From: Terriglobia bacterium
GTDB taxonomy: Bacteria; Acidobacteriota; Terriglobia; Terriglobales; Acidobacteriaceae
Assembly: GCA_020073465.1 (NCBI GenBank)
Contig: JAIQFC010000012.1
Location: 62,001 to 126,000 of the forward strand
Direction of reading: 5' to 3'
Length of the DNA stretch: 64,000 nucleotides
Shown in pieces: positions 1-64,000 of this stretch. The notes under the pieces were generated by a model. The model searched no databases. It had not been told where the DNA came from and saw nothing but the letters and a program-made list of their open reading frames with translations. The first letter of the stretch is position 1. Each line of letters begins with the position of its first letter. Both the position numbers and the translations under genes were made by a program.

Positions 1-1
1 C

Positions 2-1528
2 GCGCGCGAGAAAAAGGTGTACTCGGTGAATGCCGAGCCCCGCGCGCCCAGGCTGGCGACGATCGAATGGTACGAGAAAAACAACGGCGGCAAATTGCCG
101 AACAGTGACGGGTTGCTGGCCGGCGGCCTGCCCGGAGTTGTGGACGCCTGGTACACCTTGCTGGACCGCTGGGGCACGATGAGCTTCGAGCAGGTGCTCC
201 AGCCCGCTATCGACCTGGCGGAGAACGGATTTCCCCTCAGCGAAGCCGCCGCTTATGAAATCGCCCACGAGCAGAAGATCCTGAAGTATCCGACCACCGT
301 AAAGATCTATCTTCCAGAGGGCCATCCACCGAAGGCAGGCGAGATTCTCCGCAATCCTGACCTCGCCCGCACGCTGAAAAAGCTGGTCGAAGCCGAAAAG
401 GCGAGCGCGTCGAAGGGGCGACACGAGGCCCTGAAAGCCGCACGCGATCGCTTCTACAAAGGCGACATCGCTCGTGAGCTGGCTGCCTTCTCCGAGGCCA
501 ACGGGGGCCTGTTCCGCTATGACGATTTCGCGGAGTACACGGCAGAGGTAGAGACGCCGGTCTCCATCAACTATCGCGGCTACCAGGTCTACAAGAATCC
601 ATCTGCGACTCAGGGGCCCGCGGAGTTGATCGCACTGAACCTGCTCGAGGGGTACGACCTCAAAGCCCTCGGCCACAACAGCGCCGATTTTCTTCACATC
701 AGCGTCGAGGCCCTCAAGCTCGCGATGGCTGACCGGGAAAAATTTCTCGGCGACATGGACTTCATCAAGATTCCTTATGACGGCCTGCTCTCCAAGGAGT
801 ATGCCCGCGAGCGCCGTAAGCTCATCGATCCCAGCAAGGCATCGCTGGAGCTGCGTCCGGGCTCCCCGGAGAAATTTGCGAGCCACGGGTCTCTGCCGGA
901 TCGTCCGGTTCACGTCGTCCTCGATGGCAATGCCGACCACACCGGCGACACCAGCTACATCGCGGTAATAGATAAAGACCGCAACATGGTGAGCTTCGAG
1001 CCCAGCCTGCACGAAGCGTTCGGCACCGGCGTCGTGATGGGGAGTACCGGCTTCATTTTCAACTGCCGGGGCGATTACTATTCGCTGGTCCGCGGCGAGG
1101 CCAACGCGCTCGAGCCGGGCAAGCGTCCCCGCAGCACTCTGCAGAGCACCCTGATCATGAAAGACGGCGAGCCATACGCAATCCTGGGAAGCCCCGGCGG
1201 CGACGACCAGGTGATGCGAACCATGCAGACGCTGATCAACGTCGTGGATTTCGGCATGAATATTCAGCAGGCGATCGAATCGCCGCGCTGGTCTTCGCGC
1301 AGCTTTCCGGCATCGCCGTTCCCCCACACCATGTATCCGGGGGACCTGTCGGTCGAAGCACGAGTTTCCGCGGCCACGCAAAAGGAGCTTGTGGAACGCG
1401 GGCACAAGTTGCATGTTGCGCCCGCGTGGTCGATCGGATCGAACGCAGGTATCATCATCGACGCGAAGACGGGCGTGCTGAGTGCTGGCGCTGACCCACG
1501 GGTTGACGCCTACGCATGGGCTTGGTGA
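2..1528 (+). CDS. ggt: Gamma-glutamyltransferase, 5' end outside window
   Basis: About 508 C-terminal residues are present and the frame stays open to the window edge, so the true start lies upstream. The product belongs to the gamma-glutamyltranspeptidase family (Ntn hydrolases that cleave glutathione and other gamma-glutamyl compounds, usually exported). The autoprocessing site is visible as GDTSYIAV, with the catalytic Thr encoded near position 950. It is followed by FGTGVVMGSTGFIFN and by the glycine motif GSPGGDDQVM, both in the order expected for the small subunit. The canonical TTHY of the enterobacterial enzyme reads DTSY here, which is seen in several family branches. It is followed by a repeat element and ruvC. 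Family assignment is firm; substrate preference is not known. Confidence 0.9.
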   Translation, partial: AREKKVYSVNAEPRAPRLATIEWYEKNNGGKLPNSDGLLAGGLPGVVDAWYTLLDRWGTMSFEQVLQPAIDLAENGFPLSEAAAYEIAHEQKILKYPTTVKIYLPEGHPPKAGEILRNPDLARTLKKLVEAEKASASKGRHEALKAARDRFYKGDIARELAAFSEANGGLFRYDDFAEYTAEVETPVSINYRGYQVYKNPSATQGPAELIALNLLEGYDLKALGHNSADFLHISVEALKLAMADREKFLGDMDFIKIPYDGLLSKEYARERRKLIDPSKASLELRPGSPEKFASHGSLPDRPVHVVLDGNADHTGDTSYIAVIDKDRNMVSFEPSLHEAFGTGVVMGSTGFIFNCRGDYYSLVRGEANALEPGKRPRSTLQSTLIMKDGEPYAILGSPGGDDQVMRTMQTLINVVDFGMNIQQAIESPRWSSRSFPASPFPHTMYPGDLSVEARVSAATQKELVERGHKLHVAPAWSIGSNAGIIIDAKTGVLSAGADPRVDAYAWAW

Positions 1529-1531
1529 GGT

Positions 1532-1608
1532 TCATGTGGGGACAGCCGCCCTTCGACTTCGCTCAGGGCAGGCTCTCGGCTGTCCAACCGGGCATAGCCC
1601 GGTCGGTT
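1532..1608. repeat. Intergenic double-hairpin repeat, copy 1
   Basis: The segment begins TCATGTGGGGACAGCCGCCC and forms two stem-loops: GGACAGCCG paired with CGGCTGTCC, then CCGGGC paired with GCCCGG. The same start and the same two hairpins recur at 4564-4614. This copy carries about 22 extra bases between the arms of the first hairpin. It lies directly after the gamma-glutamyltransferase stop codon. Confidence 0.75.
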
Positions 1609-1725
1609 GACCGCACACTGATACCCCTCAAGCCCGAATGAAGTAGGTTGATTTTTTGGTTCCCGGACGTTCACACGCGCTCTGTCTCTAGGTTCTCCGC
1701 GCCTTCCGCGATACACTGCACTCAC

Positions 1726-2238
1726 ATGCGGGTGCTTGGCATCGACTGCGGCGGAGAATACACCGGGTACGGTGTGGTCGAGATTCGTTCCAGCGGGAAA
1801 CTGTGCTGTCTGACCTGTGGCGCGATCAAGCTCTCTCCCCGGGAAGCACTGCCACGAAGGCTGTCTCGCATCTTCACCCAGTTGGGCGAAATCATTGCTG
1901 AGCACCATCCTGACCAGGTCGCCATCGAAGACGTGTTCTACGCCCTGAATGTGAAGTCAGCACTGAAGCTCGGCCAGGTCCGCGGCGTGGCCATGCTGGC
2001 TGCGGCCGCCGCGGGGCTGGAAGTTGCTGAGTATTCTCCATTGACCATCAAGTCTTCCGTGGTCGGCTATGGCCGGGCCGAAAAGCAGCAGGTCCAGCAC
2101 ATGGTGACCCGCCTGCTCGAACTGAGTGAGCCTCCCGAACCGATGGACGCCTCCGATGCCCTGGCCATCGCCATTTGCCACCTGCACACCGCCGGCACCC
2201 TCGAAAGGCAGCGCGCGACGAAGCTGGCTGCCGGGTGA
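1726..2238 (+). CDS. ruvC: Crossover junction endodeoxyribonuclease RuvC
   Basis: A 170-residue protein, close to the usual RuvC length of about 170-175. RuvC resolves Holliday junctions together with RuvAB. The four acidic residues of the active site are visible: Asp7 in VLGIDCG, Glu68 in AIEDVFY, and Asp141 and Asp144 in DASDALAIA. The ATG at 1726 was chosen because it gives the family N terminus (MRVLGID); longer versions of the frame add a non-homologous leader. ruvA and ruvB are not in this window. Confidence 0.95.
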   Translation: MRVLGIDCGGEYTGYGVVEIRSSGKLCCLTCGAIKLSPREALPRRLSRIFTQLGEIIAEHHPDQVAIEDVFYALNVKSALKLGQVRGVAMLAAAAAGLEVAEYSPLTIKSSVVGYGRAEKQQVQHMVTRLLELSEPPEPMDASDALAIAICHLHTAGTLERQRATKLAAG

Positions 2239-2309
2239 CCCCTGTTTTCAGACTCGGTCAGTGCATGAGTAAACAACTCCGGCCCCGTATTTGGCATAAT
2301 TTCTTCTGC

Positions 2310-3005
2310 ATGATTCCATCGGCGCTGCCTCGATCCAGAGCGTTCACCGCAAGTGCGGCTGTCTGCCTGGCCATATTCCTCGTGTCAGCGCGGGCCGTAG
2401 CCGCTGAGCCCGCCACGGTCACCTTCTCCCTGGATTTTCCCAACTCCGAGCCTGAACACTACTCCATCTCGGTCAACTCTGACGGACACGCCAAGTACGA
2501 CTGCTCCGCGCGAGTCTCCCCGGATTCCGACGAGCGCGAACCTTACCAAACCGAGTTTGACCTGAGCCCAGAGACGCGGGCCCGGGTTTTTGAACTGGCG
2601 GCTCAGGCCCACTATTTCTCCGGGAAGATCGACTCCGGCAACAACAAGCTGGCATTCACCGGTGCAAAGAAGCTGGTTTATCAGGACGGCCAACACAAGT
2701 ACACCGCGAACTACAACTACTCCAGCGTGGCTGCGGTGCAGCAGCTGACCGCTCTGTTTCAGAGAATGGCTGCCACGCTCGATTTCGGACGCCGCCTCAC
2801 GTATTACCATCGTTACCAGAAGCTGGCCCTCGACGAAGAATTGAAGCGCATGGAGGCGGAGGCGAAGGACAATGAACTCAGCGAGTTACAGGCAGTCCGC
2901 GAGGTGCTGAAGAGAATTATTGACGACTCCTCGGTCATCAATGTAGTGCGAGCCAGAGCGCAGCGACTGGCAGAGATGCCGCCGAGCGGCCCGCCAAGTC
3001 ACTGA
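2310..3005 (+). CDS. Exported protein of unknown function
   Basis: A 231-residue protein that I do not recognise. The ATG at 2310 gives a good Sec signal peptide (basic start, hydrophobic stretch around AAVCLAIFLV, likely cleavage after ARAVA), whereas the ATG at 2265 would place a polar leader in front. The mature part has a beta-rich N-terminal half with FSLDFPNSEPEHYSISV and a helical, charged C-terminal half from about residue 165 that may be coiled coil (LDEELKRMEAEAKDNEL). It follows ruvC on the same strand after 71 bases. Likely periplasmic. Confidence 0.75.
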   Translation: MIPSALPRSRAFTASAAVCLAIFLVSARAVAAEPATVTFSLDFPNSEPEHYSISVNSDGHAKYDCSARVSPDSDEREPYQTEFDLSPETRARVFELAAQAHYFSGKIDSGNNKLAFTGAKKLVYQDGQHKYTANYNYSSVAAVQQLTALFQRMAATLDFGRRLTYYHRYQKLALDEELKRMEAEAKDNELSELQAVREVLKRIIDDSSVINVVRARAQRLAEMPPSGPPSH

Positions 3006-3158
3006 AGCACAGGCCAATAGGTCGTGGCCCTGTCCAGGAAACTGGACCTGACCTGCCCACCACTGGTTAGCCAGATTCCCCGAAAGCAATGACCCAGCTT
3101 TTACAACTTCTGGCTTCAAACCGTGTTCTAATAATAGGGAACTCCTTTGGGGGCTGCT

Positions 3159-4460
3159 ATGTCCAGGAACAGATGTGCTCTGGCTGTTTTGACGGTCTTG
3201 GCTTGCGCGCTTCTAGCGCTGCCCGCCCTGGCTGATTCGCAGGCACGTATCGTTCGCTTGAGCGATGTGCAGGGTTCGGTTCAGATCGATAAGAACACCG
3301 GCCTGGGATTCGAGAGCGCCTTCCTCAACCTTCCCATCACGCAGGGCGTGCAGATCCGCACCGGCGACAATGGCCGGGCCGAGATCGAGTTCGAAGATGG
3401 CAGCACCATGCGCCTGACTCCGAACACCAGCGTGCAATTCAGCACGCTCGGTCTCGATGACTCCGGCAAACACATTTCCGTGATCAACCTCGTGGAGGGA
3501 ATGGCCTACGTCAACTGGCTGGGGAAAGACCAGTTCACGCTGAATTTCGCTCGCGAGAAGGCCGAGATCCAGCAGGCGGCGCACTTCCGCGTGTCGACCT
3601 CGACGAGTGCCTCGACATTCGGCGTCTTTAAGGGCGATGTCGACGTCGAAAGTCCGTCGGGCAAGGTAGCGGTTGGCAAGAAGAAAATGGTCACGTTTGC
3701 TGCCAGCGGCGACCAACCCTACACGCTCGCCAAGCTGGAAGAATCTCCGCTTGATTCCTGGGACAAAGAATCCATCGAATATCACCAGCAGTACGCCAAG
3801 AATAATTCTTCGCCTTATGGCTACGGTGCCAGCGATCTCGGATACTACGGCGCTTATCAGAACCTCCCGGGCTACGGAATGATGTGGCAACCCTACTTCA
3901 CGGGCGTTGGCTGGGATCCATTCATGGACGGCGCGTGGTCCTGGTATCCCGGATTCGGCTACATGTTTGTATCGGCGTACCCGTGGGGCTGGATGCCGTA
4001 CCGCTACGGCAACTGGATGTTTGTCCCTGGCTTCGGCTGGATGTGGCAGCCGGGCTACTGGAATACGTGGAATACCGTTCCGCGCTTCACCGGGTCGCCG
4101 ACGGTTCGCGTCCATCCGCTGGCTGCTCCCTCCGGGACTGTCAGTACGGTCGCGGTGGGCAGAGGAGGGCCGGTGCACACGGTCACGCCTCCGTCGCGTG
4201 TGATCATCAGTGGCGGGTCGGCCGGGATGGGTATCGCCCGGGGTTCGGTAAGCAATCTGCGACACATGAACACGGAAGTGGTCAGGGGAGGCACGGTTTC
4301 CGTGCGCCCAGCGCCGCAGTTCTCCGCCGGGTCGGGCAGGAGCAGCGGCTTTGGCGGTTCGCGTTCCAGCGGAGGCAGCGTGAGTTCCGGTCGCGGTGCA
4401 AGTGCACCGTCTCATACCAGCGCTCCATCTCACAGTTCCGGTGGCAGCGTTCGCCGTTAA
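3159..4460 (+). CDS. Exported FecR-domain protein with aromatic repeats
   Basis: A 433-residue protein with a signal peptide (LAVLTVLACALLALPALAD). Residues of about 30-175 match the FecR domain pattern: a VQIDKN strand, then TGDNGRAEIEFEDGSTMRL and further beta strands. Residues of about 225-315 are exceptionally rich in Tyr, Trp, Gly and Pro with a repeated W-x-P/Y-G-x-G-W theme (MPYRYGNW, PGFGWMWQPGYW), as in the DUF6600-type proteins. The C terminus is a Ser/Gly-rich, basic tail. FecR proper relays signals to an ECF sigma factor, but no sigma factor or receptor is adjacent, so a structural envelope role is as likely. An in-frame TTG at 3147 is a weaker start. A strong terminator follows. 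Confidence 0.85.
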   Translation: MSRNRCALAVLTVLACALLALPALADSQARIVRLSDVQGSVQIDKNTGLGFESAFLNLPITQGVQIRTGDNGRAEIEFEDGSTMRLTPNTSVQFSTLGLDDSGKHISVINLVEGMAYVNWLGKDQFTLNFAREKAEIQQAAHFRVSTSTSASTFGVFKGDVDVESPSGKVAVGKKKMVTFAASGDQPYTLAKLEESPLDSWDKESIEYHQQYAKNNSSPYGYGASDLGYYGAYQNLPGYGMMWQPYFTGVGWDPFMDGAWSWYPGFGYMFVSAYPWGWMPYRYGNWMFVPGFGWMWQPGYWNTWNTVPRFTGSPTVRVHPLAAPSGTVSTVAVGRGGPVHTVTPPSRVIISGGSAGMGIARGSVSNLRHMNTEVVRGGTVSVRPAPQFSAGSGRSSGFGGSRSSGGSVSSGRGASAPSHTSAPSHSSGGSVRR

Positions 4461-4485
4461 GGACGAACTGGATAGATGAAGAATC

Positions 4486-4515
4486 GGGCGGCCTGTAACG
4501 GGCCGCCCGTTTTCT
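4486..4515 (+). terminator. Rho-independent terminator
   Basis: A perfect stem GGGCGGCC / GGCCGCCC with a 7-base loop is followed by GTTTTCTT. It lies 26 bases after the stop codon of the FecR-domain gene. Confidence 0.9.
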
Positions 4516-4563
4516 TGTGGAATCCACAACGATTTACCCAAGCCAAGGCCAGCCAACAATAGC

Positions 4564-4614
4564 TCATGTGGGGACAGCCGCCCTCGGCTGTCTGCCGGGC
4601 GCAGCCCGGTGCCT
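4564..4614. repeat. Intergenic double-hairpin repeat, copy 2
   Basis: This is the compact copy of the element at 1532-1608: the same 20-base start, then GACAGCCG paired with CGGCTGTC, then CCGGGC-GCA-GCCCGG. It lies between two convergent genes and may also help end transcription. Confidence 0.75.
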
Positions 4615-4619
4615 GACTC

Positions 4620-6371
4620 TTACCGCCGCAAACTAACCGACGTAATCACCTGCTCGCACAGCGACTCAAGCTCCGCCGATGGCGCATGATCCGAAGCGCA
4701 ACTCACCGGCACCACCTTCCCCCACGGAGTCAGAATCAATGCAAGCATGCCATGCATGTCGGCTAGGCCGCGTTGGGTGGCGCTGAAATCGACAATCATT
4801 CCCGGATACCCATCGAGCGTCGCGCTGGAAAAACTGGTTCCGATGCCCGGCTTGACCGCCATCCAAACGTAGTTTGAGAGGTAGTACCTGGCATGCTTCT
4901 GCAATTCTTCGTCTTCGGTCAGGCCGGGATACTTGCGATCGAGCGCCGGGCCCACAGCGACGCTGATCGTCACGTCGTTTCTGCGTGCGAGATACACAGT
5001 GCGCAAAGGAGTATCTTCCAATACGTCAACCTGCCCCGGCAGCGCCACCGAAGCCGAGGCGCAGAACCAGGCATCGCGGCACAAGGATTTCTCGTACCGG
5101 GTGAAGCCCGCGGGAGTTGAGAGCAAGGTGTCGGAGTCGACGGCAACTCGAGTGGCCTTCTTGACTGGTTTTGCGGCCTGGACCAGCGGCCCCGCCGCGG
5201 AAGGTTTCGCAGCCACAGCACCCGGCGTGGTTCCGGTCTCTGGCTCCGGGGCTTGCTCAAATCTGCGCAGCGCAGCCAGCCATTCCATTGCGGAGGTCGA
5301 AGGCAAAAGCCGCGCCCGCGCCTCTTCCCGGAAGTGGAAGCTCATGAACGGATGATGTCCTGTATCCGGGCGGTTGAACACGACATCGGGCACAGGATTG
5401 TCCGAATCTGGAGCATCCATGTCCGGGTCATTCGGATTCGCCTCAGGAGCAGGATCTTCTCCTGGAGGATCGTCGGCCTCATCTGTCGAGGCCGCCAGCG
5501 TCAGGCGGTTGTCAATCGTCTGTGAACGATGGACCCAGGCCACGTGGTGACTGGCATTGTTGAGGAGGAGCGAGATCTCGAGAACGGCGGCGACTGCGTT
5601 GTTGCCCCCACCCTGCAACACGCGTCCCTCGCGCGTGGTGGCGCTGGCCGCGACATCCAGGGGCGAGAAAACATACTTCGAGGTAATCCAGGCGCAGGAG
5701 TCTCCCGCAACCTGGAGAAGGCTTCTGAATTTGATGTCCGCCGCGCTCAGCTCAAGCTCGTGCAGTCCATAGTCCTTGCTGGTGGCGAACTGGCCGCGCG
5801 GCTTCCACGAAGCGCCCGGAGCCACCGGGTGCGGAGAGAACTCGGTCTGCAGCAAATCTAGCGTCACTTTGCGGAGAAGGTCGCCGCCGTTCCAGTAGTT
5901 GAAGTACTTCTCGCCGAAATGGATCAGACCGGTCTCCCCGTGCGGCCCGACACGGAAGGTAACCGGCGCCAACTGCAGGGAAGCCAGACGCTTCTGAAAC
6001 TCCGTCTCACTGAGCGGCGCACACCGGACGCTGGTGACGCGGGCGTCGCTATAAGTGGCCTCCACCGGAGTGTTACCGTCCTTGTCCGCAGCCTGCGGAC
6101 GCAGAGTCACAATGGCAGTGAGGGAATAATCACACGGCCCTCGTGGCGGCCAGACCGATGCTCCTTCAACATCCGATTGCGGCAGAAACGACGCGCTGCC
6201 CTCCAGTTCGTAACGCAGAACCTCTCCTGGCCTAAGCTCAGCGCGTAGGGATACGGCGCGGCCTGGTGCGGGCGGGTTCTTTGCGGCCTGCCCGCGGGCG
6301 CCCACCACGGCGGCTGCACCGAAGAAGAGCGTGCATGCGGCCTTTCCGATGATGGAGCGCATTGGTCTCAT
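4620..6371 (-). CDS. Exported protein with C-terminal Cys-x5-Cys domain
   Basis: A 583-residue protein with a signal peptide (ACTLFFGAAAVVGARGQ). Residues of about 35-280 form a beta-rich region that starts LRPGEVLRYELEGSA. A Pro/Asp/Glu-rich linker follows around residues 290-330, and an Ala/Pro/Lys-rich linker around 375-415. From about residue 420 there is a separate domain, TPAGFTRYEKSLC-x5-CASAS, resembling the second half of the protein encoded at 7155-8645 (APAGF...C-x5-CWSGS). It is the last gene of a minus-strand run from 9408 and lies 70 bases after its upstream neighbour. No enzymatic motif was seen. Likely periplasmic or surface-exposed. Function unknown. Confidence 0.8.
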   Translation of the reverse strand: MRPMRSIIGKAACTLFFGAAAVVGARGQAAKNPPAPGRAVSLRAELRPGEVLRYELEGSASFLPQSDVEGASVWPPRGPCDYSLTAIVTLRPQAADKDGNTPVEATYSDARVTSVRCAPLSETEFQKRLASLQLAPVTFRVGPHGETGLIHFGEKYFNYWNGGDLLRKVTLDLLQTEFSPHPVAPGASWKPRGQFATSKDYGLHELELSAADIKFRSLLQVAGDSCAWITSKYVFSPLDVAASATTREGRVLQGGGNNAVAAVLEISLLLNNASHHVAWVHRSQTIDNRLTLAASTDEADDPPGEDPAPEANPNDPDMDAPDSDNPVPDVVFNRPDTGHHPFMSFHFREEARARLLPSTSAMEWLAALRRFEQAPEPETGTTPGAVAAKPSAAGPLVQAAKPVKKATRVAVDSDTLLSTPAGFTRYEKSLCRDAWFCASASVALPGQVDVLEDTPLRTVYLARRNDVTISVAVGPALDRKYPGLTEDEELQKHARYYLSNYVWMAVKPGIGTSFSSATLDGYPGMIVDFSATQRGLADMHGMLALILTPWGKVVPVSCASDHAPSAELESLCEQVITSVSLRR

Positions 6372-6377
6372 CCAAAT

Positions 6378-6431
6378 CAGTTCCCAGTTCTCAGTGGAAC
6401 CCAGGGTATCGCGGACCGAGAACTGAGAACT
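6378..6431. repeat. Short AGTTCTCAGT-type palindrome
   Basis: CAGTTCCCAGTTCTCAG at 6378 is complementary to CCGAGAACTGAGAACT ending at 6431, giving an imperfect hairpin between two genes of the exported-protein run. The same sequence type recurs at 30072-30108. Confidence 0.55.
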
Positions 6432-6441
6432 ACCTCCCTTT

Positions 6442-7158
6442 CTACGGATCGTCGTTCATGTAACTGGGTGGCGTGTAGAACTTGTAGTTCTCCGGCATCT
6501 TCACAACAGCGGAGTTGAGGATTTCCTCGCAAATACTGGTACCGTCGCCAGAATCGTCGTCTCGAAAGATGCAAGCGAAGCCGAAGGTTCCCGACGTCAC
6601 CGAGACGAACAGCGCCAACCCGCGATAGTTTGTGACCCGGCCAGGGATCGTGAAGTGCGTCACCACCGCGTCCCACTGGTCGATTTTCGTGGCCTCGTCG
6701 AACTCAAGTTTGGCGGCAGCGCCGAAGTAGTACGGCCGGGTAAACCAGTCCTCGAGAAACACTGACTTCGCGCTTTCCAGATCGGACGCGGGCAGCTGAT
6801 TGGCGGCGAGAATCTTCAAGTCGTGCGTTTTCCCGCCCCGCTCGATTTTGACGTTGGGCACCTGCGAATAGCGGGATGGATACTTCGCCCCCGGCGGAAG
6901 CTTGATGGAGAGCTCCGCACAAGGAATGGTGTGACAGGCCGAGACGCTCCAGACTTCACCCTTCGCGGCTTCCGTCTCTTCGTTGAGAACGTGCTTGGAT
7001 GCGGTGTGACCCGTGGCCTGGCGATCGCTTCGTGATTTGCGTGCCACATCGCCGAGAGGCCGATTCTGACCGGAATCCTGCGCCGAAACGCTGCCTACCA
7101 GGCAGCCCGCTAGTAGCCCTGCGATTAGGGCTCCACGAATTGAAAGCGACCAAGTCAT
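6442..7158 (-). CDS. Exported protein with PLGDVAR motif
   Basis: A 238-residue protein. It has a signal peptide (IAGLLAGCLVGSVSAQ) followed immediately by PLGDVARKSR, a short motif shared with the next gene upstream and with the gene at 45562. A pair of cysteines in SACHTIPCAELSIKLPPG lines up with the Cys-x5-Cys domain of the neighbours. A second conserved patch, GRVTNYRGLALFVSV with a following Cys, matches ARVTNHEVEVLAGC of the neighbour. Its ATG overlaps the upstream stop codon (ATGA at 7155-7158), so translation is probably coupled. Function unknown; probably periplasmic. Confidence 0.8.
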   Translation of the reverse strand: MTWSLSIRGALIAGLLAGCLVGSVSAQDSGQNRPLGDVARKSRSDRQATGHTASKHVLNEETEAAKGEVWSVSACHTIPCAELSIKLPPGAKYPSRYSQVPNVKIERGGKTHDLKILAANQLPASDLESAKSVFLEDWFTRPYYFGAAAKLEFDEATKIDQWDAVVTHFTIPGRVTNYRGLALFVSVTSGTFGFACIFRDDDSGDGTSICEEILNSAVVKMPENYKFYTPPSYMNDDP

Positions 7159-8645
7159 GGCACGCGTAGAGAGTCAATCAAGGTCGAGCAAACCTGATCT
7201 GCGTCACCGAAACGATTCTTTGGGGCCATACAGCCGGCTAGCACCTCGACTTCATGGTTGGTTACCCTGGCGCTTCGTCCAGTCCAAATCACGTCATTCC
7301 TCTTGAGTTCAAAATGCGTGAGGATCGCCGGCTTGCCGTCGACCGTAGCCTCGTCATGGGTCGCCGCCAGCAACCTTCTCCGAACATCCCAACCTTCGGG
7401 ATCGCTGATCTCCTCCCAGAGAACCACGTATCTGTCGGTGCTCAGCCGATTCTGGCCATAGAGCGCCGCGGGGCCGACAAATAGAAGAACCTTGTCCGGA
7501 ACTTTCTCCGGGCCAAGCGGGAGCTCGAAAATCCACTCGGAATAGTCCGAGCTGAGCAGAGTGGCGTTTACCGGCACAAAGGCAGAACCGCTCCAGCAGT
7601 TCCCCTGTCCTTTGCAGTAGTAGAACGATTGCGATTTGAAGCCCGCGGGCGCGAGGCCAGCATCGCCGGCGGAATCGAGTGCGACCTTCGCCTTGGCCGA
7701 CTGCAGCGACGCTTGTTTCTTCTGGCGCGCCAGTTCGGCGAGCGAAGGGGCTGGGCTGGCTGTTCTGCCGCCGTTGTCCGCCACTACGCTGGGCACTGAC
7801 GGCACTGCGATCGGATTCGGAACTGCTCCCAGCGTGCTCTTCGCCTCCTTGGCCGGCTTTGCCGGGCCGGAGTTCACCGACGCCAGAGCCGGTGGCAGGT
7901 AATCCTCCTTGAGCCGAATCGATGGATACACAATCTGATCGCAGACCTGCAGGGTTGTGCGCTCGTCCCGGAACCGTTGCGACTGCCGGGCGAAAGCAGC
8001 CTGCTTCTCCTGGTAGGTGGAATGGGGATTTCCGTACACCAGGTGCTCGTTGATCTCGTCCGGGCTGACGCACATCACCGGGACGACGCTGTTCGATCCG
8101 ACCACGAACGCCATGGTTCCCCAGACCTCGTGATTCATGAGGGAGGCTCGATTCAGCGAGCAGCGATACGCCCGCCGCTCACCCACCTTCATCGCGCTGC
8201 ATCCCGAGGATTGTGTGAAGCGCCGCGCCAGCTGGCCGATCAGGTTGGACAGATCGCTGTCATTCAGGTTCGCAGGAATCGGCAGGGAATTGCCCACCAT
8301 CACTTCTGTGTTGGTGACTCCAATGCGCGAACCGGCGAGCACAGTACCGTTGTCGTCGCGGCCTTCAAGTTCGTAAGGAAATGGCACCCACAACCGGTAG
8401 TCGCCTGCGTTGTAGGTTTTGAATCCCGTGGGCGCGTTTTCGGATTCTTCCTGCTCCTGCTCCATCTGATCCGCAAGCTCTTGAGCCTTGCTGGGTGAGC
8501 CTTGGGCAGCCGGCTTCTGGGCGCGCGTCCGCCGCGCGAGATCGCCGAGAGAAGGATCCTGCTGTGCTTGAACGAAGATAGTCGCGCTAAGAAGGAAGAA
8601 GACTCCCAGCCCCGCCGATCGCCACTGCGAGAATGAAACCCGCAT
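7155..8645 (-). CDS. Exported protein with two SLGD-type motifs
   Basis: A 496-residue protein. The ATG at 8645 was chosen because GGGAGA lies 6 bases upstream and a signal peptide follows (LGVFFLLSATIFVQAQ). SLGDLARRTR follows the signal peptide, and a second version, SLAELARQKK, occurs around residue 300. Each is followed by a linker and a folded domain that begins PTGFKTY or PAGFKSQ. The second domain holds the Cys-x5-Cys pair (YYC-KGQGN-CWSGS). The protein therefore looks like an internal duplication of one exported module. It is coupled by a 4-base overlap to the gene at 6442. A longer in-frame start at 8759 would overlap the upstream gene and lacks a signal peptide. Function unknown. 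Confidence 0.8.
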   Translation of the reverse strand: MRVSFSQWRSAGLGVFFLLSATIFVQAQQDPSLGDLARRTRAQKPAAQGSPSKAQELADQMEQEQEESENAPTGFKTYNAGDYRLWVPFPYELEGRDDNGTVLAGSRIGVTNTEVMVGNSLPIPANLNDSDLSNLIGQLARRFTQSSGCSAMKVGERRAYRCSLNRASLMNHEVWGTMAFVVGSNSVVPVMCVSPDEINEHLVYGNPHSTYQEKQAAFARQSQRFRDERTTLQVCDQIVYPSIRLKEDYLPPALASVNSGPAKPAKEAKSTLGAVPNPIAVPSVPSVVADNGGRTASPAPSLAELARQKKQASLQSAKAKVALDSAGDAGLAPAGFKSQSFYYCKGQGNCWSGSAFVPVNATLLSSDYSEWIFELPLGPEKVPDKVLLFVGPAALYGQNRLSTDRYVVLWEEISDPEGWDVRRRLLAATHDEATVDGKPAILTHFELKRNDVIWTGRSARVTNHEVEVLAGCMAPKNRFGDADQVCSTLIDSLRVP

Positions 8646-8703
8646 CAATTCTCCCGCACGCGTTGTGCTGACTATTTCCTCTCCGGGTTGGGGTCTCGCC
8701 CGT

Positions 8704-9408
8704 TCAGTTCGTCCCGGAGGTTGCGCTTGTCGGCTGCAGGGCTGCCTCATGCAGTTCAAGTTGAATAGGAGCGTTGTAGTCCGAATAAATCGTGCGCGAA
8801 CGCGCCCAGTCCACCGTCATTTCGTAGGGCAAGTGATCATTCATGCCAATGCATACGGTGTCATGTTCCAGGCCGCTGTAGCCGCCCTTCATGGTGACTT
8901 TCCATTCGCGGCAGCGCACTCCATTCACCGTTTTCTTGTCCCCTTTGTCGATGATCGCGCGCTTGATCATGGTGGCGAAATCAGGCAGAAAATTGCTGTT
9001 GTCGCCCTGTGCCAGACGGGAGCAGATAAGCTTGGGAGCGCCGCTCGGATAGCCCGATTTTTGCCAGGACCCATCCGGCGAGCGGCGGTACGAGGCGTTG
9101 CCCACTTCGAGCGTATCGCTGCTGGACTCGATCGGAGTATCCGACGCGTTGTCCACCACGTGCCACTTGGAGTGGTAGGCATTCTGCTCGCAAACCAGTT
9201 CGGAGGAGCTTTCGGAATGCTGCTTCCCGGCCAGCGGTTCTGACACAGTTGCGACGCGCACGCTGCGTACCTGCTTCATCGCATCCAGCGTCTTCTGAAA
9301 TTCCTTCTCGCCGCTCCCGCCCGGCGTCAGGTAGCTGAACGCCCAGCCCACAATCACCGCCGCGACCAAAAGCCGCGCTCCAAGCCATACCCAGTAGCGT
9401 CCACCCAT
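8704..9408 (-). CDS. Membrane-anchored protein of unknown function
   Basis: A 234-residue protein with an N-terminal membrane segment (LLVAAVIVGWAFSYL, residues of about 12-28) without a clear cleavage site, so it is probably an anchored periplasmic protein. The rest is beta-rich and has the flavour of LolA/LppX-like lipid-binding barrels (EFQKTLDAMKQVRSVRV, then WQKSGYPSG, YEMTVDWARSRTIYSDYNAP), but this is only a weak impression. It heads the minus-strand run of exported proteins and lies 58 bases upstream of the gene starting at 8645. The downstream 390-base gap probably holds its promoter. Confidence 0.75.
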   Translation of the reverse strand: MGGRYWVWLGARLLVAAVIVGWAFSYLTPGGSGEKEFQKTLDAMKQVRSVRVATVSEPLAGKQHSESSSELVCEQNAYHSKWHVVDNASDTPIESSSDTLEVGNASYRRSPDGSWQKSGYPSGAPKLICSRLAQGDNSNFLPDFATMIKRAIIDKGDKKTVNGVRCREWKVTMKGGYSGLEHDTVCIGMNDHLPYEMTVDWARSRTIYSDYNAPIQLELHEAALQPTSATSGTN

Positions 9409-9592
9409 AAAAGCACTCCCCCCGAGACAGCCTTCCGGGCTAGGTTATCGAAGGCTTGGAACGCCCGAAAGTTACGAATGTACTTTGCTTTCCGCACACT
9501 TGTGCTCCTGGTAGGCGTGTCCCCTGGGGACGATTTCTGGCTCTCAACAGGGCCCGGGTGTTAGACTGCGCAACGCTTCCCGAGGTTCAACG

Positions 9593-9751
9593 ATGCATCA
9601 GTCCCGATTGTTGAGTGTTATGTTGATTTTCCTTTGCCTCCTGCCTGACCTGACGATGCCCCAGCGATCAGCAGAAGCGCGGCGGGGTTTGCACTCACGG
9701 CATGGGGCGTGCGCAGTCCTTTCCGCGACATCTGCCGGTCTGCTGACGTAA
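9593..9751 (+). CDS. Possible short exported peptide, doubtful
   Basis: A 52-codon frame with GAGG 8 bases before the ATG and a signal-peptide-like start (LLSVMLIFLCLLPD). Its stop codon falls exactly where a repeat begins, so it could be the remnant of a longer exported-protein gene cut by the repeat. There is no homology evidence and it may be chance. Confidence 0.25.
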   Translation: MHQSRLLSVMLIFLCLLPDLTMPQRSAEARRGLHSRHGACAVLSATSAGLLT

Positions 9752-9788
9752 GGTCCCTCACCTGGCTTGCGCCAGGCTCGGGATGACA
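9751..9788. repeat. Half copy of the TGTCATCC-type palindromic repeat
   Basis: Read on the minus strand this starts TTGTCATCCCGAGC and contains an inner hairpin CCTGGC-GCAA-GCCAGG followed by GAGGGACCT. It matches one arm of the elements at 13208-13309 and 35346-35486. Confidence 0.6.
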
Positions 9789-9801
9789 AAGCCAGGGGGA
9801 C

Positions 9802-10629
9802 TTATCGAACGACAATGCCCGCATACCCCACAACCATGTCGCGGTCGCCTGAAACATCGCCCGAGGTTGCGTACTTCACCAACTCCGCCGACTTCGCTCC
9901 CAAACTCCGGGCCGCAGTCAACATCGCGATCGCCGGGCCGAAGCCGCACATGCTGATGTCCTGCTGCGTAACCACGTCATAAAGCCCGCGCGGATCAAGG
10001 CTCAAGATTCTCTCAATGGCGCGATGATCCTTTACGCGCGTAACCGCGTCCGACTCGTAGTGATTCATATCGCTCGAGGCGACGATCAGCACGTCTTCTT
10101 TCCGCGCTGCAATCATATCGGCAATCGCCTCTCCCAACTGCTGCAACGGATCGAATTGTCCCGTCCCCAGAGCAATGGGAACAAACGTCAGGTGCGGTTG
10201 ACGCAACAGCAGGAACGGTAACTCGACCTCGGCTGCGTGCTCGCCTCGGTGTGCCGCAGAGTCTTCTTGAAGGGCAGGGAAACGCTGCTTCAAATCTTCC
10301 GCCAAAGCAGTGTCGATGGGAATATTACCCAGCGGCGTCTCCCATTCCCCTTCGCTCATGACGGCCAGCATCCGCCCCATGCCGGTGTGGTTGGGACACA
10401 ACAGAATGCAGCGCGCCGGAACCTCGATCCGCGAAAAAACCGCCCCGGCCACATGGCCGGAATACATGTAACCGGCATGCGGAGCAATGCACCCCAGTGC
10501 GCGAATGCAATCCTGTTTGGTTGACTCAGTCCGCGAAAGATAGGAAGCGACTTCCTCGCGAAGAATCTCGGGCTCCCGCGGATAAAAGCGTCCAGCAACC
10601 GCTGGATGGCGAACCGTGGTGGTAGACAT
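9802..10629 (-). CDS. Memo-like protein (AmmeMemoRadiSam system protein B)
   Basis: A 275-residue protein of the Memo (MEMO1/DUF52) family, related to extradiol dioxygenases. Family motifs are visible: HPAVAGRFYP at the N terminus, IAPHAGYMYSGHVA, PNHTGMG, and SSDMNHYES, which supply the histidines of the presumed metal site. The ATG at 10629 was chosen because GAGAGGAGG lies 4 bases upstream and it gives the family start; longer versions add an Arg-rich leader. It lies 52 bases after rsmA on the same strand. The AMMECR1 and radical-SAM partners that give the system its name are not in the window. The biochemical function of the family is unsettled. Confidence 0.85.
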   Translation of the reverse strand: MSTTTVRHPAVAGRFYPREPEILREEVASYLSRTESTKQDCIRALGCIAPHAGYMYSGHVAGAVFSRIEVPARCILLCPNHTGMGRMLAVMSEGEWETPLGNIPIDTALAEDLKQRFPALQEDSAAHRGEHAAEVELPFLLLRQPHLTFVPIALGTGQFDPLQQLGEAIADMIAARKEDVLIVASSDMNHYESDAVTRVKDHRAIERILSLDPRGLYDVVTQQDISMCGFGPAIAMLTAARSLGAKSAELVKYATSGDVSGDRDMVVGYAGIVVR

Positions 10630-10681
10630 GGGCCCTCCTCTCGATGAGCGGGCCAGACGAAGAATCTCGGATGGAACTATG

Positions 10682-11545
10682 CTAAGAGCGGAACGGGGAG
10701 TTGCGCAAGGAGCGGAATATGGCTGCACTCTGTTCCAGGCTGAGCGTCTCCGCCCGTGCCGTTGCCTTGACGCGCGCTTCGGCCAGAGCCGACCGCAAGT
10801 CTCCTTCCGCATACTTCGCCTTCAGATTGTTCCAGAGCGTCTTCCGCTTCTGGCCGAAGGAAAGTCGCAGGAAATCGATGAACCCGTCTCCTGCAACCCC
10901 GAGTCTTTCCTGCTGGGGAGCGACTGTCAATCGCAACACGGCGGAATGCACCTTGGGCGCCGGCGCAAACGCTTCCGGCGGCACCGTGAACAGGTTCTCC
11001 ACTCGCGCATAAAGTTGTGCGGTAGCCGAAAGCATGCCGTACTCGCGTCCCCCGGGTTCGGCCGCGATCCGGTCGGCCACTTCCCGCTGCACCATGATCA
11101 CGATGCTCTCAAAGTACTTCGAGAACGCAAACAGCCGCAGCAGGATGTCGGACGTGATGTAGTAAGGCAGGTTGCCCACCACTTTTACCGGCTGTGGTTT
11201 CACCTCAATCCCCGGCCGTCCGAGTCCGGGCTTCGGCCCAAACAGGGAATCCAGATCCACTGCCAGGATGTCGGCCTCGATGATCTCGACATGGCGCGCC
11301 ATGCCGAACTTCAGCCGCAGTTGGGCTGCCAGCACGCGATCCAGTTCGACTGCGATCAGCCGCCGCGCCCGCTTTGCCAGGAGGGAGGTGATGATTCCCC
11401 GCCCGGGCCCGATTTCGAGCACCGTGCTCTGCGAAATGTCGCCCACCGCTTCGGCGATACGCCGCGCGTACTCGTCACTGGCTAAGAAGTGCTGTCCCAG
11501 TTTGGGTTTATGCTGCGGACGGCGGGCGGCAGCTACCTTTGGCAC
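10682..11545 (-). CDS. rsmA: 16S rRNA (adenine1518/1519-N6)-dimethyltransferase RsmA/KsgA
   Basis: A 287-residue S-adenosylmethionine-dependent methyltransferase that dimethylates two adenines near the 3' end of 16S rRNA during 30S maturation. The N-terminal KLGQHFL, SAM motif LEIGPGRGIITSLL, acidic VELDR and catalytic NLPYYIT are all present in order, followed by the C-terminal FLRLSFGQKRKTLWNNL. The GTG at 11545 was chosen because AGAGAGG lies just upstream and the start (VPKVAAARRPQ) sits close to KLGQHF; the in-frame ATG at 11719 would overlap divergent glgA. Expected family length is about 260-290. Confidence 0.92.
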   Translation of the reverse strand: MPKVAAARRPQHKPKLGQHFLASDEYARRIAEAVGDISQSTVLEIGPGRGIITSLLAKRARRLIAVELDRVLAAQLRLKFGMARHVEIIEADILAVDLDSLFGPKPGLGRPGIEVKPQPVKVVGNLPYYITSDILLRLFAFSKYFESIVIMVQREVADRIAAEPGGREYGMLSATAQLYARVENLFTVPPEAFAPAPKVHSAVLRLTVAPQQERLGVAGDGFIDFLRLSFGQKRKTLWNNLKAKYAEGDLRSALAEARVKATARAETLSLEQSAAIFRSLRNSPFRS

Positions 11546-11675
11546 ATTGACCCTCTCTTCTTCAGGTGTAGACTGACTCGTTGGTCCAGCTTTCTGCTGG
11601 GGACCCAGTTCGATCGTATATTCATCATAGCCTGCGCCCGCCGAAAATTGGGCGGGCCCGGAGGTTCTTGCTTTC

Positions 11676-13163
11676 ATGCACATCGCATTCGTTGCTTCCG
11701 AAGGCGTGCCTTTCTCCAAGACTGGCGGCTTGGCTGACGTAGTGGGCGCGTTGCCCCGGGCCCTGGCCGCCCTCGGGCACCAGGTCAGCGTGTACCTGCC
11801 GCGCTACCGTCAAACCAAGCTGTCCGATCCCGCGCAGGTGGTGCGCAGCATCACCATCCCCTTCGACGACAAGTATCGCTTTGCCTCGGTCGTCACGGGA
11901 GGCAGCCAGTCCGGTGTACGCTTCTATTTCGTCGAGTCCCCGGAATTCTTCGATCGCGATGCTCTCTACGGAACCCCCGCCGGCGACTATCCCGACAACG
12001 CCGAGCGCTTTGCGCTTTTCTCGCGTGCCGTCCTCGAGGCTTCCAAGGTTCTAGGAGTACCGCATGTCTTCCACTGCCATGACTGGCAGTCGGCGCTGGT
12101 GCCAGTGTTGTTGCGCACCATCTATGCCGAAGATCCCGCGTTCCGTGATGTAGGCACCGTGTTCACGATCCACAACATGGGATATCAGGGCCTGTTTCCG
12201 CCCGAGACCCTGCCGCTGCTCATGCTGCCCTGGGATCTGTTCACCATGTCGAAGATGGAATTCTTCGGGCAGGTGAATTTCCTCAAAGGCGCGCTGGTCT
12301 ACTCGGACTTCATCACCACGGTCAGCCGGAAATACAGCCAGGAAATTCAGACGGCGGAATATGGCTTTGGCCTGGAGGGCGTGCTGCGTGGGCGATCCTC
12401 GACGGTCACCGGAATTCTCAACGGCGTCGACTATGACGAGTGGAGTCCGCAGACCGACAAATTCGCTGCTGCCAAGTATTCTCCGCAGGATCTTTCTGGC
12501 AAGTTAAAGTGCAAACAGGATCTGCTTGCCGCGTTCGGCATGGTGTCTGCCGACCCCAGGCTGCCGGTGATCGGCATCGTCTCCCGCTTCGCCGCGCAGA
12601 AAGGGTTTGACCTGATCTCCCAAGTGATGGACCGGCTCGCCCGCGAAGAAATGATTGTGGTCGCCCTCGGCGCCGGCGACAAGCCCTACGAGGAAATGTT
12701 CCTCCGTCTCAACAAGCAATTCCCCAATAAGATCGCGGTGAAGGTCGCCTACGATAACGCCGTTGCCCACAAAATCGAGGCCGGCTCCGACATGTTCCTC
12801 ATGCCCTCGAGATACGAGCCTTGCGGCTTGAACCAGATCTACAGCCTGAAGTACGGCACCGTCCCGGTCGTCCGCGCCACCGGTGGCCTTGACGACACCA
12901 TCGAACCCTGGGACGTACGCTCCGGCAAGGGCACGGGCTTCAAGTTCACCGAGTACAGCGGCGAATCGCTTCTGCTGACCATCAAGCAAGCGCTGCACGC
13001 CTATCGCGACCAGACTTCCTGGCAGGCGCTCATGCGCAACGGCATGAACAAAGACTTCTCCTGGAATGCCTCCGCGCGGGAGTACGGCAAGGTGTATGAC
13101 CGCGTACGCCAAATCCGCGGAGGCGCGGCAGTGCAGGAGAAACTAAGCACAGTAACCGCTTAA
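11676..13163 (+). CDS. glgA: Glycogen synthase (ADP-glucose type)
   Basis: A 495-residue GT5 glycosyltransferase that extends alpha-1,4-glucan from ADP-glucose. The ADP-glucose-binding KTGGL is at residues 15-19. HDWQSALVP and IHNMGYQG are in the N-terminal Rossmann domain. IVSRFAAQKGFDL and the C-terminal PSRYEPCGLNQIYSLKYGT, with the conserved catalytic Glu, are in the second domain. Length is normal for the family (about 475-500). GGAGG lies 11 bases before the ATG. It is transcribed away from rsmA, and the 130-base gap should contain both promoters. No other glycogen gene is in the window. Confidence 0.95.
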   Translation: MHIAFVASEGVPFSKTGGLADVVGALPRALAALGHQVSVYLPRYRQTKLSDPAQVVRSITIPFDDKYRFASVVTGGSQSGVRFYFVESPEFFDRDALYGTPAGDYPDNAERFALFSRAVLEASKVLGVPHVFHCHDWQSALVPVLLRTIYAEDPAFRDVGTVFTIHNMGYQGLFPPETLPLLMLPWDLFTMSKMEFFGQVNFLKGALVYSDFITTVSRKYSQEIQTAEYGFGLEGVLRGRSSTVTGILNGVDYDEWSPQTDKFAAAKYSPQDLSGKLKCKQDLLAAFGMVSADPRLPVIGIVSRFAAQKGFDLISQVMDRLAREEMIVVALGAGDKPYEEMFLRLNKQFPNKIAVKVAYDNAVAHKIEAGSDMFLMPSRYEPCGLNQIYSLKYGTVPVVRATGGLDDTIEPWDVRSGKGTGFKFTEYSGESLLLTIKQALHAYRDQTSWQALMRNGMNKDFSWNASAREYGKVYDRVRQIRGGAAVQEKLSTVTA

Positions 13164-13207
13164 GAAGGACACGTCATCCGGGAGAGGGCATGTTCCCCAA
13201 GATGCCG

Positions 13208-13309
13208 TGTCATCCCGAGCAATGCGAGGGATCTAGGTTCTTGCCTGCGCCGCCTCTGCTCCACGGGTTAAGCAGAAACCTGGATCTCTTCGCTTTGCTC
13301 GGGATGACA
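13208..13309. repeat. Palindromic repeat, TGTCATCCCGAGC type
   Basis: A 102-base element with terminal inverted repeats of about 33 bases: TGTCATCCCGAGCAATGCGA at the left matches the complement of the right end (GCTTTGCTCGGGATGACA). It lies between glgA and dinB. It belongs to the same family as the element inside uvrC. Confidence 0.8.
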
Positions 13310-13360
13310 GCTGTCTGGAGAAACCCAAGCCCTCTCCTCCCTTGCTACAATCCGCTCAGC

Positions 13361-14632
13361 ATGTCCGTCGCATCCCACATGCCGGATTTTCCCCGCACCA
13401 TCTTCCACGTCGACATGGACGCCTTCTTCGTCTCCGTGGAGGAGCTTTACGATCCCGCCCTGAAAGGCAAACCCGTGGTGGTTGGCGGCCAACGCAATGA
13501 GCGCGGCGTGGTCTCGGCTGCGTCCTATGCGGCGCGCAAGTTCGGTGTGCACTCCGCCATGCCGTTGCGCACGGCGGCGAAGTTATGCCCGCAGGCCATT
13601 TTCGTTGACGGACACCCAGATCGCTACCGCGAGTGTTCGGAGAGAGTCCACAAAGTCCTGACGACGTTTTCTCCGCAAGTTGAAATGGCCTCGATCGACG
13701 AAGCCTATCTCGACATGACCGGCACCGCCCGCCTGCATGGCCCCCCGCTCAAGGCGGCTCATACGCTGCACCAGCGCATGAAGGCAGAGACGAACCTGAA
13801 CTGCTCCATCGGCATCGGGAGTTCCCGCCTCATCGCCAAAGTTTCCTCGGCCCAAGCCAAGCCCAACGGCGTTCTGTGGATTATCCCGGGAGAGGAAGCA
13901 AAGTTCCTCGCGCCACTCGACGTTCGGGAGATTCCCGGCGTCGGCAAGGTCATGGAGAGCCACCTGCACGATCTCGGAATCAAGAAAGTCGGAGACCTCG
14001 CACGTCTTGACGACTCCGAACTCGAGGAACGCTTTGGAAAGTGGGGCCTGGCGCTGGCAGGGAAGTCACGCGGGGAAGACGCTGGCGGATGGTTCGACAA
14101 CGAAGTCGGCGCCGATCTGGATGCCAAGTCCATCAGCCACGAGCACACCTACAACGAAGACACCGCCGACGTGGCCCAGCTTGAAGCCACGTTGATGCGT
14201 CTTTCCGAGATGGTCGGACGCCGCCTGCGTGAAGCCAACTTCTACGCCCGCACGCTTCAGCTCAAGCTGCGCTACAAGGACTTCACCACCATCACCCGCG
14301 CGCACACTCTGCCCGCACCTACGCAACTCGACAACGAAATCTTCGAGCACATCCGCACGCTCTTCCGCAAGAACTGGAAGAAAGGTACGCAAGTTCGTCT
14401 GCTGGGAGTGCACGCCGCATCATTTTCTTCATCCCAGCCCGATCAGATCAACCTGCTCGAAGGCACCCGCCAGCAGCGCTGGAAAGACGCCCTCGCCGCC
14501 GCCGACCGCCTGCGCGACAAGTTCGGCGAGTCGAGTGTCAGCCTAGCGAGTGGGATGCGCGGCAGCTTCCGCGAGCGCACGCACGAGAATCCCGCGGGTC
14601 TGCCGGGGAAGAGCAAGCGGAAACAGGACTGA
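13361..14632 (+). CDS. dinB: DNA polymerase IV (Y-family)
   Basis: A 423-residue translesion polymerase. Catalytic carboxylates are visible as Asp18 in FHVDMDAFF and Asp113/Glu114 in SIDEAYLD. The helix-hairpin-helix palm/thumb motif IPGVGKVMESHLHDLGI is also present. FFVSVEE carries the steric-gate position. The little-finger domain follows (RRLREANFYARTLQLKLRYKDF), with a basic C-terminal tail (GLPGKSKRKQD). The ATG at 13361 was chosen because the upstream extension of the frame runs through the repeat element; a second ATG six codons on (MPDFPRT) is also possible. A beta-clamp motif was not clearly seen. No LexA-type operator was recognised upstream. Confidence 0.93.
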   Translation: MSVASHMPDFPRTIFHVDMDAFFVSVEELYDPALKGKPVVVGGQRNERGVVSAASYAARKFGVHSAMPLRTAAKLCPQAIFVDGHPDRYRECSERVHKVLTTFSPQVEMASIDEAYLDMTGTARLHGPPLKAAHTLHQRMKAETNLNCSIGIGSSRLIAKVSSAQAKPNGVLWIIPGEEAKFLAPLDVREIPGVGKVMESHLHDLGIKKVGDLARLDDSELEERFGKWGLALAGKSRGEDAGGWFDNEVGADLDAKSISHEHTYNEDTADVAQLEATLMRLSEMVGRRLREANFYARTLQLKLRYKDFTTITRAHTLPAPTQLDNEIFEHIRTLFRKNWKKGTQVRLLGVHAASFSSSQPDQINLLEGTRQQRWKDALAAADRLRDKFGESSVSLASGMRGSFRERTHENPAGLPGKSKRKQD

Positions 14633-14827
14633 ACGCTGTTGAGTTGTTCCTTAGATCGCCCGTCGGCAACATCACGTCTGCTGGAATAGGTTGTGTAATC
14701 GCCTGTTCTCAGTAACGTCACCGACGGGCTAGAAGTGTTAGCAATGGACGCTCATGAAGAACGATTGGTTTAGTGTGAGGGTCAGCCCCCTTTAGGTTAG
14801 GATTTTGGACACCGGGAAGGAGAGCGT

Positions 14828-15568
14828 GTGGAGTCGGTCTCTTTGGACAATCCATTCTTTGATGAACTGGCGAAGTACCCGGTCCGGTTTTCGACGCCCG
14901 TGTTTTTTGGTGATTCGCCTTTCTCTTCTTACTCTGCTTCTCTCAGAAACGGCACCGGCAGTCTTATGAAGCTAGGAGATAAATACCTTGGGGTAACCTG
15001 CGAGCACGTGCTGCGTGAATATCGTCGCATCAAGGAGGCACAGACACAGACCGTGTTTCATTTCGGTCGAGCGGCGATCAATCCGGAAGAACACCTGATT
15101 AGCGAGAATCGCGTCTATGACCTGGCTGTTTTCGACCTGACGCCCTTCGTCGGCGAGGTCCCCGATTTCACCGCGGCAAAGTTCGTGGAGCCGACTACTT
15201 GGCCGCCCCGGGATGTGTCGCGTGAGGATGTTATCTGCCTCGGTGGATTCCCAGGCATTTGGCGAGAGCAGATCAACCTGGGCCATCTGCGGTTTTGTTC
15301 CTTTAGCTCGGGGGCGGGGCAGGTTCACGCAGTCGGGGAACACCACCTAATGACGCGGGTTGAAGTTGAGAAGTGTGTCACTCAATTCAATAACGGGGTG
15401 GTGTTGGGGTCGCTCGGGGGCCTGAGTGGGGGGCCTGTTTTCGTCTGGCGGAAAGAATCGATTCTGGCTGCGGAGCTCGTCGGCTTCATTTCCGAATATC
15501 AGGAATGCTACGATCTGATGCGCGTAACTTCGGCGAACCTCATACGGGAGAATGGCACTCTCGTCTAA
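14828..15568 (+). CDS. Trypsin-like serine peptidase domain protein
   Basis: A 246-residue protein with the order of a chymotrypsin-fold catalytic triad. His60 lies in GVTCEHVL, where trypsins have TAAHC. Asp98 lies in YDLAVFDL and Ser200 in GGLSGGPVF. There is no signal peptide or membrane segment, so it would act in the cytoplasm unless exported otherwise. The GTG start is supported by AAGGAG about 7 bases upstream. Base composition is visibly less GC-rich than neighbouring genes (GT- and AT-rich codons), suggesting transfer. Similar stand-alone trypsin-like proteins occur in phage-defence and accessory contexts, but no partner gene is adjacent. Substrate unknown; the triad assignment is from motifs only. 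Confidence 0.75.
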   Translation: MESVSLDNPFFDELAKYPVRFSTPVFFGDSPFSSYSASLRNGTGSLMKLGDKYLGVTCEHVLREYRRIKEAQTQTVFHFGRAAINPEEHLISENRVYDLAVFDLTPFVGEVPDFTAAKFVEPTTWPPRDVSREDVICLGGFPGIWREQINLGHLRFCSFSSGAGQVHAVGEHHLMTRVEVEKCVTQFNNGVVLGSLGGLSGGPVFVWRKESILAAELVGFISEYQECYDLMRVTSANLIRENGTLV

Positions 15569-15776
15569 AGGGTTCTATGAAAGCGGATGTCAAGAGAAAC
15601 ACTTTTCCCTTGGCCGGCATTACTGTTGAAACATCGCCGTTTCACCAATGATCGGCCGCGACGTCACTAGATTGTGATCACACGAGAATCAGGTTGTCGA
15701 GCCCCGGTTGACCCCCTTCCCCCCGCCGCACTAAGATTCCCAGTCCTTCTTCCCAGCCCTTTCTTAGGAGTCCAAC

Positions 15777-18700
15777 ATGCGCAAGCTTTTGCCCCTGATG
15801 TTTGCCCTGGCCGTCTCTCTCCTTCCGCAAAGTTCCAGCGCCCAGACTGATCCGCCGCTTATCCTGCGCTTTCCCACCGTCAGCAAGACGCAGATCGTCT
15901 TCAACTACGGCGGCGACCTGTGGATTGTCAGCCGCAATGGCGGCGAGGCGACGCGGCTCACCTCCGGCATCGGAGTCGAGACCATCCCATCGTTTTCTCC
16001 CGACGGAACGCAGATCGCTTTCAGCGGCGAATATGACGGCAACCTCGATGTTTATGTCGTCCCGGCAGCCGGGGGCGTGCCGCGGCGGCTCACCTACCAT
16101 CCCGCCGACGACCTGGTTCTCGGTTGGACGCCCGACGGCAAGAAGATTCTCTACTCCTCGTGGGGCAATAGCTTCATGCACTTCGAAGATCAGCTCTACA
16201 CCGTCCCCGTCGAAGGCGGATTCCCCACGCAACTTCCGATTCCGATTGCCTGGCAGGCGTCGTATTCTCCGGACGCCACGCATTTGGCCTATGTCCCCCA
16301 CATCCAGTGGCAGGCCGCCTGGAAGCGTTATCACGGCGGGCAGACTACCCCGATCTGGATCGCGGACCTGAAGGATTCGAGCATCACCAAAGTTCCGCGC
16401 GAGAATTCCAACGACCGCTCACCCATGTGGGTCGGCAACACGGTTTATTTCCTTTCCGACCGCAACGGCCCGGTCAGCCTGTTTGCCTACGACACCAATA
16501 CCAAACAGGTTTCCGAAGCGCTGCACAGCGACGGCTTCGACTTTAAGAACGCATCCGCGGGGCCCGACGCGATCGTCGTCGAGCAGTTTGGCGCCATCAA
16601 GCTCTACGACCTCAACTCCCATCAGGCCAAGAACGTACCCATCCACGTGACTGGAGATCTGGCCGCCGTGCGCCCGCATTTCGCCAAGGTGGATCCCAAG
16701 CGCATCCAGAATTTCGGCATCTCCCCTAGCGGTGCGCGGGCCGTGTTCGAAGCCTGGGGAGAGATCTTCACCGTTCCCACCGACAAGGGCGACATCCGCA
16801 ATCTCACGCACAGCCCCGCCGTGGCCGACCGCGACCCGTCGTGGTCTCCCGATGGGAAGTCCATTGCGTATTTTTCTGACGAATCCGGCGAGTACGAACT
16901 GTGCATCCGTGATCAGAACGGTATGGGTACGGTTCGCCACATCAGTCTGGGAAATCCGCCGTCGTTTTTCTACACGCCCACCTGGTCCCCTGACAGCAAG
17001 AAGATTGCTTTCACCGACAAGCGCCTGCAACTCTGGTATGTCGATCTCGACAAGCCCACACCCAAGCTCGTGGACTCCGACTACTTCGGCGGCTTCGGTC
17101 CAACCCAGCTAGGCCAGACCTGGGCTCCCGACAGCAAGTGGATCGCCTACACCAAGCAGCTCCCCAGCGGCCTGCACGCCGTGTTTGTCTACTCGCTGGA
17201 ACAGAGCAAGGCGTCGCAAATCACCGACGGCATGAGCGACACGCTCTATCCCACCTTCGACAAGAATGGCAAGTACCTCTACTTCACCGCTTCGACCAAC
17301 ACGGGCCTCACGCCCGCCGGCCTCGACATGTCGAGCGACGAGCACCGTGTCTCCCGTAGCGCGTATGTTGCCGTGTTGGGCAAGGACGAAAAGTCACCCC
17401 TCGCTCCCGAAAGCGATGAGGAGAAGGCGAAGGACGAGAAGAAGGCCGACGACAAGGACAAAGACAAGTCCAAAGACGAGTCCAAGGAAAAAGACAAGAA
17501 AGACAAGAGCAAGGCAGGAGACAAGACTGCCGCTGACAAGGACAAATTCGCGAAAGACGACAAAGACAGCGACAAGGATAAAGACAAGAAGAAAGAAGAG
17601 CCGGTCGTGGTCAAGATTGATCTCGACGGCATCAGCCAGCGCATTGTCTCGCTGCCGATTCCCGCCAAGAACTACGCCAACATGCTGTCGGGCAAGTCAG
17701 GCATTCTGTTCCTCGCCGAAGCGCCCGCGGTCATTACGGAAGACGATCAACAGAACCTCACGAGTACCATCCAGAAGTTCGACCTGAGCAAGCGTAAGGT
17801 CGACAAGTTCCTCGAAGAAGTGAACGATTTCACCATCTCCTACGACGGTGAGAAACTCCTTTACCGCAAGGGGGATTCGTGGTCGACCGCGTCCGCCGAC
17901 GAGCCGCCCAGCGGCGGCGGCCCGCCCAAGCCCGGTTTGGGCCCGCTCAAACTGGATTCGTGGGAGGTTTACGTCGACCCCAAGCCCATGTGGAAGCAGA
18001 TCTACAACGAAACCTGGCGCATCGAGCGCGACTTCTTCTACGACCCGCACTACCACGGCCTCGATCTCGACAAGGCGAAGAAGAAGTACGCACCCTTCCT
18101 CGACGGCATCGCCTCCCGCGAAGAACTCACCGCATTGTTTCAGGAGTGTCTCGGAGAGTTAACGGTAGGCCACATGTTCGTGGGTGGAGGGGAGGCTCCG
18201 GAGCCCAAGAAGTTCAAAGGCGGCCTTCTGGGCGCCGATTACAGCCTGGAAAACGGCCGTTACCGAATCGCCAAGGTCTACAACGGCGAGAACTGGAATC
18301 CCGGACTGCAAGCCCCGCTCACCCAGCCTGGCGTCAATGTAAAAGCTGGAGACTACATCCTCGCCGTGAACGGCCACGACCTGCACGCCTCCGACAATAT
18401 CTACAGCTTTTTCGAGGAGACGGCAGGGAAGCAGGTGGTGCTGAAAGTCGGCGCCAATCCCGACGGCAAAGACTCGCGCGACGTTACGGTGGTCCCAGTC
18501 GAGAGCGAAGAAAATCTTCGCCACCTCGCCTGGATCGAGAACAACCGCCGCCGCGTGGATGAAGCCACCGGAGGCCGTGTTGCCTACGTTCACGTGCCCA
18601 ACACCGCCGGCGCTGGCTATACCAGCTTCAACCGCTACTACTTCTCCCAAGTCGGCAAGGAGGCCGCCATCATCGACGAGCGCTTTAACGAAGGCGGCCA

Positions 18701-19205
18701 ACTTGCTGATTACATTATTGATCATCTACGCCGGCCCCTCATGAGCAAGGTGGTCACGCGCGAGGGCCACGACTGGTCCAGCCCATCGGAAGCGATCTAC
18801 GGCCCCAAGGTGATGATCATCAACGAAATGGCAGGCTCCGGTGGCGACGCGCTGCCTTGGTACTTCCGCAAGGCGGGCATCGGTCCGCTCATTGGCAAGC
18901 GAACTTGGGGAGGCTTGGTCGGCATCGGCGGCTATCCTCAACTGCTTGACGGCGGCGGTGTCACCGCCCCGCGTGCTGCCCTCTACGGCTTAAACGGCGA
19001 CTGGGAAGTCGAAAACCATGGCGTGCCCCCGGACTATGATGTCGATCTCGATCCGGCCGCATTTCGTCAGGGCAAGGACGCGCAACTCGAGAAAGCCATC
19101 GAGGTCGTGATGAAGGAACTGAAAGAGCATCCACTGCCGCAGATCAAGCGGCCAGCGTACCCCAACTATCACGAGCACGACGACCTGGGAAACAATTCGA
19201 AGTAG
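15777..19205 (+). CDS. Exported tricorn-type S41 peptidase with PD40 beta-propeller
   Basis: A 1142-residue protein with a signal peptide (LMFALAVSLLPQSSSAQ). Residues of about 30-530 carry repeated PD40/WD40-like blades (FSPDGTQIAFSG, WTPDGKKILYSS, WSPDGKSIAYFS, WSPDSKKIAFTD). Residues 545-612 are an extreme Lys/Asp/Glu linker. Then come a tricorn core domain, a PDZ domain (GDYILAVNGHDL) and the S41 catalytic domain: LTVGHMFVGGGE supplies the His and NEMAGSGGDALPWYF the nucleophile Ser. The order matches archaeal tricorn protease, which trims peptides. AGGAG lies 6 bases before the ATG. Probably periplasmic. Confidence 0.9.
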   Translation: MRKLLPLMFALAVSLLPQSSSAQTDPPLILRFPTVSKTQIVFNYGGDLWIVSRNGGEATRLTSGIGVETIPSFSPDGTQIAFSGEYDGNLDVYVVPAAGGVPRRLTYHPADDLVLGWTPDGKKILYSSWGNSFMHFEDQLYTVPVEGGFPTQLPIPIAWQASYSPDATHLAYVPHIQWQAAWKRYHGGQTTPIWIADLKDSSITKVPRENSNDRSPMWVGNTVYFLSDRNGPVSLFAYDTNTKQVSEALHSDGFDFKNASAGPDAIVVEQFGAIKLYDLNSHQAKNVPIHVTGDLAAVRPHFAKVDPKRIQNFGISPSGARAVFEAWGEIFTVPTDKGDIRNLTHSPAVADRDPSWSPDGKSIAYFSDESGEYELCIRDQNGMGTVRHISLGNPPSFFYTPTWSPDSKKIAFTDKRLQLWYVDLDKPTPKLVDSDYFGGFGPTQLGQTWAPDSKWIAYTKQLPSGLHAVFVYSLEQSKASQITDGMSDTLYPTFDKNGKYLYFTASTNTGLTPAGLDMSSDEHRVSRSAYVAVLGKDEKSPLAPESDEEKAKDEKKADDKDKDKSKDESKEKDKKDKSKAGDKTAADKDKFAKDDKDSDKDKDKKKEEPVVVKIDLDGISQRIVSLPIPAKNYANMLSGKSGILFLAEAPAVITEDDQQNLTSTIQKFDLSKRKVDKFLEEVNDFTISYDGEKLLYRKGDSWSTASADEPPSGGGPPKPGLGPLKLDSWEVYVDPKPMWKQIYNETWRIERDFFYDPHYHGLDLDKAKKKYAPFLDGIASREELTALFQECLGELTVGHMFVGGGEAPEPKKFKGGLLGADYSLENGRYRIAKVYNGENWNPGLQAPLTQPGVNVKAGDYILAVNGHDLHASDNIYSFFEETAGKQVVLKVGANPDGKDSRDVTVVPVESEENLRHLAWIENNRRRVDEATGGRVAYVHVPNTAGAGYTSFNRYYFSQVGKEAAIIDERFNEGGQLADYIIDHLRRPLMSKVVTREGHDWSSPSEAIYGPKVMIINEMAGSGGDALPWYFRKAGIGPLIGKRTWGGLVGIGGYPQLLDGGGVTAPRAALYGLNGDWEVENHGVPPDYDVDLDPAAFRQGKDAQLEKAIEVVMKELKEHPLPQIKRPAYPNYHEHDDLGNNSK

Positions 19206-19222
19206 TGGGTAGTGTCCGTTAT

Positions 19223-19394
19223 TAACCGCGAAGGACACAAAGGAACACGAAGGAAACCTTCCACGATGCAATCCTTCTTGTCCTTTGTGGTTTAAGGGTT
19301 TGCGGGCACCACCGAGTAGTGAGTTTCTCGACCAGGTCGTCAGTTTGTTTCTTTGTGCCGGTCGTCTCCGTGCCTCTGTGTCTCCGTGGTGAAT
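19223..19394. repeat. AAGGACACAAAGGA / CTCTGTGTCTCCGTGG repeats
   Basis: TTAACCGCGAAGGACACAAA at 19223 pairs with TCCTTTGTGGTTTAA ending near 19293, forming a long imperfect palindrome. A second run of the same theme (GTGCCTCTGTGTCTCCGTGG) ends near 19391. The same family occurs at 33186-33268. It lies between two convergent genes. Confidence 0.7.
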
Positions 19395-19410
19395 GACCCA
19401 AAGAAACGAA

Positions 19411-19446
19411 GGCTGGGTATCCCGGAAGGATGTTCCGGATCCCAGC
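19411..19446 (-). terminator. Probable terminator for the M48 protease gene
   Basis: GGCTGGG..ATCC.GGAA pairs with TTCCGGATCCCAGCC around a 5-base loop. Read on the minus strand the stem is followed by TTCGTTTCTTTGG. It sits 49 bases beyond the stop codon at 19495. Confidence 0.65.
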
Positions 19447-19494
19447 CCACGTCTTCTTTCAACTTGGAGTTAAGTTCGAACCGCGCTCGCTGCC

Positions 19495-21303
19495 TTAGTT
19501 GCCCGAGTTGGCGTTCGAAGCTGCCGTCGTCGGAGCCGCGGGAACCTGGTTGCTGCCAGCTCCCAACCGCGCCAACCGCGGGAAGAACGGCGTGACTTCA
19601 AACGGCATCTTGTCACGCGCCGAGGTGATGGCAACCGGAGCCGTCTTCACCATCTCCGCCTTGTCGTTCCAGGGATTGATCTTCACGCGTCCACCCAGAG
19701 GCAGCGCCGCGATCTGATCCAGCTTGTTGATATCCAGCGCCGGACCCTGGGTCGCCAGAGCAGGCAGTCGGTTGACCGTGCCAGCCTCAGCCAGCGGGTT
19801 GCCCAGATGCGTGGTCAGCAGCGCGTTCAGCTGCGCTGCGCGCGTCTGCAGTATCTTCAGGAACAGTCCCACGTTGTCCAGCTTCTGTGCGTAAGGCGAA
19901 TTCTTCAGAAGATCCACAGCCTTTTTGTCGGCTGCTTGCTCTTCTTCCGGAATGTGCTTGAAGCCCAGGTTCTGGTACGTGGAATCATCGGAGAACAGCA
20001 TGCGGTCATTGAACGCATACTTGCTGCCCAGGTTGTGCCCAAGCACGATGTGCGCCAGTTCGTGTGAAAGCACAGCCGCGAGGCTGGCCTCGTCCGGAAG
20101 CACATCCACCAGACCACGGCTGATCACGATGGTGTTGCCCACGCTGAAGGTCTCGAGCGGCGACGTCAGCAGCACGCGCGTGCGCACCGGACGGGGCAGG
20201 TCGATGTTATTGGTGACCTCCAGGTTGTTCACGACCGTCTGGAGAATCCGGTCGACGTCGCCCTCGGGCGCCAGCAAGCCCGCGGCGGTCAGGCGCTCGA
20301 TGACGTTGTCTTCCGCCTGCTGCTGCCAAACCCGCTCAGCCTGCAGAGGAGATGCATCCTGCGTCGTCGCAGTCTCGTCTTTCACGGAGTCCACGCGAAT
20401 CTGCGTCAATTCGTCGGCGTCGCCACCCTTCTTCAGGTCGTAACCCCAGATGCGGGTCTGCGCCTTGAAGGCCAGCCGGTTCTTAACGCCAGCGCTGAAG
20501 TCGCCTTCTTCGCTGTAGATGTAGGATGGCACCCAGTAGCCGGGAATCAGGTTCAGACGCCAGCTGTCCATGTGGAAGAAATAGGTATTGCGCGTCGCGC
20601 GGCTATACGTCCCGTTCAGGCGCACGATGTTGAAATCCTGATCCTCGACCCAGATGCGGCCCAGGAAGCGGCCTCTGCCCGAGTCCTTTTTCGGCGTAAC
20701 GTCGAACACCAGGCAGCGGATATCGCCCAGGAATTCGCGGCGCACGTAGTGAAAGTCGTAGTGGGAGCGATCAAAGTCGGTGCGGTCGGCATACACCATC
20801 CAGGAGAATCCCATGGGCTGGTATTGCACCTTGTAGAGCTTGGCGAAGCCGCCCAGCAGGCGGGTTTGCATGCTCTTGTCTTCTTCCTTCAGGTAGTCCT
20901 TGCGATCGACCGACTCGCCCATATCCAGGCGGCCGAGGAAATAGTGATCCTCGCTCGGGACCGGGCCCAGTTGCGGGTCCGCCGTCAGATTTTGCAGATA
21001 GGTCTCCACCACGGGCGTGCGGTTCGACAGCATCTTGATCAGACCGTGCTCACGCTCGATGAACAGGTTCACCACCTGGTCCATCGTCACCGGCGCGGCG
21101 ACGGTCGGCGGCGGCGGAGGCGTCGGCTGCGCCGGCTGTGAAGCCTGCTGCTGCGGAGCCCCTGTAGTCGCTTGCGGTTGTGCCGTCTGCGTTGCATCGT
21201 TGGCCGGCGGCTGCGCCGACGGTTGTGGGCCCCCCGCTTGCTGTGCGGCTGCGCTTATCGCTACCAGCAGAGCCGCGGTTAACATCCAATTCCAGGTTCG
21301 CAT
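19495..21303 (-). CDS. Exported M48-family zinc metalloprotease
   Basis: A 602-residue protein. A signal peptide (LTAALLVAISAAAQQ) is followed by a Gln/Pro/Ala-rich linker. A beta-rich domain of about residues 80-300 resembles an outer-membrane lipoprotein-sorting fold (RCLVFDVTPKK, GRIWVEDQDFNIVRLNGT). The M48 peptidase domain contains the zinc motif HELAH at residues 414-418 and a downstream EEEQAADKKAVDLL that provides the third ligand. The ATG at 21303 was chosen because GGAGAG lies upstream and the signal peptide follows. It is 100 bases downstream of the tonB-like gene on the same strand. M48 proteins of this kind often serve in envelope protein quality control; the specific role is not known. 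Confidence 0.88.
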   Translation of the reverse strand: MRTWNWMLTAALLVAISAAAQQAGGPQPSAQPPANDATQTAQPQATTGAPQQQASQPAQPTPPPPPTVAAPVTMDQVVNLFIEREHGLIKMLSNRTPVVETYLQNLTADPQLGPVPSEDHYFLGRLDMGESVDRKDYLKEEDKSMQTRLLGGFAKLYKVQYQPMGFSWMVYADRTDFDRSHYDFHYVRREFLGDIRCLVFDVTPKKDSGRGRFLGRIWVEDQDFNIVRLNGTYSRATRNTYFFHMDSWRLNLIPGYWVPSYIYSEEGDFSAGVKNRLAFKAQTRIWGYDLKKGGDADELTQIRVDSVKDETATTQDASPLQAERVWQQQAEDNVIERLTAAGLLAPEGDVDRILQTVVNNLEVTNNIDLPRPVRTRVLLTSPLETFSVGNTIVISRGLVDVLPDEASLAAVLSHELAHIVLGHNLGSKYAFNDRMLFSDDSTYQNLGFKHIPEEEQAADKKAVDLLKNSPYAQKLDNVGLFLKILQTRAAQLNALLTTHLGNPLAEAGTVNRLPALATQGPALDINKLDQIAALPLGGRVKINPWNDKAEMVKTAPVAITSARDKMPFEVTPFFPRLARLGAGSNQVPAAPTTAASNANSGN

Positions 21304-21403
21304 GACTCTTCTCTCCAAGTTCTGTAACCCAGTTTCGTTACCCGGTTCGTTTACTTCGCCAAGTTCAGCTTCGGAAACTCGCGTCTCCGTATTTCTAAAG
21401 TCG

Positions 21404-22456
21404 TTAATACGCCATCTGGAACACGACGTGTACGATCGCCGTCGAATCCACTGGCTGCCCGTTCCGCAGAGCCGGCTTGAACCGAATCTTGTTGGCGGCA
21501 GCGATCGCAGTCTCATCCAGCCCGTGGCCCATACCGCGGACCACACGGTTCACATGCAGCGCTCCGTTGGCGCCAAAGCTCACCTCCAGCAGCACTTCGC
21601 CTTCGAGCTTCAGGCTGCGCGCCTCATCCGTGTAAGCCGGATTCGGCTTGAACGTAATCTCCACCGGAGTCGTCGGCGGGCCGGAATCCAGCGGTGTAAC
21701 CTTCGGACCGGTGCTCCGCGCGACCTGCTGAGATCCAAATCCCCCGGTAGAAATTCCGTTGCCTCGGCCATTGCTGCGGCCATCGCCGTTGCCCCCGGTC
21801 GCGATGCCATTCCCGAAATCGGCGCTGGCCACCGTTCCTTTAATCCCTTTTGCTCCGCCCGATCCGTTGCCCTGTCCCGGGCCGACCGGCATATCAAAGC
21901 CTCCGGCTGCCGCTGCGTACAGCTTGGCTCCCGGCTTGCCCGTGCCCGGCAACCCATTGGGATCGCCAAAGCCTCCGGTCTGCACCTTCTGCACCGCCGC
22001 ATTCACCGTCGGAACCTGCGAGCTGCCGGCGTTGAAATCTCCCGTATGAACCAACTGCGGACGCGCCCCGCCCGCCGACGCCAGCTTCAGCTGCGGCGCG
22101 GCAAACTGGTTGACGACCACCTTCGGGGCATCTTCCGGCCGGGGTGCTTCGCGCCGCACCTCGTGCGGAACAATCAGCTTCGGCTGCTCGAACACCGGCA
22201 ACTTCACCGCGGGAAGCAGCTTCTTGACCGGCGGTGGCGGCTTGACCGGCTCCGGCTCCGGCCTCAGCGAAGGCATCGGAATCAGTTCAGTCACGTGGTA
22301 CTGCCTCAGTTCCAGCTTTTCCGGTAGCAGCAAGCTGATGTTGATGGCGATCAGCAACAGCAGCACCACGATGCTGTAGCTGGCCGCCAGCGCACGCTTG
22401 TTAATCTTGCGTTCGGGCAGCAGTCCTAATTGAAAGCCACGTTGAGCCATTGCCAT
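21404..22456 (-). CDS. TonB-family energy-transducer protein
   Basis: A 350-residue protein. It has one membrane segment at residues of about 22-44 (SYSIVVLLLLIAINISLL) and a Pro/Lys-rich periplasm-spanning region (PEPEPVKPPPPVKKLLP). A Gly/Asn-rich stretch follows, and then a C-terminal TonB domain (residues of about 270-350: PNPAYTDEARSLKLEGEVLLEV ... AANKIRFKPALRNGQPVD). TonB transmits the proton-motive force to outer-membrane receptors; ExbB/ExbD are not encoded nearby. GGAGTG lies upstream of the ATG. The glycine-rich central region (about residues 160-235) is longer than in classical TonB. A candidate client receptor is encoded at 36444-38270. Confidence 0.88.
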   Translation of the reverse strand: MAMAQRGFQLGLLPERKINKRALAASYSIVVLLLLIAINISLLLPEKLELRQYHVTELIPMPSLRPEPEPVKPPPPVKKLLPAVKLPVFEQPKLIVPHEVRREAPRPEDAPKVVVNQFAAPQLKLASAGGARPQLVHTGDFNAGSSQVPTVNAAVQKVQTGGFGDPNGLPGTGKPGAKLYAAAAGGFDMPVGPGQGNGSGGAKGIKGTVASADFGNGIATGGNGDGRSNGRGNGISTGGFGSQQVARSTGPKVTPLDSGPPTTPVEITFKPNPAYTDEARSLKLEGEVLLEVSFGANGALHVNRVVRGMGHGLDETAIAAANKIRFKPALRNGQPVDSTAIVHVVFQMAY

Positions 22457-22848
22457 GCAATTTCACTCCATGGGGACCCAGCCGGGGAGAGGCCGGGACT
22501 TGGAGTCTTAAAAATACGGGAGATAGGACAGGGGGTAAACGTGTCCACGGCTCTTGACCTTAGGTAACCAATCAAGCGACCTTTCCGGGAATGGGCCCAG
22601 ACCGGGCCATGGGCGGGCGTTACAGCCGGTAAAACACGGAGTTACAAGGAAGAAGCGGGCGCAAAACAGCCAAAACTGACGGCCTCTCAAAATGGCGGAC
22701 GTTGTTCCAACTTCGGCGACTAAATGGTGATCGGCGTCGTCGGGAAGTTAAGCCGCGAAGCGGCGGTAGAATGCAGCCCACGGCGCAAGCCGTGGGACAG
22801 ATGAGGGAACGAGCAAGCCCCAGCGGGGCGAAAGAGAGACAGCAGGCT
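22457..22848. other. 392-base gap with hairpin repeats
   Basis: No gene is supported. Three GC-rich hairpins lie in the half next to the permease gene: GCCGC-GAA-GCGGC near 22752, CCCACGGC-GCAA-GCCGTGGG at 22777-22796, and CCCC-AGC-GGGG at 22818-22828. The order and spacing resemble, in reverse orientation, the triple hairpin at 41013-41091. The other half should hold the tonB promoter. Confidence 0.55.
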
Positions 22849-24255
22849 CTAACGAGAAACGGCGCTCCGCCGACGCCGCCCCGAGAAATACGCAAACACC
22901 GGAATCCCCGCCAGAATCACGAGCAGCCCATACCCCGAATTCGGCCAGTTATCTTTGAACGTGTAGCAGAGGAAAGCCGCTGCGACCGCCACGAAAACCG
23001 CCGGCACGAAGGGATAACCCCACATGCGATATGGACGCGCCGCATCCGGTTCCCGCCTGCGAAACACAAAGACCGTGCTTCCCGCAATCATGTAGAAGAG
23101 CCACTCCGCGAAAATGGCCAGCGAAAACAGCTGGCGGAAATTCCCACCCAGCAGCAGAAGCAGGATGGACAAGCCAGCCTGTACCCCGAGCGCAACCGAC
23201 GGCGTGTGAAATCGGGGATGAACCTCGGCCAGGGCCGAAAAGAAATACCGGTCGCGCGCCACCGCGAATGGCACACGTGCCCCGCTCATGATCGTGCCAT
23301 TCAGCGTAACCAGCATCGACAGCGCCATTCCCAGCGAAACCAGGCCCGCACCCATGTGACCCATCACCAGAGCGACCGCATCCGACGCCGGGCGCTGGGA
23401 AGCCGCGATGGCATCTGCCGGCAGCACATACTGCACCGCCGCGTTGACCAGCACGTAGAGCACTCCCACAATCGCCACGCCCGCGATCAGAGCAATCGGA
23501 ATATTCCGTTCCGGCTGCTTCACCTCGCCCGCTACCATGTTCAGATCGTTCCACCCGTCGTAAGCCCAGAGCGCAGCCACCAGCGCGGCCATGAACCCGG
23601 CAATCCCGCCCTTCGCGCCGGTGAAAGTCCCGGCAAAGTTGTTCCAGCCGCGTCCGGTTGCAGTACCTGCACCGCTGAAGCACACCGCGACGATGCCCAG
23701 AATGATCGCAATCTTCAGCAGCGTGAACACCAACTGAAACTCTCCCGCCTTCTTCACGCCGATGTAGTTCAGAAGGGAAATGAATACTGCGGCCGCAATC
23801 GCGACCAGCTGTCCCCAGGTGACCGGGAAAGGTGTCGAAAGAATGTTCGCCGAGAAGAAGGAGAATACCTGAAACGTTCCCAGGATCCGCACCAGCCCGG
23901 TGACTACGGTCGCCACCGACGCAGGCTTAGCGATGACAAACCACGTCCACGCATACAGAAATCCACCCAGCGGCCCGTATCCATCGCGCACGTAAACATA
24001 CTCACCGCCCGCCTGCGGCTTCATCGCCCCCAGTTCCGCATAAGTGAGCGCCCCGAAAAATGACAGCAACCCACCCACCAGCCATGCCAGGTAAACCAGC
24101 CTGGCCGAGCCGACCGCCTGCATCATTTCAGAAGGAACCAGAAAAATCCCGCTGCCGATGATCGTTCCAACTACCACCGCGACCGCGTGGCTAACGCCAA
24201 GATCACGGGACAGCTCCGAACGCGCGAGAGGCTTGACTTGTGCTGCTTGCTCCAT
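22849..24255 (-). CDS. APC-superfamily amino acid permease
   Basis: A 468-residue integral membrane protein with about 12 membrane segments. The first carries the APC signature GTIIGSGIFLVPSEM, in which the unwound helix binds substrate. SFFGALTYAELGAMKPQAGGEYVYVRDGYG in segment 2-3 and AYDGWNDLNMVAGEVKQPERNIP in segment 6 are typical of the LAT/cationic amino acid branch. The ATG at 24255 gives the normal short cytosolic N terminus (MEQAAQVKPLARSEL), though no good ribosome-binding site is visible. Substrate cannot be told from sequence. The gene stands alone, followed by hairpin repeats. Confidence 0.88.
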   Translation of the reverse strand: MEQAAQVKPLARSELSRDLGVSHAVAVVVGTIIGSGIFLVPSEMMQAVGSARLVYLAWLVGGLLSFFGALTYAELGAMKPQAGGEYVYVRDGYGPLGGFLYAWTWFVIAKPASVATVVTGLVRILGTFQVFSFFSANILSTPFPVTWGQLVAIAAAVFISLLNYIGVKKAGEFQLVFTLLKIAIILGIVAVCFSGAGTATGRGWNNFAGTFTGAKGGIAGFMAALVAALWAYDGWNDLNMVAGEVKQPERNIPIALIAGVAIVGVLYVLVNAAVQYVLPADAIAASQRPASDAVALVMGHMGAGLVSLGMALSMLVTLNGTIMSGARVPFAVARDRYFFSALAEVHPRFHTPSVALGVQAGLSILLLLLGGNFRQLFSLAIFAEWLFYMIAGSTVFVFRRREPDAARPYRMWGYPFVPAVFVAVAAAFLCYTFKDNWPNSGYGLLVILAGIPVFAYFSGRRRRSAVSR

Positions 24256-24413
24256 GAGGAGGACCGAGTATACGCGAAAACATTGTTGCGGCTCTCGATT
24301 GGCGGTGGAGCGAGGGCAAAGCGCGGAGGCCAACAACCCGAAAGTGTGGCTTCAGAACGTCCCGTGATTTCGGGCATCGAGAGAGGAGCCCCTGAGAGAG
24401 TCGCCAATCGGCC

Positions 24414-25199
24414 TTAGCGAGGTTCTGAGCTCGCCGCAGGGGTTACGCAGATATGCTGCTGCAAAGCTGTCGCAAACTTCTTCTTGAAAATGACCATGGG
24501 CTGCGGGTTACCTGCCCCCTGCGTCGCCGCCTCCTCCGCCCTGACCACCTCCCGGTTGTAAGCCGCACCATCCTTAAGGGGACAATGATGCTGCTCGAGT
24601 GCCTCGATCAGCCTCTGAACATAGTTACGAATTCCTTCCGGGTCAGCTTCCAGCAGGACGGCTTGCTTGACCTGTTCCACCCCTTCCTTGACCTGGTTTA
24701 GCTCGAGGAGTGCATCTCCCAGCAAGAATCTAGCGTCAGCATTCTTCGGGTTTAGGCTCAGAACCTTCGTGTAGATCGGAATCTGCTCCTTGCTCTCGGT
24801 CAGAGTCCGTGCATAGTCCATGAGGACCTGCTGGTCATCCGGGGCAATCTGGTAGAGCTTCCGATAGACCCCATACTCCCTATCCCGAAATGCCTGAGAC
24901 TCAGACTCGCTCTTCTTCTCGACATAAGTCGACATGTTGGCGTACGCATCCGCAAGCAGCTTGTAGGCGTCGACGGGGCTCTCGTAGTGCCCCTGCAGAG
25001 CCGTCTCGAGCTCCCGGATTCCTTCTTCTTCATCCTGCTGCGTGCCACCCATGCAATCGACGCAGTTGTCCTCAACGAGCTTCTTACCGCGAGCGAAATG
25101 ATCTGCAGGAGTGGTCTGCGCCTGCAAAGGAGAAACCATGAGTAGCGTCACTACGAACGAAGAAATACATAACACCGAGACCGTTGATTTGTTACGCAT
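24414..25199 (-). CDS. Exported TPR-like protein
   Basis: A 261-residue protein with a signal peptide (CISSFVVTLLMVSPLQAQ). The helical mature part has tetratricopeptide-like periodicity (GIRELETALQGHYESPVDAYKLLADAYANM, then TKVLSLNPKNADARFLLGDALLELNQ). A CVDC motif at about residue 46 could form a disulfide, and two further cysteines are present. Its ATG overlaps the end of the sodium:solute symporter gene by 8 bases, so the two are probably co-translated. Function unknown; a periplasmic scaffold for the transporter is possible but only inferred from position. Confidence 0.75.
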   Translation of the reverse strand: MRNKSTVSVLCISSFVVTLLMVSPLQAQTTPADHFARGKKLVEDNCVDCMGGTQQDEEEGIRELETALQGHYESPVDAYKLLADAYANMSTYVEKKSESESQAFRDREYGVYRKLYQIAPDDQQVLMDYARTLTESKEQIPIYTKVLSLNPKNADARFLLGDALLELNQVKEGVEQVKQAVLLEADPEGIRNYVQRLIEALEQHHCPLKDGAAYNREVVRAEEAATQGAGNPQPMVIFKKKFATALQQHICVTPAASSEPR

Positions 25200-26634
25200 C
25201 CTGACTCCCGCGTGCGGTCATCCCAATACTTGCCAGATACCCGATGCCGAACGTGGTCACCGTACCAATCGTCACCCACCACGTCCACGGTACCTTGGTC
25301 CATTGCCACAGATACAATTCAATCCCGAAGCCAAACAGCATGCCCACCATGCCTCCCGCTTGGTTTGCCCGCCGCGTCAACACGCCGAGCAGAAATACCC
25401 CGAGCAGGGCTCCGTACGCCACCGACGCGATCTGCAATCCCACTTCGACGACTCGCCCGACCTTGTGCAGCGACAAAACTGCCAGCCCAAACAACAGCAA
25501 CGCCCAGAACAGAGTCGAGAGTCTGGACAGCCGCATGCGCGTCCGCTCGTCCGCCTGCGGACGCAGGCGCACGTAGAAATCCATGATCGAGCTTGACGAC
25601 AGGGAATTGAGCGCTGCGCTCAAGTTCGACATCGCCGCCGCCAAAATCGCCGCGATCAGCAATCCCGAAATTCCGTGCGGCATCTGCGTGACGATAAATG
25701 TTGGATAGATCCGGTCCGGCTTGCCGAAGACCGACGAAGGCACGCGGTAGAACGCCCACAGCATCACGCCGACGATCAGAAAAAGCGCGAACTGGAACAG
25801 AATCGCTGCGCCGCTCGAGAGCAGCGCCAACACCGATTGCTTCTGATTCCGCGCCGCCAGGAGGCGCTGCACGATCAGCTGATCCGTTCCGTGGCTTGCC
25901 GTAACGAAGAATGTCCCACCCACGACTCCTGCCCAAAATGTATAAGGAATCCAGGGGCTGGTTCGAAAGTCGAACACCTGCAGCTTGCCTGCCGCCAGCG
26001 CCGCTGAATGAATCGCGGCCCATCCGCCCGGCACCAGATGCAGAATCGTTGCCAGCCCCACCAGCGTTCCACCGACGTAAATCGCTGTCTGCACCACGTC
26101 GGTCCAGATCACGGCAGCCAGCCCGCCCTCGAACGTATAGATCAGCGTCAATGCAGTAATGATGGCAATCGAAGCCACCTCTCCCGTCCCCAGTGCAATC
26201 GACACCACAATCGACACTGCGTACACGCGCACGCCCTCCGCCGCCGCCCGCGTCAGCAGAAACAGCCCCGCAGTCAAAGACCGCAGCCCGCGCCCAAAGC
26301 GCCGCTCAATCAGTTCGTACGCGGTGTAGAGATCGCCGCGGAAATAATGCGGCAGCAGCACGAAGCTGATCACCACTCGCCCGACTAGATACCCCATGAC
26401 CCATTGGAGAAAGGTGAAATTCGTATCGTAAGCGATTCCGGGCACGCTGATGATGGTGAGGGTGCTCGTCTCGGCCGCGACGATGGACAGCGCAATCGCC
26501 CACCACGGAATCTCGCGCCCGGCGAGAAAGTAGTCGCGCAGGGAACGATGCCGCTTGCGAAAGCGCAACCCAAACAGCGTGATCCCCGCCAGATAAAGCG
26601 CAACAATCGCGAAATCAAGATGATTCAAGCCCAT
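25192..26634 (-). CDS. Sodium:solute symporter (SSS family)
   Basis: A 480-residue membrane protein with about 13 segments and family motifs: LRDYFLAGREIPWWAIALSIVAAETSTLT near the N terminus, TFEGGLAAVIWTDVVQTAIY in the middle, and ILAAAMSNLSAALNSLSSSSIMDFY, which carries the sodium-site serines. SSS proteins import sugars, amino acids or other organic solutes with sodium. The substrate is not predictable. Downstream it overlaps the TPR gene. A GlcNAc-kinase-type sugar kinase lies 700 bases away on the other strand, so an amino sugar is one possibility. Confidence 0.9.
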   Translation of the reverse strand: MGLNHLDFAIVALYLAGITLFGLRFRKRHRSLRDYFLAGREIPWWAIALSIVAAETSTLTIISVPGIAYDTNFTFLQWVMGYLVGRVVISFVLLPHYFRGDLYTAYELIERRFGRGLRSLTAGLFLLTRAAAEGVRVYAVSIVVSIALGTGEVASIAIITALTLIYTFEGGLAAVIWTDVVQTAIYVGGTLVGLATILHLVPGGWAAIHSAALAAGKLQVFDFRTSPWIPYTFWAGVVGGTFFVTASHGTDQLIVQRLLAARNQKQSVLALLSSGAAILFQFALFLIVGVMLWAFYRVPSSVFGKPDRIYPTFIVTQMPHGISGLLIAAILAAAMSNLSAALNSLSSSSIMDFYVRLRPQADERTRMRLSRLSTLFWALLLFGLAVLSLHKVGRVVEVGLQIASVAYGALLGVFLLGVLTRRANQAGGMVGMLFGFGIELYLWQWTKVPWTWWVTIGTVTTFGIGYLASIGMTARGSQDA

Positions 26635-26704
26635 GCGCGGTTACAATCAGCAGCTCGCAAAAAGCAAAGTGTTCTGTCCTGCCTGCAGCCCCCTAAAACA
26701 AGTG

Positions 26705-26735
26705 TTGTGATTCCGAGCGCAGCGAGGAATCTGCT
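26705..26735. repeat. Short ATTCCGAGCGCAGCGAGGAAT element
   Basis: TTGTGATTCCGAGCGCAGCG at the left and GAGGAATCTGCT at the right form a small imperfect hairpin. It resembles one arm of the TGTCATCC-type repeats. It lies in the 157-base gap between the symporter and cupin genes, which holds nothing else recognisable. Confidence 0.45.
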
Positions 26736-26791
26736 GTCCTCACCACCACCAACAATTCGCTCACGATTCGGATCTCCCGGACGCACGAAAG

Positions 26792-27184
26792 CTACACGAC
26801 CTTCCTCGCCGCACTCTCCGCCGGATCGTACGCCTCCGAGGAAATCGCCACCAGCCACAGCGGCTCCGCGCCGTCATTACGTACCGCGTGCGAGGCGCCC
26901 GGCGCCACCAGCACCAAGACGGCGCATCCGCCGTCAAAAGCCCGATGCTGGGTCGGCGTCCCCGTTCCCTCATCCCAGTGAAGCGACCAGCGCGAGCCCG
27001 GCAGCACCACAATCGCCTCCCGCCGTTTCACGTGATAGTGATTCCCGCGCACCGCATTCGGCCTGATCGAAGCCAGGTGCATGTCCGCCATGCGCCCGAC
27101 GAATGCCAACGCCTCCGCGGGAGCGGTAAAGCTGAGCCCCCGCACATCCCCACTATTGCTGAGTTCCGATATTTGAACCTTCAT
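26792..27184 (-). CDS. Cupin-fold protein
   Basis: A 130-residue single-domain cupin. The first cupin motif is visible as NAVRGNHYHVKRREAIVVLPG (His residues and Glu of the metal site) and the second as VAPGASHAVRNDG. The NAVRGNHYH form is close to that of FdtA/WxcM-like sugar-nucleotide isomerases and capsule epimerases, but the tyrosine-rich signature of those enzymes is not complete. The ATG at 27184 was chosen because GGAAAG lies 5 bases upstream; an ATG 21 codons earlier is possible. It is divergent from the sugar kinase gene, sharing a 158-base promoter region. Confidence 0.78.
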   Translation of the reverse strand: MKVQISELSNSGDVRGLSFTAPAEALAFVGRMADMHLASIRPNAVRGNHYHVKRREAIVVLPGSRWSLHWDEGTGTPTQHRAFDGGCAVLVLVAPGASHAVRNDGAEPLWLVAISSEAYDPAESAARKVV

Positions 27185-27342
27185 GTTCTTTCCGGCTTCA
27201 ATTATGGGGTCAATGTGCTCCCCAAGCGAGTGAGTCTTTGTAGACATGCCCGTAGAGACGTTGCCTGCAACGTCTTGCCATCCTCGACAGAGGCCCGGCG
27301 AGCTAGCTCTCCACGCCGCTTTCCCTGTGATAGAAATACTCC

Positions 27343-28338
27343 GTGACCTACTATCTCGGCATCGACGGCGGCGGCAGCAAGACCACTTGCGCGGTCGGCG
27401 ATGATTCCACCACACTCGCGACCGCGACCGCCGGGCCCAGCAACGTCGTGCGCGTAGGCGAAGCGCAGGCTCGCAAATCACTTTACCTAGCCGTGCGCCA
27501 GGCCTGCGCCGCCGCCGGAATCACTCCTGCACAGGTTACGCACACTTGCATCGGCGCCGCAGGAGCCGCCCGACCGGAGATCGCCGCCACGGTTCGCCGC
27601 ATTTTGGCGGAGAGTCTCTCGTCTCCCATCGAAGTCGTCGGTGACATGCACATTGCTCTGGAGGCCGCATTCGGCGCCGGGCCCGGCGTGGTTGTCATCG
27701 CCGGAACCGGGTCCATCGCCTATGGCCGCGATCCGCAAGGAACCATCGCCCGCGCCGGAGGCTGGGGCTTCGCCATCTCCGATGAAGGCTCTGCCTACTG
27801 GATCGGGCGCTCTGCCGTCACAGCCGTCCTCCGCGTGTCCGACGAGGAGGGTACCCGCAGTCGGTATCCTGTGGAGAAGTCATCCAAGCTAGGCTGCGCC
27901 TTGATGAAAGCCTGGGGCGTCGGCTCCCTCGACGATCTTGCCAGCACCGCGAACTCCACGCCCCCGCCCGATTTCGCCGCCCTTTTCCCGGCGATACTTG
28001 CTTCCGCAGATGCTGGTGATGAGTTGGCTCAGAAGGTTCTCACCCAGGCTGGAAGCGAGCTCGTCCGGCTCGCTGACATTGCCATTCGCAGACTGTTCCC
28101 CGAAGCGGCGGGGCCGTCACCGGCCAGCCGATCAGTGTCATCTGCCACAGTCGCGTCCGTCCCGCTGGCCATGGCCGGAGGCGTCTTTCGTCATGCGTCG
28201 TTAGTGCGGCAGGTTTTCTACAATGAAGTTCGGAATCTGCAACTGCGAGTGAACCTGAACCCGCAAGTGATCGACCCGGTCGAAGGTGCCCTGCGTATCG
28301 CGCGCAAAACGCCTTCGAAAAGCGCTGGCGCACACTAA
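27343..28338 (+). CDS. BadF/BadG-type sugar kinase (GlcNAc kinase family)
   Basis: A 331-residue ASKHA-fold kinase. The phosphate-1 loop LGIDGGGSKTTCAV lies at the N terminus. A phosphate-2/adenosine region (VVVIAGTGSIAYGRDPQG) and GGWGFAISDEGSAYWIGR follow, the latter being characteristic of eukaryotic-type N-acetylglucosamine kinases within Pfam BcrAD_BadFG. Such enzymes phosphorylate GlcNAc or related amino sugars in cell-wall recycling. The GTG start is directly followed by the family motif. There is no obvious ribosome-binding site. anmK, another recycling kinase, occurs at the end of the window. Substrate inferred only from family. Confidence 0.85.
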   Translation: MTYYLGIDGGGSKTTCAVGDDSTTLATATAGPSNVVRVGEAQARKSLYLAVRQACAAAGITPAQVTHTCIGAAGAARPEIAATVRRILAESLSSPIEVVGDMHIALEAAFGAGPGVVVIAGTGSIAYGRDPQGTIARAGGWGFAISDEGSAYWIGRSAVTAVLRVSDEEGTRSRYPVEKSSKLGCALMKAWGVGSLDDLASTANSTPPPDFAALFPAILASADAGDELAQKVLTQAGSELVRLADIAIRRLFPEAAGPSPASRSVSSATVASVPLAMAGGVFRHASLVRQVFYNEVRNLQLRVNLNPQVIDPVEGALRIARKTPSKSAGAH

Positions 28339-28377
28339 CCGCAGCAGGGCGGGACGAGTCGCTCCCAAAAGCACGTG

Positions 28378-29127
28378 ATGAATTCGGAAAAAATCGGGAC
28401 CGCGATGGATTCGTCCGAAGTGTCCCCCAATTCTAGCCCAGTTGCGGCGACTGACGACCTGCAACGCGCCTCCGACCCCGCTCTCACCGAAGACCTCGCA
28501 CTCGCCTTCCTCAAACAGCAGGACCTGGCCTCGGATGCGATCGAGCAACTTGCCAGGAACTCCGCGGCAACGAAGTCCCGCAGAGTGCGCTTTGCCCTTG
28601 CCGCGCATCCTCATACTCCGCGCCACATTTCTCTGAAACTGGTCCGTGAGTTCTACACCATCGACCTGATGCAATACGCGCTAACCCCAGGAGTAGCAGC
28701 CGATCTGAAACACGCCGCCGACGAGATACTTGTCGCGCGCCTCGCTTCGATAACCCTTGGGGAGCGTATTTCGCTCGCCCGCCGCGGCTCGGAATCCGTT
28801 GCAGCAGCCCTGTTACTCGACAAGGAATCGCGCGTCTGGCAAACCGCGCTGGAAAATTCGCGCCTGACCGAAGCGGCAGTCGTCAGGACGCTGGTCCGCC
28901 CCAACGCAAGCGCAGCTCTGGTCGAAGCCGTGTGTCATCACGCGAAATGGTCGCTGCGTCACGAAGTCCGCATGGCGCTCCTGCGCAACGGGAAGACACC
29001 GCTGGCTCGCGCTCTCGAATTCGCTCGCGCCCTGCCGCCCGCGCAGTTGCGCGACATTCTGCACAGCTCCCGTTTGCCGGAAAAAGTGAAGGTCTACCTG
29101 CGTATGGATCTCGAGGCCCGCCGCTAG
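28378..29127 (+). CDS. Soluble helical protein, HEAT-like
   Basis: A 249-residue protein with no signal peptide. It is almost entirely helical with repeated units of about 35 residues (KSRRVRFALAAHPHTPRHISLKLVREFY, DKESRVWQTALENSRLTEAAVVRTLVRP), reminiscent of the leucine-rich-repeat-variant/DUF2336 HEAT-like proteins. It starts 39 bases after the sugar kinase stop; GTG at 28375 directly precedes the ATG. A start at 28405 is also possible. Function unknown. Confidence 0.72.
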   Translation: MNSEKIGTAMDSSEVSPNSSPVAATDDLQRASDPALTEDLALAFLKQQDLASDAIEQLARNSAATKSRRVRFALAAHPHTPRHISLKLVREFYTIDLMQYALTPGVAADLKHAADEILVARLASITLGERISLARRGSESVAAALLLDKESRVWQTALENSRLTEAAVVRTLVRPNASAALVEAVCHHAKWSLRHEVRMALLRNGKTPLARALEFARALPPAQLRDILHSSRLPEKVKVYLRMDLEARR

Positions 29128-29260
29128 TCTGCGTCCCGCAGATTCGCACAAGAGGCGGAGTGCATTTCGGGACGACAGGTCTGGTCTTTGCGTTCTTCGC
29201 GCATCCTTAGCGATTTTTAGCGGTTCAAAGCTTTGAACTTTTCCTGCAGAGCGTCCCCAC

Positions 29261-30025
29261 TCACCTTCCGCCGCCGATCTCCAATATCGCTCCGGTTGTG
29301 TAAGAAGCCGCGGCTGAAAGCAGCCAAACCACTCCTTCCGCCACTTCCTCCGCCGTCCCTGCCCGCCGCATAGGAATCGTCCCCGCCAGCCGCTCCAGCC
29401 GGTCTGGCGCCCCGTTCGCTGCGTGCAACTCCGTCTCAATCAATCCCGGCGCCACAGCATTGACGCGAATTCCTTCCGTCGCCACCTCGCGCGCCAGCCC
29501 AATCGTGAAACTGTCAATCGCGCCCTTTGACGCCGCATAGTGCACCCACTCTCCCGCCGCGCCAGTATGCGCTGCCCGCGAGGAAATGTTCACGATGGCC
29601 CCGCCAGTTCCGCCGCGCAGGGTCGACATGCGCCGCACCGCTTCCCGCGCACACAGAATCGCTCCCGTCACGTTTACCGCCATGACGTCTGCCACCGCTT
29701 TCGCACTGACCGCCTCAACTCGCGCGAACCCGCCGGTAATGGCCGCGTTGTTCACCAGCCCCTTGATCGGGCCAAGCTCGCGTTCCGCGGCCTCGAACAG
29801 CTTAAGGACGTCGTCTTCGTGCGCCACGTCCGCGCGAATCGCCGCCGCTCGCCCGCCACTGGCGACAATCCCGTCCACTATTTTCCTGGCTTCGATCTCG
29901 CCCTTGCGAAAGTTGACTGCAACCGCATAGCCGCGTTTGCCGGCCAGCCTGGCCACCGCCGCTCCAATCCCGCGGCTTGCACCGGTCACGATGAGAGTGC
30001 CGAGTTCGTTGTTGGATTGAGTCAG
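29261..30025 (-). CDS. Short-chain dehydrogenase/reductase
   Basis: A Rossmann-fold NAD(P)-dependent oxidoreductase of about 254 residues. TGASRGIG binds the cofactor, NNAA is the structural motif, and Ser-Tyr-Lys catalytic residues are seen in NISSRA, HYAASKG. IRVNAVAPGLIETEL follows. It resembles 3-ketoacyl-ACP reductase/FabG-type SDRs. The usual beginning of strand beta-1 (TLIVTGAS) is read only if translation starts upstream of the GTG at 29989. The frame is open back to a stop near 30060 with no ATG, and a CTG at 30025 preceded by GAGGAA is the best candidate. The start is therefore unsure. Substrate unknown. Confidence 0.85.
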   Translation of the reverse strand: MTQSNNELGTLIVTGASRGIGAAVARLAGKRGYAVAVNFRKGEIEARKIVDGIVASGGRAAAIRADVAHEDDVLKLFEAAERELGPIKGLVNNAAITGGFARVEAVSAKAVADVMAVNVTGAILCAREAVRRMSTLRGGTGGAIVNISSRAAHTGAAGEWVHYAASKGAIDSFTIGLAREVATEGIRVNAVAPGLIETELHAANGAPDRLERLAGTIPMRRAGTAEEVAEGVVWLLSAAASYTTGAILEIGGGR

Positions 30026-30071
30026 GAATTCCTCTGTGTCACAGGAGAGTCCGAGGCAAAATCAGAAACGC

Positions 30072-30108
30072 TGACAACCGAGAACCGACAACTGAGAACT
30101 GAGAACTG
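30072..30108. repeat. Tandem GAGAACTGAGAACTG repeat
   Basis: TGACAACCGAGAACCGACAA followed by CTGAGAACTGAGAACTG: four to five degenerate 8-10-base units. It matches the element at 6378-6431. It lies between the SDR and MscS genes. Confidence 0.55.
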
Positions 30109-30111
30109 TTC

Positions 30112-31974
30112 CTACGCCTTCACCGCTTCCCGCTTTCCGTGCATCAACCCCACCACTGCCTCATACAGCCGCCTGCGGGCCTCGTGCCGCTCGTACGCCC
30201 GCGTGATGTAGCGCACGCGCACCTCGATCCCGGCCGCCGTGGGCAGCACATTGATGCCTGGCACCGCCGAAAACGCCTGCACCTTGTAACGCGTGGTCAC
30301 ATGTTGCCACTCGACCTCGGCCGTCTTCGCGTTTGCTTCTGTTTCCTTCTCCACCAGCTTCTGAATTCCGTCGATCACCGGATACGGATCCTGCCCTGGC
30401 GGAATCAGGATCTGCAGTTCATCCCACATCCACTGGCCCGAGGTCGAGAAGTTGAAGAAATGTCCCTCAATTGCGAAGCTGTTCACGAACGAAACCCGCC
30501 GCCCCGTAGGATGCCCGGAATCGCTCCAACTGCCCGTCTCCAGCAGCACCGTCTTCAGCAGTCCGATCTCCACCACTTCGCCGCCCACCCCGTTGATCTC
30601 CACCCAATCGCCCACGCGAATGCCGTTGCGCCCCATCAACACGAACCAGCCGAAGAAGGCGACGATGAAGTCCTTCATCGCGACTGTCAGCCCGGCTCCA
30701 GCCAGACCCAGAATCGTAGTCGTCTGGCTGGGCAAGCCAACAATCAGAAACAGGATCACGATCGCACCCACCGCCTGGGCTGCAAACTTCACCACCGCCC
30801 GCAACGTGTCGATACGCTTGTTCTCCGCGGCCACGCCGGTGAACAGACGGTCAGTCGCCCGGTTGGCCAGATACACCACCAGCAGCACGACCAGAATCCA
30901 CAGCAGGATTCCGATGATGTTGTGCAGGGCGGCGCGCTCGCGATTCTCGACTACCCCAATCCACTTGCCGTAGATGTCGGTCAGTTCCTGCTCATCCTGT
31001 ACGCGCCGGCCAAGGTCGGCGAGATTTTTCTGGTCCCGCGTGTATTGCTTCAGAGAATCCAGTGCGGTCCTGGCCGCCGCCTTGGATTCTTCGCGGCTGG
31101 CTGCCTTGTCGGCGCCTTTGGCAAAGCCCGTGGCTTGCTGCTTGGCGGCCTGGCGGTTCTCCTTCTCCTGCTCCACTTTCGCAGTCAGCTTTTCATGGCG
31201 CTGGCTCAGACGTTGTTGCTTGGTCGTAGCTTCCTGCCGCGCTTCTTCGAGTTTGGCTTGCTTCTCGCGCAGCGCCTGCCACGCCCGGAACACGGTGAGC
31301 AGCGTATGTGTCTGGTAGTCCGCCTCGCGGGGATTTGCCGCCGAGCCCACCGGCGTTTCGTTGTGCTCGCTGCTTTCGTGCTGTTCCTTCAACCGCTTGA
31401 TCTTCGACTCCGGATCTCCCCCTGCCTGCGCCAGATCCTCTGCCGCGTCGTCCAACTCATCCTGATCGAGGTCCATCTGCGCCTTGGCCACGTCGATCTG
31501 GTCCTGCAGGTTGTCCTTCTGCGCCTCGGGAGCGGCAGCCAGTTTCCGGGTCAGCAGCGCAATGGCTTCCTGGTCGTCTTTGACCGCCTGGGCTGCCTTG
31601 TTCTTTCGATCCGCCAGTTGCTGCGCCTCCGGCGTGAGCTTTGGAGGATTCTCCTCGGAGGTGCGCAAGGCGTCGAAGAAAGCCAGATCTACTTCGTGGT
31701 CCCCTATTTTCTCCGCCTCATGCGCGAGCGCCTGTTCGTCCTGAGTGGAGGCCAGCGCCGCCATGCGTCGCGCCGTCAGTAGCGGCCGCAGGTCCACCAG
31801 GGAACGCTGCGCCCGCGGCGCGCTCCGTGCCAGGAGTTTCTTGCTGGCAGCCGGTCGTCCCGCTTCGTCATCCTCCGGAGCCTGCCCCGGATCCCGCGTC
31901 CGCAGCAATCCCACGACGGCCACCGCCATCAGAAGAAGGAGGACGATCCCGTTAATCCACTGGCGAACCTTCAT
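30112..31974 (-). CDS. MscS-family mechanosensitive channel with coiled-coil N-terminal domain
   Basis: A 620-residue protein. An N-terminal membrane segment or signal (INGIVLLLLMAVAVVGLL) is followed by about 300 residues of charged coiled coil (EKQAKLEEARQEATTKQQRLSQRHEKL), like the periplasmic domains of MscK. Membrane segments lie at residues of about 355-375 and 395-420, and the pore-lining helix is around TTTILGLAGAGLTVAMKDFIVAFFGW. The beta domain follows: GRNGIRVGDWVEINGVGGEVVEIGLLKTVL. MscS channels release solutes on hypo-osmotic shock. It is twice the length of the small MscS. Confidence 0.88.
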   Translation of the reverse strand: MKVRQWINGIVLLLLMAVAVVGLLRTRDPGQAPEDDEAGRPAASKKLLARSAPRAQRSLVDLRPLLTARRMAALASTQDEQALAHEAEKIGDHEVDLAFFDALRTSEENPPKLTPEAQQLADRKNKAAQAVKDDQEAIALLTRKLAAAPEAQKDNLQDQIDVAKAQMDLDQDELDDAAEDLAQAGGDPESKIKRLKEQHESSEHNETPVGSAANPREADYQTHTLLTVFRAWQALREKQAKLEEARQEATTKQQRLSQRHEKLTAKVEQEKENRQAAKQQATGFAKGADKAASREESKAAARTALDSLKQYTRDQKNLADLGRRVQDEQELTDIYGKWIGVVENRERAALHNIIGILLWILVVLLVVYLANRATDRLFTGVAAENKRIDTLRAVVKFAAQAVGAIVILFLIVGLPSQTTTILGLAGAGLTVAMKDFIVAFFGWFVLMGRNGIRVGDWVEINGVGGEVVEIGLLKTVLLETGSWSDSGHPTGRRVSFVNSFAIEGHFFNFSTSGQWMWDELQILIPPGQDPYPVIDGIQKLVEKETEANAKTAEVEWQHVTTRYKVQAFSAVPGINVLPTAAGIEVRVRYITRAYERHEARRRLYEAVVGLMHGKREAVKA

Positions 31975-32074
31975 GAATCTTGGTTAATTCTAGTAGAGAC
32001 GTAGTGGCTACGCCCGACTCAATCTAAAACCCGGACCTTCAAGCAACAATCAAAAATCAACAATCAAGAATTGT

Positions 32075-33145
32075 CTACGGCACCCAGTCCGCAATGAAAA
32101 TGTTGGTCTCGTGCGGCGCCTTGGCATTGCGGTTCGATGCCCAAACCAGCTTCTTCCCATCCGGGCTGAACACTGGAAATCCATCAAATCCATCGCTGTA
32201 TGTGATGCGCTCCAGCCCGCTGCCGTCAGGATTGATTGCCCACAACTCGAAGTTTCCCATGCCGCCGGTGGAGTGCGTGACAGGATCGTAATTCGACGAA
32301 AAAATCAGCCGCTTGCCATCGGCGAAGAACGACGGCCCGAAGCTGGCGGCGCCCAGATTCGTGATCTGCCGCTTGCTGCTGCCATCGGCCTTCATCATCC
32401 AAAGCTCGAGCGAAGTGGGCCGAATCAGGTTCTGCTGCAGCAGTTCCCTGTAATCACTTTTTTCTTTTTCGGTTTGTGGGTGATACGCCCGATAAACAAT
32501 CCACTTGCGATCCGGGGAGTAGAACGGCCCGCCGTCGTAGCCGAGTTCGTGCGTGAGTTGCTTGACGTGCTTGCCATCGGCGTCCATCGAGTAGATATCC
32601 AGATCGCCGTTGCGCAGGGAAGTGAAGACAATCTTTTTTCCGTCCAGCGAAATTGTCGCCTCCGCGTCGTAACCCGGAGTGGTCGTGAGTTGCTTCAGAT
32701 CTGATCCGTCGGGATTCGCCGTGAAGATGTCATATCCCGCATACACGGCCCACACGTAGCCCTTGGAGAAATCCGGCCGCGGCGGGCACTCTGCATCCTC
32801 CAGGTGGGTCGAGGAGTAGAGGATCTTCTTCCCGTCGGGATAGAAGTAACTGCAAGTCGTTCGTCCTTTTCCGGTCGAGACCATGTGCCGGTCACTGCCG
32901 TCAAGGTTCATGACGAAAATCTGATCGCACTTCACGTCGCCGTGAGACGACTGGAAGATCAGCTTCGTGCCGTCGGCCGAGAAGTAAGCCTCGGCATTCT
33001 GCCCGCCTAACGTCAACTGGCGCACGTTTTGCAGATGCTTCTCTTGCGTAGTGGCGAGGCTGGCTGGGTTTGCCTCCTGCGCAAAGCCAGCAGCAGTCAA
33101 GATTCCGGAGCTGAGTGCGAAGACAAATACGAGTGACCGATTCAT
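32075..33145 (-). CDS. Exported PD40/TolB-like beta-propeller protein
   Basis: A 356-residue protein with a signal peptide (VFALSSGILTAAGFAQ) and at least six PD40 blades (YFSADGTKLIFQSS, YFYPDGKKILYSS, ISLDGKKIVFTSLRNGDLDIYSMDADG, VFSPDGKKLVWASNR). No peptidase or other catalytic domain is attached, so it is a stand-alone propeller related to the C-terminal part of TolB. It is not in a tol-pal context. Likely periplasmic or outer-membrane-associated; binding partner unknown. Confidence 0.85.
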   Translation of the reverse strand: MNRSLVFVFALSSGILTAAGFAQEANPASLATTQEKHLQNVRQLTLGGQNAEAYFSADGTKLIFQSSHGDVKCDQIFVMNLDGSDRHMVSTGKGRTTCSYFYPDGKKILYSSTHLEDAECPPRPDFSKGYVWAVYAGYDIFTANPDGSDLKQLTTTPGYDAEATISLDGKKIVFTSLRNGDLDIYSMDADGKHVKQLTHELGYDGGPFYSPDRKWIVYRAYHPQTEKEKSDYRELLQQNLIRPTSLELWMMKADGSSKRQITNLGAASFGPSFFADGKRLIFSSNYDPVTHSTGGMGNFELWAINPDGSGLERITYSDGFDGFPVFSPDGKKLVWASNRNAKAPHETNIFIADWVP

Positions 33146-33185
33146 GGATGGAAACCGCTAGTTTAGCAGAGGGTAACGGGGAACC

Positions 33186-33268
33186 TTAACCACAGAGGGC
33201 ACAGAGGGGCACCGAGGAATGCAGAAAAAGCCTGCACTGACTCTGTGTCCCCTGTGCCCTCTGTGGTT
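33186..33268. repeat. CCACAGAGGGCACAGAGG palindrome
   Basis: TTAACCACAGAGGGCACAGA at 33186 pairs with CTGTGCCCTCTGTGGTT ending at 33268. The middle also contains a GCAGAAAAAGCCTGC hairpin. It is the same family as 19223-19394 and lies between divergent genes. Confidence 0.75.
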
Positions 33269-33314
33269 CGCTTTATTGTTGGCGTAGAATAACGCGCGTC
33301 ATCCGGAGGTTCTT

Positions 33315-33974
33315 GTGAGTCTTTTGCAACCGTCGCCTGGCATTCTGCTGGCCTACGTAGTCTTTTTGCTGATCGTCGCTTACTACCTTGGGTCTCGGCG
33401 TTTGGCCGCGAGCACACCCAGGAGAAATCAGGGCCTCGTAGGTTTCCTGAAGGTGCTCCTTCTGGTCTGCCTTGGCTGTCTTGCCTTAGCCGCGCTCGTC
33501 GTGTCGGCTGCGAATCCGGCGAATCATCGAGTGTCGTCGCCCTTGTCGATCACCTACGCCCCGTCCCCAGAACCCGCGAACGACAATACAGCCACCCTGC
33601 GCCAACTCGAAGCCGAGTTCATGAAGGCTGCTGCCGAGCACGGCTCGCAGGGCTACATGTCTTACTACGCCGACGATGCCGTCGAGGTGCCGAACGGCGC
33701 GCCCATTCTCCAGGGGAAAGAGAACATTGCGAAAACCATGGGCTTCCTCGACAACCAGGACAACCATCTGACCTGGGCCCCCGTAGGGGCTGACATCTCC
33801 GCCTCGGGCGATCTTGGCTACACCTACGGCAACTACGAATTCCGCTCCAAAGACAAAGACGGCAAGCCCATCGTCGAACACGGCAAGTACACCAGCATCT
33901 GGAAGAAGCAGAAAGATGGGAAGTGGAAGGTGGTCCTCGATATGGGGAATGCAACAAAAGAGAGCGGGATGTAG
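33315..33974 (+). CDS. Membrane-anchored SnoaL/DUF4440-like protein
   Basis: A 219-residue protein with two N-terminal membrane segments (LLAYVVFLLIVAYYLG and FLKVLLLVCLGCLALAALVV). From about residue 90 there is a SnoaL-like/DUF4440 domain: LRQLEAEFMKAAAEHGSQGYMSYYADDAVEVPNGAPILQG, then YTYGNYEF and WKKQKDGKWKVVLDMG. The cone-shaped NTF2 fold binds small ligands. The GTG start has GGAGG 5 bases upstream. Two hydrophobic helices ahead of a soluble SnoaL domain are less usual than a plain signal peptide. Ligand unknown. Confidence 0.8.
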   Translation: MSLLQPSPGILLAYVVFLLIVAYYLGSRRLAASTPRRNQGLVGFLKVLLLVCLGCLALAALVVSAANPANHRVSSPLSITYAPSPEPANDNTATLRQLEAEFMKAAAEHGSQGYMSYYADDAVEVPNGAPILQGKENIAKTMGFLDNQDNHLTWAPVGADISASGDLGYTYGNYEFRSKDKDGKPIVEHGKYTSIWKKQKDGKWKVVLDMGNATKESGM

Positions 33975-34375
33975 CCCGCGGTCCTTCCGCACGGGAAAAC
34001 GAGCAACTCAGGATGAAAGGCTTCCGTCCTCGCCGTAAGCTGAACGTGGAATCAACGGCTTAGCCGAATTGAAACGCAGGGCTGACGAAGAATCAGCAAC
34101 TTAGCTGGATGTGGGGTTATTCCATAAATAGCTACAAGCAATAGTATGAGTCTGCGTGCGTTTCCTTGCCGCTGCAGGCGTTCAGGGCAGAAGCGGATGG
34201 TCTGGGTGCCGCAGGGGGCCGTCGTCGATCCTGGGCCTTCCTGGCGCTGGGAAATGGCATTGTATGCGACCGGCCCCCGACGATTTCCACCTGCCCCAAG
34301 GCTCCAGGCGTCGACGCTGCAAAGCTAAGTACAATGGACTCAGCGACAACACATCAGCTTATCCCATCAAATCAA
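33975..34375. other. 401-base gap without recognised gene
   Basis: Short frames exist but have no ribosome-binding sites or family motifs. GGGGGCCGTCG near 34216 pairs imperfectly with CGACCGGCCCCC near 34268, which could form a long hairpin. Nothing else is seen; it separates convergent genes. Confidence 0.5.
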
Positions 34376-36379
34376 CTATTTCCGAAAGTGATCGCGGATT
34401 GCCTCTGCCTGTACCCGCGTCACCACCGCCGACAGCGCCGCCGTGTCCGCCTGCTTGACGGCCTGCACGCTGCCAAAGTGCTCGAGCAGGCGCCGAGTGG
34501 TGCTGGCCCCGACGCCGGGAATCTCCAGCAGTTCGGTCGAGCGGTCACGCATCTGCCGGCGCTTGCGGTGGAAAGTCACGGCAAAGCGGTGAGCCTCATC
34601 CCGAATCAACTGAACCAGATGCAGCACTGGAGAGTGATGATCAAGCGCAATTGGATCCTTCTCCTGTCCGTAGACGTAGAGGATCTCCTCGCGCTTGGCA
34701 ATGGCAGCCAGCGGCTGGTTGATGATCTCGATGGATTCCAGAGCTTCCGCGGCAGCATGTAATTGCCCCAGTCCACCGTCGATCAGCACCAGGCTCGGCA
34801 TCGTTTTCTTTTCCTGCTGCAGCCGCTTGTAACGGCGCGTGACCACCTCGCGCATCGAGGCGAAGTCGTCCACACCCTCAACCGTGCGGATGATGAACTT
34901 GCGGTAATCGGATTTCTTCATCCGTCCGTCTTCCCACACCACCATGGATGCAACCGTCTCGGCGCCCTGGATGTGTGAGATATCAAAGCATTCAATGCGT
35001 TTGGGTAATTCCGGCAGGCTCAACGCCTCCTGCAGCTCTTCCTGAATCTTCCGCGCGTTCGGCTTAAGCACGCGGAAGCGCTGATCGTACGACTGCTTCG
35101 CATTGTTGCCGGCAAGATCGATGAGCGAGCGCTTGTCACCGCGCAGCGGGACAAGAATATGCACCCGTGTGGGGCGGACACTCTTGTCCGCCTGCTGTTC
35201 AGAGAGCAGGTCTTCCAGCGCTTCCCGGTCTTCGAAGTCGACCGGAACGTACAGGTTTCGCGGCACGTGAGGCTGGCCGATGTAGAGCTGCTTCAGCAGG
35301 GCAGAGAAGAATTCCCCGGGATGAAAGGTTGTACCGAAGATTTCGTTGTCATCCTGAGGCCCGCGTTCTTTGCGCGCCGAAGGACCTATGGAGTTGTCGG
35401 CAGCATTGCTGAAGCCAGCGGACGCGACGATGCCAGCAGAGTGCATAGGTCCTTCAACGCCAGAAAACGGCGCTTCAGGATGACAATTGGGTGCAAGATA
35501 CTCACTTGATGCGATGTCCGGCAGATCCTCCCAGAAGAATTCCCGCCGGTCGACCATCTTGCCCCCGCGCATGTGGAACAAGTTCACGGCCAGCATGCCG
35601 TTTTCGAAGTGATAGCCAAAGACGTCGGCATCGTCGCCTTCGGCCGCTGCCATGCGTTGGCGCTCCTGCAACTGCTCCACGGTTGAGATCAGATCGCGAT
35701 ACCGCGCAGCCCGCTCGTACTCTTGCGACTCGGCGGCTTGCGCCATACGCGTCTGTAGCGAACGGCTCAGGTCGGTCGGTCGGCCCTCCAGAAACAACTT
35801 CACATCGCGCACGGCTTCCTGATAGACGTCAGCCGTGGTCAGGTCCTTCACACACGGCCCCAGGCAGCGCTTGATGTAGTACTGCAAACACGGACGCGGG
35901 TGAAAGCGCGTCAGGTCCACCTTGCACGACGGAATCAGAAAGTTGCGGTGGATCAGATCCGTGATGCGGTACGCCAGATTTGCAGGGAAGTAAGGCCCGT
36001 AGTAGTCGCTGCCGTCCTTGCGCAGGCGGCGCGTGACGTAGACGCGTGGCCAGCGCTCGCCCAGCGTGAGTTTTACGTAGGGATAGGTCTTGTCATCCCG
36101 CAGTAGGATGTTGAACCGAGGCTTGCGCTGCTTGATCAGGTTATTCTCGAGCGCCAGCGCCTCTTTGTTGTTGGCGACGACAATGTAGTCGACGTCGACC
36201 GCCTCGCGCACCAGCGTGCCGGTCTTGGCGTCCTCCCATCGGCCTTCGTGAAAATAGCTCGACACCCGGCTTCGCAGGTTCTTCGCCTTGCCCACATAGA
36301 TGACATCGCCCTCGGCGTTCTTGTAGAGATACACGCCGGGCTCGGTGGGAATGGAGCGGATTTTCTCCAGCAGGTCCAT
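34376..36379 (-). CDS. uvrC: Excinuclease ABC subunit C with in-frame insertion
   Basis: A 667-residue UvrC, longer than the usual 600-620. UvrC makes the two incisions in nucleotide excision repair. The GIY-YIG nuclease is at the N terminus (PGVYLYKNAEGDVIYVGKAKNLRSR). The four-cysteine-like region and UVR motif (AESQEYERAARYRDLI) follow. The RNase H-like endonuclease domain carries CFDISHIQG and LVLIDGGLGQLHAA, and there is a C-terminal helix-hairpin-helix (IPGVGASTTRRLLEHFG). Residues of about 298-345 are encoded by a 141-base palindromic repeat exactly 47 codons long. ATG 36379 gives the family start; a TTG lies four codons earlier. Confidence 0.93.
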   Translation of the reverse strand: MDLLEKIRSIPTEPGVYLYKNAEGDVIYVGKAKNLRSRVSSYFHEGRWEDAKTGTLVREAVDVDYIVVANNKEALALENNLIKQRKPRFNILLRDDKTYPYVKLTLGERWPRVYVTRRLRKDGSDYYGPYFPANLAYRITDLIHRNFLIPSCKVDLTRFHPRPCLQYYIKRCLGPCVKDLTTADVYQEAVRDVKLFLEGRPTDLSRSLQTRMAQAAESQEYERAARYRDLISTVEQLQERQRMAAAEGDDADVFGYHFENGMLAVNLFHMRGGKMVDRREFFWEDLPDIASSEYLAPNCHPEAPFSGVEGPMHSAGIVASAGFSNAADNSIGPSARKERGPQDDNEIFGTTFHPGEFFSALLKQLYIGQPHVPRNLYVPVDFEDREALEDLLSEQQADKSVRPTRVHILVPLRGDKRSLIDLAGNNAKQSYDQRFRVLKPNARKIQEELQEALSLPELPKRIECFDISHIQGAETVASMVVWEDGRMKKSDYRKFIIRTVEGVDDFASMREVVTRRYKRLQQEKKTMPSLVLIDGGLGQLHAAAEALESIEIINQPLAAIAKREEILYVYGQEKDPIALDHHSPVLHLVQLIRDEAHRFAVTFHRKRRQMRDRSTELLEIPGVGASTTRRLLEHFGSVQAVKQADTAALSAVVTRVQAEAIRDHFRK
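35346..35486. repeat. Palindromic element inserted in frame in uvrC
   Basis: The ends are TTGTCATCCTGA and TCAGGATGACAA. Each arm is about 45 bases and imperfectly complementary (both read TGTCATCCTGA...GAAGGACCTATG inward). Total length is 141 bases, so the uvrC frame is kept. It encodes the stretch between WEDLPDIASSEYLA and FHPGEFFSALLKQLY, which is not part of the normal UvrC family. It is related to the intergenic element at 13208-13309. Confidence 0.88.
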
Positions 36380-36443
36380 GGCGGGCCGCAACTTATTTTA
36401 TAGCCGGTCGCGAGAAGACATACGAGGAGCGTGGGAACATACG

Positions 36444-38270
36444 TCAGTGTGCCCGGCGTGCAAAGATGAGTTCCACTCCGCCGGTCACGCTCCGGCTGGG
36501 CATGATGACGCCCGGGACCTCCTCGTAGCCCGTATTGCTCAAGTTGGCGAGTTGGAGGTACGGCCGGATCACTCCGGCGTTGCGGGCAATCGCCAGGTCC
36601 CACACGGGATAAGCGCCGCGTTGAACGCGTTGCGTGATTCCCACGCCAGTCCGTGCCACTACCTGACGCCAGGAACCCGTCCACGCAAAGATCGCTTGAT
36701 GCGAGGGATAGTTGAAGGCGTAGCGCGACACCGCGCCGGGCAGGGGCGACTGATCGCCGTGAAGAAATGTGTAAGCCAGCTGACCCTGCTGGTCGCGACG
36801 CAGATGGAGGTCCGCATGGGCCTCGACCCCGGTGAAATGTAACTGGTGAATGTTGGTGGCCTGATAGGGCTGTCCCATGGCGAACTGCACATAGTCGATC
36901 ACGTTTGAATCCCAGCGCTGAAAAAAAGTGATTTCCCCGGAGACGCGCCCGCCGGGGTTCCAGTCACCGCCGGCCTCGAAACTCCACGCGGATTCGGGCT
37001 TGAGCAAGGGGTTCCCGACGTTTGCAGGGTCCGAGTAGTAAAGGTCCGTGTAGGTGGGCAGGCGGAAACCCCGGCTGACGCTGGCGTGCAACCTAAGGGC
37101 AGGCTTCAGCCACAAGCCTCCGGCAACCGCGGGTGTAAATACGGAAGTTCCGCCACTGAAGAGCTCTTCGCGCCCGCCTGCCGAAAGCGAGAAACGCCGC
37201 AGCCCACGAAAGTCCAAGTTGGCGTATACCGCCTCGCGATTGCGCGCGTGATGGCCCAGATTGTTGCTGTCGATCGTGTCTCCCTGGCCCTCGGCTCCGT
37301 AGGCCAGCGTCGAGTTATCGCCTAGCGACTGGCGGCGACGCAACGCAGCCTGCCAACTTTGGTCGACGTGATTATTCTCATAAATGGCGGGATCATCACG
37401 AAACAGCACGAACTCGTCACTGTGGCGGCGATAACCGAACGCGACGGCGGTATTTTCCCCGAGCTCCTGCTGTGCGGCAGCGAACCAATTCTTGGTGCGC
37501 TCCCAGGAGGGGAAGTTTCCGTAGAACTGGTCGGCGCCGAAGGGGCGATCGCTCCCGGCCAGCAGCACATCTGTCGTCCCCAGGGTTGACTTGAAACGCG
37601 TTTCCGAGGAGGCCGTGGTGCTTCGGAAGTCGCGGTCGGCACGGAATCCGGTGGAGAAGTCACGGTCGGCTGCTATGGTTTCCGACCAATCCTTGATCAG
37701 AAACGACCCTAAGACATGCTCCTGGTTGAACCCGTCATTGCCCGCCCCTGCCCTCAGACGGATTTCTGTCGCCTTAGCCGGAGCGGTGATGAAGTTGATG
37801 GCACCACCCATGGCGTCGGCACCGTAGAACGTAGAACCTGCCCCGTGCAAGACCTCGATCCGCGAGACAGCTTCCAGCGGCACCGCGATGTCCATGTCGT
37901 GATGCGCTGTCTGCGCGTCGTTAAGCCGCAATCCATTCAGCAGGACCAGGTTCTCGGCGAAGGTTGAACCGAGAATGGACAGGTCCGCCTGCACGCCATT
38001 GGGCGCGCGCTGTTGCACATCGATTGCAGGGTCAACGTGCAGGTAATCAATCGCAGAGCCAAACAGCAGAGGGTCCTGCCGGGTGTCCAGGGACTCGACC
38101 GAGCGGTCGCTTTCTGAGAGCGGGGTGGGAGCGAAAGTGCCCGTCACGACGATCGTCTCCGTCACCGTAGGAAGCTTCGGAGGCGGAGCAGCCCCGGGGG
38201 TGGGAGTCGTCTGCTGGCAAAGGGCGGCGGACGAGACAAGTGTGAACAACAGACTGGCTTTGCGGAACAT
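36444..38270 (-). CDS. TonB-dependent outer-membrane receptor
   Basis: A 608-residue protein of BtuB-like size. A signal peptide is followed by a TonB-box-like TETIVVTGT. The plug domain contains NLVLLNGLRLNDAQTAHHDMDIAVPLEAVSRIEVLHGAGSTFYGADAMGGAINFIT, a very good match to the vitamin B12/colicin receptor plug. The remainder is a beta-barrel with alternating residues ending in ELIFARRAH. The last residue is not aromatic as in the usual barrel end. It lies 64 bases upstream of uvrC on the same strand but is unlikely to share function. Substrate not known; cobalamin or a siderophore is possible. No riboswitch was recognised in the 92-base leader region. Confidence 0.88.
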   Translation of the reverse strand: MFRKASLLFTLVSSAALCQQTTPTPGAAPPPKLPTVTETIVVTGTFAPTPLSESDRSVESLDTRQDPLLFGSAIDYLHVDPAIDVQQRAPNGVQADLSILGSTFAENLVLLNGLRLNDAQTAHHDMDIAVPLEAVSRIEVLHGAGSTFYGADAMGGAINFITAPAKATEIRLRAGAGNDGFNQEHVLGSFLIKDWSETIAADRDFSTGFRADRDFRSTTASSETRFKSTLGTTDVLLAGSDRPFGADQFYGNFPSWERTKNWFAAAQQELGENTAVAFGYRRHSDEFVLFRDDPAIYENNHVDQSWQAALRRRQSLGDNSTLAYGAEGQGDTIDSNNLGHHARNREAVYANLDFRGLRRFSLSAGGREELFSGGTSVFTPAVAGGLWLKPALRLHASVSRGFRLPTYTDLYYSDPANVGNPLLKPESAWSFEAGGDWNPGGRVSGEITFFQRWDSNVIDYVQFAMGQPYQATNIHQLHFTGVEAHADLHLRRDQQGQLAYTFLHGDQSPLPGAVSRYAFNYPSHQAIFAWTGSWRQVVARTGVGITQRVQRGAYPVWDLAIARNAGVIRPYLQLANLSNTGYEEVPGVIMPSRSVTGGVELIFARRAH

Positions 38271-38362
38271 ATTGAGTCTTCCAGAATATCAGCAGCGAAG
38301 ACTCGGACCCGTGCCAGCTTCCGTCTTCGCGGCGTGCGATAGTATGTCGGGGGGAGTTCCTG

Positions 38363-39361
38363 TTGGATTGTCGATTCTGTCGTGCGCTGGTGTTCGCAGG
38401 AGTTTTTGCCGTGACCGCGGTCGGCGGTTGCACCGGCGGAGAGCGGACGGTCAAGACAGAACCATCGGGACAGGCTGCACCCAGAGCGAAACTCTCCGAG
38501 TCCGCGGCCAGAGCAGGCGCTCACCATTTCGACCGCGTCGTCATCATCGTGCTGGAAAACGTCGACTACGAGCGCGCTATCCAGGACCCGAACCTCGCCG
38601 CTCTGGCCCAGCGTGGCGCCAGCTTCACCAATTTTCACGCGCTGTTTCATCCCTCGTATCCGAACTACCTGGCGATGATCGCCGGCACGGACTTCGGCCT
38701 CCATCGCCGCGGGAGCTATCTGGGCGACAGGCAGGTGAATTTCGCCAACGATGCGGCCCACAAGACCATCGCCGACCGGCTCATGGCGGCAGGCCTCGAT
38801 TTTAAGCAGTACGCAGAAGAACTGCCCCAGGGGACTTGTCCGTGGAATGTCTCGGGGCAGAATACGGCCGACAAGAGAGGCAACTATGTGCGCAGGCACG
38901 TGCCGTTTCTGAGCTTTCGCGAGGTGCAGGAGAAGTGGTGCGATCGCGTGATACGGGTCGATTCCAGCAAGGCCGACAACTTTTTCGTGCAGGATGTGAA
39001 GAAGGGCCTGGTAGCCTACTCGTTCTACTCTCCCAATACGAACCACGACGGGCACGATACGACGGCTCAAGTTGCGGGAGCGTGGGTGAAGAAGTTTCTG
39101 GATGAAACCTTCCCGGAAAATCTGCGCAAAGGCACGCTGGTGGTTGTGACTTTTGATGAATCCGGCGGCAATGCCCACAACCGCATTTACACGCTGTTCC
39201 TGGGCGACATGGTGAAAGAGGCGCGGGAGCAGGATCCCGGGGTGCTGGCCAGGCGCTACACGCATTACAACGTACTGCGGACGATTGAAGACAACTTTGG
39301 GCTTGAGCCGCTGACCGCGAACGACCGTGATGCTTCGGCAATCACGAATATCTGGAAGTGA
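38363..39361 (+). CDS. Phosphoesterase-family lipoprotein
   Basis: A 332-residue protein of the alkaline-phosphatase superfamily (phosphoesterase/phospholipase C-AcpA branch). RVVIIVLENVDY at about residue 60 supplies the first metal ligands. HALFHPSYPNYLAMIAG follows, and SPNTNHDGHDTT and VVVTFDESGGN carry further ligands. The N terminus has a lipobox (AVTAVGGC), indicating a lipid-anchored protein. The TTG start is supported by GGGGGGAG 6 bases upstream and by the signal peptide. It is divergent from the TonB-dependent receptor with 92 bases between. Possibly a phosphate-scavenging acid phosphatase; substrate not determined. Confidence 0.83.
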   Translation: MDCRFCRALVFAGVFAVTAVGGCTGGERTVKTEPSGQAAPRAKLSESAARAGAHHFDRVVIIVLENVDYERAIQDPNLAALAQRGASFTNFHALFHPSYPNYLAMIAGTDFGLHRRGSYLGDRQVNFANDAAHKTIADRLMAAGLDFKQYAEELPQGTCPWNVSGQNTADKRGNYVRRHVPFLSFREVQEKWCDRVIRVDSSKADNFFVQDVKKGLVAYSFYSPNTNHDGHDTTAQVAGAWVKKFLDETFPENLRKGTLVVVTFDESGGNAHNRIYTLFLGDMVKEAREQDPGVLARRYTHYNVLRTIEDNFGLEPLTANDRDASAITNIWK

Positions 39362-39446
39362 AAGCTCTATTATTGATTGTTGAGTTTTGATTGCTGATTG
39401 CAGAGCATGAAGCCTTCGTTACGAATAAGGAGAGGACGATCGGGTC

Positions 39447-39680
39447 GTGTTACAACAACGCCTTATGGGTCACAGAGTGACAATTCGTCTTACAGACGAT
39501 GTACTCGCCTGGCTGAAGGAAACTTCGCGCCGAACCGGCCTATCAGTTTCACGACTGATCCGCGAGCATCTCGAAACGGCAAAGGCCAACGGAGGCAAGC
39601 AGCTCTTTTTGCGCCATGTGGGCGTGATTGGCGGCGGTTCTCCTGATCTTTCTTCCCGTAAAGGTTTCTCGCGCTCGTAA
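39447..39680 (+). CDS. Ribbon-helix-helix DNA-binding protein
   Basis: A 77-residue protein with a classic CopG/Arc ribbon-helix-helix: strand HRVTIRLTDDVLAWLKE, helix, turn RRTGLSVSRLIREHLETAK. Proteins of this size are usually antitoxins or small repressors. GTG 39447 has AAGGAGAGG about 12 bases upstream; an ATG at 39465 gives 71 residues. No toxin gene (RelE, PIN or other) follows within 400 bases, so it is an orphan here. The tail (HVGVIGGGSPDLSSRKGFSRS) is disordered and may once have contacted a partner. Confidence 0.75.
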   Translation: MLQQRLMGHRVTIRLTDDVLAWLKETSRRTGLSVSRLIREHLETAKANGGKQLFLRHVGVIGGGSPDLSSRKGFSRS

Positions 39681-40089
39681 GTGGCATCCAAGAGTCAGGC
39701 TTCGGCGTGGCGCTCACCCGATGGATGAGATGAATTGTGTCTATCGGCGGGAATAAGAGGGAGACAATCCCCCTCATCTGCCCGCCGCGAAGGAAATAAG
39801 GCCCGGACTCCCGATCTCAGCCTCACCGTATAAAATTTCCACCCCCCATGTGGGGTTTGCGTGACTTTGAGGCGATTGCACTTCCTTGCAGAGCGACAAG
39901 ACCTCACCGCAAGGCGTTGAAAACGTATATACTTATATGTGTACTCGACGGTATCGTAGACTGGCACGTCCCGTGCAAAAGTAAGCGCGGGACTCGCAGT
40001 TAAGAATCATTTCCCAGGGCCTCAAATTCAGGGATTTTCCGCGCGCATGAAGACGCGCAATGAACAAGATGGAAACAAGGAGCTCCACT
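39681..40089. other. 409-base gap upstream of OmpA-like lipoprotein
   Basis: No gene is supported. It contains the hairpin at 39745-39787 and an AT-rich stretch (GTATATACTTATATGTG near 39925) that probably belongs to the promoter of the OmpA-like gene. There is no recognised riboswitch. Confidence 0.5.
39745..39787. other. 43-base stem-loop
   Basis: CGGCGGG at the left pairs perfectly with CCCGCCG at the right, and an inner GAGGG pairs with CCCTC. No T-run follows on either strand. It could be a protein-binding RNA hairpin or a factor-assisted terminator for the ribbon-helix-helix gene. Confidence 0.5.
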
Positions 40090-40833
40090 ATGACCCGCAC
40101 TTCGTTAGTGATTTGCCTGGCGGCCAGCATGCTGGCCACGGTAGGCTGCGCCAGCAAGAACTACGTCAAACAACAGACCACGCCGCTGATCAACAAGACC
40201 AATGAGCTCGACGATCTGACGGCCAAGAACAGCCGCGACATCAAGGACGTCGACGCCCGGGCGCAGGCCGGCATCCAGGCCGTGAACGCCAAGACGGCTG
40301 ACGTTGAGCAGAAGGCTCAGACCGCAGGCCAGAATGCAGCTGCTGCCCAGCAGATGGCCGATGCCGCCAACAGCCGCGTAGGCGTGCTGACCAACACGGT
40401 CGCTAACCTCGACAACTATCGTCCCGTGGCCGAAACTTCGGTGAAGTTTGGATTCAACCGGGACAACCTGACGCCGAAGGCCAAAGAAGCTCTCGACCAG
40501 CTGGCGGGAAGCATTTCGAGCACCAAGGGCTACATCATCACGCTGGAAGGCGGTACGGATTCGGTCGGACCGGCGGAATACAACTATGACCTGAGCCAGC
40601 GCCGCGCCAACTCCGTGATCCAGTACCTGGCCTCGAAGTACCAGGTGCCCGCGCACAAGATTTACGTGATCGGATTGGGCAAGGACAAGCCGGTGGAGAC
40701 CAACAAGACCTCCGCAGGCCGCGCCGACAACCGCCGCGTGGATGTTCGCCTGATGACCAACACGACGGGCGGCAGCACACAGCCGACCACCACTCCGACG
40801 ACGACCGGGCAGAACAACCCATCGTCGATGTAA
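40090..40833 (+). CDS. OmpA/Pal-family lipoprotein
   Basis: A 247-residue protein. A lipobox (LATVGC-ASK) follows a signal peptide (LVICLAASMLA). A helical Ala/Gln-rich region with coiled-coil character spans about residues 30-110 (Lpp-like: DDLTAKNSRDIKDVDARAQAG). The C-terminal OmpA domain binds peptidoglycan: SVKFGFNRDNLTPKAKEALDQLAG, then DLSQRRANSVIQYLASKYQVPAHKIYVIGLGKDKP with the conserved Arg pair. ATG 40090 has AAGGAG 9 bases upstream. The tail is Thr/Gln-rich and disordered. It anchors the outer membrane to peptidoglycan. A strong terminator follows. Confidence 0.9.
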   Translation: MTRTSLVICLAASMLATVGCASKNYVKQQTTPLINKTNELDDLTAKNSRDIKDVDARAQAGIQAVNAKTADVEQKAQTAGQNAAAAQQMADAANSRVGVLTNTVANLDNYRPVAETSVKFGFNRDNLTPKAKEALDQLAGSISSTKGYIITLEGGTDSVGPAEYNYDLSQRRANSVIQYLASKYQVPAHKIYVIGLGKDKPVETNKTSAGRADNRRVDVRLMTNTTGGSTQPTTTPTTTGQNNPSSM

Positions 40834-40874
40834 GGGAACAAGTTTACCCTCCTCCCCGGAGGACTTCGCCAACC

Positions 40875-40914
40875 AGGCCGCTCGATTCCTCCCCCTGAGC
40901 GGCCTGCTTTTTTT
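40875..40914 (+). terminator. Rho-independent terminator
   Basis: AGGCCGCTC pairs with GAGCGGCCT around a 13-base loop and is followed by GCTTTTTTTG. It lies 42 bases after the stop of the OmpA-like gene. Confidence 0.93.
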
Positions 40915-41012
40915 GCCTGAGGGTTTTGACCTTACAAGCGGCAGCTAGTTGCTTCTGTACCGGCAGAGAACATGGGGGGAAAAGTCCCATGGCGGCTGCG
41001 AGAACTGGTGCC

Positions 41013-41091
41013 GTCCCTACGGGACTCGCTCAACTTCCCACTTCTACCCGGCACTCCCGTGGCCGGGCTATCCTGTGTTGCCCCTCCGGGG
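41013..41091. repeat. Triple-hairpin intergenic repeat
   Basis: Three short hairpins in a row: GTCCC-TAC-GGGAC (41013), CCCGGC...GGCCGGG (41047) and CCCCTCCGGGG (41081). It lies in the 379-base gap between the OmpA-like gene's terminator and the next gene. A similar arrangement, reversed, lies at 22752-22828. Nothing else was seen in this gap. Confidence 0.6.
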
Positions 41092-41212
41092 CTGTATTTT
41101 GCCGACCTCGATGCACCTGTTCACCCCGAACTCAATTCTCACGGACACGATCCCCGCAAGCCGAAAGCTTTTTCCCTGAAAATGACCAGGGGATTCTAGT
41201 AGGATTTCGGGC

Positions 41213-42064
41213 ATGGCTCTCCCGGGTTTTTCTCGAAGGTCTTTTCTTGCCATGTCCGCTTTGCTGCCGTGGGCTTTCCGCGGTACTGCGTCCGGCTCTA
41301 TTCCCGTTGGTCTTGAGCTTTACTCCGTTCGTGAGGCGCTGAAACAGGATCCGCAGGGCACCGTACGCGCGGTGGCCGGCATGGGATACGAGGGCGTGGA
41401 GTTCTATGCGCCCTACTTCGAGTGGACCGAGGCTCAGGCTAGACAGATGCGCAAGCTGATGGATGACCTGGGCATCCGCTGCTATTCGACGCATAACGAT
41501 GAGGACTATCTGAGCACGAAGAACATCGAGCGCGCCCGTGATCTGAACCTGGTTCTGGGCAGCAAGTACGTCGTGCAGGCCTGGAGTGATCCCAAGCCGA
41601 GTCTCGATGGCTGGAAGATGCTCGCAGACAATCTGAATGCAGCGGCAGAAAAGCTGGAGCCTGCCGGATTGAAGGTGGGCTATCACAATCATCAGGCGGA
41701 GTGGGCCGCCACGGCAGGGCAGCGTCCCATCGAGATTCTGGCGAAGAATACGAAATCTTCTGTCATGCTGCAGCTCGATGTGGGCACTTGCCTGGAGGCA
41801 GGTTCCGATCCGGTGGCGTGGATCAAAGCCAACCCTGGGCGCATTCGATCGATTCATTGCAAGGATTGGTCCTCTGATCCTGAGAAGGGGTACAAGGTCC
41901 TGTTTGGTGAAGGCGTGGCCGACTGGAAGGCTATTTTTCAAGCCGCGGAAAGTGTCGGCGGCCTGGAATATTGCCTCGTCGAACAGGAAGGCAGCCGATT
42001 CCCCGAACTGGAGACGGCGCGCCGATGCCTGCAGGCGTTCCGCGCCAAGCGCGCAGAGCGTTAG
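41213..42064 (+). CDS. TAT-exported sugar phosphate isomerase/epimerase-like protein
   Basis: A 283-residue xylose-isomerase-like TIM barrel (AP endonuclease family 2). It starts with a twin-arginine signal (FSRRSFLAMSALLPWAF), indicating export of the folded protein. Barrel motifs follow: LELYSVREAL, MGYEGVEFYAPYF, VGYHNHQAEW with the metal-binding His-x-His, LQLDVGTCLEAG and IHCKDWS. EQEGS near the end supplies the last Glu ligand. Such proteins are often sugar epimerases/isomerases (IolE/IolI-like). A 9-base gap separates it from the next gene, so they are likely an operon. Substrate unknown. Confidence 0.87.
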   Translation: MALPGFSRRSFLAMSALLPWAFRGTASGSIPVGLELYSVREALKQDPQGTVRAVAGMGYEGVEFYAPYFEWTEAQARQMRKLMDDLGIRCYSTHNDEDYLSTKNIERARDLNLVLGSKYVVQAWSDPKPSLDGWKMLADNLNAAAEKLEPAGLKVGYHNHQAEWAATAGQRPIEILAKNTKSSVMLQLDVGTCLEAGSDPVAWIKANPGRIRSIHCKDWSSDPEKGYKVLFGEGVADWKAIFQAAESVGGLEYCLVEQEGSRFPELETARRCLQAFRAKRAER

Positions 42065-42073
42065 AATAGAGCC

Positions 42074-42754
42074 ATGTCACGTGTATTCGCTGTGTGCCTG
42101 CTGCTGGGGTTCAGCGCCGGAATGTGGGCACAGCAGCAAGGTTCCAGCTCTTCGAATCAGACCCCGGCGAATTCACCGCCAACGAAGTCAGGGACTTCGG
42201 ATTCTTCCGGGGCAAACTCCCCGGCTGCCAAACCCGCCAAGGCTCCGGCTCCGAACCTCACGCCGCCGCGATCCGATCGCGTGGACGCGGGTGCACTGGG
42301 TGACGAGATCGGGGAAAGCTCCAGCAAAGACACGCAGATTGATTTAAGTCCGCCGGAGAACGATGCGCGGACGCATCCGCAGAGCTCGGAGGCGGTGGCC
42401 GATGCCGAGGCGGTAGCAACCAGCGGAACCAGCGTGGGCGAGTTTCATCCCTGGGATCCGCACAAGGCGGCGAAGAGCGTCGAGGTGGGGGACTTCTACT
42501 TCAAGCGCAAGAACTATCGAGCCGCTGAGGATCGATATCGCGAGGCGCTCTACTACAAGGATAATGACGCGATTGCCACGTTTCGCCTGGCGGTGTGTCT
42601 GGAAAAACTCGAGCGGCCCGATGACGCTCGCGCGGAATACGAGAGCTACTTGAGAATCCTTCCCCACGGTCCGCTGGGGGACGAGGCGCAGAAATCGATT
42701 GACCGGCTGAAGGCAGCCGCATCGAAATCAGAAGCGAAGCCCGAGGCGAAATAA
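42074..42754 (+). CDS. Exported TPR protein
   Basis: A 226-residue protein. A signal peptide (VCLLLGFSAGMWAQ) is followed by about 100 residues of Ser/Pro/Ala-rich low-complexity sequence. One and a half TPR units follow (KAAKSVEVGDFYFKRKNYRAAEDRYREALYYKDNDAIATFRLAVCLEKLERPDDARAEYESYLRI), similar to BamD-type lipoproteins but without a lipobox. It lies 9 bases after the TIM-barrel gene. Periplasmic adaptor or scaffold is the best guess. Confidence 0.8.
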   Translation: MSRVFAVCLLLGFSAGMWAQQQGSSSSNQTPANSPPTKSGTSDSSGANSPAAKPAKAPAPNLTPPRSDRVDAGALGDEIGESSSKDTQIDLSPPENDARTHPQSSEAVADAEAVATSGTSVGEFHPWDPHKAAKSVEVGDFYFKRKNYRAAEDRYREALYYKDNDAIATFRLAVCLEKLERPDDARAEYESYLRILPHGPLGDEAQKSIDRLKAAASKSEAKPEAK

Positions 42755-42875
42755 GGAAACAGGCTTCGTTGCCGTTAAACCGCCGCTGACGGACATCGTT
42801 CGCAAAGAACCAAGCCTGCGATTGCGACTCCCCGTTCACCATGATTGACGCCCGACCGGCGTCGCGGAACTCCAT

Positions 42876-43568
42876 TCAGCGCCGCCGCCGTCGAATCTTC
42901 CTGACCGACTTGTTCGGCCTCCTGCTGCCGGAGGCTCCGGTCTTCTCTGGGTTCACGTGGCTCTGGCTGGCCTCTCCCAGAACGAGAGTGGAAGGCCATC
43001 TCGGGCCGGAATGGGCGAAACCCTCGCGCTGGGCCGAAGCTACGACCGCATCGAACGCGTCGATGCAGGCGTGAATGATCTGCGTTCGCAGCGAGCCTTC
43101 GAAGCGCCCGCGAATAATCAGCAGCACGGTGCCATGCATCAGGGACCACAAGGAAAGCATCAGGCGGTTGTGGTCGGCTGGATTTCCTCCCAGCATCTGG
43201 GTCAGGCGCTGGCGGAAGAGATTGAACGAGGGCCACGGCTCGTGCAGGGAAGGGGGCTTGCCGACGCCGTCGAACAGCACCTCGTAGGCGTGGGGATGAT
43301 CCAGGGCAAACTGGATCTGTCGGCGGCAGGCTTCCTGCAGGGTGCGGGTGCGGCACAGGGAGGCGAAGAGTTCGTTGCGGGTCTGGATGCGCAGCGCGCG
43401 AAGAATATCGTCACGATCGCGGTAGCGTTCGTAGACGGTGGGCGTGGTCGTGCCCGCGGCCTTGGCCACCGCGCGCATGGTGAGCGCTTTGGGTCCGCCG
43501 CGGCTCCACAGCCGGGAAGCGGCGTCCAGAATGCGCTGTTCGAGTTGAGGATCGGGATGCCGGGGCAC
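42876..43568 (-). CDS. TetR-family transcriptional regulator
   Basis: A 230-residue regulator. The N-terminal helix-turn-helix is typical: ILDAASRLWSRGG, MRAVAKAAGTTTPTVYERYRDRDDILRAL. The ligand domain is helical (WRKRL-type patterns such as LFDGVGKPPSL, LMHGTVLLIIRGRFEG) and the C terminus is very basic (RRPNKSVRKIRRRRR), which is unusual. GTG 43568 was chosen because GGAGG lies 4 bases upstream; ATG 43592 would add eight residues. A long palindrome lies 30 bases upstream, consistent with autoregulation. It is divergent from the small gene at 43767. Confidence 0.88.
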   Translation of the reverse strand: MPRHPDPQLEQRILDAASRLWSRGGPKALTMRAVAKAAGTTTPTVYERYRDRDDILRALRIQTRNELFASLCRTRTLQEACRRQIQFALDHPHAYEVLFDGVGKPPSLHEPWPSFNLFRQRLTQMLGGNPADHNRLMLSLWSLMHGTVLLIIRGRFEGSLRTQIIHACIDAFDAVVASAQREGFAHSGPRWPSTLVLGEASQSHVNPEKTGASGSRRPNKSVRKIRRRRR

Positions 43569-43598
43569 TGAGCCTCCAGGAACAGCAAGCATGTTACC

Positions 43599-43627
43599 GC
43601 ATTACTTGCACGCTGTGCAAATAATGC
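43599..43627. promoter_or_regulatory. Probable TetR operator palindrome
   Basis: GCATTACTTGCA and TGCAAATAATGC are complementary over 12 bases (one mismatch) around a 5-base spacer CGCTG. The position between the TetR gene and a divergent gene, and the length, are typical for TetR operators. The GTG start used for TetR lies 30 bases away. Confidence 0.72.
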
Positions 43628-43766
43628 GATATACTTCAGGGAATACAAGCAAAAACTGAACGCAGCAGGATCCGTCCCGCCGGGGCCGTGAAGTCAGGCA
43701 GTCCTCCCCCAACACGGTCCCGGGGACACCCTGCGCAGAATTCCGCATGAACTTGAGGAGCGGTGG

Positions 43767-44021
43767 ATGTTTTCCGATGCTGCCGAAAAACAACAGGCCC
43801 ATGTTACCCGTCTGATTTCTGATCTCCGAACCGCCAAAGTTGAACTGTTGAGCGCACAATGCGCTGCTGACCGTCTTCGCCTTCGCTATTCTCCGCAGGA
43901 CATCGTCTCCTTCGGCGAGCGCCAGACCCTGGAGCGAGCCATCGCTTCCGTCCACGCCCTAAGCCGCTACTTTTCCCAGGTTGAGGCTCAACTCCGCGAG
44001 GAAGAAGAGCGCAACGGGTAG
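43767..44021 (+). CDS. Small helical protein, divergent from TetR
   Basis: An 84-residue protein with no signal peptide or membrane segment, predicted helical throughout (VTRLISDLRTAKVELLSAQCAADRLR, LERAIASVHALSRYFSQVEAQLREEEER) and probably coiled coil. GAGGAG lies 8 bases before the ATG. No family was recognised. Its promoter probably overlaps the TetR operator, which makes it a candidate TetR target. Confidence 0.65.
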   Translation: MFSDAAEKQQAHVTRLISDLRTAKVELLSAQCAADRLRLRYSPQDIVSFGERQTLERAIASVHALSRYFSQVEAQLREEEERNG

Positions 44022-44071
44022 CTACAATTCTGTTCTCGCCCTCAGTTGCCGCACCCGGCCAAAATGTTGGA

Positions 44072-44746
44072 TTACTTTTCCACCCGGATGAACTCGCCGG
44101 TTGAGGCGTTCACCGCGACACGAAGCTTGGATCCATAGATGACGTGCCAGACCAGTTCGTTGCTGACGTGGTTCCAGTCGCAGATATAGGTCACCGGATT
44201 TTCGGGTGTCGCCTCCAGCACCTTGTCTCCTCCGTGCTTCTGGGCTGTGGCAAATGCCTGGTCGGAATCGACCTTGAGAAAAAGACTGTCAAAAATCTGG
44301 GTGGAGGCATTCGCGGGACTGTAGGTGTCCTCCGTCCCCGGGTTGACGCCGCGAGCGGCAGCGTCCGGAGCGGTGCTGCCCGACCACACCCACGGCTTCA
44401 CGGCGCGCTGCGAGGGCGAACCGAAGCTGGCGCGCCAAAGCGTCGCCTTGCCGTCGTGGCCGTTGCCGTCGGTCGTGACGTAAGACTCAATCCGATAGGG
44501 CTGCGCATCCCGGGTCCAGCCGCGGGCGGAGACAAACATCTTCTGAAATGCGGTGCGTCCCGTGAGCAGCTCTGTCTTCGGCTCTTCTTTCGCGGGCTCT
44601 GCAGGCTTGCTGCTTTCGGAGGAGCAACCCACAGACAGCGCGAGCAGCGCGGCAGCCGCGAAAGCTGTCGCGAACCGTTTTGTCAGAGAACTGCCGTGGC
44701 CTCGTACAGCAGCGGGCCTGGCGTGCGTGAGGATCCACTTCGTCAT
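44072..44746 (-). CDS. Lipoprotein of unknown function
   Basis: A 224-residue protein. A long basic N-terminal region precedes the hydrophobic segment (AFAAAALLALSVGC) with a lipobox Cys at about residue 41 followed by SSES, so it is probably lipid-anchored. ATG 44746 has GGAAGG 5 bases upstream. The mature part reads TGRTAFQKMFVSARGWTRDAQPYRIESY and ends VAVNASTGEFIRVEK, which looks like a PepSY-like terminal hairpin. Function unknown. It is divergent from the DinB-like gene with 85 bases between. Confidence 0.78.
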   Translation of the reverse strand: MTKWILTHARPAAVRGHGSSLTKRFATAFAAAALLALSVGCSSESSKPAEPAKEEPKTELLTGRTAFQKMFVSARGWTRDAQPYRIESYVTTDGNGHDGKATLWRASFGSPSQRAVKPWVWSGSTAPDAAARGVNPGTEDTYSPANASTQIFDSLFLKVDSDQAFATAQKHGGDKVLEATPENPVTYICDWNHVSNELVWHVIYGSKLRVAVNASTGEFIRVEK

Positions 44747-44831
44747 TGGGTCCTTCCTGATATAACTTGAATGATTTGAAATGTTGCGCAACATTCTACC
44801 CGAAGCAGCGGGAAAGATTGAGTGACACAGA

Positions 44832-45344
44832 ATGGACACCCACCTGGGGAAGTTGCAGCAGGCCCTGAGCACCGCGATAGGCGGAATGTCGGCGGAACAG
44901 CTGAGCTGGCATCCGGCAGGCAAGTGGTGCGCCGCCGAAGTGCTCGAGCACCTGTATCTGACTTACACCGGAACCGTGAAAGGGTTCGAACGGGTTACGG
45001 CGGCCGGGAAATCTCTGGCCACCACCCCGACTTTTTCGCAGCGCCTGCAAACGCTGGTGGTGCTTGGACTGGGTTACCTTCCCGAGGGACGAAAAGCGCC
45101 GGCCGTCGCGCAACCTCGCGGCCTGCCACAAGAGCAAGTAGTGAGCGGGGTTTTTCCGGCAATCGGCCAGATGGACGAGATCATTACCCGCTGCGAGAAG
45201 GCGCTCGGTTCTGGAAAAAAACTGCTCGACCATCCCATCCTCGGACCGCTGACCGCGAAGCAGTGGCGGAAGTTTCACCTGGTGCACGGCTTGCATCATG
45301 CAAAGCAGATTCAGCGGCTGCGCTCGGCAAGGTCCTCTGCTTGA
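44832..45344 (+). CDS. DinB-fold protein (DinB_2/DUF1569 type)
   Basis: A 170-residue four-helix bundle of the DinB/YfiT superfamily. Metal-binding histidines are visible: His40 in AAEVLEHLYLTY and His149, His152 and His155/156 in FHLVHGLHHAKQI. Members serve in thiol-dependent transferase or damage-response roles; this branch is common in Acidobacteriota and uncharacterised. It is not related to the polymerase dinB elsewhere in the window. Confidence 0.85.
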   Translation: MDTHLGKLQQALSTAIGGMSAEQLSWHPAGKWCAAEVLEHLYLTYTGTVKGFERVTAAGKSLATTPTFSQRLQTLVVLGLGYLPEGRKAPAVAQPRGLPQEQVVSGVFPAIGQMDEIITRCEKALGSGKKLLDHPILGPLTAKQWRKFHLVHGLHHAKQIQRLRSARSSA

Positions 45345-45369
45345 ATGAGTATCCTGGCCGCGCCGCTCA

Positions 45370-45437
45370 CCTCAGGGGCTAAAAAAGCCGGCGCTGCTTA
45401 GGGCTGGCGGCGGCACGGCTGGAAGCCGTGCCCTTCC
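45370..45437. repeat. CCTCAGNGGCTAAA...GGAAGCCGNGCCC repeat, copy 1
   Basis: It starts CCTCAGGGGCTAAAAAAGCC and ends GGCACGGCTGGAAGCCGTGCCC, forming GGCACGGCT / AGCCGTGCC. The second copy is at 52131-52198. It lies between the DinB-like gene and the terminator at 45491. Confidence 0.7.
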
Positions 45438-45490
45438 CAAAACCTATTGAATTAGATGGTTTCCAGGGTGCTGCGGCAGGTTTCTCGGGC

Positions 45491-45525
45491 AAAAAGTCGA
45501 GCGCCGGAATTCGATTCCGGCGCCC
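45491..45525 (-). terminator. Rho-independent terminator
   Basis: Read on the minus strand, GGCGCCGGAAT pairs with ATTCCGGCGCT around CGA and is followed by CGACTTTTTGC. It ends transcription of the operon that finishes at 45562. Confidence 0.85.
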
Positions 45526-45561
45526 TGATATTTATAGCGCGATCCCAGAGGGAAACCGCTG

Positions 45562-46263
45562 CTACTCCGGCTCGCGCATGGCGGCGGGAACGCCGGCCTT
45601 GCGGGCCTCTTCTTCGTTGTCCTCGAGTTTCTGCTTGGCGTCTTCAAGCGACTTCTGCTTGTCGGCAATCTGTTGTTTGTATTGCGCATCCTGCTTGTCC
45701 CAGTTGCCGGAGTTGCGCAGGCGGTTGCCGGCATCGGCGTAGAAGGCGGCGGCGCGAATCTGGTATTCGCGCTGCAGGACGTCAAGCTCGCGTTGCATCA
45801 GATCAATTTGGTCCTTCTGCGCCGTAATTTTCTGCTGCCACTGTTTCCATACCGCCTGACGTGCAGCAGCATCCTCTTCCGGCGACTTCGCGGTCGAGGC
45901 GGGCGGCCTGGTTTCCGTCGCGGCGCCTGGGGCGGTCGCGGAACCGGCTGTCTGCGCGGTCTTGGCGGGTTCCGCCGAGCTTTCTCCGGTTCCCGCTTCG
46001 CCCGTGACTGATGCAGGCACGGGTTTAGCTTCGCCTACGATCGAAAGCTTGTCTTCTGTCGGCAGGTTGTCGTTATCGAAAACCTTCGGTCTTGCCTTGG
46101 GCTGGGTGTCCTTGCGGATGTGGCGGGCATAGTCTCCCAGCGACGAGCCTGGTGAAGTCTGGCTTGGCGAATTCGACTGGGTCTGGCTTTGTGCGCCGGC
46201 CACAACGGCCAGCAAACCGAACGACAGCACGAGTCCGAATCCAGTGTATGCGATGCGTTTCAT
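45562..46263 (-). CDS. Exported coiled-coil protein with SLGDYAR motif
   Basis: A 233-residue protein. A signal peptide (LVLSFGLLAVVAGAQ) is followed by SSLGDYARHIRKD, the same motif as in the proteins at 6442 and 7155. A Pro/Ala/Thr-rich linker leads to a long coiled coil from about residue 135 (WKQWQQKITAQKDQIDLMQRELDVLQREYQIR, then DAKQKLEDNEEEARK). ATG 46263 is chosen; an ATG three codons earlier is possible. It is last in the minus-strand run with the prepilin peptidase gene. Function unknown; periplasmic. Confidence 0.78.
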   Translation of the reverse strand: MKRIAYTGFGLVLSFGLLAVVAGAQSQTQSNSPSQTSPGSSLGDYARHIRKDTQPKARPKVFDNDNLPTEDKLSIVGEAKPVPASVTGEAGTGESSAEPAKTAQTAGSATAPGAATETRPPASTAKSPEEDAAARQAVWKQWQQKITAQKDQIDLMQRELDVLQREYQIRAAAFYADAGNRLRNSGNWDKQDAQYKQQIADKQKSLEDAKQKLEDNEEEARKAGVPAAMREPE

Positions 46264-46329
46264 GGTTCCCATCCTTATTATCTCACCTTGCTAGTTGGGC
46301 CGGCGCTTGCGCACCAGCCTTGATTCCCG

Positions 46330-47184
46330 TTATCCGCAGTTCGCGGAGCCTGCCTGCGCCGCCATGGTCTGCAGCGGCTGCTTTTCCGTCAGAAATCCTC
46401 CGATGGTGCGATCGAGGCGCGCTGCTTCGGCGGCGATATCGGCCGCGAGTTGCCTGGCGAATTCCGGATCGCGACTGCCAGCCAGTTGTTGCGCGTAGCC
46501 GGCGATCGTGGTCAGCGAGGTGCGCAGCTGGAGCGCCATCTCTGCCGAGATTTCTCCCTGCAGCTCCTGTTGGCGGCGGATGCTCTCAAACGCGCTGAGA
46601 TCGTTGATCAGGCAGGCGGCGCCAAGCAGGCTGCCGTCCGCCGCGGGTACCGCCGAAACTGTCAGCGACACGTGGCGCATGTCGCCTGAAGGCGTGGTGT
46701 AGCTGGCTTCCACCTGTCGCTGCTTGCAGCCTTCGCGCAGGACGGAGTGGATTTCGTCGGACAGGGCGGTGTCGCGGAAAACGTCTTCGGCGCTCATTCC
46801 CGAGGGCGAGCCGAAGCCCAGGATTTCCTTCGCCGCAGGGTTGGACTGTTTGACCAGGCCGTTCAACCCGAACACCAGCACGCCGCAGGACAGATTGGAA
46901 AGCACGGCATGGCTGAAATTCTCCGTGGTACGGGCACGTCGCTGCTCCGCCTGGGTCTGCACCTGCAACTCGTGTTTCTGCTGCTTGAGTTGCTGGATCA
47001 CCGTGTTGTAGAGATGCAACGGCAGCGTTTCCAGCGATGGCGCTGCTTCGGAAGAGAGTTCGGCCTCTTCATGAATACTGCGGCGCAGAAAGCGCATGAA
47101 GGCCAGCCCCATCACGAAGGCACAAGTGGCGCAGAACAGCACAACGGCCGCGCGCAACACCACCGGGTTGCTCAGGATCTTCAC
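46330..47184 (-). CDS. Membrane PAS protein with degenerate histidine-kinase dimerisation helix
   Basis: A 284-residue protein. One membrane segment lies near the N terminus (VVLRAAVVLFCATCAFVMGLAF). A coiled coil follows (LYNTVIQQLKQQKHELQVQTQAEQRR), then a PAS domain (HAVLSNLSCGVLVFGLNGLVKQSNPAAKEILGF). The last helices look like a HisKA domain, but the phospho-acceptor box reads EMALQLRTSLTTIAGYAQQL with Leu where His is expected, and no ATPase domain follows. It is thus a pseudo-kinase sensor. GTG 47184 overlaps the prepilin peptidase stop (GTGA) with GGGAGG 5 bases upstream, so it is translationally coupled. Confidence 0.82.
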   Translation of the reverse strand: MKILSNPVVLRAAVVLFCATCAFVMGLAFMRFLRRSIHEEAELSSEAAPSLETLPLHLYNTVIQQLKQQKHELQVQTQAEQRRARTTENFSHAVLSNLSCGVLVFGLNGLVKQSNPAAKEILGFGSPSGMSAEDVFRDTALSDEIHSVLREGCKQRQVEASYTTPSGDMRHVSLTVSAVPAADGSLLGAACLINDLSAFESIRRQQELQGEISAEMALQLRTSLTTIAGYAQQLAGSRDPEFARQLAADIAAEAARLDRTIGGFLTEKQPLQTMAAQAGSANCG

Positions 47185-48134
47185 CAGAGCCTCCCGTACC
47201 AGCGCAGGAACTGATTTCCGAAGAAGAATGCCAGGACCGCCATACTGCCGAGAAAGACTCCGAAGGGTATCTGGTAGTAACGGTAAACCATCTGCGCCGA
47301 CTGCCACGCCCGGCGGCGCGCCGCTCGCGCATTGGCCAGACGCCGCATAAAGCGTTGTGTGCGCTTCAGCCACACGATGAAGACCGTGATCAGTCCGAAC
47401 AGCGATCCCACGACCGAAGCGGTGAAGATGGTGAAGACGGTCAACTTGATGCCGAGAAATGCTCCTACCATCGCCATCAGCTTGACATCGCCGAAGCCCA
47501 TGCCCTCCACGTGGCGCCAGCGCAAGTAGATCGCACCCGCTCCGTAGATGAACGAGGCGCCCACGACCGCGCCCAGCAGGGAATCGAGCAGAGACACTAG
47601 GCGCATGGAAATATCATTGCTGAAGGGCAAGTCCACGATTCCGGGCAAGAACTGTGAGGCCAGGTCGTTCACCGGAACCAGCAAGCTAAATACCAGTCCC
47701 AGCACGATTCCAGGAAGCGTCAGCTTGTCAGGTAGGAGCTTGGTTTCCGCGTCGGTGAAGATGAGTCCCAGCAGCAGGAATCCGAACACACAGTATTTGA
47801 GCGTGGCGAGCGTCAGCCCGAAATACCAGTAACAGGCGAGAAAAAGAACCCCGGTCAGCACCTCGATAAACAAATAGCGCGGCGAAATTACGGTCTTGCA
47901 GTTGCGGCAGCGTCCACGAAGCAACAGCCAGCTCAGGACGGGGAGATTGTCATAGAACGCAATCGGCTGCTTGCACTGGGGGCAGGCTGAACGGGGCGTA
48001 ACCACTGACAAACCCAGGGGCAGTCGGTAGATACACACGTTCAGAAAGCTGCCGAAGGCGAGCCCGAAGAGAAAAATCGTCGCTGCAAAAAGCGGATCCA
48101 AATGGTTTGTGGCGCTCCCCAAGTCGCGGCGCAA
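47181..48134 (-). CDS. pilD: Prepilin peptidase (type IV leader peptidase)
   Basis: A 317-residue A24 aspartic peptidase that cleaves and N-methylates type IV prepilins or pseudopilins in the inner membrane. The N-terminal zinc module has CPQC at 51-54 and CRNC at 76-79, following FGSFLNVCIYRLP. Catalytic aspartates are seen in FTDAETKLLPDKLTLPG (Asp128/136) and GMGFGDVKLMAMVGAF (Asp216). About 70 extra residues with one more membrane segment follow the core. The TTG start is weak; no ATG is near. It is the first gene of a coupled operon with the PAS protein. No pilin genes lie in the window. Confidence 0.9.
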   Translation of the reverse strand: MRRDLGSATNHLDPLFAATIFLFGLAFGSFLNVCIYRLPLGLSVVTPRSACPQCKQPIAFYDNLPVLSWLLLRGRCRNCKTVISPRYLFIEVLTGVLFLACYWYFGLTLATLKYCVFGFLLLGLIFTDAETKLLPDKLTLPGIVLGLVFSLLVPVNDLASQFLPGIVDLPFSNDISMRLVSLLDSLLGAVVGASFIYGAGAIYLRWRHVEGMGFGDVKLMAMVGAFLGIKLTVFTIFTASVVGSLFGLITVFIVWLKRTQRFMRRLANARAARRRAWQSAQMVYRYYQIPFGVFLGSMAVLAFFFGNQFLRWYGRLW

Positions 48135-48419
48135 GGAACAGCTTGCTCTTGCCCCGACAACACCTGGGAACGCTCTTCTTTCTTGGTCTTGAGTTGGATT
48201 ATAAGTCGATTATCAGGGCGGGCACTAAGGTACTGAAGTCACTGTCCAAACGGACAAGGGGCGGCAAGCTGCTGATGGCCGAAGACTTGTACCGGAGGGA
48301 GAGAGCAGGGGGAAGGGTGCCTTCGCAGTGACGCCCGTGTTCCGCAAGCCGTGTCGGGGGCTGCGGTCCGGGGCACGCCTGGGCGGGCCCCGGAGCCTGC
48401 TTGATGATGAGATAGCGGG
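48135..48419. other. 285-base gap
   Basis: No gene is supported. A GC-rich hairpin (GGTCCGGGGC / GCCCCGGA) near 48370 lies just beyond the stop of the cytochrome c gene and may act as its terminator, though there is no T-run. Confidence 0.45.
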
Positions 48420-48866
48420 CTACTTTGCCTGCAGGGTTTCGATGTAGCCGACCAGATTGGCCACTCTCTGCTGCACCTGGGCGTCGTGCCCCTGGCTGAT
48501 GCTCGAGAACAGGGGTCCCCAGACCGGCATATCCTTGCTGCCATGAGATGCCAGATCGGCCTGACCGCGAATCACTGCAGCCACATGGGCGGCGGGATAC
48601 TTCCCGCCTTCCTTCTTCGCGAGAACGGTCAAATCCGTTGGGGCAATCTTCATTGCTGGGGCTGCCGGGCCGGCACCCTTGGCATCTTTGCCATGGCAAA
48701 CGGCGCAGTAGTTTTCGAACATCTCTTTCCCCGACGTGGGTGAGGTGTGAGTGATCGGGACGTGCTTCACAATGGGGGGAGTCTTTGCTGGCGCCTTCTC
48801 CTGCGCCGCGGCGAATGCCGAGACTGTGACCAGAATTACGGTCAGACTGATGAACTTCCTTACCAT
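48420..48866 (-). CDS. Exported c-type cytochrome (class I)
   Basis: A 148-residue monohaem cytochrome c. A signal peptide (LTVILVTVSAFAAAQ) leads to CAVCH at residues 54-58, the haem attachment site in MFENYCAVCHGKDAKG. KDMPVWG supplies the axial Met. GGAGGA lies 5 bases before the ATG. It probably carries electrons in the periplasm; its partner is not encoded nearby. Confidence 0.9.
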   Translation of the reverse strand: MVRKFISLTVILVTVSAFAAAQEKAPAKTPPIVKHVPITHTSPTSGKEMFENYCAVCHGKDAKGAGPAAPAMKIAPTDLTVLAKKEGGKYPAAHVAAVIRGQADLASHGSKDMPVWGPLFSSISQGHDAQVQQRVANLVGYIETLQAK

Positions 48867-48989
48867 AGCTTCCTCCTAGGGCTTGCTAGGCCAATTCTGC
48901 ACAACAGGGAAGTCTAAAGACTTGTGCTGGATGCGGGCTGTGACGACGATCACAACCGCCTGTGACTCCTGAGCCGCCAAAGCCCAGGC

Positions 48990-49466
48990 TCAGGGAAGAA
49001 TAAAGCGCAAGAGCTCGCCTTCCAGCGCGAAGGCAGAGCGGTCGTGGAGCGGAAGCGCGCCATGCCAGCGCTCCCAGGTTCTGGGGACGAGGCGGGTCTG
49101 CGGCGCGGGAACATCGAGCCATCCATCCGATGTTTCTTCGCGAAGAAACACCGAGAAGGCTGGCCCGCTGGCGGCAGCGACTGACTTCCATTCCAACAGC
49201 GTAGCTTCCAGCCCTTCCGTAAGAGCCTCCCTGGGGTCGAGGCACAGAATCCAGTCCCAGCGGGCCGACTGCAGATAAGAACCGGGCGAGGTGTCCCCTC
49301 GGGCTGCAATGATGCGTGCTCCGTACTGGCGAGCAATCCGTACCGTAGCATCCCGCGAGCCGTGATCCACAAGAATGATCTCATCGCAGGGACGGAGTGT
49401 TTCGAGAGCCCGCCCCAGGCGCAGGGCGTCATTCTCCGTGTGCAAGAGTGCGGTGAACGGAGGCAT
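48990..49466 (-). CDS. Small glycosyltransferase family 2-like protein
   Basis: A 158-residue single-domain protein, much shorter than usual GT2 enzymes (about 230-350). FTALLHTENDALRLGRALETLRPCDEIILVDHGSRDATVRIARQYG is a good match to the nucleotide-sugar-binding half of GT2 (WaaE-like). WDWILCLDPREALTEGL stands where the DxD is expected and reads CLDP, so the metal motif is altered. ATG 49466 gives the family start. It may be a shortened enzyme or a non-catalytic relative. Confidence 0.7.
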   Translation of the reverse strand: MPPFTALLHTENDALRLGRALETLRPCDEIILVDHGSRDATVRIARQYGARIIAARGDTSPGSYLQSARWDWILCLDPREALTEGLEATLLEWKSVAAASGPAFSVFLREETSDGWLDVPAPQTRLVPRTWERWHGALPLHDRSAFALEGELLRFILP

Positions 49467-49792
49467 GTGGAAAGGGAAACGCCGTACAAGAAAAAGTGTA
49501 CGCGAATGCAGCTTACGGCGCAGGTTGCCGCATCTAAATCGTTCACAGGTCTCAAGTTGAAGGCTGCAAACCCGGATGCCGGAGAGTGAACATAGATCTG
49601 GCGAGGGGCAGCACGCACAAAGCGTCTTCAAAGCTGTTTGTGGGCAGCTTCTAGTAGCAAAGCGAGCACACTCCAGTTGGCCAGCGTCTTCGGGGAGGTT
49701 GAGTCCGTCTACAATACCTCGCAGTCGCACGCGTTGCAGGAGCCGGTGGTCGCACGTTGTGTGAATCATTCCTGAAAAGAGGAGTCTTTCTC
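49467..49792. other. 326-base gap between divergent genes
   Basis: No gene is supported. The perfect inverted repeat CGTACA-AGAAAAAG-TGTACG lies at 49483-49502, 17 bases upstream of the glycosyltransferase start. The half next to the metal-transport cluster should hold its promoter; no Zur- or Fur-like box was recognised. Confidence 0.5.
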
Positions 49793-51130
49793 ATGAGAGG
49801 CGTGTTCTTGTTCTTAGTGATCACGATTCTGTGCGCAATCCCCGGATATGGGCAGCAGGCTGGGAGTGCTCCGGCGTCCGACCAGCCCGACAACGCAGCT
49901 CTCATGCAGAAGATCCGCGATCTGGAAGACCGCTTGGTCGCCGTGGAAGGCCAGTTGCGAGTGCTGAAGAGCCAGCAGGCGGCCCCGGTTCCGCCAGGCG
50001 CACCCGAGCAGGCCGTGGCGCAGGAAGCGGCACAGTCTGCACCCGCGGAGCAGGCGCCGGCGCAGCCGACTCCTTCGCCAACCGTAGCGGCGGCAACGAG
50101 CGAGGGTGGAACGCAGGCCGGTACCCTGGGCGGGGCTGGCGGAAGCGCGGCCAAAGCGCTGAATCCCGACATCAGCGCCATTGGCGACTTCATCGGAGTG
50201 GCCGGACACAATCCCGTGCAGCCTTCGCCGTCACTGCAGATGCACGAGTCGGAACTGGGCTTCCAGGCAATCATCGATCCCTACGCACGGGGTGATTTCT
50301 TTCTTTCGTTTGGGGAGGAAGGTGTGAATCTGGAGGAGGGATACATCACCTTCACGGCGCTTCCAGCGGGCTTTGTCGCGAAGGTGGGCAAGATGCGTTC
50401 GGCCTTTGGCAAGGTGAATACGCTGCACAACCATGTGCTGCCTTGGGTGGATCGGCCGTTGGTGACCAATAATCTTGTGGGCGGAGAAGATGGGCTTGAT
50501 GACGCGGGATTGTCGGTCGAGCGCATCCTGCCGGCGCCGAAAGGAATTTTTCTCGAGGCCACAGGGCAGCTTTTCCGCGGCGATTCTGGGGACGCGCAGC
50601 ATCCGCTGTTTGTGTCGTCCGGCAAGAGCGACGTGAGCGCTGTCGGCCACCTGCGGGCTTATAAGGATCTGACCGAGTCGACCAATCTGGACTTTGGGCT
50701 TTCCTACGCCCGCGGGCACAACGATCAGGGCTCGAATTTCCTGACCCAGCTTTATGGCATCGACGCGACGGTGCGCTGGAAGCCGTTGCGGAGGTCCATC
50801 TATCACTCGTTTGTGGGACGCGGAGAATTTATCTGGAGCCAGCGCCAGGAGCTTCCTCTGGAGCAGAAGGCATTCGGGTTCTACACTTCTGGCGACTACC
50901 AGTTGGGACGCCGCTGGTTTCTGGGCGGCCGCTTCGATCGCTCGTCGCGCAGCGAGTTTGCCGACCTGACCGATCAGGGCGGCTCCGTCGTGCTGACGTA
51001 CTGGCCGAGCGAGTTCAGCCAGGTCCGCGGACAATACCGTTTCACCCGATATGCAGGTAATATCGATACACACGAATTGTTGTTGCAACTGATGTTTTCG
51101 CTGGGGGCGCACGGGGCTCACCCGTTCTAG
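49793..51130 (+). CDS. Porin-like outer-membrane protein of the metal-uptake cluster
   Basis: A 445-residue protein. A signal peptide (VFLFLVITILCAIPGYGQ) is followed by a short coiled coil (NAALMQKIRDLEDRLVAVEGQLRVLKSQ), a Pro/Ala/Gln-rich linker, and a beta-barrel domain from about residue 140. The barrel (LGFQAIIDPYARGDFFLSFGEEGVNLEEGYITF ... LLLQLMFSLG) resembles phosphate-selective OprO/P-type porins. ATG 49793 has GAGGAG 9 bases upstream. Seven bases separate it from the ZnuA-like gene, so it probably lets the metal through the outer membrane. Trimerisation by the coiled coil is inferred. Confidence 0.82.
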   Translation: MRGVFLFLVITILCAIPGYGQQAGSAPASDQPDNAALMQKIRDLEDRLVAVEGQLRVLKSQQAAPVPPGAPEQAVAQEAAQSAPAEQAPAQPTPSPTVAAATSEGGTQAGTLGGAGGSAAKALNPDISAIGDFIGVAGHNPVQPSPSLQMHESELGFQAIIDPYARGDFFLSFGEEGVNLEEGYITFTALPAGFVAKVGKMRSAFGKVNTLHNHVLPWVDRPLVTNNLVGGEDGLDDAGLSVERILPAPKGIFLEATGQLFRGDSGDAQHPLFVSSGKSDVSAVGHLRAYKDLTESTNLDFGLSYARGHNDQGSNFLTQLYGIDATVRWKPLRRSIYHSFVGRGEFIWSQRQELPLEQKAFGFYTSGDYQLGRRWFLGGRFDRSSRSEFADLTDQGGSVVLTYWPSEFSQVRGQYRFTRYAGNIDTHELLLQLMFSLGAHGAHPF

Positions 51131-51137
51131 GAGAGGC

Positions 51138-52085
51138 ATGAAGATACGCAGCACGGTGCGCAGTTTCGGAGTTCTGGCAGGCTTGGCGTTGCTGGCCGGA
51201 ATGATCCTTTCGCCGGTCGCGGCCGAGGCCAAGAAACTCAACGTGGTGACCGCCACCACGGATATGGCAGCTCTGGCGCAGGAAGTCGGCGGCGACAAGG
51301 TCAGCATTGATTCCATCGCCAAGGGTTATCAGGATCCACATTTTGTCGAAGCCAAACCCAGTTTCCTGCTCAAGCTTCGGCAGGCGGACCTGCTGATTGT
51401 GGTGGGACTGCAACTGGAAATTGGATGGCTTCCCCCGCTGATCACGCAGAGTGGGAATGCCAGAGTTCAGGTGGGGGCGAATGGATATCTCGATGCCTCC
51501 CAGTTCGCCGAGATTCTGGACGTTCCGCAGGGCACCGTAACCCGCGCCATGGGCGACGTTCACCCCCTGGGGAATCCGCACTACTGGCTTGATCCGGACA
51601 ACGGACGGCGCATCGCAAGGGGTATCGCCAACAAGTTCGCCGAGATGGACCCCTCCGACGGCGCGTACTTTCAGCAACGTTTCCAGGATTTCGACAAGCG
51701 CCTGAGTTCAGCCGAGCAGAAATGGAACACGGAGATGAAGGCGTATCGCGGGCGCAAGGTGGTGACCTATCACCGCTCGTTTCCCAATTTCGCCAAGTAT
51801 TTCGGCCTGGAGGTGATCGGTTACGTCGAGCCGCGCCCAGGCATTCCGCCGACGCCTTCGCACACCATTGAAATCATCCAGCAGATGAAACGCGAGAATT
51901 GCCGGGTGGTTCTGGTTGAGCCGTATTTCGACTTGAAAACGCCGCAGTCGATTGGGCGCGAGGCCAACGCCCAGGTGGTGGTGTATCTGCCCTCAGTCGG
52001 GGGTGAGAAGCAGGTGACCAACTATTTTGAGCTGTTCGATTACGATATCGGATTGCTGACCAAGGCCTTCAGCGCGACGCAGTAG
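51138..52085 (+). CDS. ZnuA-like metal ABC transporter substrate-binding protein
   Basis: A 315-residue cluster A-I binding protein with a signal peptide. Candidate ligands of the metal site are His68 (YQDPHFVEAKPS), His148 (GNPHYWLDPDN), His212 (VVTYHRSFPNF) and a C-terminal acidic residue around Glu261 or Asp 285. There is no His-rich loop, unlike typical zinc ZnuA, so zinc or manganese cannot be separated. GGAGAGGC directly precedes the ATG, and the porin-like gene ends 7 bases upstream. Confidence 0.88.
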   Translation: MKIRSTVRSFGVLAGLALLAGMILSPVAAEAKKLNVVTATTDMAALAQEVGGDKVSIDSIAKGYQDPHFVEAKPSFLLKLRQADLLIVVGLQLEIGWLPPLITQSGNARVQVGANGYLDASQFAEILDVPQGTVTRAMGDVHPLGNPHYWLDPDNGRRIARGIANKFAEMDPSDGAYFQQRFQDFDKRLSSAEQKWNTEMKAYRGRKVVTYHRSFPNFAKYFGLEVIGYVEPRPGIPPTPSHTIEIIQQMKRENCRVVLVEPYFDLKTPQSIGREANAQVVVYLPSVGGEKQVTNYFELFDYDIGLLTKAFSATQ

Positions 52086-52130
52086 ATTTTACAGGCGGCG
52101 GAAGAATGCATTTCGCGGACTGAATGCCAC

Positions 52131-52198
52131 CTCAGCGGCTAAAGCCGTGGTTGCGTTTCGGCATTTACGGCGCGGCTCGAAGCCGCGCCCTTTCAAAG
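52131..52198. repeat. CCTCAGNGGCTAAA...GAAGCCGNGCCC repeat, copy 2
   Basis: It starts CCTCAGCGGCTAAAGCCG and ends GGCGCGGCTCGAAGCCGCGCCC, matching 45370-45437. It sits in the 192-base gap between the binding-protein and permease genes, where the ABC ATPase gene of such clusters is often found. Confidence 0.72.
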
Positions 52199-52277
52199 CG
52201 GACTCGTAGATCGAGTTTTTCGGCAGTCTTTAGTCGTTGATCGGGTTTTTCAGCGGCCCTGTTAATAAAGGAGAGGC

Positions 52278-53168
52278 ATGGAAATCCTTCCATTTTTGCT
52301 GGCCCCATTTTTGGCCAGCCTGATTCTTACCGGCATTCACGCGTACCTGGGTGTTCACGTAGTCGAGCGCGGCGTGATCTTCGTCGACCTGGCGCTGGCG
52401 CAGATCGCGGCGCTGGGCGCGACCATCGCCATTCTGATCGGAATGGATCCCCACGGAGTCGGAGCGTACTGGCTGAGTCTGGGGTTTACGTTCGTGGGCG
52501 CAGCGGTTTTTGCCTTTGCCCGGACGCGGCGTGGCCACATTCCGCAAGAAGCCTTCATCGGCATCGCGTATGCGGTGGCATCGGCCACGGCGATTTTGGC
52601 CATGAGCAAGGCGACCGGCGAGACCGAACATCTGAAGGACATGCTGGTGGGCAACATCCTGGCCGTCTCCATGCATGACGTGGCCAAGACGGCGGTGCTC
52701 TACGGCGTGATTGGCCTGTTTCACTACATTTTTCGCAAGCAGTTTCTGCTGATCTCGACCGACATCGAACAGGCCGAAGCGCGCGGGCTGAACATTCGCT
52801 TCTGGGATTTCCTGTTCTATGCTTCGTTTGGGTTTGTCGTGACATCGTCGGTCGCGATTGCCGGCGTTCTTCTGGTGTTCTGCTACCTGGTAGTGCCGTC
52901 GGTGGGCGCAATGCTGTTTGCCGACCGCATCGGACGCCGTCTGGCCATTGGCTGGACCATGGGGACGCTGGTTTCAGCATTAGGTGTGTTTTTCTCGGTT
53001 TGGAAGGATCTTCCCACTGGAGCCACGATCGTATGCACGTTCGGGGGAGTGCTGATCGTGATGTTCCTCGTGCATCTGTTGTTCTTTCACGGACGGGAAG
53101 CGCATGTGCTCCAAGGGGCAGTCTCAGCCGAAAATCACAAGGAGCGGGTGTTGCACGGCAAGGGCTAG
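52278..53168 (+). CDS. ZnuB-like metal ABC transporter permease
   Basis: A 296-residue membrane protein of the ABC-3 family with about eight segments. Family features are GVHVVERGVIFVDLALAQIAALGATIAIL and the cytoplasmic loop KQFLLISTDIEQAEARGLNIRFWDFLFY, followed by GVLLVFCYLVVPSVGAMLFADRIGRRLAIGW. GGAGAGGC precedes the ATG as in the ZnuA-like gene. The matching ATPase is not in the window. The C terminus has extra His/Glu residues (HGREAHVLQGAVSAENHKERVLHGKG). Confidence 0.88.
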   Translation: MEILPFLLAPFLASLILTGIHAYLGVHVVERGVIFVDLALAQIAALGATIAILIGMDPHGVGAYWLSLGFTFVGAAVFAFARTRRGHIPQEAFIGIAYAVASATAILAMSKATGETEHLKDMLVGNILAVSMHDVAKTAVLYGVIGLFHYIFRKQFLLISTDIEQAEARGLNIRFWDFLFYASFGFVVTSSVAIAGVLLVFCYLVVPSVGAMLFADRIGRRLAIGWTMGTLVSALGVFFSVWKDLPTGATIVCTFGGVLIVMFLVHLLFFHGREAHVLQGAVSAENHKERVLHGKG

Positions 53169-53271
53169 CGGCGCCTCCATCCCGCCAAAGCTGATTCCCT
53201 CTTTCTTCCCGTCGTGCTAGCATTCCGGGCGACATTTCGCTGCTAGAAGGCCACGTTTAAGGAGGGCTCAA

Positions 53272-53616
53272 ATGGCGCACGCCACGACGCCTGTTCCCGC
53301 TGTCTGGATGCAGGCAAGCAAGATCGCGCTGGTAGGTAAGATTCTGGCCTGGGTTGGCATTGTTGGTCTGGCACTTGGATTTGTCCTTAAGTACGCCTTC
53401 CACTACTACCTGCACTACAACCCAACCGCATTTGATCCCTACTGGCCGCGACGAGCGGGACTGCTGTTCCACATCAGCGGCGGAATGCTGGCTTTGCTCA
53501 CCGGGCCCTTTCAGTTTTGGACCGGCCTGCGGCAGAAGCACATGCAGGTGCATCGTTGGACGGGAAGACTCTTCCTGCTGGGCGCGGGGATGGGGGTCAT
53601 TGGGGCATCGCTGTAG
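53272..53616 (+). pseudogene. N-terminal fragment of a DUF2306 membrane protein
   Basis: A 114-residue frame with three membrane segments and the DUF2306 pattern YWPRRAGLLFHISGGMLALLTGPFQFWTGLRQKHMQVHRWTGRLFLLG. It stops soon after VIGASL, about half the family length. AAGGAGGGCTC precedes the ATG. The rest of the family pattern reappears at 54674-55041 after about 1 kb of unrelated sequence, so this is the front half of a broken gene. The fragment may still be translated. Confidence 0.75.
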
Positions 53617-53720
53617 GAACATCTTCCAATCCATCGGACCCGGCTGTCATCTGTGACTCCTGGGCGAACACGAGCACCACGGTTCCGAAGCGCTAGCGGA
53701 GATAGGCAGGGATCGAGAGT

Positions 53721-54455
53721 ATGCAAAAAAGCGTCAGCGTGGTGGTCACGATACTTTTTGGGCTCTTTGCTCTTCCGGCGCTGATATTCGGCTTCTACCT
53801 GGTCGCCTGCTCAGTCCGCATCCACACGACTGAGGTCTACTACGTCGAGTATCCGTATCTTGCCGTCGGTTCAGGCTTAGTGATTCTCGGGGCTGGCATT
53901 TTCTGCTGCGCTTTGTATGGTGCATCGCGCAGGGGTTTTTACAGACTCCTGCTCCCTGTTGGAGCTGTACTTGGGTTGGCGACGCTCGTGTACATCCCCG
54001 ATGGGATACCGCATGTGCACCGGAGCATGATTCAAGACTCTAACTACTTGTCGAGCGTCCATTCATTCCTTGGTGTTTGGCATGACGCCAATCACAGATT
54101 CCCAAAGAACGAGGCCGAGTTCTTGGATGCCCTGAGGAGAGGCCCCGAAACGTGGCAGAATCGTGTGAAATCGCCGCCCACAGAGAGCTTCTACTCTCAG
54201 AGAGGACAGCGGCTCCCTTACCAGATCGTTGTCGTAAACGACGCAGCTGGGCCACGTTTGGATAATGTGTCAGATCGTCCGGGCGTAATCTACTACGCGG
54301 TTTCGACTGATCAACAACAGTACTGGGTCACGATGACGGGGCTGCTCAAGGACACATCCTCTACCGCAACCCTAAAGAGACTGATCGATCGACCGAACGA
54401 AAAGTTGCTCGTCCTTTCGCCATCAGGCTACGACTGCCCAAGTCCGGGGCACTGA
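53721..54455 (+). CDS. Membrane protein of unknown function in interrupting segment
   Basis: A 244-residue protein with three N-terminal membrane segments (VVVTILFGLFALPALIFGFYLVA, YLAVGSGLVILGAGIFCCALYG, LLPVGAVLGLATLVYI). An approximately 150-residue soluble tail follows (SFLGVWHDANHRFPKNEAEFLDALRRG), whose beginning resembles pseudopilin-type small-protein tails. Codon use and base composition are clearly less GC-rich than in neighbours. It lies in the segment that splits the DUF2306 gene. Function unknown. Confidence 0.7.
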   Translation: MQKSVSVVVTILFGLFALPALIFGFYLVACSVRIHTTEVYYVEYPYLAVGSGLVILGAGIFCCALYGASRRGFYRLLLPVGAVLGLATLVYIPDGIPHVHRSMIQDSNYLSSVHSFLGVWHDANHRFPKNEAEFLDALRRGPETWQNRVKSPPTESFYSQRGQRLPYQIVVVNDAAGPRLDNVSDRPGVIYYAVSTDQQQYWVTMTGLLKDTSSTATLKRLIDRPNEKLLVLSPSGYDCPSPGH

Positions 54456-54482
54456 GGATTAGGGAATGAGTTTTTTCTTTAG

Positions 54483-54672
54483 CTGCTGATCCGTCGCTGA
54501 GGGGGTAAGAGGGCACGCCGATCTGAGGCGCGGCCCTTCGTCTTTAGGCTGGCGATCCGTTCCTGATTCCGGGATGTGTTGGCCTGCCGATCCGCGCCCT
54601 GATCGGGGTCCGTTTAGCTGCCGGATGCGATCCCGAATCGGGGGCGATTCTCCGATCCGCGCCGTGGTGCTA
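54483..54672. repeat. Degenerate CCGATCCG array
   Basis: About six copies of a CCGATCCGCG...CTGATCNGGG theme occur (CTGATCCGTCGCTGAG, GCGATCCGTTCCTGATTCCG, CCGATCCGCGCCCTGATCGG, GCGATCCCGAATCGGGG, CCGATCCGCGCCGTGG), spaced 25-45 bases apart. Several are self-complementary. It is the right part of the segment that interrupts the DUF2306 gene. Confidence 0.5.
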
Positions 54673-54673
54673 A

Positions 54674-55041
54674 CCCGGCCAGGGGGTGTTCGGGGGGCCT
54701 GGCGGGATAACTTACCTAGCCTTCACGACCACCTACGGCTGGGCGTTTGGCACCGGCCTTATCGGGCTGGCCTTCGCGTGGGCAAGCACCTGCCATGGCG
54801 TACTACGCGATCCGCAAAGGGACTGGTCCAGATCCACAAAGAGTGGATGATCCGCGCCTATGTAGTGACGTACGCGTTCGTTACTTTCCGGGTGTTCAGC
54901 GACTATGGGCCGATCTCGCGTCTGCAACCTGTCAACGACCTGAGCATAACGCTGAGTTGGGCGTGCTGGGTGGTACCGCTTTGTGTCACCGAACTCGTGA
55001 TGCAGTTGAGGCGCATGCGAACGCTTGCGGCAGGACAGTAG
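54674..55041 (+). pseudogene. C-terminal fragment of a DUF2306 membrane protein, two frameshifts
   Basis: Three frames together give the missing half. The first reads ITYLAFTTTYGWAFGTGLIG up to about 54790. The second reads MAYYAIRKG (54795-54821). The third reads LVQIHKEWMIRAYVVTYAFVTFRVF to the stop at 55041. Two extra single bases, near 54791 and 54822, explain the shifts. HKEWMIRAY is the family's conserved patch. Together with 53272-53616 this is one inactivated gene. Confidence 0.7.
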
Positions 55042-55120
55042 GGCCTGGGGTTCGATGTGTGAGGCCACGTGGTTCGTGCTCCTGCTAAACTGAAATGGAA
55101 ACTGCAGGCGGAGATCTCCC

Positions 55121-56254
55121 ATGCTACTTCACGGTATTTTTCCTCCCATCACGACGCCGTTCTATCCCGACGGCAACGTGTATTTCAAGAAGCTCGAACA
55201 CAATGTCGAACGTTATTCGCGCACGCCGGTGGCGGGCATTGTTGTCCTTGGCTCGACAGGCGAGGCGATCATGCTCTCCGACGGGGAGCGCCGCGACGTG
55301 CTGAAAGCCGCGCGGGAAGCCAGCGCGCCAAACAAGGTGCTGATCGCCGGTACCGGGATCGAATCCGCCATCGAGACGTTGCGCCTCACTGAATACGCCG
55401 CCGAACTCGGATACGACGTGGCCATGGTGCGCACGCCGCACTACTACAAGAAGCAGATGCTGCCGGCGAACCTGCTTGCGTTTTACCGAACGGTCGCGGA
55501 CCGTTCGCCATTGCCGGTGATCATTTACAACTTCCCGCAGGCCACGGGCTATGACATTCCCGCCGAGGTGGTCATCGAACTGGCGGAACACCCGAACCTG
55601 ATCGGCATTAAGGAGTCGAGCGGCGACGTGGAGAAGGTCCGCAGAATGGTCGCAGCTACGCGCCACATCAAGCGCAGCGCTACCGTAACCGAGACGTTCG
55701 ACGCCGTCACGCCGCGGATGCTTGCCGCCGCCGCGGCAGGCTCCAGCGCCGACAGCGGGGAACTGGTGCCGGTCGGAGTGTTGGCTGGGACCGCGGAGAC
55801 TTCCCCAGTTCTACGCACAGAAGGCGCAAAACTAGGATACCCGGGTTCTTCTTCCGGAAAGCCGTCTTCTGCGGCGGTGACGCTGGCCGGCAACCTGAAG
55901 ACGCGACAGAAAGAAGTCGGATTCCAGGTGATGGTGGGCGCTGCCCATCAATTGCATCCCTCGCTAGATGCGGGTGCTGTGGGGGCGATCCTCGCCTTTG
56001 CCTGCCTGGCACCGACAGCGTGTTATGAGATCTACGCCGCGTGGAAAGAAGGGGACGCGGAATTGGCCCGCCTGAAACAGGAGCGAATCGCCAAGGCGGC
56101 GCTGCGGGTGGGCAGCGAACTGGGGATTCCCGGCCTGAAGCATGGCATTGATTTCAACGGCTACTTCGGTGGCCCGGCGCGCTTACCGTTCTTGCCGTTA
56201 ACCGCAGACCTTAAAGCAGAAGTTGAGTGCCTGCTAGCGGATATCAGGAACTAG
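55121..56254 (+). CDS. DapA-family (dihydrodipicolinate synthase-like) aldolase
   Basis: A 377-residue TIM-barrel lyase of the DapA/NAL family, longer than the usual 290-320. GIFPPITTPF starts the barrel. GSTGEAIMLSDGER (Ser45/Thr46) is at the active site. Tyr136 lies in IIYNFPQATGYDIP and the Schiff-base Lys164 in IGIKESSGDV. Residues of about 207-267 form an unusual low-complexity stretch (SSADSGELVPVGVLAG ... PGSSSGKPSSAAV) between RMLAAAAAG and VMVGAAHQLHP, where the family normally runs on directly. The C terminus is GIPGLKHGIDFNGYFGGPARLP. Many such paralogues act on other 2-keto acids, so DapA proper is not claimed. Confidence 0.87.
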   Translation: MLLHGIFPPITTPFYPDGNVYFKKLEHNVERYSRTPVAGIVVLGSTGEAIMLSDGERRDVLKAAREASAPNKVLIAGTGIESAIETLRLTEYAAELGYDVAMVRTPHYYKKQMLPANLLAFYRTVADRSPLPVIIYNFPQATGYDIPAEVVIELAEHPNLIGIKESSGDVEKVRRMVAATRHIKRSATVTETFDAVTPRMLAAAAAGSSADSGELVPVGVLAGTAETSPVLRTEGAKLGYPGSSSGKPSSAAVTLAGNLKTRQKEVGFQVMVGAAHQLHPSLDAGAVGAILAFACLAPTACYEIYAAWKEGDAELARLKQERIAKAALRVGSELGIPGLKHGIDFNGYFGGPARLPFLPLTADLKAEVECLLADIRN

Positions 56255-56342
56255 CGAGGCCGGACATCGGGAGGCCTGCCTTCCTACCGTCGACCTCTTG
56301 CCCATACCCCGTTACCCTGCCGGTGATCGATAGGAGGGTCGC

Positions 56343-56924
56343 TTGTACAAACGCCTAAGGGCTGTGGTTCCAGCAGTTCAAGTGGCAGCCGCCATTGTTG
56401 TTTTTTCTGCCACTAAGTTCTACGGCACCAGTAGGTTTTATGAGTACTACCTCGGGGACGCTCAGAATGTGATCATCCACCTAAATCTCCCGTTGATGGC
56501 TCTCTGGGCTCTCGTTTTCTCCCCGATTGCGTGGCTCACCCGCTATCTGCCGCCTGTGACGGGGACACTTCATGCGGTCGGGATAATTCTGGTGGCTCTG
56601 CTGCTAGCCTCGAGTGTTGCGCTGTTCTGGTATCTCGTCGTTGTTGAAATCGAAATGAGGAGTCGCGGGAAAAGCATGCTGAGACCATCAAGATGGTCCA
56701 GCGCGCTGGTGCTAGCGGCCTGCCTGTTTTGCTTTGGGGCGGCTACACTCTTCTACAGTTACACAGTGTCGAGACCTCTGTGGTATGGACGACCGGTTGA
56801 CGCGGTCATCGAAGGCATCTTTCCCACGATCTGGGGGATTGTGTTTATCGGAATCGGTATTCAGGATTTCGTTGTTTCCCTGCGGAATAGAACAGAGCGT
56901 TCCGCTGAGGTCAAGAGTAGCTAA
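56343..56924 (+). CDS. Membrane protein of unknown function
   Basis: A 193-residue protein with about four or five membrane segments (AVQVAAAIVVFSATKFYG, IHLNLPLMALWALVFSPIAWLT, GIILVALLLASSVALFWYLVVV, SALVLAACLFCFGAATLFYSYT). The TTG start has GGAGGG 4 bases upstream. Lower GC than neighbours, like the gene at 53721. No family was recognised. Confidence 0.68.
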   Translation: MYKRLRAVVPAVQVAAAIVVFSATKFYGTSRFYEYYLGDAQNVIIHLNLPLMALWALVFSPIAWLTRYLPPVTGTLHAVGIILVALLLASSVALFWYLVVVEIEMRSRGKSMLRPSRWSSALVLAACLFCFGAATLFYSYTVSRPLWYGRPVDAVIEGIFPTIWGIVFIGIGIQDFVVSLRNRTERSAEVKSS

Positions 56925-56963
56925 TGCCGCATACCGGGTCGTGCATGCTATATTCGCTCGACC

Positions 56964-58265
56964 GTGGCCTCCTCCGACCTGCAACCGCGCACTGCGCTGA
57001 TCGTGCTCACGGCGCTCAACCTGCTGAACTATGCGGACCGCAATGTGCTGTTCGCGGTGCAGCCGCTGGTGCAGGATGAGTTCCATCTGACGAAAGAGCA
57101 GATCGGATTTCTTACCAGCGCCTTCCTTGCGTTCTACATGGTGGCCGCTCCATTCGTCGGCCCTCTCGCCGATCGTTATTCACGCAAGCTCATCATCGTG
57201 CTCGGAGCCCTCTTCTGGAGCGGTCTAACGCTGCTCACCGCAGTCACGCATAACTATACGGAGCTGCTGGTTCGTCACACCCTGGTGGGTATCGGCGAGG
57301 CCACCTTCGTCACGATCGCGCCGACTTTTGTGGCCGATCTTTTCGCAGAAGAGAAGCGCGGGCGCATTCTCGGGGTCTTCTATCTGGCGATTCCCGTGGG
57401 ATCAGCGGCGGGATACCTGTTGGGTGGCTATCTGGCGCCGCACCATGGCTGGCGTTTTCCTTTCTATGTCGCCGCGACTCCGGGCTTCCTGCTGGCGCTT
57501 GCGGTGCTGTTCTTGAAGGAACCGGAGCGCGGGCAGTTCGACTCTCTGCGGGAAGCTCCGTGGCAACAGGTGGTGCGCGATGGTTCGACGGCTGCCTACT
57601 TGTGGGCAGTGATCGTCAACTACCTCAAACACCTGTATGTCGCGCTGGTGCGCAATCCCGCATTCCTGACGGCCACCCTCGGCATGGCTGCGATGACCTA
57701 CTCTCTCGGCGGTATCCAGGTATGGATGCCTCAGTTCCTGTACAGCGAACGTGGCTATTCTCTCGAGGCGGCAAATCTTACATTCGGGATTGTCATCGTG
57801 ATCGATGGTATCGTGGCCTCGCTGGCAGGCGGCTGGCTGGGCGACTATCTGTTGCCGCGGATCAGGAGTTCGTACTATCTGGTCTCGGCGGCCAGCATGT
57901 TGCTGGGGGTTCCCGTGATGGTGGTAGCGCTGTTCGTAAAAGGACGCGTCATGGTGCCCGCCATCGGGGTGGCTGCCTTCTTTCTCCTGCTGAACACCGC
58001 ACCGTTGAACGCCGCGGTCATCAATTCTGTCGGGGCCCACGTTCGCGCGACCGCCATCGCGGTGAACATCTTCATCATCCACATTCTCGGTGATGTGCCC
58101 TCGCCCACCATGATGGGATGGGTAGCCGACAAACACTCATTGCAGGCTGCTTTCGTCCTTCCCGTGATCGCCATGGTGCTCTCTTCTGCCATACTGTTTT
58201 ATGGTATGAGGTTCGCGCCCGCGGTCCACGTTGGCCGCACTCCAGTAAAGGCAGGGAAGACCTAA
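56964..58265 (+). CDS. MFS transporter (spinster-like)
   Basis: A 433-residue protein with 12 segments. The first half has LNYADRNVLFAVQPLVQDEFHLTKEQIG, FVGPLADRYSRKLIIVLGA (motif A) and LVGIGEATFVTIAPTFVADLFAEEKRGRILGVFYLAIPVGSAAGYLLGG, which match the spinster/sphingolipid-transporter branch of the MFS. The GTG start is used. The next gene follows after 5 bases, so transport may be coupled to its product. Substrate unknown. Confidence 0.87.
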   Translation: MASSDLQPRTALIVLTALNLLNYADRNVLFAVQPLVQDEFHLTKEQIGFLTSAFLAFYMVAAPFVGPLADRYSRKLIIVLGALFWSGLTLLTAVTHNYTELLVRHTLVGIGEATFVTIAPTFVADLFAEEKRGRILGVFYLAIPVGSAAGYLLGGYLAPHHGWRFPFYVAATPGFLLALAVLFLKEPERGQFDSLREAPWQQVVRDGSTAAYLWAVIVNYLKHLYVALVRNPAFLTATLGMAAMTYSLGGIQVWMPQFLYSERGYSLEAANLTFGIVIVIDGIVASLAGGWLGDYLLPRIRSSYYLVSAASMLLGVPVMVVALFVKGRVMVPAIGVAAFFLLLNTAPLNAAVINSVGAHVRATAIAVNIFIIHILGDVPSPTMMGWVADKHSLQAAFVLPVIAMVLSSAILFYGMRFAPAVHVGRTPVKAGKT

Positions 58266-58270
58266 GCCGG

Positions 58271-59446
58271 ATGCATTACTTTCATTGGATCGCAGGCCTG
58301 ATTCTTGCTCTCGCCTGGTTTTCGCGCATCGTGGACGCCGCCCTCGGCATGCCCCACATTGCCGATGTTTCCCGCCCGGAATGGGACCGTAATCCTGTTT
58401 CTCCCGGCGGCAACCCGCGGGTTTCAATCATTGTCCCGGCGCGCAATGAAGAGGAGACCATCGAGCAACCCCTACGAACTCTTCTTGCCCTCGACTATGA
58501 CAACTACGAAGTGATCACAGTCAACGACCGCTCGACCGACCGCACCGGGGAAATCATGGAGAGAATTGCAGCGACCCCGGCTGCGCACGGTTGCCTGCGG
58601 GTGGTCCACCATCAGGAACTGCCTGCGGGATGGCTGGGGAAGACTCACGCCATGTGGACGGCTGCGAATCAGGCGACGGGCGATTGGCTGTTATTCACCG
58701 ACGCCGACGTGCTCTTCAAACCTGACTCCCTGCGTCGTGCCCTCGTCTACGCGGAGTCCGTGCCCGCGGACCACGTCGTGCTATTCCCCCGCATGATCAT
58801 GAAGCGTCCGGGCGAGTTCATGATGATTGCTTTCTTTCAGACCATGTTTATGTTCGGACATCGTCCCTGGAAGGTTGCGGACCCCAGCACCGATGATCAC
58901 ATGGGAGTCGGTGCCTTCAATATGATCCGCCGCAAAGTCTACGAGTCGGTTGGCACCTACGAAGCGTTGCGCATGGAGGTGCTCGACGATATGAAGCTCG
59001 GCAAGGTCGTGAAGAAGGCCGGCTTCGCCCAGCGCAACGTTTTCGGCGCCGACCTGATCTCCATTCGATGGGCGCACGGAGCGATGGGTGTAGTCAACAA
59101 TCTGACCAAGAACTTCTTCGCCGTGCTGTCGTTCCAGTGGCCGCGCACGCTGATTTCAGCCGCCGGCCTGGCATTCCTCAACCTTATGCCGTTTCTGGGA
59201 GTCTGGCTGGCGAACGGCTGGGAGCGGATTCCTTATGCGATTGCGCTTTGCTCCATGTTTCTGATTTATCTGGGGATGTCGTGGCGCTCGGCGGTACCTC
59301 CGTACTACTTCTTCCTGCATCCCGTCAGCTCGGTGCTGTTCATCTACACGTTGCTGCGCTCCATGTTCGTGACGTTGTGGAATGACGGCATCGTCTGGCG
59401 GGGGACGAAATATCCGCTGGAGGAGTTAAGGAAGGGGATGGTGTGA
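58271..59446 (+). CDS. Membrane glycosyltransferase family 2 (HpnB-like)
   Basis: A 391-residue protein. One N-terminal segment is followed by a GT2 catalytic domain: VSIIVPARNEEETIEQPLRTLLALDYDNYEVITVNDRSTDRTG, DWLLFTDADVLFKPDSL (DxD) and MEVLDDMKLGKVVKKAGF. Three more membrane segments close the protein. The layout resembles HpnB-type transferases. It starts 5 bases after the MFS stop, so the two form an operon. A longer in-frame start at 58118 would overlap the MFS gene. Confidence 0.87.
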   Translation: MHYFHWIAGLILALAWFSRIVDAALGMPHIADVSRPEWDRNPVSPGGNPRVSIIVPARNEEETIEQPLRTLLALDYDNYEVITVNDRSTDRTGEIMERIAATPAAHGCLRVVHHQELPAGWLGKTHAMWTAANQATGDWLLFTDADVLFKPDSLRRALVYAESVPADHVVLFPRMIMKRPGEFMMIAFFQTMFMFGHRPWKVADPSTDDHMGVGAFNMIRRKVYESVGTYEALRMEVLDDMKLGKVVKKAGFAQRNVFGADLISIRWAHGAMGVVNNLTKNFFAVLSFQWPRTLISAAGLAFLNLMPFLGVWLANGWERIPYAIALCSMFLIYLGMSWRSAVPPYYFFLHPVSSVLFIYTLLRSMFVTLWNDGIVWRGTKYPLEELRKGMV

Positions 59447-59449
59447 GCT

Positions 59450-60067
59450 CTACTCCGGCGGCCTGTCACCTTCGACGTCGTTCCCGTAGGTGGCAGTCGT
59501 AGACGGCTTGGCCTTGGTCTTCTTTGGCTTTGTGGATGGGTGCAGGCGTCCGGCGCTGTAACGTCCCCGGGTTTCGACGTCGTAGTTCTTGGGCAGCGGA
59601 GGAATCAATCCGGCTCTTCCGCTGAGCTGCGAGATCCGCTTCAGGATGATCTCCGCCCTCCCGTCATAAAGCTTGACCGCCCCGCGTATCTCAATCGTGC
59701 GGCCCGCGAGGCCGCGCACGTCGCCGACATCCTTCAGATCAGAAGGGAAGACCACGACGGTAAACGGGCAGGCCAGGTGATCTTCACAGAAATCGACGAA
59801 GTGAACGCCCTTGTTTCCAATCTTCACGTGCAGGACTTTGCCGGTCACGCATTTGACTTCGCCCACGTGCCGGCCGGCCTCGTGGATGGGGATACAGTCA
59901 GAAGCGGCGAACACCGGCGCGGCAGAGATCAGGAGACACGACACCACAATAAGTCTGATCAATGCCGAGGCTGCAGCCAGGCTTCCCCCAGCCGGACGCC
60001 GCGGGATGGCTGTGCCCACACCTGTCGATGAGTGGGAGAATATCGAGCCGGCGGAGCAAGCGAACAT
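59450..60067 (-). CDS. Exported OB-fold-like protein
   Basis: A 205-residue protein. A hydrophobic segment around residues 35-52 (ALIRLIVVSCLLISAAPVFAAS) acts as a signal, preceded by about 34 polar residues, so the true start may be a later TTG at the beginning of this segment. The mature part is an OB-fold-like barrel (VGEVKCVTGKVLHVKIGNKGVHFVDFCEDHLACPFTVVVFP ... GRTIEIRGAVKLYDGRAEIIL) with three cysteines, then a basic disordered tail (KPKKTKAKPSTTATYG). It ends 4 bases from the convergent glycosyltransferase gene. A nucleic-acid- or ligand-binding role is possible. Confidence 0.72.
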   Translation of the reverse strand: MFACSAGSIFSHSSTGVGTAIPRRPAGGSLAAASALIRLIVVSCLLISAAPVFAASDCIPIHEAGRHVGEVKCVTGKVLHVKIGNKGVHFVDFCEDHLACPFTVVVFPSDLKDVGDVRGLAGRTIEIRGAVKLYDGRAEIILKRISQLSGRAGLIPPLPKNYDVETRGRYSAGRLHPSTKPKKTKAKPSTTATYGNDVEGDRPPE

Positions 60068-60160
60068 GCTTTGATTTTAGGAATTGCCGTCAGTGAAGTC
60101 TGTGATCGAGCAGGAATTCGTAACGGATCTTCCCGGAATGAAACAGCAGTCGCGGAATAC

Positions 60161-60187
60161 AAAAAGGGCCAGATGGGGTCCGGCCCT
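60161..60187 (-). terminator. Rho-independent terminator of the SpoIIAA/RsbW operon
   Basis: Read on the minus strand, AAGGGCCGGACCCCATCTGG pairs at its ends (AAGGGCC / GGCCCTT) and runs into TTTTTG. It lies 34 bases after the STAS gene. Confidence 0.88.
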
Positions 60188-60220
60188 TACAGGAATGTGA
60201 AAGGTCACGCGCAGCAGGTT

Positions 60221-60565
60221 CTACTTGAACGCCTTCACCGCCGTCGCCTCATCGTCCTTCACATCGAAAACGGTGTACAGCTTGGTGATCTGCAGCAGGT
60301 CGTTGACTTTCTTGGTCAGCTTGAGCAGCTTCAGTTCGCCACCCTGGTTCTTGGTGGTGGTAAAGGCGCTGACCAGTTCGCCGATGCCTGAGCTGTCAAT
60401 GTAGTTGACTTCCGCCAGGTTCAGCAGAATCTTCTTGTTGCCCTTGGAAAGCAGGTCGCGCACCGTGTCGCGCAGAATCACGCTGCCTTCGCCCAGGGTA
60501 ATGCGCCCGTTGCAGTCCACAATCGACACTCCATCCACTTGCCGAGTTCCAACCTTCATCGTCAC
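60221..60565 (-). CDS. STAS-domain anti-anti-sigma factor (SpoIIAA/RsbV-like)
   Basis: A 114-residue single STAS domain. The phosphorylatable Ser is in VNYIDSSGIGEL. ILRDTVRDLLSKGNKKILLNLAE and GGELKLLKLTKKVNDLLQI complete the fold. It binds or is phosphorylated by the kinase encoded upstream. The GTG start overlaps the kinase stop (GTGA), so translation is coupled. It is followed by a terminator. Confidence 0.9.
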   Translation of the reverse strand: MTMKVGTRQVDGVSIVDCNGRITLGEGSVILRDTVRDLLSKGNKKILLNLAEVNYIDSSGIGELVSAFTTTKNQGGELKLLKLTKKVNDLLQITKLYTVFDVKDDEATAVKAFK

Positions 60566-61014
60566 TGGGAAGCCTCCTTGCCGCCCGCGGTTGGCCCGTG
60601 GACGTGCTTGATCAGTTTCAGTTCTGTGCCCGTCTTGGACGGGCGAATCTCCACTACATCCATGAACGAGCGCATCAGGAAAATTCCACGTCCCGACGTC
60701 TTCAGCAGATTCTCCGGAGCCAGAGGGTTCGGAATCTTGCTCAAGTCCATGCCCTTGCCCTGGTCGCGAATGGTGATGACCAGAGCCTGGTCGGTACGCT
60801 CAAATGCCAGCGTAATCTTCTTGTCCGACGCGTACGCGTTCCCGTGCAGGACGGCGTTCACTGCTCCCTCGCGCACAGCCATGGAAATCTGCATGACTTC
60901 ATCGTCGCCGAACCCTAAATCCGTGGCTATGCGGGTGGCCTTTTCTTCCGCGCTATCCACCGTATCCAGAGTGGAATCCAGCGTGTACGAGACCCGTTGC
61001 TCGGTCATGGCCAT
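60562..61014 (-). CDS. RsbW/SpoIIAB-type serine kinase, anti-sigma factor
   Basis: A 150-residue GHKL ATPase: VREGAVNAVLHGNAY (N box), IRDQGKGMDLSKIPNP (G1) and TSGRGIFLMRSFMDVVEI (G2). It phosphorylates the STAS partner and normally binds a sigma factor. ATG 61014 (MAMTEQ) is used; MTEQ at 61008 is equal. No PP2C phosphatase or sigma factor is nearby. Confidence 0.9.
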   Translation of the reverse strand: MAMTEQRVSYTLDSTLDTVDSAEEKATRIATDLGFGDDEVMQISMAVREGAVNAVLHGNAYASDKKITLAFERTDQALVITIRDQGKGMDLSKIPNPLAPENLLKTSGRGIFLMRSFMDVVEIRPSKTGTELKLIKHVHGPTAGGKEASQ

Positions 61015-61184
61015 AGACGTACGAGAAGTAGAGTAAGGGCCTGGGCCGCTCCGCGCACGCCTCAACCGGCCCGCAGGCTCTCGCCGGAAGCGTTTTCCGG
61101 CGAATGCGTAGTGTGCCTGTCAGAAGCGGAATTGTCAACGCGGAGATCGCGGCAAACATGCGGCAGAATCACGTGGCCGAGGCC

Positions 61185-62792
61185 CTACTGAACCAGTTCC
61201 GCCGTCCGCAAGAAATCATAGTTCCCCGCTGGATTCAACTTCAAGTTCAGCACCCGCTTGTTATGCACCAGAACGTTGTCCAAATACCACAGATTCACGT
61301 AGGGTAGGTCCGACGCCAGGATGCTCTGCACCTCGGCATACAGCGGCTTGCGCACCTTGGGATCGACTTCGCGGCGTGCCTGGTCGATCAGCGCGTCCAC
61401 GCGAGGGTTCGAGTAGAAGACACGATTGGCGCCGTTTGGCGGAAACTTCGCCGAATGACAGGAGTATTCGAAGATGTCCGGATCTTCGTTGCCGCCAATC
61501 CAGCGCAGGCCGTACATCTGGAACGCCCCGTGGGTGACGTCAGAAAAGAAAGTCGCAAACTCGAAGCTCCGGATGTCCAGCGCAATGCCCACCTCGCGCA
61601 ATTGCTGCTGCATCACAGCCACCATCAGCCGCGTGTTCTCGTCGGTGGAGGTCTTCATGGTGATGTGGAAGCGCACACCACTCACCAGCGGATAGCCTGC
61701 CGCGCCCAGTAACTGTTTCGCACGCTCGGAATCGTGATTGTAGGCGGGCACGTCGCCGTTGTAGGCCCAACTCTGCGGCGGCAGCACGCTGCGTGCGGGT
61801 TGCGCCTGTCCTCGCCACAGGTACTCGATCATCGGTTGGCGGTCGAGCGCGTAAGCGATAGCCTGCCGCACCCGCGGATCTTTCAGGATCGGATCACGCG
61901 TGTTGAATCCCAGGTAGGCCAGCCTGGTCCCAGCCCCGCGCTCGATAGCAAGGTGACGTTCGCGTTGCAGAGTGATGACGGTATCGGGTGGGAACGATGC
62001 ATTGATAGCGACGTCGGCACTGCCTTTTCGCAGTTCGAGAGCCTGCGTGGTCGCATCCGGCACCACCGCAAATTGCACCCGGGCCAGCTTCGCTTTCTCT
62101 CCCCAGTAGTCATCGTTACGTTCGAGAATTACGTCACGATCGGTTTCCGCGCTGACAAACCTGAACGGCCCTGATCCAATCGGATGCCGCGTCATTTCGT
62201 CGCCGCTGCCGAAAGGCACAATCCCCATCGCCCCATCCGATAGGTTCCACAGCAAGGTGGCGAACGGCTCCTTCAGATGAAAGACCACCGTATCTCCATC
62301 CGGCGCGTCGATGTTATCAACGAAGCGGTAAACTCCGGTTTTCGTACTGCGAATCTTGCCCTGCAGCAGCGAGTCGAACGTCCACTTCACATCGCGTGAA
62401 GTGAGCAAACGTCCGTCGTGAAACTTCACGCCACGATGCAAATGAAAAATATAAGTCAGCGGATCGGGAATCTCCCACCGTTCCGCCAGCCCCGGAGCCA
62501 CGTTCAGGTCTTCTCCGCGCGACAGCAAATCGTCGAAAATCAGGTTGTCGATGCGCTCCGACTGCGCATCAATCCCCACCCGGGGATCCAGATTCGTGGG
62601 GCTCGACTCAATGATCATCACCAGCGTGTTGGGATCAGGCTTGCTGGAACAAGAGAGCAGCAGGAGAACCAGGACGGCGCAAAGCAAAGTAATCCTGAGG
62701 GTAAGACGACCTCGGACCTCGGACCTCAGACCCAGGGGATGATAGGCCGAGGTCTGAGGTCTGACGCCCGAAGTCGATTGTTTCGAGATCAT
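61185..62792 (-). CDS. ABC-type peptide/nickel substrate-binding lipoprotein
   Basis: A 535-residue family 5 extracellular binding protein (DppA/OppA-like). A lipobox (LLLLSCSSKP) lies at about residue 46, unusually far in because a 28-residue leader (SGVRPQTSAYHPLGLRSEVR) precedes it. PTNLDPRVGIDAQSERIDNLIFDDLLSRG and FHLHRGVKFHDGRLLTSRDVKWTFDSLL are family motifs. The ATG overlaps the stop of the DUF1697 gene (ATGA), supporting this start. The leader is encoded by a GACCTCGGACC palindrome. No permease is adjacent. Confidence 0.85.
   Translation of the reverse strand: MISKQSTSGVRPQTSAYHPLGLRSEVRGRLTLRITLLCAVLVLLLLSCSSKPDPNTLVMIIESSPTNLDPRVGIDAQSERIDNLIFDDLLSRGEDLNVAPGLAERWEIPDPLTYIFHLHRGVKFHDGRLLTSRDVKWTFDSLLQGKIRSTKTGVYRFVDNIDAPDGDTVVFHLKEPFATLLWNLSDGAMGIVPFGSGDEMTRHPIGSGPFRFVSAETDRDVILERNDDYWGEKAKLARVQFAVVPDATTQALELRKGSADVAINASFPPDTVITLQRERHLAIERGAGTRLAYLGFNTRDPILKDPRVRQAIAYALDRQPMIEYLWRGQAQPARSVLPPQSWAYNGDVPAYNHDSERAKQLLGAAGYPLVSGVRFHITMKTSTDENTRLMVAVMQQQLREVGIALDIRSFEFATFFSDVTHGAFQMYGLRWIGGNEDPDIFEYSCHSAKFPPNGANRVFYSNPRVDALIDQARREVDPKVRKPLYAEVQSILASDLPYVNLWYLDNVLVHNKRVLNLKLNPAGNYDFLRTAELVQ
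62706..62764. repeat. GACCTCGGACCT palindrome in the lipoprotein leader
   Basis: ACGACCTCGGACCTCGGACC pairs with GGCCGAGGTCTGAGGTCTG across 62706-62764. It lies within the coding sequence of the N-terminal leader of the binding protein, upstream of the lipobox region. Confidence 0.6.
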
Positions 62793-63337
62793 CCGCAGTC
62801 CTGGCACATCTGATGAATAGCGTTCACCGTTTTCCAGTTGCGTGTGGTGGTCACGACCGCGAGAGCCTTCTCCCACGGCACTTTCCACAGGCTGCTGGCG
62901 GAGAATCCGTTTGGCAGGTAGAGGAAGATTTCCTTCCCTACGCAACGCGACTGGTCGGGAGCGACGGTGAACTCGGCCAGTTTCTTCAACCCGGAGGCCG
63001 GGGGAATGTCCGCAAGAAAACTGACATGAAGTTTTTCGAGGTCAATTCCGCGCTGTTTCAAGAAGGGGTTAGCATCAATCGTCTTGCGTAAGTCGTCGCC
63101 CGTTCTCACGATCACGGGGGCCGAAAAGTCAAAGTCACTGACGATCCGTTCCTCGATCTTTTTGCCCAGGGCAGGGGAAGAAATCTTGCCCGCCTTGAAG
63201 ACGACGTTTCCGCTCTGGATGTAGGTCTTTACCTGCTCGAAGCCCAAGCGCTCAAACGATTTCCGGAGGTCGTCCATCTTGACTCGTTTGTGAGGGCCTA
63301 TGTTGATGCCGCGCAGCAGGGCAACATAAATCGGCAT
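62789..63337 (-). CDS. DUF1697 family protein
   Basis: A 182-residue protein of the DUF1697 family, starting with the conserved YVALLRGINIGPHKRVKMDDLRKSFERLGFEQVKTYIQSGNVVFK. It ends TTTRNWKTVNAIHQMC, also typical. Soluble, with alpha/beta fold; biochemical function unknown. It overlaps the binding-protein gene by 4 bases and begins 20 bases after anmK, so the three are probably one transcript. Confidence 0.88.
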   Translation of the reverse strand: MPIYVALLRGINIGPHKRVKMDDLRKSFERLGFEQVKTYIQSGNVVFKAGKISSPALGKKIEERIVSDFDFSAPVIVRTGDDLRKTIDANPFLKQRGIDLEKLHVSFLADIPPASGLKKLAEFTVAPDQSRCVGKEIFLYLPNGFSASSLWKVPWEKALAVVTTTRNWKTVNAIHQMCQDCG

Positions 63338-63357
63338 AGTCGGAAGTCTCACTCTCC

Positions 63358-64000
63358 CTAGGGATACGAAATCTTGCCCAACACCGCCGCCCGCGTGGCT
63401 CCGGTTGCGGACGGAAGATTCGACGGCCGGCGGTGCCACGTCTCGTAAGCCAGCACGGCGAACGCAGCAGCTTCTTTGGCTTCGGAAGGCAACCCGTACT
63501 CGTCCGAGAACCGCAGCTGAACTCCCAGGGGCGACAGTTCCTGGGACAACATTCTAACCAGCGCAGCGTTCTTGGCCCCACCCCCGGACAGGATCATCTC
63601 CTGAAATGCAGTTGCTCCCGGCTGAGCATTCGCCACAGCAGGACGAGACGCGATTCTTCCGTTCAATAGGAACCGCCTCACCGCATCCGCAATCGACTTT
63701 GCAGTAAACGCCGTGGCGGTAGCGACCACATCCTGTTTGCGCGCGCCGCGACACAGGCGCAAGAACTCGCCCACAAACTCCCGCCCGAACTGCTCACGTC
63801 CCGCGGTTCTTGGCGGCTTTCTGCGAAAGAACTCTCGCCGCAGCAGTTTTGCAATCAGCGGCTCCAGGACGTTTCCCGAAGCCGCAATCTTGCCGCCACG
63901 GTCAAAGGGCCTGCGGAACAATCTCTCCGTCACCGCATCGATCACCATGTTTCCGGGGCCGGTATCAAATGCGACCACATCGCCTGGGGCCGCTCCCGCC
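63358..64000 (-). CDS. anmK: Anhydro-N-acetylmuramic acid kinase, 5' end outside window
   Basis: About 214 C-terminal residues; the frame is open at the window edge. AnmK cleaves and phosphorylates 1,6-anhydroMurNAc to MurNAc-6-phosphate in cell-wall recycling. PGDVVAFDTGPGNMVIDAVT, EMILSGGGAKNAALVRMLSQEL and GLPSEAKEAAAFAVLAYETW are the family's conserved patches. It is upstream of the DUF1697 gene on the same strand. Confidence 0.9.
   Translation of the reverse strand, partial: AGAAPGDVVAFDTGPGNMVIDAVTERLFRRPFDRGGKIAASGNVLEPLIAKLLRREFFRRKPPRTAGREQFGREFVGEFLRLCRGARKQDVVATATAFTAKSIADAVRRFLLNGRIASRPAVANAQPGATAFQEMILSGGGAKNAALVRMLSQELSPLGVQLRFSDEYGLPSEAKEAAAFAVLAYETWHRRPSNLPSATGATRAAVLGKISYP

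Follow-up and report, generated by a model that had tools for sequence, protein, structure and literature searches.

The uvrC gene examined here carries in its interior a 141-base segment with inverted repeats at its ends, which raises the question of what this segment is and how a palindromic repeat comes to reside within a conserved coding sequence. The gene lies in a 64,000-nucleotide stretch of DNA from a Terriglobia bacterium (contig JAIQFC010000012.1), called the window below, and the nearest named relatives of the source genome are Candidatus Sulfotelmatobacter and other Acidobacteriota. The features concerned are collected in Table 1.

Table 1. Features of the window, with positions counted from its first letter
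Feature	Position	Strand	Basis or context
Family B unit with nested CCCTTCGACTTCGCTCAGGGCAGGC palindrome	1533..1604	+	Just after an ORF ending at 1528
Family B unit	4565..4612	+	Between convergent ORFs
Related inverted dimer, TGTCATCCCGAG variant	13208..13309	.	Between two ORFs
uvrC	34376..36391	-	671 codons; ORF list, NCBIfam PRK14669 above cut-off, Pfam domains
Further uvrC palindrome GGGGCGGACACTCTTGTCCGCC	35171..35192	+	One of 42 exact genomic copies, control 0
Family A element, 141-bp inverted dimer of a TGTCATCCTGA-tagged palindrome	35346..35486	-	Sequence, folds, genomic half-sites
Arm 1 of uvrC element, TGTCATCCTGAGGCCCGCG...GCGCGCCGAAGGACCTATG	35346..35390	+	
Arm 2 of uvrC element, inverted, CATAGGTCCTTCAACGCCAGAAAACGGCGCTTCAGGATGACAA	35444..35486	+	

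The outer arms of the segment (35346-35360 and 35472-35486, 15 nt) are 93% complementary, and the inner arms (35374-35390 and 35444-35460, 17 nt) are 88% complementary. The 141-nt element folded at -39.4 kcal/mol as DNA (z = -6.4) and at -76.7 kcal/mol as RNA (z = -8.2), values that were equaled by 0 of 200 shuffles in either case. The half-site GTCATCCTGAG occurs exactly 208 times in the 5.9-Mb genome, and its reversed control does not occur at all. A sequence-only reading of the window had described a palindromic element at this position and a related copy elsewhere; both are borne out, the latter being the inverted dimer at 13208-13309. The ORFs that border this dimer are ones we take to be glgA and dinB. 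The ORF taken for dinB (window 13190-14632) is open upstream through the palindrome, which could give a false N-terminal extension in automatic annotation.

The reading frame of uvrC runs through the element, as had been claimed, in one of the two frames, among six, that are free of stops. By arithmetic, the element encodes residues 302-349 (CHPEAPFSGVEGPMHSAG...GPSARKERGPQDD) and not about 298-345 as originally given. The start codon in the ORF list is TTG, with an ATG 4 codons further in. The protein scored 1111.2 bits against NCBIfam PRK14669 (cut-off 1108), and Pfam matches to GIY-YIG, UVR, two RNase H-like, and HHH domains were obtained, consistent with the claim that UvrC is intact on both sides of the insert. 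Since the element is open in frame, UvrC would gain about 47 loop residues, presumably as stable protein.

The segment had been placed between the UVR and RNase H-like domains, a position that the domain matches do not support. The match to PF22920 (UvrC Ribonuclease H-like domain) is split into two stretches, the better of which covers profile positions 41-115 and residues 357-437. An AlphaFold2 model built from 26 aligned sequences, of only fair quality (mean pLDDT 73, pTM 0.41), assigned residues 294-354 a pLDDT of about 30 and no secondary structure and put this stretch between strands at 254-287 and a helix at 358-370; three further short stretches also fell below a pLDDT of 50. From the split match and the position of the low-confidence stretch, the insert most probably falls in a loop, predicted to be disordered, of the RNase H-like domain PF22920. 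A structure search with the model returned UvrC pieces first, as expected, followed by Argonaute and endonuclease V chains. An intein was considered and rejected, the segment being about 47 residues long and predicted to be disordered, with no splicing domain among the UvrC Pfam matches. An Rfam search of 34300-36500 gave a single sub-threshold match (HOXA11-AS1_3, 35222-35320, E = 0.61) that was taken as chance.

Matches to uvrC were obtained in 60 of the 61 genomes searched, those in a few genomes being distant GIY-YIG relatives only. The genome matches, further DNA stretches, and 80 named loci gave 99 distinct loops after merging of those with identical loop and flanks; the uvrC pieces L067 and L068 of genome G016 lie outside this set, L066 was left out of the tree, and L032, which has one in-frame stop, was left out of one protein alignment. 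Family A, the TGTC-tagged family to which the element belongs, was found in the same loop, orientation, and frame at 11 of the 99 loci (CHPE...SEG...PSAR...QDD). The segment is therefore not unique to this genome, and in all 11 loci the peptide is accompanied by palindromic DNA, so that no relative was found to carry the same segment without the palindrome. Loop length was divisible by three at 98 of the 99 loci, the exception being L066, a frameshifted copy at a contig end.

These observations bear on two readings in which UvrC would not contain the segment at all. Ribosome bypass or RNA removal across the hairpin, which would leave the segment untranslated, is very improbable; the coding strand does carry a long stable hairpin, but no stop interrupts the uvrC frame within the element, and a bypassed element would have no need of loop lengths in multiples of three. 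That the element is an assembly or sequencing artifact is scarcely credible. Repeats at such a site could misassemble, and one relative, L066, is frameshifted, but the family A copies occupy 11 distinct uvrC loci in separate assemblies and are always in frame.

The loops of the relatives also contain other repeats. As labeled by eye, a second, GTGG-tagged family (family B) is present in 22 of the 52 loops that form rows of the uvrC tree, with the peptide HVGTGAPARPGEQSSPA and DNA of the form CATGTGGGGAC-hairpin-GTCC-hairpin; at least 22 of the 99 loops hold this family. Two loops outside the tree (L142 and L171) look B-like as well. By the same labels, five rows have a third peptide (C) resembling VWVRVSDPD, two loops (L032 and L036) contain both A and B, and the loops of L117 and L061 resemble family A remnants. 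No recognized repeat was seen in the loops of L047, L049, and L056 within the genus (34-44 residues) or in those of its kin L138, L141, L147, L148 (81 residues), and L150, which suggests that loops can lengthen or erode by other routes as well. In distant outgroups, the loop is mostly minimal, with a few of 11-39 residues. In L038, the uvrC of genome G030, the matched portion of the C-terminal region exceeds that of relatives by about 16 codons, possibly because of another insert.

On a tree of the 52 rows built without the loop, the by-eye labels required 11 changes for the 11 family A rows, 12 for B, and 4 for C, with 13 of the 49 inner branches weakly supported. Sister species often differ in loop content, an example being the pair formed by the present uvrC (L031, family A) and L037 (family B), which is supported at 100/98. 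Such a pattern can result either from repeated insertion or from an old insertion that was repeatedly lost and replaced. A single ancient family A insertion in the ancestor of the genus, followed by repeated loss, decay, and replacement by B, has a little under an even chance of being correct. All 11 uvrC copies share one orientation and frame, and in each the arm with the long hairpin is the 3′ one on the sense strand, a uniformity that favors one old insertion with many losses. Moreover, L031, L033, and L104 have a longer, similar spacer in common, yet lie in different parts of the tree. Phylogenetic analysis of 11 uvrC, 4 Type ISP, and 18 dispersed family A copies, which are too short for the tree to be resolved, did not reject a single uvrC clade (p-AU = 0.192). 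Against this stand the 11 changes that 11 rows require and the similarity, in dispersed family A copies too, of the spacer parts outside the extra stretch. Because of strong divergence in the loop sequence on either side, comparisons of empty and filled loops did not fix the boundaries of the uvrC insertion to the base, and they gave no demonstration of a target duplication.

Elsewhere in the source genome, family A is rarely found inside genes. Clear pairs among the sampled loci read TGTCATCCTGAG-[variable hairpin]-CGAAGGACCTATGCA ..., followed by the inverse. Among 98 sites sampled with the half-site pattern and one mismatch allowed, 17 are plain inverted dimers and 76 are single; relaxed matching gave 32 pairings, some of which are alternatives for one site. 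An ORF of at least 100 amino acids spans the site in 33 cases (39 ORFs), and with one ORF from an open-ended scan, 40 were searched against Pfam. No domain above cut-off lay around the element at any of the 98 sampled sites. In three of the 40 ORFs (L231, L188, and L028), a domain exceeds its cut-off, and there the element is close to the N terminus and precedes the best matched stretch (one of two stretches at L188); at L214 a sub-cut-off AAA match precedes the element. Of 14 family A ORFs read in relatives, most have the element at one terminus or are themselves doubtful; a further internal position is clear only for Type ISP restriction-modification enzymes, in which the element is in frame (long frames at L308 and L299, short frames at L309 and L310) and falls, according to Pfam matches on L308 and L299, in the C-terminal specificity region.

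Family B, and not family A, is the frequent gene invader in this genome. The family B sequence TGTGGGGACNGNCGC, in which GTGG adjoins the hairpin, has 54 exact genomic copies (control 0), all of which entered the census (30 + 24, two of them in the window); the criteria for a spanning ORF differ slightly between the A and B censuses. A spanning ORF was present at 31 of the 54 sites, and at least one was scanned with Pfam at 30 of them (L381 was left out, and several second, mostly antisense ORFs were unscanned). At 13 of the 54 sites, family B lies in frame in a conserved gene. Pfam matches surround the site or lie on both sides of it in nine of these (MetH, UvrD, SelD, hydantoinase A (hyuA), PurL, an ABC exporter, LpxB, MutS, and, presumably, a DCC1-like protein with two matched stretches) and lie only downstream in four (MutS2, ParB, an oligopeptide ABC ATPase, and a FAD-binding subunit). 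The in-frame units in purL, uvrD, mutS, mutS2, metH, selD, and lpxB are those of loci L285, L271, L392, L297, L269, L275, and L390. That repeats may add protein segments, an idea of the sequence-only reading that follows the Rickettsia elements, would fit both family A in uvrC and these 13 sites.

The two families differ in coding potential. Of 30 family B units of 48 bases, 20 lack stops in every one of the six frames (34% in shuffles), as opposed to 0 of 101 family A half-units (10% in shuffles), counts in which copies within a family are not independent. This difference in openness is a plausible reason why B is commoner in genes than A. Several family B units (window 1533-1604, L289, L293, and L297) have, nested in their hairpin loops, a palindrome similar to CCCTTCGACTTCGCTCAGGGCAGGC or to its inverse, which is also seen in the uvrC loops of L039 and L162. 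The ORF at L300 (G030:C72), which is presumably MiaB-like, contains in frame EPALSLPKGIS, a peptide resembling another repeat.

The turnover seen in uvrC recurs in two other genes, for which 30 loci each were compared, one PurL and two UvrD sequences being dropped for frameshifts. One PurL loop varies from 0 to 30 residues across the genus and is filled in part by B, in both orientations, or by other palindromes; the empty allele is present in four relatives, and four outgroups have 0-4 residues. In UvrD, several loops are filled likewise, one of them in most relatives.

Both families are concentrated in the genus. The family A half-site occurs 2-226 times in 36 same-genus genomes and 0-4 times in 24 outgroup genomes, except for two with 17 and 44, and its reversed control occurs at most four times in every genome counted. 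Family B occurs 2-176 times in the 36 genomes, once in one outgroup, and in none of the other 23. Most of the genomes compared are metagenome assemblies. The correlation between genomic copy number and uvrC loop length is weak (Spearman coefficients over 32 genomes, uncorrected for kinship, of 0.24 for A, p = 0.19; 0.18 for B, p = 0.34; and 0.30 for A + B, p = 0.10). Genomes with B in uvrC hold more genomic B (one-sided p = 0.012), and the corresponding comparison for A is borderline (one-sided p = 0.051), both uncorrected for kinship.

Inspection of Y1 transposase genes provides a possible means of movement. The genome has 18 Y1_Tnp matches, two of which are overlapping pieces. B-like inverted units, with a GTAG variant at one end, flank one of the 18 (L096), and another palindrome family flanks L093. 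When UvrC and PurL loops were compared with the flanks of the Y1 genes of the source genome, 17 of 73 matched at E = 0.01, as against 1 of 73 reversed loops; the comparison covered the 13 of 30 PurL loops that matched the pattern used and the 12 of 18 Y1 matches for which flanking arms were entered. Some of the 17 matches are short, and those of L039 and L162 are to a nested palindrome. RAYT-type mobility of B and related units is thereby supported, not proven. None of the 18 Y1 matches has a close inverted pair of family A around it. With a loose pattern, some half-site occurs at 13 of the 18 loci, and at L082 one lies 0.5-0.8 kb away on each side; among these 18 matches, family A is without a recognized transposase.

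The further palindrome at 35171-35192 shows that the element is not the only repeat in this uvrC. It encodes part of the residues QADKSVRPT, a genus-specific addition, and UvrC proteins of the genus mostly have about six extra residues here relative to outgroups. One Y1 transposase gene has a copy of this 42-copy family on each side. In the 32 of 39 rows that are 30 bases long, changes on both sides of the stem were found in 15 cells, compared with 6.8 in shuffles (0 of 500 as high).

Such paired changes could be taken to mean that the inserts are adaptive, with the loop or an mRNA hairpin tuning UvrC through translation pausing, altered repair, or a mutator effect, and with repair genes as preferred targets. 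The repair genes uvrC, uvrD, mutS, and mutS2 are among those carrying repeats here, the mRNA hairpin of the uvrC element is very stable, and Di Nocera et al. 2013 (PMC3733652) speculate in the same direction for REPs in UvrABCD, RecBCD, and polymerases. This explanation is nonetheless quite unlikely. The sequence of the uvrC loop is unconserved, sister species have different loops, several relatives have a very short one, and repeats also reside in the non-repair genes metH, selD, purL, lpxB, and hyuA. The other pairing measures for 35171-35192 were weak (4 pairs changed on both sides versus 2.6, 44 of 500 shuffles; 7 pair types versus 7.8, 483 of 500), and relatedness or exchange between repeats could be the source of the paired changes that remain.

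Taken together, we consider it probable, at roughly 80%, that the uvrC segment is a REP-like, TGTC/CGTC-tagged inverted dimer in a disordered loop and one case of a genus-wide process. Observed directly are the palindrome, its copy number, the frame, the intact UvrC models, the filled loop in relatives, the PurL and UvrD pattern, and the resemblance of some inserted families to palindromes around Y1 genes. According to this proposal, a REP-like palindrome dimer would have entered the disordered loop of the RNase H-like domain of UvrC by insertion or have been inherited there. Palindromic families of high copy number, several of which are present in Candidatus Sulfotelmatobacter and its kin, would land in genes, GTGG-tagged units being moved by RAYT enzymes on single-stranded DNA and family A by another or a borrowed mover. 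The survivors would be copies that preserve the frame and lie in loops able to tolerate them, and loop content would then turn over between species. In-frame survival in tolerant loops would be the main force, with the inserts presumably made as stable protein, and the segments would most likely persist mainly by tolerance and not by selection. A bolder version, in which a RAYT-driven supply of stop-poor palindromic units acts as a standing generator of protein loops, with the exposed loops of UvrC, UvrD, PurL, and other core enzymes filled, emptied, and refilled with units of different families from one sister species to the next, and with some of these loops, perhaps in repair proteins first, now useful, is a somewhat unlikely extension that we offer tentatively.

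In-frame palindromic elements have so far been discussed mainly for Rickettsia. In the group of this soil acidobacterium, repeats dispersed through the genome seem to contribute new pieces to conserved proteins again and again. Two long-standing questions, how repeats get into genes and whether their translated products can become functional protein, are open to test in a genus that has hundreds of copies, both empty and filled alleles of a single loop, and linked transposase genes.

Intragenic REPs, Rickettsia palindromic elements (RPEs), and REPs in repair genes are already known; what appears to be new, to the extent of the searchable literature, is that several families occupy the same orthologous loop across a genus of Acidobacteriota. 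A title and abstract search, in which subscription papers were mostly beyond reach, found no report of in-frame repeats in Acidobacteriota or in the genus. The available parts of the 2013 survey describe intragenic REPs in several species, REPs in UvrABCD, and a CGTC-tagged superfamily in five phyla, Acidobacteria not among them (PMC3733652); in those parts, this phylum is named only for transposase genes flanked by terminal repeats and, in the accessible text of PMC6006769, only for Y1 classes.

The CGTC-tagged REPs are described in the same survey as tagged at one end with CGTC or TGTC, next to AT pairs that form the base of the stem, and as having a stem of 8-9 bp, a loop of 4-5 nt, an unpaired tail fitting CCA, a predominance of inverted dimers, and no association with a transposase gene (PMC3733652). 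Family A resembles this description in its TGTC tag variant, AT stem base, occurrence of inverted dimers, high copy number, lack of a linked transposase, and repair-gene members. By eye, its units read TGTCAT...AT, the tag being followed by AT at the stem base, and its short arms are of roughly the size described; the bases next to the stem, again by eye, are mostly CTA or CTG. It differs in that the hairpin arms of the uvrC copy and many others are longer, often much longer, and variable, in its phylum, and in that the uvrC loop hosts a second kind of palindrome as well. Family B is closer to the GTAG/GTGG REPs with RAYT and TIRYT genes, having GTGG ahead of the hairpin, B-like inverted units around a Y1 gene, and the sequence GGGGACAG, consistent with the motif GGGGWSAS that has been reported for TIRs (PMC3733652, PMC6006769); it is unlike them in its frequent in-frame residence in conserved genes and its six-frame openness.

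Compared by description rather than by Rickettsia sequence, the uvrC element shares with RPEs a length of about 150 bp, a palindromic structure, in-frame residence in unrelated genes, and a conserved peptide (PMC10969869). RPEs are recognized as palindromes some 100-150 bp long that lie in frame within protein-coding genes, and both the 141 bp in uvrC and the copies in the Type ISP enzymes of relatives are of this kind. That 2024 review regards the same process as conceivable in prokaryotes other than Rickettsia (PMC10969869). The present case differs from RPEs in its phylum, in the presence of several families in the loop of one orthologue across a genus, and in having a GTGG-tagged family as the commoner gene invader.
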